Positions 1-24,028 of a stretch of DNA of 24,028 nt are shown here, in pieces. Where the stretch lies: IMG/VR virus record IMGVR_UViG_3300047476_001406, positions 1 through 24,028 of that record, one strand, 5' to 3'. Position 1 is the stretch's first letter. Each line of letters starts with the position of its first letter. Both the position numbers and the translations under genes were made by a program. This stretch comes from a virus. The notes beneath the pieces are model-generated. The model did no database searches. It worked only from the letters and a program-made list of their open reading frames with translations, and was not told where the DNA came from.

Positions 1-236
1 CGGACCTCGACACGCTCGACGTCTTGCGCGGCGCGATACCCGAGCCCGTGCGCGTACCGCCCGAGCCACTTGGAAACCGCGACCTCCGCCAGGCATCCGA
101 CGAAATCCGCCCCGAGCCCCCGGGCGCCGGCGGATTCGTACCGCTCCGCCCGGCCCTCGCGCATCCATTCGAGCCGGCGCTCCAGAGCGGCGCACGCCGC
201 GAGCCGGACTTCCCGGTCAAAGAGTTTCACGCGCAT
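1..236 (-). CDS. Partial phage protein, possible PD-(D/E)XK-like fold, C-terminus beyond window
   Basis: The reading frame opens at ATG 236 (MRVKLFDREV...) and stays open for 78 codons to the left edge, so the C-terminus is missing. It overlaps the upstream gene by 20 bases, and a G-rich stretch (GGGGG) lies about 6 bases before the ATG. The visible part is helical and charged, with CLAEVAVSKWLGRY near residues 52-65 and DVERVEVR at the cut edge. This order, a Glu in a helix followed by D...EVR, resembles small phage proteins of PD-(D/E)XK nuclease type, but the catalytic part is incomplete and I infer this only weakly. It would suit a nuclease partner for the RecT-like gene upstream. It could equally be an unknown early protein. 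Confidence 0.6.
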   Translation of the reverse strand, partial: MRVKLFDREVRLAACAALERRLEWMREGRAERYESAGARGLGADFVGCLAEVAVSKWLGRYAHGLGYRAAQDVERVEV

Positions 237-450
237 TAGCGACCCCCTCCGGAACGTGCCGATAGACCGCTCGAACCAGGCGGCCGGCCCTCGACCAACG
301 CGAAACCTCCCCGTCGAGCCGGTAAAGGTGCAGACGCTCGCGGTGGACCGTGTCCAAGAGCGCCGCCGCCCACGGGGCCGGCCAGCGAACCGACAGCCCG
401 TCAAACGGACCGCCGACGAACCGACACCGAACGAAACGCAACCGAGCCAT
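217..450 (-). CDS. Small phage protein with GGPxDG motif
   Basis: This gene encodes 77 residues from ATG 450 (MARLRFVRCRF), with an AGGGA ribosome site about 9 bases upstream; longer versions of the frame begin in low-complexity Arg/Pro sequence and look spurious. The N-terminal CRFVGGPFDGLSVRW matches a short beta-rich pattern (xGGPxDG) seen in many uncharacterised phage proteins. The C-terminal half carries YRLDGEVSRW and VRAVYRHV, probably further strands. It sits in the early leftward operon after the SSB-like gene and overlaps the next gene by 20 bases. The function is unknown. Confidence 0.6.
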   Translation of the reverse strand: MARLRFVRCRFVGGPFDGLSVRWPAPWAAALLDTVHRERLHLYRLDGEVSRWSRAGRLVRAVYRHVPEGVANARETL

Positions 451-486
451 ACCCGGAATCCCTTCCGCTGGAAGAAACGCGGCGCG

Positions 487-504
487 CCCTGGTCGCCACC
501 AGGG
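487..504. repeat. Inverted repeat after the SSB-like gene
   Basis: A perfect 7-base stem (CCCTGGT / ACCAGGG) with a 4-base CGCC loop lies about 60 bases past the stop of the SSB-like gene in the direction of transcription. No T-tract follows on the minus strand, so this is at best a pause or processing hairpin and not a standard intrinsic terminator. The rest of 451-563 holds nothing I can assign. Confidence 0.35.
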
Positions 505-563
505 GACAGGCAGGAGGAACCCGCCGCGGCCCGGACACGGGGCCGCCGCGCCGCGATGATGAA

Positions 564-1001
564 TCAAAAAGGCACATCATCCGCGCCGCCGCCGTGTTCC
601 GGTTTCGGAACATTCAGCCGCGCCGGCCGCGTCTCGACCTTCGCGGGCGGAGCCAGGAACCAGCGACCGACGGCCGCATACTCCCGGCCCGACTTCGCGA
701 CCTTGCGCCGGACCTCGACGCCGACGCGCCGCCCGACCAGGTCCGACGGCTCGACGTCGCCGACCGGGTCGACGCCGCACGACCGGCAGATCGTCGCGAG
801 CCGCGCTTCGTTATCTAGGCCCGTCCAATCCTCGACGACCGCGACCCCGCCGGGGCCGACGACCTCGACCGAAAGCGCGAGGTAATCGTTCTCCCGATCC
901 CACGGGGCCGGACGCTCGCCGGCCTCCCGGACGATCCCGACATATTCCCCGGGCTCCGGCAGCCCCTCCGCCGCCGCTTCCGCTTTGCCAGAAAACCGCA
1001 T
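564..1001 (-). CDS. SSB-like / DUF669-like single-strand DNA binding protein
   Basis: The product is 145 aa from ATG 1001, with GGGAGG 8 bases upstream. It begins with a strand-rich region (PEPGEYVGIVREAGE, DYLALSVEVVGPGG) and continues with ARLATICRSCGVDP and DLVGRRVGVEVRRK, the pattern of phage OB-fold proteins annotated as DUF669 or single-strand binding. The decisive clue is the C-terminus GGGADDVPF, close to the acidic DDDIPF tip that bacterial SSB proteins use to recruit partner enzymes. It lies directly downstream of the RecT-like gene, the usual pairing in phage recombination modules. The role is inferred; sequence identity to classical SSB is low. Confidence 0.65.
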   Translation of the reverse strand: MRFSGKAEAAAEGLPEPGEYVGIVREAGERPAPWDRENDYLALSVEVVGPGGVAVVEDWTGLDNEARLATICRSCGVDPVGDVEPSDLVGRRVGVEVRRKVAKSGREYAAVGRWFLAPPAKVETRPARLNVPKPEHGGGADDVPF

Positions 1002-1035
1002 TCTCGAACCCTCCCTGCAGGAACCACCCGAACCG

Positions 1036-1057
1036 CCCCGGGCGACGCCGCCCGGGG
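1036..1057. repeat. GC hairpin between RecT-like and SSB-like genes
   Basis: A perfect 9-base stem (CCCCGGGCG / CGCCCGGGG) with a 4-base ACGC loop starts 8 bases after the RecT-like stop. No U-run follows on the transcribed strand. It may attenuate transcription or stabilise the upstream mRNA end rather than fully terminate. Confidence 0.45.
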
Positions 1058-1064
1058 GAAACCA

Positions 1065-1703
1065 CTAGGCCGGCCCCGAGGCCGGCGGGAACTTGGGACG
1101 AACGACAACCGGCTCCGCCGCGGCCGGGGGCTCGACGCGAACCCGCTCCGCCTCGTCCGGGTCGACGATGCCCGAGAACCCGAACGCGTAGCGGGCCGCC
1201 TGGACGAACGCCTTATGGCGCAGCATCCGGGCCGGCCAGCGAGCCCAGGCCGGCGAATCCCCCCGGCATTCCGCCAGGTACTCGCAGGCTTCCGACGGAT
1301 GCTCGCGATCCTTCCGGAACATCCGGCACCGGATCGCCACCAACTGCCCGCCCTCGCGGATGTCCTCGAACGCGAACCCGTTGCATTCGGGGTGACTGTT
1401 CACCAGTTGAACCCAACCGTCCACCGAAACGACCGCCTGGAAGCCGCCCTTGTTCGGCACGGCGAAAATCTGCCGCGCCACCGGGTCGAGCCCGTAGCGG
1501 TGCGCCAAAACCAACAGCGCCGCCAGTTGCTCGCGGCTCGCGTTCTTCATGCCCAGGCAATCCCGGGCCGTCGCCTCGAACGCGCGAGCCTCCATGCCGT
1601 ACATCGCGGCCATCGTCGCCAGGAGCGACCGCCGCCCCTCCGCCTCCGCCGGGGCCGCCGGGGCCGCCGCGTAGGAATCGCTCGACCCTTCAACCGTCGC
1701 CAT
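1065..1703 (-). CDS. RecT/Bet-family single-strand annealing protein
   Basis: I start this 212-aa protein at ATG 1703 (MATVEGSSD), which has GGGAGG 8 bases upstream; the frame extends 14 codons further but without a ribosome site. After an Ala-rich leader the core runs LLATMAAMYGM, ASREQLAALLVLAHRYGLDPVARQI, a GGFQAVVSVDGWVQLVN strand pair, NGFAFEDI, and W..WPARMLRHKAFVQAARYAFG. These are the signatures of phage RecT/Bet annealases, which coat single-stranded DNA and pair complementary strands in phage recombination and repair. The length is at the short end for the family. The SSB-like gene follows. No partner exonuclease is visible unless it is the truncated gene at the left edge. Confidence 0.85.
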   Translation of the reverse strand: MATVEGSSDSYAAAPAAPAEAEGRRSLLATMAAMYGMEARAFEATARDCLGMKNASREQLAALLVLAHRYGLDPVARQIFAVPNKGGFQAVVSVDGWVQLVNSHPECNGFAFEDIREGGQLVAIRCRMFRKDREHPSEACEYLAECRGDSPAWARWPARMLRHKAFVQAARYAFGFSGIVDPDEAERVRVEPPAAAEPVVVRPKFPPASGPA

Positions 1704-1719
1704 CGTGAAACCCTCCCGT

Positions 1720-1968
1720 TCAACCCTTCGAACCATTGCCGGCACCCGAGCGGGCGCTATCGGCCTCGACTTCCGCGAGCCATTCGCGGACCTGTTCCAA
1801 CCGGACCGCGAGCCGCATTTCCGCGGCGACGTCGCCCCGATAGAGCCCGTTTCCGAGCGACACGCGGCGCTCGCGAGCGTCCAGCGCGGCCCGCGCCAAC
1901 GCGTAGAGCCGCGATAGCTCGAAACTCCGTTTCCCGTCCGCCGCCGTCGGCGACCGATCGACCGGCAT
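1720..1968 (-). CDS. Small charged helical early protein, unknown function
   Basis: This 82-aa protein starts at ATG 1968 (MPVDRSPTAADGK), preceded by AGGGGG about 5 bases away. The middle, ELSRLYALARAALDARERRVSLGNGLYRGDVAAEMRLAVRLEQVREWLAEVEAD, is amphipathic helix and could form a helical hairpin or coiled coil. It is the second gene after the 2433-2462 promoter, 14 bases from its neighbour and 16 bases before the RecT-like gene. I recognise no family and assign no function. Confidence 0.6.
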   Translation of the reverse strand: MPVDRSPTAADGKRSFELSRLYALARAALDARERRVSLGNGLYRGDVAAEMRLAVRLEQVREWLAEVEADSARSGAGNGSKG

Positions 1969-1982
1969 AGTTGCCCCCTTCC

Positions 1983-2396
1983 TTAGAACGGCAGGACGTC
2001 CGCCGCCTGGACCTCGAACGCTTCGCCCGTCTCCGTCGAGCGAACCAGAAACCCGAGCCCGTCCGGCCGAACTTGCTCGACGACGCCGCGAGCCTGCCCG
2101 CCCTGGACCCGGAACCAAATCTCTTGACCCTCGACCGGCAGATCGCCGGGGAACGATTCGAAGAACCGCGGCGCCTTCCGCAGCTTGTCGGCCGCCAGGT
2201 CGAATACTTCCGACGCCGACCGCTGGATCCGCAGGACCGGGCCGGCGGGGCCGGGGGCCGCCGACAGAACCCGCCCGCTCGACAGGCCGCGCCCGTAGTC
2301 AAACCAGACGACCGAGCCGACCGTGGGCAGGGGCCGCCCGTAGGTTTCCGCGAGCCCCTCGACCGCCGCCAAATACTCCGCCCCGTGCGCGTCCAT
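1983..2396 (-). CDS. Early protein with two repeated beta-barrel-like halves, unknown function
   Basis: The protein has 137 residues from ATG 2396, with GGAGG 7 bases upstream; the longer frame reads through the promoter and is rejected. Two stretches resemble each other: TVGSVVWFDYGRGLSSGRVLSAAPGPAGPVLRIQRS (residues 25-60) and PVEGQEIWFRVQGGQARGVVEQVRPDGLGFLVRSTETG. Each reads as a strand pair of the form G-x-x-V/I-W-F...G.V, so an internal duplication of a small SH3/OB-like barrel is plausible. The C-terminus AADVLPF resembles the acidic-hydrophobic tail of the SSB-like protein two genes on. It is first in its transcription unit. The function is unknown. Confidence 0.65.
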   Translation of the reverse strand: MDAHGAEYLAAVEGLAETYGRPLPTVGSVVWFDYGRGLSSGRVLSAAPGPAGPVLRIQRSASEVFDLAADKLRKAPRFFESFPGDLPVEGQEIWFRVQGGQARGVVEQVRPDGLGFLVRSTETGEAFEVQAADVLPF

Positions 2397-2432
2397 GCCG
2401 CTTCCTCCGTGAAGTGTCGAAACCGAAACTAC

Positions 2433-2462
2433 GATATAGCCGACGAGCCCGCCCCCTTGCAA
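2433..2462 (-). promoter_or_regulatory. Sigma-70-like promoter for the RecT operon
   Basis: On the minus strand TTGCAA (2462-2457) is followed after 18 bases by TATATC (2438-2433), which fits a vegetative -35/-10 pair. The start codon at 2396 is 37 bases beyond the -10. The repeated CGTAGTTTCG element (2433-2424) abuts the -10, where a repressor could block polymerase. Confidence 0.55.
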
Positions 2463-2472
2463 GCGCCCGACA

Positions 2473-2751
2473 TCATTTCCAGAGAACCGGGTTTCCCCGG
2501 GCGCGACGCGCGAGCCGCAATAGCTTCGCCTCCGCCGCGTCGCGAACCTTGAGATACGGATTCGTGATCGGCGCCCCGGTCCGCGGGTTCGCGACGACCG
2601 CCCCGTTTTTCGTGATCGACTCCTGAGCCTCCCGGTACTCCGCCCATGCGTGCGCGTACATCGTGGCGACGTCCGGCTCCGCGCCGGCCTCCAGGAGGAT
2701 TTCCCGAACCCGCTCGAACGTGAGCGCGGCCCCGTCGTCTACTTCGCCCAT
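2473..2751 (-). CDS. P27-like small terminase-type protein (second copy)
   Basis: This 92-aa protein starts at ATG 2751 (MGEVDDGAALTF) with GGGGG 7 bases upstream, overlapping the PLD-like gene by 13 bases. Residues 30-90 (MYAHAWAEYREAQESITKNGAVV, NPRTGAPITNPYLKVRDAAEAKLLRLARR) carry the layout of P27-family small terminases: a helix with Y..A..EY, I...G, a loop ending in NP, then a helix ending LLRL. It aligns almost without gaps to the C-terminal half of the true small terminase at 23422-23895, but lacks that protein's basic N-terminus and its GLTPSSR ending. In an early operon it is unlikely to package DNA. It may be a DNA-binding regulator, but that is inference. Confidence 0.65.
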   Translation of the reverse strand: MGEVDDGAALTFERVREILLEAGAEPDVATMYAHAWAEYREAQESITKNGAVVANPRTGAPITNPYLKVRDAAEAKLLRLARRARGNPVLWK

Positions 2752-3380
2752 ACCTTGACCCCCGACAGTTGAAACGGTTTCAGATCGTCCATCGTCCAGG
2801 CTTCCCGAACGCCCGTCGCGTCCTCCGCCTCCCGCCGAGCGCAAAGCCGGGGCAGGATCGGGATTTCGTTTTCGATTTCGTGGACGAGCGAAAACGCGTC
2901 GTCGCCCTCCGAAACGTCGAACTGTTCGAAACGCGGATTGAAGTTGAGATTCATGGAACCCCGCGCGAGAACCCGATAGTTCGCGTCCCATACCGTCGCA
3001 ATCTTTGCGTGATTCATGCAGACGCGAACGCTCTCCGGGCCGAACTTGTCCCGCCATCGGTCGATCAGCTCTACGTTTCGTTGCTCCGCCGAACGGTCGA
3101 CGATAAGCCGGCCGCCAGCCAGGCGACCGTCCCGCAACAGCCGCTCGAACGACTCGACCTCGTAGTCAGCGATGCACCAGGTCCAAACGGAAATCGACGG
3201 CCGCTCCATGCAGTCGATCAGATGCCCGACGACGTCGATCATCGAAATCTGGCCGCGCGTGACCGCGAAAATCGACATTCCCTTTTCGACGGGGCCGATG
3301 CAGTCAGCCGCCGTCGTCCTCGCGTTCAGAGCGTTCGCGACGCGCGACGCCTTCGCGGCCGTGGGCTTTTTCTCTTTCAT
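2739..3380 (-). CDS. Phospholipase D-like (PLDc) superfamily protein
   Basis: The product is 213 aa from ATG 3380, with GGGAGG 7 bases upstream. The diagnostic region is NHAKIATVWDANYRVLARGSMNLNFN (residues 123-148): H124 and K126 with GS at 141-142 and N144/N146, the HxK...GSxxN signature of the PLD superfamily. The Asp after the Lys is one residue later than in the strict HKD spacing. Only one HKD motif is present, so an active enzyme would need a dimer, as for Nuc-type nucleases. There is no signal peptide, so a cytoplasmic nucleic-acid role is likelier than lipid cleavage. Residues 30-95 (MSIFAVTRGQISMIDVV, SISVWTWCIADYEV) form the usual N-terminal alpha/beta half. It overlaps both neighbours in the early operon. 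Confidence 0.75.
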   Translation of the reverse strand: MKEKKPTAAKASRVANALNARTTAADCIGPVEKGMSIFAVTRGQISMIDVVGHLIDCMERPSISVWTWCIADYEVESFERLLRDGRLAGGRLIVDRSAEQRNVELIDRWRDKFGPESVRVCMNHAKIATVWDANYRVLARGSMNLNFNPRFEQFDVSEGDDAFSLVHEIENEIPILPRLCARREAEDATGVREAWTMDDLKPFQLSGVKVWAK

Positions 3381-3688
3381 TGCAGAACCTCCCGAGTTAG
3401 GGAATCGGAACTATAGCGGATGACCCGGACCGCCCGCCGGCCCGAGCCGAAAGCCATCGCGGGGGCGGGGACCGCCCGGAGCGCCGACGCGAGCCGGCCG
3501 TAAAGGCATCCGTCCCGGAGACCGCCGACAATCTGCCACCGGAACCCGGCGGGGATGCCGGGCCGGCCGCCGACGAACTCGACGACCGCGTTTTCCGTCC
3601 GATGGACGAACCGCGGGAGGAACCCATCGGACTTGCGGACCCAGCCGCGCCGAATCTCCGCCAGCCGAACTTGAATGCCAGGAACCAT
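3377..3688 (-). CDS. Unknown 103-aa first early gene
   Basis: It starts at ATG 3688 with GGAGG 7 bases upstream and directly follows the clearest promoter in the window (-35 TTGAAC, -10 TATACT). The sequence (MVPGIQVRLAEIRRGWVRKSDGFLPRFVHRTENAVVEFVGG...) is basic and strand-rich, and matches no family I know. The stop overlaps the PLD-like start as ATGA, which suggests translational coupling. The last 20 codons also contain that gene's ribosome site and a repeat of the operator-like element, so the C-terminus is constrained by regulation as well as by protein function. Confidence 0.6.
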   Translation of the reverse strand: MVPGIQVRLAEIRRGWVRKSDGFLPRFVHRTENAVVEFVGGRPGIPAGFRWQIVGGLRDGCLYGRLASALRAVPAPAMAFGSGRRAVRVIRYSSDSLTREVLQ

Positions 3689-3711
3689 CGCGAAACCTCC
3701 CGTCGTCGGAT

Positions 3712-3735
3712 CGTAGTTTCGAAATCCGAACTACG
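3712..3735. promoter_or_regulatory. Operator-like inverted repeat downstream of early promoter
   Basis: CGTAGTT (3712-3718) and AACTACG (3729-3735) form a perfect 7-base dyad with 10 bases between. Read on the minus strand it contains GTTCGG-N4-CGAAAC. It lies just past the -10 at 3740-3745, a position where a bound repressor would block transcription. Related half-sites occur in the other leftward leaders and before the small terminase. Confidence 0.5.
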
Positions 3736-3739
3736 CTCT

Positions 3740-3769
3740 AGTATACGAACCGGGCGGGGGATGGTTCAA
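3740..3769 (-). promoter_or_regulatory. Sigma-70-like early leftward promoter
   Basis: On the minus strand TTGAAC (3769-3764) and TATACT (3745-3740) are separated by 18 bases, close to the vegetative consensus and standing out in GC-rich DNA. The first start codon downstream is at 3688. The operator-like dyad at 3712-3735 lies between promoter and gene. Confidence 0.65.
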
Positions 3770-3796
3770 GCAAAACCCGGGAGAAACCGCGGATTT

Positions 3797-4054
3797 TCAG
3801 CCGCGCCGGGCATCCCGGGCGGCCGGCTTGCGCTTCGGCTTCGCCTTGGGCTTTTGCCGGTTGCAGACCGCCCGGCTTGTGAGCGTCCGCCGGACTTCCT
3901 TTGCGGTCCGCTCCGTCACCAGGGGCCGCCCGCCGGCCATCCGGACGGTTTCAATCCGCCCCGTATTCGCGAGCCGGCGCAGGTAGGTCGGCGTGCAGCC
4001 GGCGACGGGGGCCGCCTGTTCGAGCGTCATCAGCGGCGAATCGGTGACGACCAT
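3797..4054 (-). CDS. Excisionase-like / MerR-type helix-turn-helix protein
   Basis: The gene encodes 85 aa from ATG 4054 (MVVTDSPLMTLEQAA). GGAG lies 10 bases upstream of this ATG but only 1 base before ATG 4063, which makes 4063 less likely; ATG 4030 is a third option. Residues 10-55 (LEQAAPVAGCTPTYLRRLANTGRIETVRMAGGRPLVTERTAKEV) are a winged helix-turn-helix of the excisionase/MerR DNA-binding type: helix, turn, recognition helix, then a wing. The C-terminal 25 residues are Lys/Arg/Pro rich (KPKAKPKRKPAAR), likely a non-specific DNA tail. It is divergent from the integrase across the putative attachment region, the usual place for a recombination directionality factor. A transcription regulator is the alternative. 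Confidence 0.7.
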   Translation of the reverse strand: MVVTDSPLMTLEQAAPVAGCTPTYLRRLANTGRIETVRMAGGRPLVTERTAKEVRRTLTSRAVCNRQKPKAKPKRKPAARDARRG

Positions 4055-4075
4055 GGTTTCCATGCTCCAATCTTC

Positions 4076-4091
4076 GTTCGGGTTTCCGAAC
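4076..4091. promoter_or_regulatory. GTTCGG-N4-CCGAAC dyad upstream of the excisionase-like gene
   Basis: A perfect 6-base dyad with a 4-base spacer lies 13 bases upstream of the first possible ATG (4063) of the HTH gene. Its half-site matches the operator-like element at 3712-3735, so the same regulator may control both. It could also be a self-binding site of the HTH protein. Confidence 0.45.
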
Positions 4092-4108
4092 TTGTCCAGC
4101 AAACTTGA

Positions 4109-4125
4109 CCCCGCCACGGGCGGGG
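4109..4125. repeat. Short GC inverted repeat in the int-xis spacer
   Basis: CCCCGCC and GGCGGGG (7 bases) flank a 3-base ACG loop. It is the first of three dyads within about 110 bases of the non-coding spacer. The role is unknown; it could be a binding site for recombination accessory proteins. Confidence 0.35.
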
Positions 4126-4152
4126 GATAGGGTTCATCCGACGGACAGTTTC

Positions 4153-4170
4153 GGCCGCGTTTCCGCGGCC
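4153..4170. repeat. Second inverted repeat in the int-xis spacer
   Basis: GGCCGCG and CGCGGCC (7 bases) flank TTTC. It sits 5 bases left of the long 16-8-16 inverted repeat. Confidence 0.4.
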
Positions 4171-4175
4171 CGCTC

Positions 4176-4215
4176 CCGTCGAATCCTGTTCGCGAAACGG
4201 AACAGGATTCGACGG
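4176..4215. other. Candidate recombination core site (lox/attP-like 16-8-16 inverted repeat)
   Basis: Two perfect 16-base arms, CCGTCGAATCCTGTTC (4176-4191) and its exact complement GAACAGGATTCGACGG (4200-4215), flank an asymmetric 8-base spacer GCGAAACG (4192-4199). This is the layout of tyrosine recombinase core sites such as loxP and FRT (13-8-13): inverted binding arms and a non-palindromic crossover region. It lies 175 bases upstream of the integrase gene, between it and the excisionase-like gene. Neither strand has a T-tract after the stem and no gene ends nearby, which argues against a terminator. A large operator is the other possibility. Confidence 0.55.
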
Positions 4216-4390
4216 TTTCGAATGGCGGGGACAGGAATCGGCCGAAACGACCGTCAAGAAACGATCGAAAGGAAAAACCCGGCTCGACTTCGGACAGATA
4301 CCCCTGCGATGGGGATAAGACGGGGCCAATGGATGCCCCCCGTTCCCGACACTGGCAAGGATGCGCGGCTAAATAAAGGACGCCCGCGCT
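4216..4390. other. Non-coding integrase leader
   Basis: These 175 bases hold no supported gene. Several GAAACGA/CGAAAC-type short sequences (for example near 4240-4270) could be arm-type or regulator sites. TAAATA (4370-4375) is the only -10-like sequence, with no convincing -35, and AGGA 10 bases before ATG 4391 is a plausible ribosome site. Confidence 0.35.
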
Positions 4391-5272
4391 ATGACTCTCT
4401 CCCACTTCCTCGAAACCGTCTACGTTCCCCTCCGGCTCCGCGGCCGGTCCGAAAACTCCGTTCGGCTCTTGCGCCACGCCGTCCGGCAGTTTTCCCGATT
4501 CCTCCGCCGGGAAGCCATGCTCGCCGACCTCGACGACCTGGTCGTGAGCCAATATCTCGCCGCCCGGGGGCGCACGCTCTCGCCGTATTCGGTCGAGCGC
4601 GAACGCTGCGGCATCCTCGCGCTCTGGCGACTCGCGGCCGACCGCCGGCTCGTCGACGTCCGGCCATGCGTCCAGGCCGAGCTATTGCCCGAGCGAACGC
4701 CGCGAGCATTCACCGGGGCCGAACTCCGGAGCCTATTCCTCGCGGCAGGGGCCGAGCCCGGGTTCGTCGGTCCGGTTCCGGCGGGAACATTCTGGCTCGC
4801 CCTGGTCGCGGCGCTTTTCGAATCGGGCGAACGCGTGTCGGCCATGCTCGCCGCACCGAAAGCCGGATGGTCCGCCCCGTTCCTTCGGATCCCGGCCGCC
4901 ATCCGCAAGGGGCGGCGCCGCGAGCGCGTCTACGAACTCTCCGCCGATACCGCCGCCCTGGTCGACGCCGCCAGCCGGCACGACGCGCCTACGCTGTTTT
5001 TCTGGCCGCTCGACCGGGCGACCGTCTACAACCGCTTCGGACGAATCACCGAACGCGCCGGGCTAGGCCGGGGGCGCGACGTCAAGTTTCACGCCCTGCG
5101 GCGCTCGACCGCGTCCCACCTAGCCGCCTCCGGGCTAGGAATAGACGTCGCCGGCTACATGGGACACGGGTCCGATAGGGTCACTCGCCGCAGCTACCTC
5201 GACCCCAGAATCGTGCAAGCCGGCGGGCCGAAACCGCTCGACGCCCTCGCGCGAATCTTCCGGGCCGGCTAG
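4391..5272 (+). CDS. int: Tyrosine recombinase / phage integrase
   Basis: This 293-aa protein is the only plus-strand gene. Residues 1-95 form a SAM-like core-binding domain (SENSVRLLRHAVRQFSRFLRR, YSVERERCGILALWRLAADR). The catalytic domain contains the expected residues: R148 (ESGERVSAML), K173 (AIRKGRRRERV), H234 and R237 (FHALRRSTASHLA), H259 (GYMGHGS) and nucleophile Y269 (RSYLDP). It would cut and rejoin DNA through a 3'-phosphotyrosine link for site-specific integration, excision or dimer resolution. There is no large N-terminal arm-binding domain, so it is nearer the compact XerC/Cre-sized enzymes than lambda Int. Its TAG stop shares a CTAG palindrome with the stop of the convergent glycosyltransferase gene. 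Confidence 0.93.
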   Translation: MTLSHFLETVYVPLRLRGRSENSVRLLRHAVRQFSRFLRREAMLADLDDLVVSQYLAARGRTLSPYSVERERCGILALWRLAADRRLVDVRPCVQAELLPERTPRAFTGAELRSLFLAAGAEPGFVGPVPAGTFWLALVAALFESGERVSAMLAAPKAGWSAPFLRIPAAIRKGRRRERVYELSADTAALVDAASRHDAPTLFFWPLDRATVYNRFGRITERAGLGRGRDVKFHALRRSTASHLAASGLGIDVAGYMGHGSDRVTRRSYLDPRIVQAGGPKPLDALARIFRAG

Positions 5273-5952
5273 ACCCGCCACCGAACGCCGGCAATCCGTC
5301 GCGCCCGGCGCCGCTTGCCGATGAAATGCCACAGGTAATCGGACATGGGCGTGACGACCCGCCCCCGCTTGCAAATCGACGCCGGCCGAATCGCGTTCCA
5401 CGTTGGCGGGAGCCATTCGGCCGGGGCGGCGCCGGCCGCAAGTAGAACCGAAAGCGACGACTGATCGGCAACGCCCGTATGGTCCCAGCCGTGCGCCTCC
5501 CCGCAAGCCCGGGCGCGCGAGAATAGCCCCGCGTGGATTGCAGGCGAGTAGATGATGAAACCGGCATTCAAGAGCCGCGCCGGATCCTGGACCGGCGGGA
5601 GCCCGAGCCGCTCCGCCCAGAGCGCCGCCGCCTCCGCGCGGAACGGCCGCAACTTCTCGACGGTCGACTGATCCGCCGTGACGACGCCGACCGCGGGCTC
5701 CGGCACCAGGCCGAACGGATCCGGGGCATCCGACCGAATCAAAACGTCCGCGTCTAACTGCAAAACCCGCGCGTAGCGCTGGACTACCAGTGGCGCGAAT
5801 AGCTTCTGCCAGAAAATATGAACCGGGGCGACCCGCTGCCGGATCTCCACCAGGTCGCATTTCCAACGCTGCGCCGCGTGTTCGAACGACCGTCGCGACG
5901 GCGGATAGAGCGACCGGCCGCCGACGTTCAGGACTAGCAAGCAACGGCGCAC
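5269..5952 (-). CDS. GT8-like glycosyltransferase
   Basis: I start this 227-aa protein at GTG 5952 (VRRCLLVLNVGGRSLY), just inside the end of the preceding gene and with GGGGA close upstream; longer versions run back through another coding frame. The motifs follow the GT8 (GT-A) plan: LQLDADVLI (residues 64-72) holds the DxD that binds a divalent metal and the sugar nucleotide, LLNAGFIIYS (127-136), ADQSSL (162-167), and a late HFIGKRR (209-215) like the family's HxxGxxK. No signal peptide or membrane segment is seen, so it acts in the cytoplasm. It overlaps the GT25/sulfotransferase fusion by 19 bases and follows two Ser- and Cys-rich tail genes. The acceptor is unknown; a virion protein is the likeliest by context. 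Confidence 0.8.
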   Translation of the reverse strand: MRRCLLVLNVGGRSLYPPSRRSFEHAAQRWKCDLVEIRQRVAPVHIFWQKLFAPLVVQRYARVLQLDADVLIRSDAPDPFGLVPEPAVGVVTADQSTVEKLRPFRAEAAALWAERLGLPPVQDPARLLNAGFIIYSPAIHAGLFSRARACGEAHGWDHTGVADQSSLSVLLAAGAAPAEWLPPTWNAIRPASICKRGRVVTPMSDYLWHFIGKRRRARRIAGVRWRV

Positions 5953-7268
5953 GCGTCCCCCTTTTTGATATGAGCCACAGCCGCCGACAGCTGCGCGGCC
6001 GTCGGCTCGACCCCGAGGAACTCGACCAGGTCGCCGACGACCGCCGCCGGGTCGTCCCGCATAGCCCGCCAATCGACCCGGTAGACCAGGTCCGCGGGGA
6101 ACGTCGACAGGAACGAATCCCGTTCCTGCCATAGCCAACGCTGTACCGCCTCCGCCTCCGCGTCCGTAATCGCCAGCCAGCCTTTGGCGTCCCTGGACCG
6201 CCGCCGCAGGCTTTCGATGGACTCTTCCAGGGGCCGATCGCAGACGACGACCCGCAACGCGTCGCCGGCCGCCTCGACCAACTCCGGACCCATTGCGCAG
6301 AGGTGCGGATACTTGCCGCCGGCTATCGTCCGGCCCGCGAACCTCCGCCGGACCCAGCCGGACAACTGCCGCGCCAACTCCAGGCGGTCCATTGTGAGCA
6401 TCGGCGACGGGAACCGGGCGGCCCGCTCGCAAATCGCCGCCAGGCCGCGAGCCTCCCCGCCGCCGCCGTTCCGGTTCTCAAACCCGCCGAGCTTGTCGCC
6501 CATGCTCACGCCGAGCTTGTGCAGCACCATCGCGCAGGCCGACGAACCGGAACGATGAAGCCCCATGACCGCGACGAACTTCCGTTCGGCCGCAGGCGCC
6601 GCGATGCCCGCAGCCGGCTCCGGCGGCGCCGAGCGACCCCGCCACCAACGTTCCGCGGTTAGCTTGCCCGATATGTTCGACTGCCCCGCCGCCTGCCCGC
6701 AGAGCCATTCCGCCGGAGCGTAGAACCCGCTCCGCTGTTCCTTGTGCATCCGCCCGTAATGATGGTCGATATGGAATCCGTTCTTCCACTGGTCCGACGC
6801 GTGGAGCCAACGGTATAGGCGGAGCATCCCGACGCGCCCGCGGATAGCGTAGGCATGGGTCCGGTTCACGTTCGACGCCCGGACGACCAGGCGGTTTCCG
6901 GGGACCGCCAGCGGGGGCCGCAAGTGTTGCCCGCCGAAATACGCCTGGACCCAATCAGACGGAAGCGCCGCCAGATACTCGCGAGCCCGAGCCGCGAACC
7001 CCGGGCAAAACGTCGCGTCGTCCTCGAATATAAGAACGCTTTCCTGCCCCGCGTTAATCGCGTCTTCGATGATTCGAACGTGCGAACGGTAGCAACCCCA
7101 GGCGCCGCCGCCCTGCCGCCACCATGACGGATGCCGGCACCGCGACCCGTCGACAGCCCGGACAACTTCGACTTTGCCGAACGGGAAATCCGCCGGCAGA
7201 CCGGCGAAGAACGACGCCAGCCGGTCCGGCCGGCGATCCAGCGACACCACACACACACGGTCAAACAT
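5934..7268 (-). CDS. Glycosyltransferase family 25 / sulfotransferase-like fusion
   Basis: The product is 444 aa from ATG 7268 (MFDRVCVVSLDRRPDRL), with GAGGG 9 bases upstream; ATG 7286 is an alternative adding six residues. Residues 1-205 match GT25 enzymes: the VVSLDRRPDRL opening, GAWGCYRSHVRIIEDA, the acidic LIFEDDATF (79-87), and a late HIDHHYGR. An Ala/Pro linker (about 210-228) leads to a second domain with P-loop AVMGLHRSGSSACAMVLHKLG (233-253), the 5'-PSB-like loop that binds PAPS in sulfotransferases, then VVVCDRPLEESIESLRRR (340-357), which fits the 3'-phosphate-binding region. One chain may therefore attach and sulfate a sugar. A kinase-like use of the P-loop cannot be excluded. 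It overlaps both neighbours. Confidence 0.82.
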   Translation of the reverse strand: MFDRVCVVSLDRRPDRLASFFAGLPADFPFGKVEVVRAVDGSRCRHPSWWRQGGGAWGCYRSHVRIIEDAINAGQESVLIFEDDATFCPGFAARAREYLAALPSDWVQAYFGGQHLRPPLAVPGNRLVVRASNVNRTHAYAIRGRVGMLRLYRWLHASDQWKNGFHIDHHYGRMHKEQRSGFYAPAEWLCGQAAGQSNISGKLTAERWWRGRSAPPEPAAGIAAPAAERKFVAVMGLHRSGSSACAMVLHKLGVSMGDKLGGFENRNGGGGEARGLAAICERAARFPSPMLTMDRLELARQLSGWVRRRFAGRTIAGGKYPHLCAMGPELVEAAGDALRVVVCDRPLEESIESLRRRSRDAKGWLAITDAEAEAVQRWLWQERDSFLSTFPADLVYRVDWRAMRDDPAAVVGDLVEFLGVEPTAAQLSAAVAHIKKGDACAVAC

Positions 7269-8358
7269 AGCCCGCAGCCCTCGCATTTTTGATAGCCCTA
7301 CGAATCAACGCCCGACCTACCGCCGGGACGAACGGCAAGCGCCGCCGCCGGCTTTCCTCCCGTAGCCACTCCAGGACCGTCGCCTGGTTCGCCTCGACCC
7401 ACGCGACGCCCCGGTTGTCCATTTCCCGCGCGCGAGCGTTGCACCGGCACGACGGCGAACTCCGGATCCCCAGCTTGCCGAGAAGTTTTTTCAACTCCGT
7501 CCCCGCGCCGCCCTTCGGGGCCGGGGGCTTGCTCGACGGGGCCGGGAAAGGAGCGCTGCGCTCGCGGCTAGTGGCCCTCGACTCCTCGCACGGCCCGGGA
7601 TAGTTGTCCCGATACCATTGCTCGCACGCCTGTTTGCTAAACGCGTCATACGGGAATGCCGCCGCCACGCCCTGCGCTTCCTCTAGCGTGTCCCAAACGC
7701 CCGTAGGACAGCATTCGCCCGGCCCGCAGTCGGGATGGATGAACGTGCAGTATTTATCCGGCGGGCAGGAAGGTGGAGTGCAGGACGTTGCCGGAGGCGG
7801 TTCGGGGCAAGGCCCATCGGGTGGGGCGACAGCCGCGCCGCCAGCCGCCGCACATTGGCGGGCAGCTTCGGCTATTTCCTCTTCGGAGCAATCCGTCGGA
7901 AAATATTTCTGGCATAGCCCGTCGACGCCGTTCGGGAAGAAAAACCCATCCGGGCATTGCTCCGGCGGCGGGCCGGGAATCTCGCAGACTAGGCAGCAAC
8001 CGGGCTCCGGGCAGGGGCGCCCCATCGGCCCGCCGCCGTGCATGGATTCCGTACAATCCCGCTCCGCCTCCAAATGATCCGGCAGCGGGCCGCCGTCCGG
8101 CTCCGAGCCGCATTCAATCGGCGTGTATTTCGCGCACCAAACATGCGTGTCCCTGTCCTCGCAAACGTAGCCCTCCGGGCATTCGTCGCACCGTTCCGGA
8201 TAGACAGCATCCGGGAAATCGAAAGAGCATTCGTAACAACAATCCTTGACGGCATCGCTCGAGGGCGACCCGCTCGACGACGACGACGACGAACCCGACG
8301 ACGAGGAACCGCCGCAACATTCGCAGACGCCGAGATTATGCCGCGTCGTTCGCGCCAT
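7261..8358 (-). CDS. Cysteine-rich tail-tip protein with Ser linker and C-terminal basic domain
   Basis: The gene starts at ATG 8358 (MARTTRHNLGVCECC), overlapping the upstream stop by one base (TAATG), and encodes 365 aa. It opens with CECC followed by a Ser/Gly linker (GGSSSSGSSSSSSSG), a shorter form of the CECG-polyserine in the preceding protein. Residues 40-270 hold about 26 of the protein's roughly 31 cysteines in spaced pairs (DCCYEC, RCDEC, PGCCLVC, PDCGPGECC), as in disulfide-knotted extracellular proteins. After a Pro/Lys linker, the last 80 residues form a separate helical domain (ELKKLLGKLGI, SCRCNARAREMD, VLEWLREESRRRRLPF). The position after the tail genes suggests a virion tip or appendage. 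No known receptor-binding fold is recognised. Confidence 0.75.
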   Translation of the reverse strand: MARTTRHNLGVCECCGGSSSSGSSSSSSSGSPSSDAVKDCCYECSFDFPDAVYPERCDECPEGYVCEDRDTHVWCAKYTPIECGSEPDGGPLPDHLEAERDCTESMHGGGPMGRPCPEPGCCLVCEIPGPPPEQCPDGFFFPNGVDGLCQKYFPTDCSEEEIAEAARQCAAAGGAAVAPPDGPCPEPPPATSCTPPSCPPDKYCTFIHPDCGPGECCPTGVWDTLEEAQGVAAAFPYDAFSKQACEQWYRDNYPGPCEESRATSRERSAPFPAPSSKPPAPKGGAGTELKKLLGKLGIRSSPSCRCNARAREMDNRGVAWVEANQATVLEWLREESRRRRLPFVPAVGRALIRRAIKNARAAGYV

Positions 8359-9911
8359 TACTCCTCCCAGACCCGCGCCCATATTTTCGTCTTCTCGACG
8401 ATTAGCTCGCCGTCGACGCAACTAACATTCGTGACCACCTCAAGCCACTCCCCCGGGCCGCAGCTTCCGCCGCCGCCACCGGAGCCGGAGCCGGAGCCCG
8501 AGCCGCCGCCACCACCGGAGCCGGATCCCGAGCCGCTGCCGGGTCCGCCGCCACTCCCGCTACCGCTTCCGCCACTTCCACCGGACGACGCGCAAGAGCA
8601 CCGCTCGCAACACTCCTCGTAGGATTCGTGCGGGTCGCCCTGCGGCGGTAAACCATTCCAGTAGTTCCCCGGCTCGTTCGGTTGGCGACAAACGGCTTTT
8701 GTCTCGTCGTCGTCCGGCCAATAGCAAAACCAAGGGGGCGGCGGGTTGCATTCCGCGTCGCAGTCTTCGAGCGTGTCGTGATGGCCGGAGATCGGCGCCA
8801 GCGGCTCCGCGCCCGGTTCCGGGGTCCATAGCCCCGCGTCGTCGTTCGGGTCGTCCGAAACGTGGCATTCCTTGATAGGATCGCCGTTGTCGTCCGTTCC
8901 GACCTGGTAGCAATACCAGCGACCCCAGTAGCTCGAAGCCTCTTCCGACGAAGACGACCCCGGCAAGCCGCAGGCTTCCGCGCATTCCTCATATGTCGAA
9001 TGCGGCCCCGACTCCGGGTATAGCGGCTCCTGATCGGATCCCGGCGGGGTCCAGGCCGCGTATTCGTCGTCCGGGTCGTCCGGCGTATGGCATTCCTTGA
9101 TAGGATCGCCGTGCGAATCCGTCCCGACGACGTAGCAATACCAGCGCCCCGCGGAATCGCCGCTACCCGAACCGCCCGAGCCTCCGCCGCCGCCGTCGCC
9201 CGAGCCGTCCGAATCCCCGGAGCCGTCCCCGGACCCGTCGCCCGAGCCCCCGGACCCGTCGCCGGAACCGCCCGAACCGCCGGAGCCCCCGGAGCCGCCC
9301 GAGCCGCCGTCGCCCGAGCCGCCGGAGCCCGACGAACTCGACGACGACGACGACGAGGAAGTCGACGACGAAGACGAACTCGACGACGAGGAACTCGACG
9401 ACGAGGAACTCGACGACGAGGAACTCGACGACGAGGAACTCGACGACGAGGAACCGCATTCGCATTCGACGACTCGCAGGATCCGCCAGAACGGCTTTTC
9501 GCCGTTGTCCCGCGGGTATTCGTAGCGAGCCTCGACGACCGTTCCCGTGGGCAGCTTCTCGCCCGACGGATTCCCCTGCGCCGCATTGAACAACGCGACG
9601 ACCGACGAGACGTCGCGGACCTCGACCGGATCCTCGCGGGGCGTGACCAGCTTGAACGACGCGCCGCAGCCCGATTCCGACTCCGCCGCCGCCAAGTAGA
9701 CCTCTTGCGCCTCGACCGTGCCGCAGCTTTCGAGCTTTAGTAGCGTCCGAAAGAACGCGTCGCGGGGCGGCTCGTCCGGACGGTAGGGCCAATGGCCGGC
9801 GCCGACAGTGCCGCCGCCGCGCTCCACTGTCTCGACCGCCCGCGCAATGCGGTCCGCCGCCGACTTCGAAAAGACGACGACCGGGTTTCGGTTTGTCGCC
9901 TTCCGGGCCAC
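8358..9911 (-). CDS. Large Ser/Gly-rich tail-tip or fibre protein with three cysteine modules
   Basis: This 517-aa protein starts at GTG 9911, overlapping the preceding TAG by one base. Residues 1-150 form an ordered N-terminal domain (FFRTLLKLESCGTVEAQEVYLAA, GTVVEARYEYPRDNGEKPFWRILRVVECECG). A polyserine tract of over 40 residues follows, then a Gly/Ser/Asp linker to about residue 250. Three related modules come next (about 252-313, 328-391, 392-442), each with W(Y/F)CY, a second Cys, and a closing C..(A/E)C or CC..C. A second Gly/Ser/Pro linker and a short C-terminal domain (GEWLEVVTNVSCVDGELIVEKTKIWARVWEE) end the chain. The position after tape measure and tail genes points to a surface fibre or tip. 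The serines are candidate glycosylation sites for the enzymes encoded next. Confidence 0.75.
   Translation of the reverse strand: MARKATNRNPVVVFSKSAADRIARAVETVERGGGTVGAGHWPYRPDEPPRDAFFRTLLKLESCGTVEAQEVYLAAAESESGCGASFKLVTPREDPVEVRDVSSVVALFNAAQGNPSGEKLPTGTVVEARYEYPRDNGEKPFWRILRVVECECGSSSSSSSSSSSSSSSSSSSSSSSSSSSSSSTSSSSSSSSSSGSGGSGDGGSGGSGGSGGSGGSGDGSGGSGDGSGDGSGDSDGSGDGGGGGSGGSGSGDSAGRWYCYVVGTDSHGDPIKECHTPDDPDDEYAAWTPPGSDQEPLYPESGPHSTYEECAEACGLPGSSSSEEASSYWGRWYCYQVGTDDNGDPIKECHVSDDPNDDAGLWTPEPGAEPLAPISGHHDTLEDCDAECNPPPPWFCYWPDDDETKAVCRQPNEPGNYWNGLPPQGDPHESYEECCERCSCASSGGSGGSGSGSGGGPGSGSGSGSGGGGGSGSGSGSGGGGGSCGPGEWLEVVTNVSCVDGELIVEKTKIWARVWEE
8470..8590. repeat. Low-complexity Gly/Ser-coding region (C-terminal linker)
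   Basis: GC-rich degenerate hexamer-like repeats encode about 40 residues of GSGSG/GGGGS. It separates the third cysteine module from the C-terminal domain. Such tracts are flexible spacers and tend to vary in length between related phages. Confidence 0.7.
9165..9335. repeat. Low-complexity Gly/Ser/Asp-coding linker
   Basis: Irregular repeats around the hexamer GAGCCG/CCGGAG encode a GSGGSGDG linker between the polyserine tract and the first cysteine module of the 517-aa protein. Confidence 0.7.
9376..9450. repeat. Five perfect tandem copies of a 15-base polyserine-coding unit
   Basis: The unit GAACTCGACGACGAG is repeated five times without change (9376-9390, 9391-9405, 9406-9420, 9421-9435, 9436-9450), with degenerate copies to the left back to about 9341. 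On the minus strand each unit encodes five serines with mixed Ser codons (TCG, AGT, TCC). Exact repetition points to recent expansion by slippage or unequal recombination. Confidence 0.9.
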
Positions 9912-10795
9912 TAGGAAATGCCCCCGAACCAGGAGAACGACGCTTCCGCGTAAGGATTCGCGCCCTGCCCGCCGTTAATCACTTGCGGGTAGCCCGGAGC
10001 CGGCCCGAGAACGCCGACGCCCTGCGCGAGCGCGACCGGCTCTTTTATTGGCCTTTTATCCTGCCCGAGGATTGCCGCCAGGTAATCGCCCGACGCCGTC
10101 GGCATCCCCTCGACGTCGACCTTTTGCGAGTAGCCGATGTCCAGCGGTTTCAAAACCCAGGTATCTTCCCGGTAGGCGAAATCGAACGTGACCTCCCAAT
10201 AGGAAAACTGTTGCCCGGGAGCGCCTTCCGTTTTCTTTGCGAACCGGCCGCCCTGGCACTTCCAGGTTTTCGGGGGACAGCCGAGAAAAGAATCCGAGTT
10301 GATTTTGTTTGTGTAGTTCCGCAGCGCAGAGATTCCGGAGAAATCCGCGAAACAGCGCGTCAGCGAACAGGAAAACTCCGCTATCTCCATTGTCAGATCG
10401 GGCAGCGCGACGCCGGCCGAGTTTGTAATCGGCTCCCCGGTTATGTCCTTCCAGCACGGCCCCGACGACACCGAACTTCCGCCGGTCCAGACGTCCGGGG
10501 GAAGCGCCGTAGGGTCCGTGTCGCCGTCGCGCTTGGGCGTGTAGTAGCGGACCGTGAGCCCGTACAGAAGCAACGAATCGCCGCGCGGCTTGACGTCAAA
10601 CTCCATCGCGAAAACGCTAGAGTCGTCCGGATGCGGCGACCCGAACGACACGCCCGCCGCCTGCGCAATCGCCGCTACGGACGTTCCCGGGCTATCGACC
10701 TTGATAGTCCAGCTGCGCGTATAGGTAACCGCCTCCCGGAACTTTCCGGATGCGCCGCGCTCGTCCGCGTTTTCCCGGACCGCAAGGATTCCCAT
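9911..10795 (-). CDS. Tail protein downstream of tape measure (distal-tail/tip candidate)
   Basis: The protein has 294 aa from ATG 10795, one base from the tape measure stop. It is largely strand (YTRSWTIKVDSP, VFAMEFDVKPRGDSLLLYGLTVRYYTP, SYWEVTFDFAYREDTWVLKPLDIGYSQKV), with scattered Cys residues (CWKD, SCSLTRC, GCPPKTWKCQ). I do not recognise a named family. By synteny the first gene after the tape measure in siphoviruses encodes the distal tail or tip hub protein, and the beta-rich content agrees. It is followed by the Ser-rich tip protein with a one-base overlap, so the three genes are probably translated together. Confidence 0.65.
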   Translation of the reverse strand: MGILAVRENADERGASGKFREAVTYTRSWTIKVDSPGTSVAAIAQAAGVSFGSPHPDDSSVFAMEFDVKPRGDSLLLYGLTVRYYTPKRDGDTDPTALPPDVWTGGSSVSSGPCWKDITGEPITNSAGVALPDLTMEIAEFSCSLTRCFADFSGISALRNYTNKINSDSFLGCPPKTWKCQGGRFAKKTEGAPGQQFSYWEVTFDFAYREDTWVLKPLDIGYSQKVDVEGMPTASGDYLAAILGQDKRPIKEPVALAQGVGVLGPAPGYPQVINGGQGANPYAEASFSWFGGIS

Positions 10796-12340
10796 TCACC
10801 ACCCGTACTCAGTGACGTCTAGCCCAATGTTCGCCGTGTTGTAGGCAATCTCGCGGAGATGCTCGTTAGCCTCTTCCGCCGCATCCTCGCGGCGCGTCTG
10901 CGGCGCCATAAGACGGAGCATTTCGTTAACGCCCGCGCTCGAACGAATGTCGAGCCCCTTCGCGAGCTTCGCTTCGTCGATCGCGACTTTCGCCTCGACC
11001 TTCGGCTCGACGGTTTGTTTCGTCGCCTCGTCCGCCGACGTCCGCGCCCGCTCGACGCTCTCCCGGATCCCGCGGAATGCCGTCGTGACCGGCCCCGCGA
11101 TCCGGTCGCCCGACGCCTCCGCACGCTCGCCGAACGCGTCCGCGAACAGCCGGCCGGCTTCCGCCGTGTTCGCCGTCATTGCGTCCGCGTAGGCCGTCGC
11201 GGTCGCGTCCATCGTGTCCGACCAGGCCCGAGCCCCTTCGGCCAGGTCGCCGGCGCCGGGAATGTAGTCCGCGACGTTCGCGATAACGTCCAGCAAACCG
11301 GATAACACGTTCGCGATGACCCGCCCGAACGCGTTGCCGACGACCTCGAACAGGGTAAAAACGCCCTGCGCCGCCGCGACGGCCCGGGAGAAAATGTCGA
11401 CGACCGATGACCAATAGGCCGCGACGTTCTCCGCGTACTTCCAGACCTCCGGCATATTCTGGAGGAACCAATCCGCGACGCCGGCCAGGTAGTCCGCCCC
11501 GTCTAGAAGCGCGTCCGCGATTGCCTCCCCGATCGACTTCCCGCCGAAACCCGCGACGAAATCGACGAACGCTTCATTCAGCGCCGTAACCGCCGGAGCC
11601 AGGTTGGCGACGATTTGGGTAACGACCCCTTCGATAGCCTTGCCGACCATCGTAAAGGAATCATTCATTGCCTCGACGTTTTGACCCTGGACGTTCGTAA
11701 GCGCGAGCCCGAGCCGATCCGCCATTTCCATAGCTTCCCGGATCCCGTCGGCGCCGCCGGCGAAGAGGGGCAACAGGTCCGCCCCCGCCTTCCCGAAAAT
11801 CGCGATCGACGCCGCGGCCCGCTCCGCCTCCGTCGGCAACTCCGCAATCGCCGCCGCGATCAGTTGGAACCGCTCCGCCCCGGTCGTTCCTTGCAGTTCG
11901 TCGACCGACAGGCCGATCCGGGCGAACGCCGCTTGCGCCGTCTTCGATCCTTCCGCCGCCATGACGAACGCCCGATCCGCTTTCGTCATCGCGCCCGCGA
12001 TTTTGTCGACGCCGACGCCAGCCAGGTCGCCGGCCAGCGCGAGCCCGGACATTTCCGCGTAGGTCGTCCCCGTCCGGGCCGCGAGTTTCGACATAACGTC
12101 GACACTCTCCGCCGCCGCTTGCGTCATGCCGACCAGCGACTGCGTCGCGTTGGCGACCCCGGCCGCGATCGACCCGAACAGCTGCGCCCCGGAAATCGCC
12201 GTCAACGTCGACAGCCCGCCCCGGAGCCCGCGGACGTCCGCCGCCAGGCGGTCGAGAGCCGCTGACGCCTGCCGGGTTCCCGAGAGCAACGACGACGTAT
12301 TCGCCGTGAAGACTGCCGCAATGCGACTTGTCGCGGTCAT
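10796..12340 (-). CDS. Tail tape measure protein
   Basis: This is a 514-aa protein from ATG 12340, overlapping the chaperone stop as ATGA. The N-terminus (TSRIAAVFTANTSSLLSGTRQASAALDRLAADVRGL) and the following phage-tail tape measure region (SKLAARTGTTYAEMSGLALAGDLAGVGVDKIAGAMTKADRAF, AIFGKAGADLLPLFAGGADG) are typical of the family. Hydrophobic segments occur around residues 225-255 and 330-370, and an Ala-rich coiled coil lies near the end. The protein sets tail length and leaves the tail during DNA injection. At about 0.15 nm per residue, 514 residues predict a tail near 75-80 nm, short for a siphovirus. No peptidase domain is visible. Confidence 0.88.
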   Translation of the reverse strand: MTATSRIAAVFTANTSSLLSGTRQASAALDRLAADVRGLRGGLSTLTAISGAQLFGSIAAGVANATQSLVGMTQAAAESVDVMSKLAARTGTTYAEMSGLALAGDLAGVGVDKIAGAMTKADRAFVMAAEGSKTAQAAFARIGLSVDELQGTTGAERFQLIAAAIAELPTEAERAAASIAIFGKAGADLLPLFAGGADGIREAMEMADRLGLALTNVQGQNVEAMNDSFTMVGKAIEGVVTQIVANLAPAVTALNEAFVDFVAGFGGKSIGEAIADALLDGADYLAGVADWFLQNMPEVWKYAENVAAYWSSVVDIFSRAVAAAQGVFTLFEVVGNAFGRVIANVLSGLLDVIANVADYIPGAGDLAEGARAWSDTMDATATAYADAMTANTAEAGRLFADAFGERAEASGDRIAGPVTTAFRGIRESVERARTSADEATKQTVEPKVEAKVAIDEAKLAKGLDIRSSAGVNEMLRLMAPQTRREDAAEEANEHLREIAYNTANIGLDVTEYGW

Positions 12341-12693
12341 GCGTCACCCTCCCGGGCCGCCAACTGCGCCGCGAACGCCGGCACCTTCCGCAACTCCGCG
12401 AGCATTTCTTCCTGCGACTGCGGCCGGGGCGGTTCCTCGCCCGCATACGTTGGCAGGAACTTGTCCTCGAAACCCGCGTCCAGCTTCGCGCCGGCCGCCG
12501 TCGCCAAGAGCGTTACCATGCGGCCCGACCGCCGCCATTCGTCGCCCCACGGCCGCAGCGCGTAGAACGCCCACCACTCGCGGACCTGGTCGACCGTCAG
12601 CCGCTCCGCCAGCGCGTCCGCGTCCTCTTCGCCCAACTCCAGCGCCAGCGACATAAGAAAAACCCTCTCCGGCTGGCGCTCTAGGCTTTTTTT
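12337..12693 (-). CDS. Tail assembly chaperone T region, reached by -1 frameshift
   Basis: This frame has no good independent start: the ATG at 12654 (MSLALELGEEDADAL) has no ribosome site that I can see. It overlaps the upstream G frame at the heptamer A AAA AAA (12693-12687). After slippage the chain continues SLERQPERVFLMSLALELGEE and runs 116 residues to the stop overlapping the tape measure start. The content (LTVDQVREWWAFYALRPWGDEWRRSG) matches T-domain chaperones with a Trp-rich helix. In lambda and many siphoviruses the G and GT proteins coat the tape measure and recruit tail tube subunits. The fusion would be about 227 aa. Confidence 0.8.
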   Translation of the reverse strand, partial: KKSLERQPERVFLMSLALELGEEDADALAERLTVDQVREWWAFYALRPWGDEWRRSGRMVTLLATAAGAKLDAGFEDKFLPTYAGEEPPRPQSQEEMLAELRKVPAFAAQLAAREGDA

Positions 12694-13019
12694 GCTTCCG
12701 GCTCCGGATGGACGCCGCGCAAAACCGTCGGCCATGCCGCCTCATACACCGCGACGACCGCCCCGGGCCGCATTTCCGCGACTTCCTCCGCCGTGAACAT
12801 TCGCGACCCGTCCGGGTTCGCGAGAACCGCCGCCACCGTCTCGACAATCAGTTCCGTCGGCGGAGCCTTGCCGTCTAGCTCCCGGTGTTTCGCCACCAGC
12901 GAATGCCACTCCGCGAACGACGGGGACCGCATGGCGACCGCTCCGCCGATCTCTTCCACCGGAATATCCCGAACCGCCGGCCGCGCCAGCTTCGCCGCTA
13001 CTTCATTCCTCGCGTCCAT
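12681..13019 (-). CDS. Tail assembly chaperone G
   Basis: The product is 112 aa from ATG 13019, with a run of short helices (RDIPVEEIGGAVAMRSPSFAEWHSLVAKHRELDG, TELIVETVAAVLANPDGSRMFTAEEVAEM) as in lambda gpG-type chaperones. It lies in the standard place between the tail tube and tape measure genes. The last codons are GCA AAA AAA GCC TAG, giving an in-frame slippery heptamer six bases before the stop. Most ribosomes should terminate here, while a minority shift by -1 into the T frame. Confidence 0.82.
   Translation of the reverse strand: MDARNEVAAKLARPAVRDIPVEEIGGAVAMRSPSFAEWHSLVAKHRELDGKAPPTELIVETVAAVLANPDGSRMFTAEEVAEMRPGAVVAVYEAAWPTVLRGVHPEPEAKKA
12687..12693 (-). promoter_or_regulatory. 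Programmed -1 frameshift slippery site A AAA AAA
   Basis: Seven consecutive A residues on the minus strand are in the X XXY YYZ phase relative to the G frame, six bases before its TAG (GCC between). Both shifted tRNAs would re-pair perfectly on AAA codons. The position at the end of G and within an open -1 frame is the classic arrangement of tail chaperone genes. Confidence 0.85.
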
Positions 13020-13032
13020 CGCACACCCTCCG

Positions 13033-13428
13033 CTATGTCAACTGAAACTCCCAACTCGACCGCACCAGTTCGCCGACCGAACCGTTTAACGTGACTCGAG
13101 ACAGAAACGCCGGGTAAGCAACGCCGCCCCAGGCGCCGCCGATAGACAACTCGCCCATCATGCCGACGTCCGTAGCCGCGACCGTAGGGGAGCCCAATAC
13201 CTCGACCTGGACCGTCCCCGGCTCGACCGGCCCGGGCTCATACGCCCGAACGACCCGGGCATCCGCCGCGGTCCCCCAGACGACCGCCCCTAGATGCGTG
13301 ACGTCGTTCGGGGAGCAACTCGCGGGGGTCACGGAAAACCGAATCAGTCCGCCGATAAAGAAACCGGCGAACCAAAGCTCCGTTCCCTGCGAATCGGGGA
13401 AATACTTTTCGGATTTCGACTGTGGCAC
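13033..13428 (-). CDS. Second tail tube-like protein
   Basis: It is translated from GTG 13428 (MPQSKSEKYFPDSQGTELWF) with GGGAGGG 6 bases upstream, giving 131 aa. Near the N-terminus it carries PDSQGTELWF, repeating PDSQGTIFTF of the upstream tail tube gene. The ends also align roughly (GELSIGGAWGG...LVRSSWEFQLT against LNISGMAWCTE...LKGTASFRIK). The middle differs. The protein is beta-rich and has no signal peptide. It could be a minor tube subunit, a tube-initiating ring, or a decoration copy. The intervening position, between tail tube and chaperone genes, fits a structural tail role. Confidence 0.6.
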   Translation of the reverse strand: MPQSKSEKYFPDSQGTELWFAGFFIGGLIRFSVTPASCSPNDVTHLGAVVWGTAADARVVRAYEPGPVEPGTVQVEVLGSPTVAATDVGMMGELSIGGAWGGVAYPAFLSRVTLNGSVGELVRSSWEFQLT

Positions 13429-13449
13429 CGCGAGCCCTCCCGCGAGCCA

Positions 13450-13869
13450 TTAGGCCGACCGAGCCACCGGCGCCGCAGGGGCCGACGTCGTTTCCTCCGC
13501 CGCCTTAATCCGGAACGACGCCGTACCCTTGAGAACGTCGCCGACGTTCGCCTCGACCTCGTATTCCGTACACCAAGCCATGCCCGAAATGTTCAGCTTG
13601 GCGCAGGTGATTTCGTGCGGCGCTTCCTGGTCCGGTTCTTCCAGGCCCAGGAACGACACCGTTATGACCGGCTCCGTCCCGCTCGCCGTGTCGCCGATCA
13701 GCGGGGGATCCTGGTAAACGCGTTTCGAGCCCGACGGGAGATTCACCGTCGAAACGTCGATTTTGTCGCTCTCCAGATCCGGGCCGGACTTCTTTTTCTT
13801 TACGCTCGTCGCCTCGAACGTGACGCCGTTGAACGTAAAAATAGTGCCTTGGGAATCGGGAATCGGCAT
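13450..13869 (-). CDS. Major tail (tube) protein
   Basis: The protein has 139 aa from ATG 13869 (MPIPDSQGTIFTFNGVTFEATSV). It follows the phage tail tube plan: a short strand FTFNGVTF, a loop with KKKKSGPDLESDKIDVSTVNLPSGSKRV, then ITVSFLG and a long C-terminal sheet (LNISGMAWCTEYEVEANVGDVLKGTASFRI). The DVSTVNLPSG...Y.DPPLI segment is particularly like tail tube proteins of HK97-type siphoviruses. It would polymerise into the tube around the tape measure. Three bases separate it from the tail terminator gene. No Ig-like C-terminal domain is present; the end is Ala/Pro rich. Confidence 0.8.
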   Translation of the reverse strand: MPIPDSQGTIFTFNGVTFEATSVKKKKSGPDLESDKIDVSTVNLPSGSKRVYQDPPLIGDTASGTEPVITVSFLGLEEPDQEAPHEITCAKLNISGMAWCTEYEVEANVGDVLKGTASFRIKAAEETTSAPAAPVARSA

Positions 13870-13872
13870 TCT

Positions 13873-14268
13873 CTAGACCCCTTCGCGGAACCGGACTTCG
13901 AACGTCAGGACGACGGAATAGGTGGGTTTGCCCTCCCCTGCGAAATCGACGACGTCGCCGTCGGCTTCGTCCGTCAGGGTGGCGCGCTCGATTCTGACGC
14001 CCCCCTCTTCCCCCTGGAAATCATCCACCGCGAGCCGAACACGCTCCGCTAGTTCCTTCGCCCCCGTGTAGGTGTCCGCGTAGACGACTATCGAAAACGT
14101 CGCCACGGGGACGCCCGGGTTCGCCATCGTCGACCGCTCCCGCTCCGTCCCCGTCCTCTGGTAGACGACGAACGGGGTAGCCGCGGCCTCCGCCGCCTGG
14201 ACCGGGAACGTCCGACAGCCGGTCGCGTCTTCGATGGCGGCGCGGAGCCAGGTTTCCGGGTATGCCAC
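13873..14268 (-). CDS. DUF3168-like tail terminator (tail completion) protein
   Basis: I start this gene at GTG 14268 (VAYPETWLRAAIED), with GGAGG 8 bases upstream; the larger frame lies inside the previous gene. The 131-aa product shows the DUF3168/gpU-like order: an N-terminal helix, FVVYQRTGTERERS, VATFSIVVYADTYTGAKELAERVRLAVDDF, and a closing strand TYSVVLTFEVRF. Proteins of this type form a hexameric ring that stops tail tube growth and joins the tail to the head. The placement between gp10-like and tube genes is standard. Confidence 0.78.
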   Translation of the reverse strand: MAYPETWLRAAIEDATGCRTFPVQAAEAAATPFVVYQRTGTERERSTMANPGVPVATFSIVVYADTYTGAKELAERVRLAVDDFQGEEGGVRIERATLTDEADGDVVDFAGEGKPTYSVVLTFEVRFREGV

Positions 14269-14270
14269 AG

Positions 14271-14843
14271 TCAGCGCCTCCGCTTCTCTAGGTACTTGGG
14301 CAGTTCGCGGGCCGCCGCCTCCAGACCGGCCGCCAGGTGGAGCGACATACTCGACGCAATGCCCGGAGCCATCGACAGGAACAGCGACCGCAGAAACCAG
14401 CGGGGCGACACGGCGCCGCGGTTCGCGCCGCTCTTGCCCGCCTTCCGGGCCGCGGTCCCCGCCTCGACCCATAGGGCATGATTCCCCTTCCCCTCGCCGC
14501 GCCGGAACGTCACGCGCGAGACGAAAGAACCGTGGTCGACCTTGTTCGTGAACTTGGTCACCGTGACGATCGACCGCCGCAGCCGGCCGGGGCGGTTGAC
14601 GTTCGGGGGTAACTTCTTCCCGGCGGCCCGAGCCGCCGCCGCCGCCACCCGGGCCGACCGCTTCGGCTTGCCCTTCGGCGTCGCCGCCCGGAGCGCCGGC
14701 ACAAACGGCTTAACCGCCCGATTCACCGCTGCCTTGATATGCTTTCGCGCGAGCGCCTTCGGGAGACGCCGGTAGCCGTCCGCCAGCGCCCGGCAGTCGT
14801 CCGAGTAGGCCCGGGAATCGAACAGGAGGAACGGCTCCGCCAT
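14271..14843 (-). CDS. HK97 gp10-like head-tail/tail completion protein
   Basis: It starts at ATG 14843, overlapping the previous TAA by one base, with GAGGAG 8 bases upstream, and encodes 190 aa. Residues 15-60 (DDCRALADGYRRLPKALARKHIKAAVNRAVKPFVPALRAATPKGK) match the N-terminal helix of gp10-like proteins, whose hallmark is paired helices followed by A..P..tG.L..S, here RLRRSIVTV. Later SFVSRVTFRRGEGKGNHALWVEAGTAAR and SPRWFLRSLF fit the family's strand, glycine loop and C-terminal helix. A long basic Ala/Lys insertion (about 55-85) makes it larger than usual. Confidence 0.78.
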   Translation of the reverse strand: MAEPFLLFDSRAYSDDCRALADGYRRLPKALARKHIKAAVNRAVKPFVPALRAATPKGKPKRSARVAAAAARAAGKKLPPNVNRPGRLRRSIVTVTKFTNKVDHGSFVSRVTFRRGEGKGNHALWVEAGTAARKAGKSGANRGAVSPRWFLRSLFLSMAPGIASSMSLHLAAGLEAAARELPKYLEKRRR

Positions 14844-15166
14844 TAGCCGCGCTCCTCGCACTGTAGTTCGTGTTCCTGCCGGTGGCCCCGCTCGACGATC
14901 CCCGAGATATAGAGAATGCGGTCGTCCCGACTCGCCCAGCGAATCCGCATCGAACCCAGGATCCCGGGGACGTACCGCAGGCGGACGGTATGCGATAGCT
15001 CGCCGCCGGTTTGCTGCCGGCGGACGGTTTCCGAATACGAAACCGCCTCGACACTCGCCCGCCTGGTCGCGAACCGCCGCCAGCTTTGGACCGACTCGCC
15101 GAACGCGTTTCGCGTTTCGATCGGTTCCTCGATCACGACGACCTCGCGAAGGGGGCCGGCTCGCAT
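14843..15166 (-). CDS. Head closure / head-tail joining protein
   Basis: This is a 107-aa protein from ATG 15166, directly abutting the connector stop. The sequence REVVVIEEPIETRNAFGESVQSWRRFATRRASVEAVSYSETVRRQQTGGELSHTVRLRYVPGILGSMRIRW, with RILYISGIVERGHRQEHELQCEE, is the typical phage head-tail joining fold (SPP1 gp16/HK97 gp7 type), including the T.N.FGE..W substrate loop and the final ERG....L.C.E. It closes the connector channel after packaging. Confidence 0.87.
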   Translation of the reverse strand: MRAGPLREVVVIEEPIETRNAFGESVQSWRRFATRRASVEAVSYSETVRRQQTGGELSHTVRLRYVPGILGSMRIRWASRDDRILYISGIVERGHRQEHELQCEERG

Positions 15167-15796
15167 TCAATAGCCCCCGTCCCAGGATTCCGACGCGAGC
15201 AACGCGTCGACCGCCAGGGGCATAACGACCGCCCCCGACTCCGTCGCCACAGCCTCCCGGTTTTCGTACCAGGACGCGACCAGCATTTTGAGCGCCGCCC
15301 GGACCTGCGCCGGGACTTCCTCCGCCGTCCGGACCCCCGCCCAGAATCGGACGTACACGCTCGTCTCGCAGCAAGCCCCCGGCCAGCCGGTCCGGGTCCG
15401 GAGCCGCGCCGGCCAGCGGTCATCGTCGACGACGTAGGCCGACGGGTCGACCGTCGTTTTGACGCCGTCGCCGTTCCGGAAGAAAACCTCGAGCGGATGC
15501 TCCGCGTCAACGTAGACCGGGGGCATCGGCAGCGGGACGCCGTCGCACGAACAGCCGCACCCGACGCCGACTAGACGCGCCTGCCAATGCGTCAGCGTAA
15601 GCGCACGCCCGAGCCGGCTTTCGATCATGCGCCGGCCGGCCGCAATCCACGCGACCATCTGCGCGTCGTCGTCCGCGACGTCGACCGGGACGCGTAGGTG
15701 TTCCTTGACCTCGAACAGCGACACCGGCTCGACGACCGGCTCCGCGAGCCGGCGGAGCGAATCGTAAGACAACGCCGAACGTCCGCCGCAACTCAT
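15167..15796 (-). CDS. gp6-like head-tail connector protein
   Basis: The product is 209 aa from ATG 15796 (MSCGGRSALSYDSL), overlapping the preceding stop as ATGA. The region PVSLFEVKEHLRVPVDVADDDAQMVAWIAAGRRMIESRLGRALTLTHWQARL is the hallmark of the gp6/Gp15-like connector family: helices with LxExKxHLRV, D...D..I......A....E...GR.L. A beta insertion with a C-rich GVGCGCSCDG turn follows, then late helices VPAQVRAALKMLVASWYENREAV. It forms the ring under the portal. Confidence 0.87.
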   Translation of the reverse strand: MSCGGRSALSYDSLRRLAEPVVEPVSLFEVKEHLRVPVDVADDDAQMVAWIAAGRRMIESRLGRALTLTHWQARLVGVGCGCSCDGVPLPMPPVYVDAEHPLEVFFRNGDGVKTTVDPSAYVVDDDRWPARLRTRTGWPGACCETSVYVRFWAGVRTAEEVPAQVRAALKMLVASWYENREAVATESGAVVMPLAVDALLASESWDGGY

Positions 15797-15993
15797 CGCG
15801 CCGCCTCCCGGGCCGGGGGCCGCGGGCTCTCCGCCCGCCGAACGTCGCCCGCGACCTGGTCGCCGAACAACGCCGCTTGCCGCTCCGGACGAACTAGACC
15901 CGCCTCCGCCCAGGCCGCCGCCTGCGCCGCGGGGACGTCGGCCGCCTCCGCCTTGCGATAGCCCCGGAAGTTTTTCAGAAACACGACGCGCAC
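15793..15993 (-). CDS. Small conserved head-region protein (66 aa)
   Basis: The start is GTG 15993 (VRVVFLKNFRGYRKAEAADV), with a perfect GGAGG 7 bases upstream; longer versions read back through the terminator and capsid gene and are rejected. The pattern RVVFLKNFRGYRKAEAADVPAAQAAAWAEAGLVRP matches a short protein often found between capsid and connector genes in siphoviruses, with a single strand, a G-x-x-x-x-G/E-x-x-D-x-P turn and a helix ending in G-L/V. The function is unknown. It is the first gene after the capsid terminator, so its strong ribosome site may compensate for low read-through. Confidence 0.75.
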   Translation of the reverse strand: MRVVFLKNFRGYRKAEAADVPAAQAAAWAEAGLVRPERQAALFGDQVAGDVRRAESPRPPAREAAR

Positions 15994-16008
15994 CCGCCAC
16001 CCTCCGGG

Positions 16009-16050
16009 AAGAGAAACCCCCCGGCGCCGAATCCTTCCGGCGCCGGGGGG
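16009..16050 (-). terminator. Strong intrinsic terminator after the major capsid gene
   Basis: A perfect 13-base stem (CCCCCCGGCGCCG at 16017-16029 with its complement at 16038-16050) and an 8-base loop begin 17 bases past the capsid stop. On the minus strand the stem is followed by TTTCTCTT (16016-16009), as expected for Rho-independent termination. It should reduce transcription of connector and tail genes relative to capsid. Confidence 0.85.
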
Positions 16051-16067
16051 CAGAATCACGCCGCCGA

Positions 16068-17396
16068 CTACTTCGACGACTTGGGCGCCGTCGGAGCCGG
16101 GGCCGACCGGGACGCCGGGGCCGTCGACTCGCCGCCGGCCAGCGGCGCCGCGCCGGCCGTCAGCTTCGCGACGTAGGTGGGCGAATGGTTCGCCCACGCG
16201 TAGCGAGCCGTCCCGACGAAAACCGTCTCGTCGTATTCGATCGCCCGCTCGACCGAGGCCCGAATCTGCAAGCCGGACGGCTTGTAGCCGATCGCACAAG
16301 CCGAACCAAAATCGCCGTACACCGCGAGCGTGTCGGCCGGGAGATCCTGCGACTGATAGACCGGGGCGCCGTAGACGACCGGACGGACCGCGTCGCCGAT
16401 GCTCGCACCGATGGCGCCTGCCGCGACGCCCATGATTTGCCCCCAGCCGGCCGGGCTCACGACCCAGGCCCGACCGCGAGCATTCGGGTTCACGACCGAG
16501 ACGACCCGGGACAGGGTCGCGGCGTCCAGGCCCGTCGACGGAACGCTGACGACGTTCGCCGCGGGGATGAGCCCCAAAAGGCCCAAGATCCCGGCCGCCG
16601 TGTCACCCTGCAGCCAGGTCTTATCGAGCTTCCGGGCGAACGCGTAGGCGAACTGGGCCGCCACCAACTGACCGACGGACACGAAAGCGTCCTCCATCAG
16701 TTCGTTCGAAACCTGCGCCCGGGCGCCCATTTTCTTCAAGTCGAGCAACGCGCGGCTCCCGCCCATCGTCACCGGCTTGATCTCGCAGTTTTCGAGGTAG
16801 AACTCCGCCTCGTCCATCATCTCCGCGATCGGGATATACATCCCCGGGCCGCTCACCGCGTAGGTCGAACAGACCTGCGTGGCAATCGACGTATAGGACA
16901 GGAGATTCAGCACGCCCCGGTAGACGTCGTTCGTCACCAGTTCCGAGCCGCGCCCGTCGTAGAGGGGCGACGCCTCGCCCATCGCGTTGGGCTCCTCCGT
17001 CGGCGTCGTGAAGTCGCCGCGCAGTTCGCCCCGGGCCAGAGCCCGCAGGAACCGCCCGGCCCGAGCCGCATCCTCCGCCGTGTCGAACCCGCGGACGTTG
17101 CCGAGCGTCAGTGCCGCACGCTTCGCCGGAGCCGGAGCCGGGGCAGGGGCCGGGACGATCACGCCCGAGGCGGTCGCGGCCGAGCGAACGGCCTCCGCCT
17201 TCGCCCGAGCGTCCGCCGCCTGGTTCGCCACCGCGAGCCGGCCGCGGATCGCGTCGACCTCGCCGACCAGCTTCTCGACCTCCGCCGATCGGGCTTGCTC
17301 TTCCTGGACGTCGGCGCAGGTCATGCCCATGACCGCGTCCAGCTCTTGCGTCTTCCGCTCCAGATCCTCGACCAGCTTCGATTGCGTGGCATTCAT
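16068..17396 (-). CDS. HK97-type major capsid protein
   Basis: I start this gene at ATG 17396 (MNATQSKLVEDLERK), with GGGAG 9 bases upstream, giving 442 aa; ATG 17444 lacks a ribosome site. Residues 1-75 form a coiled coil (LVEDLERKTQELDAVM, VEKLVGEVDAIRGRLAVANQAADARAK), the scaffolding delta domain cut off by the prohead protease. After a Pro/Ala linker comes the mature region: GSELVTNDVYRGVLNLLSYTSIATQVCS, MYIPI (E-loop area), MGGSRALLDLKKMGARAQVSNELMEDAF (spine helix and P domain), LDKTWLQGDTAAGILGLL and RAWVVSPAGWGQIM. The Ala/Pro/Ser C-terminal tail is unusual. It is separated from the protease gene by the inserted exported cassette. Confidence 0.93.
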   Translation of the reverse strand: MNATQSKLVEDLERKTQELDAVMGMTCADVQEEQARSAEVEKLVGEVDAIRGRLAVANQAADARAKAEAVRSAATASGVIVPAPAPAPAPAKRAALTLGNVRGFDTAEDAARAGRFLRALARGELRGDFTTPTEEPNAMGEASPLYDGRGSELVTNDVYRGVLNLLSYTSIATQVCSTYAVSGPGMYIPIAEMMDEAEFYLENCEIKPVTMGGSRALLDLKKMGARAQVSNELMEDAFVSVGQLVAAQFAYAFARKLDKTWLQGDTAAGILGLLGLIPAANVVSVPSTGLDAATLSRVVSVVNPNARGRAWVVSPAGWGQIMGVAAGAIGASIGDAVRPVVYGAPVYQSQDLPADTLAVYGDFGSACAIGYKPSGLQIRASVERAIEYDETVFVGTARYAWANHSPTYVAKLTAGAAPLAGGESTAPASRSAPAPTAPKSSK

Positions 17397-17493
17397 GCCG
17401 GACGGCTCCCGTATGACTTTTGCCGGGAACCCTTGCCCGGACATTGCACCGGAAGGTAAGCGCCGCGCCGTTGCCCTGGAATATTCGCCGCGA
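17397..17493. other. Gap before the capsid gene
   Basis: These 97 bases separate the HExxH gene from the capsid start. Apart from the capsid ribosome site (GGGAG) and a short AT-rich GGAATATTC near 17478-17486, which might be part of a capsid promoter, I see nothing that I can assign. Confidence 0.3.
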
Positions 17494-18255
17494 CTATTCC
17501 ACCGCGGCCCGGAACCGCGCCGCATTCCATTCGATGAACGCCGCCAGCTTGTCCCGGTCCGGGTAGTCAGGGTCAACACGGTCCGCGAGCGCGAGCATGG
17601 CCCGACAGTAGCCCTCCAACTCCCGCGCGTGACTCTCCGTTTCCTCGCGGCGCGTGAGCCCGAGTTGTCGACGGGCGAAGGTGCCGTGGACGTAGGCAAC
17701 CCATTCCTCGACGAGGTAGATCGGCTCCCGGTCCCAATCGCGCCGTTGCTCGACGAGGTACAGGTCGAAAATCCGCCCGCGCTTGTCCGCCGGGATCGAC
17801 CGGGCAACGTCGCCAATCGTCAGCCGCGGATGCCGGAGCGACACGCCGCGACCGTCCAACAGGTAGATAGCGTGCGCGCCGGGAACCTTCGGAAGACGAA
17901 CGCACGCCCCATGCGTCCCTTCATGCGTCCAGGTCACCAGGTCGCCGGGGTCCGTCTGGTCCCGCCAGTATTCCGGATCCGGGAGCCGCGCGAGAACGTC
18001 CGCCAGGACCGGCGGATCCGACCGCATCGGCCGGCCGACGACCGGCGGGCCGGGCGTGAACTCGAACCCCGGGGCCGCGGGAGCCGGCGGAGCCGGGGGC
18101 GGCGGCGCCGGCTCGACCAAGAGGGCCGGCCGAGGGGCTGCGCGAGCCGGGAGGGGCTGCGATGGTGGGACCACCCCCGCGCCCGCCGCCAGCCACCCCG
18201 GCCGACTTTCCGAGAGAAACGCCGACAGTATCAGCGCGAGAGCCAGACGACGCAC
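17494..18255 (-). CDS. Exported putative zinc metallopeptidase (HExxH)
   Basis: The gene starts at GTG 18255 with GGAGG 7 bases upstream and encodes 253 aa. A signal-like N-terminus (MRRLALALILSAFLS) is followed by a Pro/Ala-rich stretch to about residue 70. The domain contains LVTWTHEGTHGACVRL, where HEGTH (111-115) fits the HExxH zinc motif, and LVEEWVAYVHGTF (181-193), where Glu183 or Glu184 could be the third ligand as in gluzincins. DREPIY and helices LEGYCRAMLALADRV and LAAFIEWNAARF complete it. It would act outside the cytoplasm, possibly on cell envelope or surface protein. The exact peptidase family is unknown. The location, between protease and capsid genes, is unusual. Confidence 0.7.
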   Translation of the reverse strand: MRRLALALILSAFLSESRPGWLAAGAGVVPPSQPLPARAAPRPALLVEPAPPPPAPPAPAAPGFEFTPGPPVVGRPMRSDPPVLADVLARLPDPEYWRDQTDPGDLVTWTHEGTHGACVRLPKVPGAHAIYLLDGRGVSLRHPRLTIGDVARSIPADKRGRIFDLYLVEQRRDWDREPIYLVEEWVAYVHGTFARRQLGLTRREETESHARELEGYCRAMLALADRVDPDYPDRDKLAAFIEWNAARFRAAVE

Positions 18256-18282
18256 GGCCGGCCCTCCGGGCGGCGCTTGCCG

Positions 18283-18963
18283 CTATTCCTTCGCCGCCCG
18301 GTACGCGTCGCGGGCCGCCTGGACCGCGTTCCGCTGCGTGGCTTCCGCATTCGCCCGGCGACCATGCCGGTAGCTCTGGTGTTCGAGCCGCGCGGCCTTT
18401 TGCGTTTCGTGCATTTCCTTCCGCGCGTCCCGGTACTGGCGGATGAGCCGGTCCGGTTGCTCGCCCTGCCCGGGAGCCGTCACGCCGCACTGTCCCGACT
18501 CGCAAGCCGGAGCCGGGGGCGGCGCGTCGACCTCGACGAACTCGCGAACCAGGTAGCGGACGACCGGGGACGACTGCCCGCCGTCGGCAAACCCGCGAGC
18601 CTCCGCCGGATCCGGGGGCGCCGCCACAGGGGCCGGAGCCGAAACCGGGGCAGGGGCCGCGCCCGGGGCCGGAGCCTGGACGACCGACCGCGACGCCGCC
18701 GGGGCCGGAACCTCGACGACCTCCGGAACGATTTCGACGACCTCCCGCCGCGCGACCGAGCCACCCGCCGAGCCGTAGCCCGCCGGGGGCGCCGAACGGG
18801 TCGAGCCGCCACCCGCCGAGCCGTAGCCCGCGGCCGGGGCCGAGCGCGTCGAGCCGCCATGCGAACTCCCGCCGCTCGAACCGTAGCCGCCGGCACTCGC
18901 GATACCCGCGAGGATGACGACGAGAACGACGCACGAACCGCAAAGGCTAAAGGCAGACCGCAT
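18283..18963 (-). CDS. Exported GYGSAGG-repeat protein with basic helical C-terminus
   Basis: I start at ATG 18963 (MRSAFSLCGSCVVLVVILAGIASA), with GGGAGAG 8 bases upstream; the earlier in-frame ATG adds 18 residues ahead of the signal peptide. The signal peptide is followed by repeats GGYGSSGGSSHGGSTRSAPAA, GYGSAGGGSTRSAPPA and GYGSAGGSV (residues 25-70), then a valine/proline-rich stretch and the CESGQCG pair (154-159). The last 60 residues are a charged helix (LIRQYRDARKEMHETQKAARLEHQSYRHGRR...). Similar repeat-bearing secreted proteins are common in planctomycetes. No enzyme motif is seen and the function is unknown. A host-derived cargo gene is likely. Confidence 0.7.
   Translation of the reverse strand: MRSAFSLCGSCVVLVVILAGIASAGGYGSSGGSSHGGSTRSAPAAGYGSAGGGSTRSAPPAGYGSAGGSVARREVVEIVPEVVEVPAPAASRSVVQAPAPGAAPAPVSAPAPVAAPPDPAEARGFADGGQSSPVVRYLVREFVEVDAPPPAPACESGQCGVTAPGQGEQPDRLIRQYRDARKEMHETQKAARLEHQSYRHGRRANAEATQRNAVQAARDAYRAAKE
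18760..18893. repeat. Tandem repeats coding GYGSAGGGSTRSAP
   Basis: Near-identical copies of an approximately 50-base unit built around GAGCCGTAGCC and GAGCCGCC encode the GYGSAGG/STRSAPP repeats of the exported protein. Copies differ by a few bases, so the array is older than the perfect 15-base array at 9376-9450. Confidence 0.7.
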
Positions 18964-18982
18964 AGGATGACTCTCCCGGGAA

Positions 18983-19510
18983 CTACTGAAACGATTGTGT
19001 CCAATAAAGGCGACCATCCGCAGCCCGGGCGCAACCTACACCGATCGACGTTGCCCGTGAACTCAAAATATTCGCCCGGTGTCCGCGGCTATTCATCCAG
19101 GAAGACATGACCGACTCCGGGGATTCCTGCCCGCAAGCGACGTTTTCCGCGTAGCCGTTTTTCGAGTGATACATACGCCGACGGTTCGCTTGCGTCTGAC
19201 TCCAGTTTCGCGAGACGTCCATAAGCATCGGCGACGCCGACAGCGGCGGGAGCCCGCGGCGCCCGCGCTCTTGGTTCACCAGGTCGACGACCCGCATTTC
19301 AGCCGACGACCCAACGGGCCGGGCGACGACCCGCGGCGGAGCCGGGGGCGCCTGCGCGACTGCCGGCGCGACAATGGACGCCGTCCGCACGGGCGGCGCC
19401 GCCGGGGCCGGGGGAACCGGCGCCACCGACTGCCCAAACAGAAGCGCCACCAAAAAACCAGCGCCGGCCGATCCGACGCAACTAGTGTTGATCCCGCGGT
19501 CCGTCGCCAT
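18983..19510 (-). CDS. CAP/SCP (PR-1-like) domain protein with N-terminal anchor
   Basis: The protein has 175 aa from ATG 19510, overlapping the TM-protein gene by 29 bases. The N-terminus has a hydrophobic segment (VGSAGAGFLVALLFGQSV, 12-29), then Ala/Pro linker, then a compact CAP domain: VVDLVNQERGRRGLPPLSASPMLMDVSRNWSQTQANRRRMYHSKNGYAENVACG, SVMSSWMNSRGHRANILS and IGVGCARAADGRLYWTQSF. H115, E122 and H144 fit the CAP cavity residues, with E81 a candidate for the fourth. Bacterial CAP proteins are secreted, and their role is poorly known. Here the domain probably lies outside the membrane. It is rare in a phage head operon. Confidence 0.85.
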   Translation of the reverse strand: MATDRGINTSCVGSAGAGFLVALLFGQSVAPVPPAPAAPPVRTASIVAPAVAQAPPAPPRVVARPVGSSAEMRVVDLVNQERGRRGLPPLSASPMLMDVSRNWSQTQANRRRMYHSKNGYAENVACGQESPESVMSSWMNSRGHRANILSSRATSIGVGCARAADGRLYWTQSFQ

Positions 19511-19748
19511 AGATCACCGCTAGAAGTAGTTCCCGGCAGATCCGTTCCGCCTTTGGGTTCCCGTGTTTCGCGCAGCGGTCGCGCAGGTCGAGGATTTCCG
19601 CGACCGTCCGCTTCTCAAAATCCCGCCGGTCGTGAATCCTGCCGGCCAGAGCCGAGACGATCGGCGCGAAAGCGCCGCCGATGCCCGGGAGCAACAGGAG
19701 CAACACGCCGACGAACAGGACCGCTTGCTGCGTCGAAAGAAAATCCAC
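19482..19748 (-). CDS. Small single-TM protein, holin-like
   Basis: The real start is GTG 19748 (VDFLSTQQAVLFVGVLLLLLPGIGGAF), with GAGG 8 bases upstream and the protease stop just before; the longer frame is protease-coding DNA in another frame. The 88-aa product has one clear hydrophobic span (QAVLFVGVLLLLLPGIGGAFAPIVSALAG, residues 8-36), followed by a charged helix (HDRRDFEKRTVAEILDLRDRCAKHGNPKAERICREL). The topology could serve as a holin or as a membrane anchor for the following exported proteins. The family is unrecognised. Confidence 0.65.
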   Translation of the reverse strand: MDFLSTQQAVLFVGVLLLLLPGIGGAFAPIVSALAGRIHDRRDFEKRTVAEILDLRDRCAKHGNPKAERICRELLLAVIYGDGPRDQH

Positions 19749-19752
19749 CGCG

Positions 19753-20502
19753 TCAGCCTCCCCGGGCAACCGCCCGCCACCGCTCCGCCTCCGCCGCCGC
19801 CCGCACCGACGCGGTCCGCGCCAGCACCGACCGCCAGGTCCGCCGGTCACGCTCGACGACCTCCGCCCGGAGCGCGTCCGGGTCCGCCGCCAGCGGCGCC
19901 GCCGGGGCCGGGGCCGACGCCGTCAGCGACCGCCATACTTCCAGCTTTCGAAGACTCGCGACCGTGTCCAAATAGGCCGGGGTCGTGACGAGTGAAACGT
20001 CGAACAGCCCCGAAACCGCCCGGATGGTCCGGATCGTCTGCCCGCTCTCGTCGACCGCGAACGACTCATCCGCCGGGTCGACAGTGAACGCGAAACTCGC
20101 GCCGTAGACGTCCCCGCGAGCCACCAGCGCCCCCAGATCCCGGGCGAGTTGAGTATCCGGCGGGTCGATCCCGAACAGGAGCCCGCGGTCGTCCGTTTCG
20201 AGCGTGAGCGTCCCGCTCGACGTCCGCCCGAGCAACTGCCCGGGGTCGTGATTCCAACAGGCGATGCAATCGTTGGCGCGACGGGCCGCCGCCGACGGCC
20301 GGCCGGGGGCCGGGAACTTTCGGGACAGCACCGCGTCGAACGCCCCGGGCAACAAAACCTCCCGAAAGCCGCCGAGATCCTGCGACATACGATCGAATAC
20401 CGCCGCATACCCGCGGAACCGGCGCCGGCCGTCGCCGCGATCTTCCACCGCGACCGCCTCCGGGAAATCCGCGACCGCCAGCGCCCGCCGTTCAATCTCC
20501 AT
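19753..20502 (-). CDS. HK97-family prohead protease
   Basis: This 249-aa protein starts at ATG 20502, overlapping the portal gene by 11 bases. It matches the HK97 (U35) prohead protease: RRFRGYAAVFDRMSQDLGGFREVLLPGAFDAVL, CWNHDPGQLLGRTSSGTLTLETDDRGLLF, ALVARGDVYGASFAFTV and ALRTIRAVSGLFDVSLVTTPAY-type sequence. The likely catalytic residues are H85 (WNHDP) and S136 (YGASFAF). It would remove the capsid delta domain during head maturation. The C-terminal 60 residues are an Ala/Arg-rich helix, probably the removable tail. Confidence 0.92.
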   Translation of the reverse strand: MEIERRALAVADFPEAVAVEDRGDGRRRFRGYAAVFDRMSQDLGGFREVLLPGAFDAVLSRKFPAPGRPSAAARRANDCIACWNHDPGQLLGRTSSGTLTLETDDRGLLFGIDPPDTQLARDLGALVARGDVYGASFAFTVDPADESFAVDESGQTIRTIRAVSGLFDVSLVTTPAYLDTVASLRKLEVWRSLTASAPAPAAPLAADPDALRAEVVERDRRTWRSVLARTASVRAAAEAERWRAVARGG

Positions 20503-21796
20503 TGTCGCCGCCTCCGTTGTCCGCCGGTTCCGTCTCGACCGCCGGCGCCGCCGCCGGGGACGCCGCCGCGCCGGCGACGATCGCCGACAGCGGCGCGAGA
20601 TTGTTCGCCGGGAGGTAGTATTCGTCCGCGCCGGCCGAAACGATCGGCGGCATATCCTCCAGGCGGCGAATGTCGTTCGGGCTCAAAACGCCCAGCGCCG
20701 CGAGCGCCGCGTAGTAGCTCGCCCGCGCGGCCGAATCGCCGCGGAGCATCCCGCGAACGTCCAGGCCGATCGAATAGCCCGGCATCCCGGACAACAGCGA
20801 CCGCTCGAACGCCGACTCTACCCGCCGGCACCAGGCGACAAGCGTATTTTGGAGGAACGACAGTTGCTCTTGCTCCGCGTTCGAGAACGTCGACCGGCTG
20901 TTTTCGCCGATCATCGAACAGGGAACCCGCATCGCCCGGGCGATTTCCTGGACGAGGAACACCCGCATTTCGATCAGCTGCGCCGACTCATTCGACGCGC
21001 CGGATAGTTCCTTGATCGTGACGCCGTTCGGAAGGATCGCCGTCCGGCCGGCGTTCGCGCTTCCGCGGTGCATCCGCTCCCAGTTTTGCCGCAACGAATC
21101 CTGAGCCTCTTTCGGAATCGGCTGGTTGGATTCCATGACGATGCCGGGCCGCGCGTCGTTTTCCCAAAACTTCCGCGCGTAGGTGTCCATCGACCGGGCC
21201 AGTTGCAGCACGCCCGCCGACAGCGACAACGGGACCATGCCCATATACCCATTGTCCGACAGGAACCGGACATGAACGACCTGGTCGTCGCGATACTCCG
21301 CCGCCGGCAACCCGGGCTCCCGGTGCGCGTAGAGGATCGCGTTATTCTCCAGCCGGCGGGGCTCCATGTAGGCCGGATGAATCGGCCATATTTCCGCGAG
21401 CCGGCCGCGCGTGTCGAATACCTTCCGCCCGTAGCCGTTGCCCCAACTCGCCGTATGCGCGACGAGCGTCTCCCGGAACTCGAACGACGATTGCCAGCCG
21501 TTCGGCCGATCGTGCAGGATCGCATACAGCGGATGGTCGACCGCCCGCTCTTTCGTCCCGTCCGCGTTCACCCGGTACAAGTGGAACGGGAGTTGAGCGA
21601 CCGACTCCGCCAGCACCCGGACACACGCCAGGAACGCCGAAACCTGGAGCGCGAGAACCGGGTTTGCCGGCGACTGCCCGCCGAAAGAGTCGCCCCAGTT
21701 AATCGGCGGGAGCGTCGTGCCGCCCCAGGCCGACCGCATTTCGATCAGCTGCGCGCCGTGGTCGAAAACGTAGTCGTCGCGGGCCTGGTCGATCAT
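20492..21796 (-). CDS. HK97-family portal protein
   Basis: The product is 434 aa from ATG 21796 with ATGA overlap with the large terminase. The family signature is clear: ALQVSAFLACVRVLAESVAQLPFHLYRV, HPLYAILHDRPNGWQSSFEFRETLVAHTASWGNGYGRKV, IWPIHPAYM, DDQVVHVRFLSDNGYMGMVPLSLSAGVLQLARSMDTYARKFWENDARPGIVM, RTAILPNGVTIKELSGASNESAQLIEMRVFLVQEIARAMRVP and GVLSPNDIRRLEDMPPI. It forms the dodecameric channel at the head vertex. The C-terminus is Ala/Pro/Asp rich and disordered. Confidence 0.95.
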   Translation of the reverse strand: MIDQARDDYVFDHGAQLIEMRSAWGGTTLPPINWGDSFGGQSPANPVLALQVSAFLACVRVLAESVAQLPFHLYRVNADGTKERAVDHPLYAILHDRPNGWQSSFEFRETLVAHTASWGNGYGRKVFDTRGRLAEIWPIHPAYMEPRRLENNAILYAHREPGLPAAEYRDDQVVHVRFLSDNGYMGMVPLSLSAGVLQLARSMDTYARKFWENDARPGIVMESNQPIPKEAQDSLRQNWERMHRGSANAGRTAILPNGVTIKELSGASNESAQLIEMRVFLVQEIARAMRVPCSMIGENSRSTFSNAEQEQLSFLQNTLVAWCRRVESAFERSLLSGMPGYSIGLDVRGMLRGDSAARASYYAALAALGVLSPNDIRRLEDMPPIVSAGADEYYLPANNLAPLSAIVAGAAASPAAAPAVETEPADNGGGDNGD

Positions 21797-23418
21797 AGTT
21801 CAATCAGTTCCCACGACTGCGACGCCTTCACCTGCGCCGTCGAATAGAGCCCAAGCGCCATGACCAGCGCGACGATTCCGTCGATTTTTTCCCGTGACGC
21901 CTTTTTGCTTGGGCGTATGTTCCCGTTCGCGTCCTCTTGCGTCGCGACATTGCCCGCCATCCAAGCCAGGACGGGCGACTGATGCCGCAGCTTCCGACCG
22001 ACGACCAGGGTTTCCAGCAACTTCGAAGGGGCCGACAAACTGCCGAACCCTTGCGAGAAACCGTACACCTCGACCCCGTCCCCTTGAACTTGCGTCATCG
22101 TCGCCGCCGCGTTCCAGCGGTCCGCCGCCAGGCCCATAACCTGGTGCGCCGCCGCATACTGGCGGATATGCTCCCGAACGACCCCGTAGTCGCAGATATC
22201 CCCGTCCGTGCCGACAATCCAGCCTTCCCGCATCCATTGCGCGTAGGGGATCCGGTCCCGTAGCTCCCGCTCCGCCGCATTCTTCCGCGGGATGAAAAAC
22301 CGGCAATCGACGTCGAACGACCCGTCGCCCGACGGATCCGGGAACAGCGCGACCAGCGCCGTAATGTCATAGGTCGACGCCAAGTCGAGCCCGAGCCAGC
22401 ACGGCCGGCCGGCCAGCGGCTCCCGGGGCGGTTGATTCCCCTCCGCCCAAACCTCCGGCGAAAACCAACGGACATCCGACTGCGTGGGGACATTCATCCG
22501 ATAGCGCAGCCATGAGTTGAGCGCCGCCGGCCGCGCCCGGGCTTCCGCCGCATCCGCCGCGAACGACTTCTCCGAAATCGTCACGCCGAGCGACGGGTTA
22601 GCCTGCCGCCATAGCTTCGGCTCGAAATACTTCTCCGGGTCCGACTGTTCCGGAGCCGCGTAGATTTTCCCGAAAAACGTGGGGTCGATCGCCGGGTCCG
22701 CCTGGACCCGCTCCGCCCATTGCCACTGATCCCACCAAATCGCATTCGGCGAACGATCGAAACCCGCCGTCGAAATCGACACCAGGAGGCTCGCGCGCCG
22801 CGCCGCGCCCGCGTAGCGGAGCGCGTCGAATAGCCGCCGGTCCCGCTGCGCGTGTAGCTCGTCGAATAGGACCGCCGACGCGTTAATACCCTCCGCCCGG
22901 AAGTTATCCCCGGAGAGTACGGAATAGCGCGAGAAACTCCGCCGATGGACGATCGTGTTTCGGCTCTCGACGACTTCAAGGTGTTTCGCGAGGAACGGGG
23001 ACGACTTCACCAGCGCGAAACATTCCCGCGCGATGATGCCCGCCTGAAACCGATCGGCCGCCGCCGAATAGACCTCCGCGCCGGGCTCGCCGTCCGCGAA
23101 GAGGAAGTAGAGCGCGAGCGCCGATAGAAGCGTCGACTTGCCGTTTTTCTTCGGCGTGAAAATCGCCGCCGTCCGATAGCGGCGCCGCCCTTCCGAATCG
23201 ACCCAACCGAACAGCGGTTCGAGAATGTCCCTTTTCTGCCAATCCATGAGCCGGAACGGCTCTCCCGCCCATTGCCCCTTCGAATGGATGCAGAACGATT
23301 CGATGAAACGGACGACCCGGTCCGCTTTCGCCTGGTCAAAGACGTAGCCCGGGACGTACTCCGGCCGATCGTGGCCCGGGGGCCGCCGAGCCGGCCGCCG
23401 CCGCGAACGCTTCGCCAT
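21793..23418 (-). CDS. terL: Large terminase (packaging ATPase and nuclease)
   Basis: This 541-aa protein starts at ATG 23418, three bases after the small terminase gene. The ATPase has the variant Walker A TPKKNGKS (88-95) and Walker B AVLFDELHA (182-190, D186 E187), followed by a coupling motif region LLVSISTAGFDRSP. The nuclease domain shows WLGLDLAST (341-349, D345), AADRWN (D433) and KIDGIVALVMALG (D513), the three acidic positions of terminase nucleases. It belongs to the HK97/Terminase_1-like group that partners with P27 small subunits. It cuts concatemers and drives DNA through the portal. Confidence 0.96.
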   Translation of the reverse strand: MAKRSRRRPARRPPGHDRPEYVPGYVFDQAKADRVVRFIESFCIHSKGQWAGEPFRLMDWQKRDILEPLFGWVDSEGRRRYRTAAIFTPKKNGKSTLLSALALYFLFADGEPGAEVYSAAADRFQAGIIARECFALVKSSPFLAKHLEVVESRNTIVHRRSFSRYSVLSGDNFRAEGINASAVLFDELHAQRDRRLFDALRYAGAARRASLLVSISTAGFDRSPNAIWWDQWQWAERVQADPAIDPTFFGKIYAAPEQSDPEKYFEPKLWRQANPSLGVTISEKSFAADAAEARARPAALNSWLRYRMNVPTQSDVRWFSPEVWAEGNQPPREPLAGRPCWLGLDLASTYDITALVALFPDPSGDGSFDVDCRFFIPRKNAAERELRDRIPYAQWMREGWIVGTDGDICDYGVVREHIRQYAAAHQVMGLAADRWNAAATMTQVQGDGVEVYGFSQGFGSLSAPSKLLETLVVGRKLRHQSPVLAWMAGNVATQEDANGNIRPSKKASREKIDGIVALVMALGLYSTAQVKASQSWELIEL

Positions 23419-23421
23419 ACG

Positions 23422-23895
23422 CTAGGTCGCCTCCCGGAGAAACGCCGCCATCGGGTCCGCCTCTTGTTCGTGGACCGCGGCCCCCGCGCGGCTCGACGGG
23501 GTCAGCCCGAACTCGACTTCCAGGCGGAGCAACTGCGCCGAATACTGCAACAGAAGCGCCGACTCCGGGCGGGCCGCGATCATGCCCGACGGCTTTTCGT
23601 AGGTCTGCCCCTGCCGGCGGACGATTTCGTGACATTCAAACCAGAGCGCGTAGAGCCGGCAGTAGCGCGCCCATGTCTCCCGCTCCGCCTCGCCCCATAC
23701 CCGCATGGTCGCGAGGATCGGGACCGACTCCCGCCATTTTTCGAGCGCGGCCCCTTCTAGATCGGCGGGGGGTTCGAGCCCGGCCGGCGGCGACTTGGGT
23801 TCGGCTTCCTGGATCGCCCGTAGGTTTTGTTTCGACGGGTTCCCTTTAAGAATCTTGAGAACCGTCGGCGTCGCCTTCCGTCCGCGGGTTGCCAT
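23422..23895 (-). CDS. terS: P27-family small terminase
   Basis: The gene starts at ATG 23895 and encodes 157 aa. The N-terminus MATRGRKATPTVLKILKGNPSKQNL is the characteristic basic P27 opening, followed by EAEPKSPPAGLEPPADLEGAALEKWRES and a helical core with WARYCRLYALWFECHEIVRRQGQTY, and the final LLLQYSAQLLRLEVEFGLTPSSRA typical of the family. It recognises phage DNA and delivers it to the large terminase. It opens the structural operon. Confidence 0.93.
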   Translation of the reverse strand: MATRGRKATPTVLKILKGNPSKQNLRAIQEAEPKSPPAGLEPPADLEGAALEKWRESVPILATMRVWGEAERETWARYCRLYALWFECHEIVRRQGQTYEKPSGMIAARPESALLLQYSAQLLRLEVEFGLTPSSRAGAAVHEQEADPMAAFLREAT

Positions 23896-24028
23896 AGCTT
23901 CCCCCGTGATTCTGTTTTCGGAACTACGAAACGAAACCGGAAACGCTTCGGATTTTCCCGGCCATCCTCGAGGCGGGAGGCCCGAGGTTTTGGTTAGGTG
24001 GGGGTCCAGAGAGCGACCCCCCGGGGTG
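23896..24028. promoter_or_regulatory. Leader upstream of the terminase operon
   Basis: This region has no supported gene. CGGAACTACG (23919-23928; CGTAGTTCCG on the coding strand) lies 31 bases before the small terminase ATG and repeats the operator-like element of the early promoters. A GGGGG ribosome site precedes the ATG. I see no clear -35/-10 pair. Near the edge, GGGGGTC (24000-24006) and GACCCCC (24015-24021) form a 7-base dyad with an 8-base loop, which could be part of a cos or packaging site or the terminator of a gene outside the window. Confidence 0.4.

Follow-up and report, generated by a model that had tools for sequence, protein, structure and literature searches.

We report here a cluster of four overlapping genes that closes the late tail operon of a temperate phage and appears to be a late, cytoplasmic cassette for virion-protein modification in which a Ser-rich tail protein would be O-glycosylated and probably sulfated. 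We put the probability of this reading at roughly two in three. In more than 100 fragments from related viruses the Ser tract and its candidate enzymes are gained and lost together, a pattern suggesting self-decoration of the tails with a sugar coat that is possibly sulfated.

Organization of the cassette

The window, which is the whole stretch of DNA that was analyzed, is a 24 kb viral contig (24,028 nucleotides) whose open reading frames and family matches give the gene set of a siphovirus-like phage. Family searches recognized terminase, portal, S78 protease, capsid, tape measure and integrase genes, and the presence of the tyrosine integrase indicates a temperate phage. The features of interest are listed below.

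4391-5272, plus strand: tyrosine integrase, convergent with the GT8-like gene and the end of the late operon
5269-5952, minus strand: GT8-like glycosyltransferase, 227 aa, DAD motif; the GTG start overlaps the stop of the fusion gene
5934-7286, minus strand: predicted GT25-sulfotransferase fusion, 450 aa as listed; probable start ATG 7268
5961-6581, minus strand: sulfotransferase-like half of the fusion, GLHRSGSS loop, invariant R351 and S359
6642-7268, minus strand: GT25 half of the fusion, invariant EDD (E88-D90), NRTHA; Foldseek match COLGALT1 (9evk, E 6e-12)
7261-8358, minus strand: Cys/Ser-rich protein (NLGVCECCGGSSSS...), 365 aa; TAATG overlap with the stop of the polyserine gene
7264-7539, minus strand: conserved C-terminal domain of the Cys/Ser-rich protein (GTELKKLL...CRCNARAREMD...WLREES)
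8358-9911, minus strand: polyserine tail protein, 517 aa, GTG start, 20 Cys
9330-9452, minus strand: polyserine tract (aa 154-194, 30 + 10 Ser), the proposed acceptor
9911-10795, minus strand: distal-tail-like structural protein, anchor of the comparative test
10796-12340, minus strand: tape measure protein (phrog_8462, E 1e-31)

The gene order on the minus strand is tape measure, distal-tail-like protein, polyserine protein, Cys/Ser-rich protein, fusion and GT8-like transferase. The last four are open frames which overlap one another and follow directly on the tail genes; the four genes described in an earlier note, made from the sequence alone, are real once the starts of the second tip protein, the fusion and the GT8-like gene are corrected. 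Judged by gene position, the Ser-rich protein may be located at the tail tip or in a fibre. The exact identity of the 9911-10795 product as Dit is unconfirmed, since its model had no match in the PDB below E 0.08 and its matches in BFVD are uncharacterised phage proteins.

The polyserine tail protein and its Cys-rich neighbor

The product of 8358-9911 is composed of an N-terminal domain, the polyserine tract, a Ser/Gly tract and Cys-rich repeats. Its serine runs span aa 154-183 (30 Ser) and aa 185-194, and the density of 30 Ser in 30 residues lies beyond all 2000 shuffles of the protein's own composition (at most 16), which confirms the polyserine stretch that had been claimed for a tip protein; the other structural genes of the window reach a maximum of 5-6 Ser in 30 residues. 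Serine codons across the gene number 80 TCN and 16 AGY, and the two types are mixed in each of ten loci examined from different lineages, which argues that the tract is maintained at the protein level and is not merely a DNA repeat. The tract of the window is in part a 15-bp tandem repeat. The N-terminal domain aligns with proteins of approximately 114-165 aa found in the same position in loci L031, L037 and L059. In phages which are free of the fusion the matching small tail protein is short and stops before the Ser tract, i.e., the enzyme-free scaffold is also Ser-free.

The second putative tip protein had been described as both Ser-rich and Cys-rich; the latter stands (31 Cys) while its Ser content is only moderate (15 in 30 residues), and its start is most likely ATG 8358 and not 8421. 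Its last 90 aa or so form a separate conserved domain, present in relatives as a stand-alone gene which in many of them lies directly upstream of the fusion.

The fusion enzyme and its exchangeable partners

The reading of 5934-7286 as a fusion of a GT25 glycosyltransferase with a sulfotransferase was borne out by family and structure searches, with a probable start at ATG 7268, which overlaps the stop of the Cys-rich gene. In the window the GT25 family (PF01755) scores 26.9 bits against a Pfam cut-off of 24, and Sulfotransfer_3 gives an E value of 3e-4, which is below the Pfam cut-off; all 11 members of the fusion family match both GT25 (best 6.6e-12) and Sulfotransfer_3 (best 2.4e-9). Foldseek searches with an AlphaFold model of the fusion (pLDDT 81) returned human COLGALT1 as the top match of the N-terminal half and, for the C-terminal half, Mycobacterium STF1 (2e-7), human TPST2 (1.5e-6) and further sulfotransferases. 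Sequence and model together thus support a COLGALT1-like GT25 joined to a PAPS-sulfotransferase-like domain. Within the 11-member alignment E88-D89-D90 is invariant, which we take to be the acidic metal and sugar-nucleotide motif, and the second half carries a GLHRSGSS-type loop, a nearly invariant R245 and invariant R351 and S359. The loop is presumably of the 5' PAPS type (R/K-S-G-T/S), and R351 and S359, eight residues apart, presumably have the spacing for the PAPS 3' phosphate; in cytosolic sulfotransferases an Arg...Ser spacing of this kind binds that phosphate. It should be noted that the resemblance of this half to known enzymes is remote in sequence and that its use of PAPS is a prediction.

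The GT8-like transferase claimed next to the fusion is present, although it starts at GTG 5952 and not at 6432. Its own match to PF01501 (GT8) is below the Pfam cut-off (E 0.37 in the window, 0.016 for the best family member), and a sequence search of the PDB gave no useful match. The profile of the family matches the C-terminal part of a protein of locus L233 (hhalign 99.4%, E 1e-21), and this bridging protein has a clear GT8 match above the Pfam cut-off. Since the direct score is weak and the assignment passes only through L233, the protein is here named GT8-like only.

A GT8 gene of this type lies beside the fusion in the window and in L003, L004, L006-L011 and L025. In other loci the second enzyme is a GT8 fused to a methyltransferase (L016), a GT2 (L012), a PLOD-type glycosyltransferase (L027), a GT32-like protein together with a pyruvyltransferase (L062) or two GT32-like genes (L078). 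The fusion is therefore constant among these loci and the second transferase swappable, and, as the variable Cys-rich protein and the GT8 gene are both replaced or missing in many relatives, the four genes do not make up a set unit and the proposal of one four-gene system is not supported in that form. A constant fusion with variable partners would fit a common core linkage carrying phage-specific outer sugars.

Co-occurrence of Ser-rich tail proteins and sugar transferases

The co-occurrence check in related phages that the earlier note had called for was carried out on loci gathered with the fusion, the tape measure and the distal-tail protein as queries, a choice that is blind to the Ser tract; proteins were counted as Ser-rich from 15 Ser in 30 residues upwards. 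The sample for tail module 1 comprised 53 contigs that extend 4 kb or more downstream, and that for tail module 2 comprised 55 contigs with a different, unrelated distal-tail family. The outcome was strongly favourable. A polyserine tail protein was present in 17/17 module 1 contigs with the fusion and in 0/36 without it, and all 20 fusion contigs of module 2 were Ser-rich. Enzymes kept without a Ser-rich protein, which had been named as grounds for refutation, were seen only in L070, an orphan with no Ser-rich neighbor, and in L084, a decayed chimera; in L019 a mucin-like Ser/Thr/Pro repeat protein takes the place of the Ser-rich one.

Ten of the 36 fusion-less contigs in module 1 keep a GT25 without the sulfotransferase and none of these ten has polyserine, so that GT25 alone as its driver is unsupported; locus L233 of module 2, with a GT25 lacking the sulfotransferase and nevertheless Ser-rich, runs counter to this pattern. 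Polyserine is not exclusive to the fusion either, as 23 more Ser-rich contigs of module 2 carry other sugar-transferase candidates: 21 are MptE/Maf-like (a weak assignment, below the Pfam cut-off), one has a GT25 with GT8/GT32 and one has GT4 and GT2. All 43 Ser-rich contigs of module 2 hence have an adjacent sugar-transferase candidate, and a Ser-rich tail protein was found in none of the 12 contigs without these enzyme classes, for one of which (L236) inspection by eye showed a GT2-like gene, again with no Ser tract.

Presence and absence of enzymes and Ser tract follow lineages. Trees place three transitions of both traits in module 1 and two to three in module 2, always together. Such numbers are too few for significance in a paired sign test, which gave 3/3 concordant pairs (p 0.25) in module 1 and was likewise underpowered on the tree of module 2. 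Support for the association comes instead from its recurrence in unrelated scaffolds and from the mixed TCN/AGY codons of the ten loci.

Relatives and probable hosts

The fusion was found in 26 IMG/VR loci, and a scan limited to a single genome for each species yielded about 20 near-full-length copies with 39-47% identity. These are almost confined to Planctomycetota prophages; two copies belong to one MAG labelled Nevskiales. Cultured carriers of the fusion include Rhodopirellula rubra CECT 8075 and Planctomycetes bacterium TBK1r, K23_9 and SV_7m_r. When 392 genomes were sampled from the phylum to which K23_9 (Planctomycetes bacterium) belongs, two had a full-length fusion and a third a split copy, which makes it a rare prophage trait. 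The distal-tail family of the window phage was detected in nine of these 392 genomes, and in 0/349 and 0/297 genomes from the phyla to which a Comamonas and an Actinocorallia genome belong, respectively. This distribution supports a Planctomycetota host, and the window phage is most likely a temperate siphovirus of such a host. As the apparent planctomycete hosts come mostly from soil and water, masking from animal immunity is not a natural expectation. Searches of cultured phage records produced no GT8 relative, and GT25 matches of only about 30%, in unannotated metagenomic huge phages.

Discussion

In the reading that we favor, the Ser-rich acceptor would be made from the same overlapping mRNA as the fusion, and its tract would be modified in the cytoplasm before tail assembly. 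The GT25 half would transfer a sugar onto the hydroxyls of the Ser tract, or add a second sugar, and the GT8-like enzyme may prime or extend the glycan chain. The fused sulfotransferase would pass sulfate from PAPS to the glycan or, less probably, directly onto serine. The tail protein is predicted to gain a bottle-brush-like segment, stiff and negatively charged, which could serve for spacing, solubility, protease resistance or surface contact. The wider proposition, that Planctomycetota phages build sulfated O-glycans on polyserine tail brushes with a dedicated, co-inherited GT25-sulfotransferase, and that this is one case among Ser-rich phage tails each with its own sugar-transferase family, is in our judgement evenly balanced.

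The transferases might instead alter LPS or capsule polysaccharide on the surface of the host (leading to seroconversion or superinfection exclusion), with the polyserine protein a mere neighbor. A temperate phage with an integrase (4391-5272) and a GT25, classically a family of LPS biosynthesis, would suit such a role, yet the enzyme genes are embedded with overlaps in the last part of the late tail operon, and modification of surface glycans does not explain why enzyme presence tracks Ser-rich tails in two unrelated modules; we consider it unlikely. It is also rather improbable that the polyserine serves simply as a flexible or low-complexity linker, left unmodified and associated with the enzymes through common ancestry of a few phage lineages. 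The small number of independent transitions and the 15-bp repeat in part of the window tract speak for a linker, but the Ser tracts sit in scaffold proteins that differ from one another and their codons mix TCN and AGY, a sugar-transferase candidate is always near the tract in both samples while the enzyme-free scaffold is devoid of the tract, and the pairing with different enzyme families would be left unexplained.

A further alternative accepts that the enzymes act on the tail and places the acceptor elsewhere, in the Cys-rich protein or the GTELKKLL domain, with the sulfotransferase acting directly on protein side chains. This domain immediately precedes the fusion in many module 1 phages and in Pirellula-type loci, and the Foldseek matches include the protein tyrosine sulfotransferase TPST2. 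It was not found, however, in L022-L024, L062, L063 and L078-L082, all of which have the fusion and a Ser-rich protein, and we regard this alternative as very unlikely. Should the Ser tract itself be the acceptor, tail glycosylation would be a recurrent trait with interchangeable enzymes in a large and little-studied group of phages, following a logic comparable to that of the Ser-rich adhesins of Gram-positive bacteria. As overlapping genes and joint occurrence link the fusion to a plausible acceptor, co-expression of two genes could address both tail glycosylation and the role of a phage sulfotransferase.

Virion-protein glycosylation is known for few cultured phages, among them the mycobacteriophages Che8, Rita and their relatives (Freeman et al. 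2023 as cited in PMC11256854). These are likewise temperate siphoviruses encoding glycosyltransferases that glycosylate their own virion proteins, but the target known there is the major capsid protein, with the genes placed close to the end of the genome; the text describes neither a polyserine acceptor gene overlapping the enzymes nor a sulfotransferase fusion (PMC11256854). With a phage-encoded glycosyltransferase adjoining structural genes, as is characteristic of phage virion glycosylation systems, the cassette would belong with them in kind, as far as can be told from its genes. The literature searched yielded no paper on the sulfation of phage virions or the glycosylation of polyserine tails, and no enzyme-matched polyserine acceptor with a fused sulfotransferase.

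The serine-rich repeat proteins (SRRP) of Gram-positive bacteria are encoded in SecA2/Y2 clusters beside 2-10 variable glycosyltransferases and are O-glycosylated stepwise before export, the glycosylated region being stiff and rod-like (PMC6973325). The phage cassette shares their hallmark of a Ser-rich (here putative) acceptor encoded next to variable glycosyltransferases and may work by analogy with them, although we do not class it as a member: the SRRP are cellular adhesins with dedicated export and GtfA/GtfB priming, whereas here a phage tail protein is accompanied by a GT25-type enzyme and a fused sulfotransferase, and no export system was recognized. Neither GtfA/GtfB nor SecA2/SecY2 came up among the frames read and the general family matches obtained for the window, which is an incomplete contig. 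Maf and MptE-like proteins are flagellin glycosyltransferases; no such gene is present in the window, but the 21 relatives mentioned above pair a Ser-rich tail with an MptE-like gene of weak similarity, below the cut-off.

Phage-encoded Sulfotransfer_3-type domains are also found in OM43 and Synechococcus phages, where they stand alone and their function has been called unclear (PMC10580990), in contrast to the domain of the cassette, which is joined to a GT25 and associated with a Ser-rich tail protein. COLGALT1, for its part, acts on hydroxylysine, and no hydroxylase or collagen repeat is visible in the window; it nevertheless shares the predicted fold of the N-terminal half of the fusion and, like the PLOD glycosyltransferases, one type of which is carried by a relative, it modifies repetitive structural proteins.

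Conserved features of the tail proteins and of the small protein ahead of the enzymes

The tetrapeptide NPLP is the common C-terminal end of divergent Cys/Ser-rich tail proteins in 32 loci, 18 of which carry the GT25-sulfotransferase fusion while 14 lack it. The stop codon of these genes often overlaps the ATG of the next gene; this overlap does not account for the Asn.

Examples of Cys/Ser-rich tail proteins ending in NPLP
L003 6632-7501
L006 8230-8763
L013 2116-2871 and 2868-3956
L020 12695-14506

Upstream of the enzymes many phages encode a small protein with the motif RCxERGYTLxEVxACIVxxDGDxxTVD, which is present also in loci where no enzyme was seen. Its C-terminus swaps between the GTELKKLL domain, known from the Cys-rich protein of the window, and a DUF6171-like Cys motif (CxxC...CGCP...CPVGKW).

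Small proteins with the RCxERGYTL motif
L003 7498-7908
L006 8652-9170
L016 9546-10013
L049 11652-12074
L032 13621-13956

Hint (hedgehog/intein-like) domains, with weak Pfam matches below the cut-off, lie between the Ser tracts of Ser-rich tail proteins, and their presence suggests that these proteins may be self-processing.

Ser-rich tail proteins with a Hint-like domain
L078 6485-8512
L080 7072-8418 and 8429-9322
L194 7740-8954

Other candidate pairings and a decayed copy

A separate candidate enzyme-acceptor pairing is formed in 21 contigs of tail module 2, a tail-gene set unrelated to that of the window, where an MptE/Maf-like gene (PF01973, below cut-off) adjoins Ser-rich tail proteins of the PSSTETxS type.

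Two of the 21 MptE/Maf-like genes (PF01973 below cut-off)
L194 6796-7779
L215 7743-8843

At L213 (6187-9298) a tail protein with 28/30 Ser is followed by GT4, radical SAM and GT2 genes, the radical SAM protein having a GT-like N-terminus. On a chromosome from the Planctomycetales, a distal-tail gene and the sulfotransferase half are joined in frame (L084 9389-10639); this chimera is a deletion junction of a decayed prophage.

Genes between protease and capsid

In the window, the prohead protease and major capsid protein genes flank a CAP/SCP-domain gene and its two companions, a group with homologues in the relatives L030, L109, L111, L116 and L138 (mostly 45-80% identical).

Genes of the CAP/SCP group in the window
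18983-19510 (-), CAP/SCP-domain protein (PF00188, E 8e-18)
18283-19017, accompanying protein without Pfam match
17494-18255, accompanying protein without Pfam match
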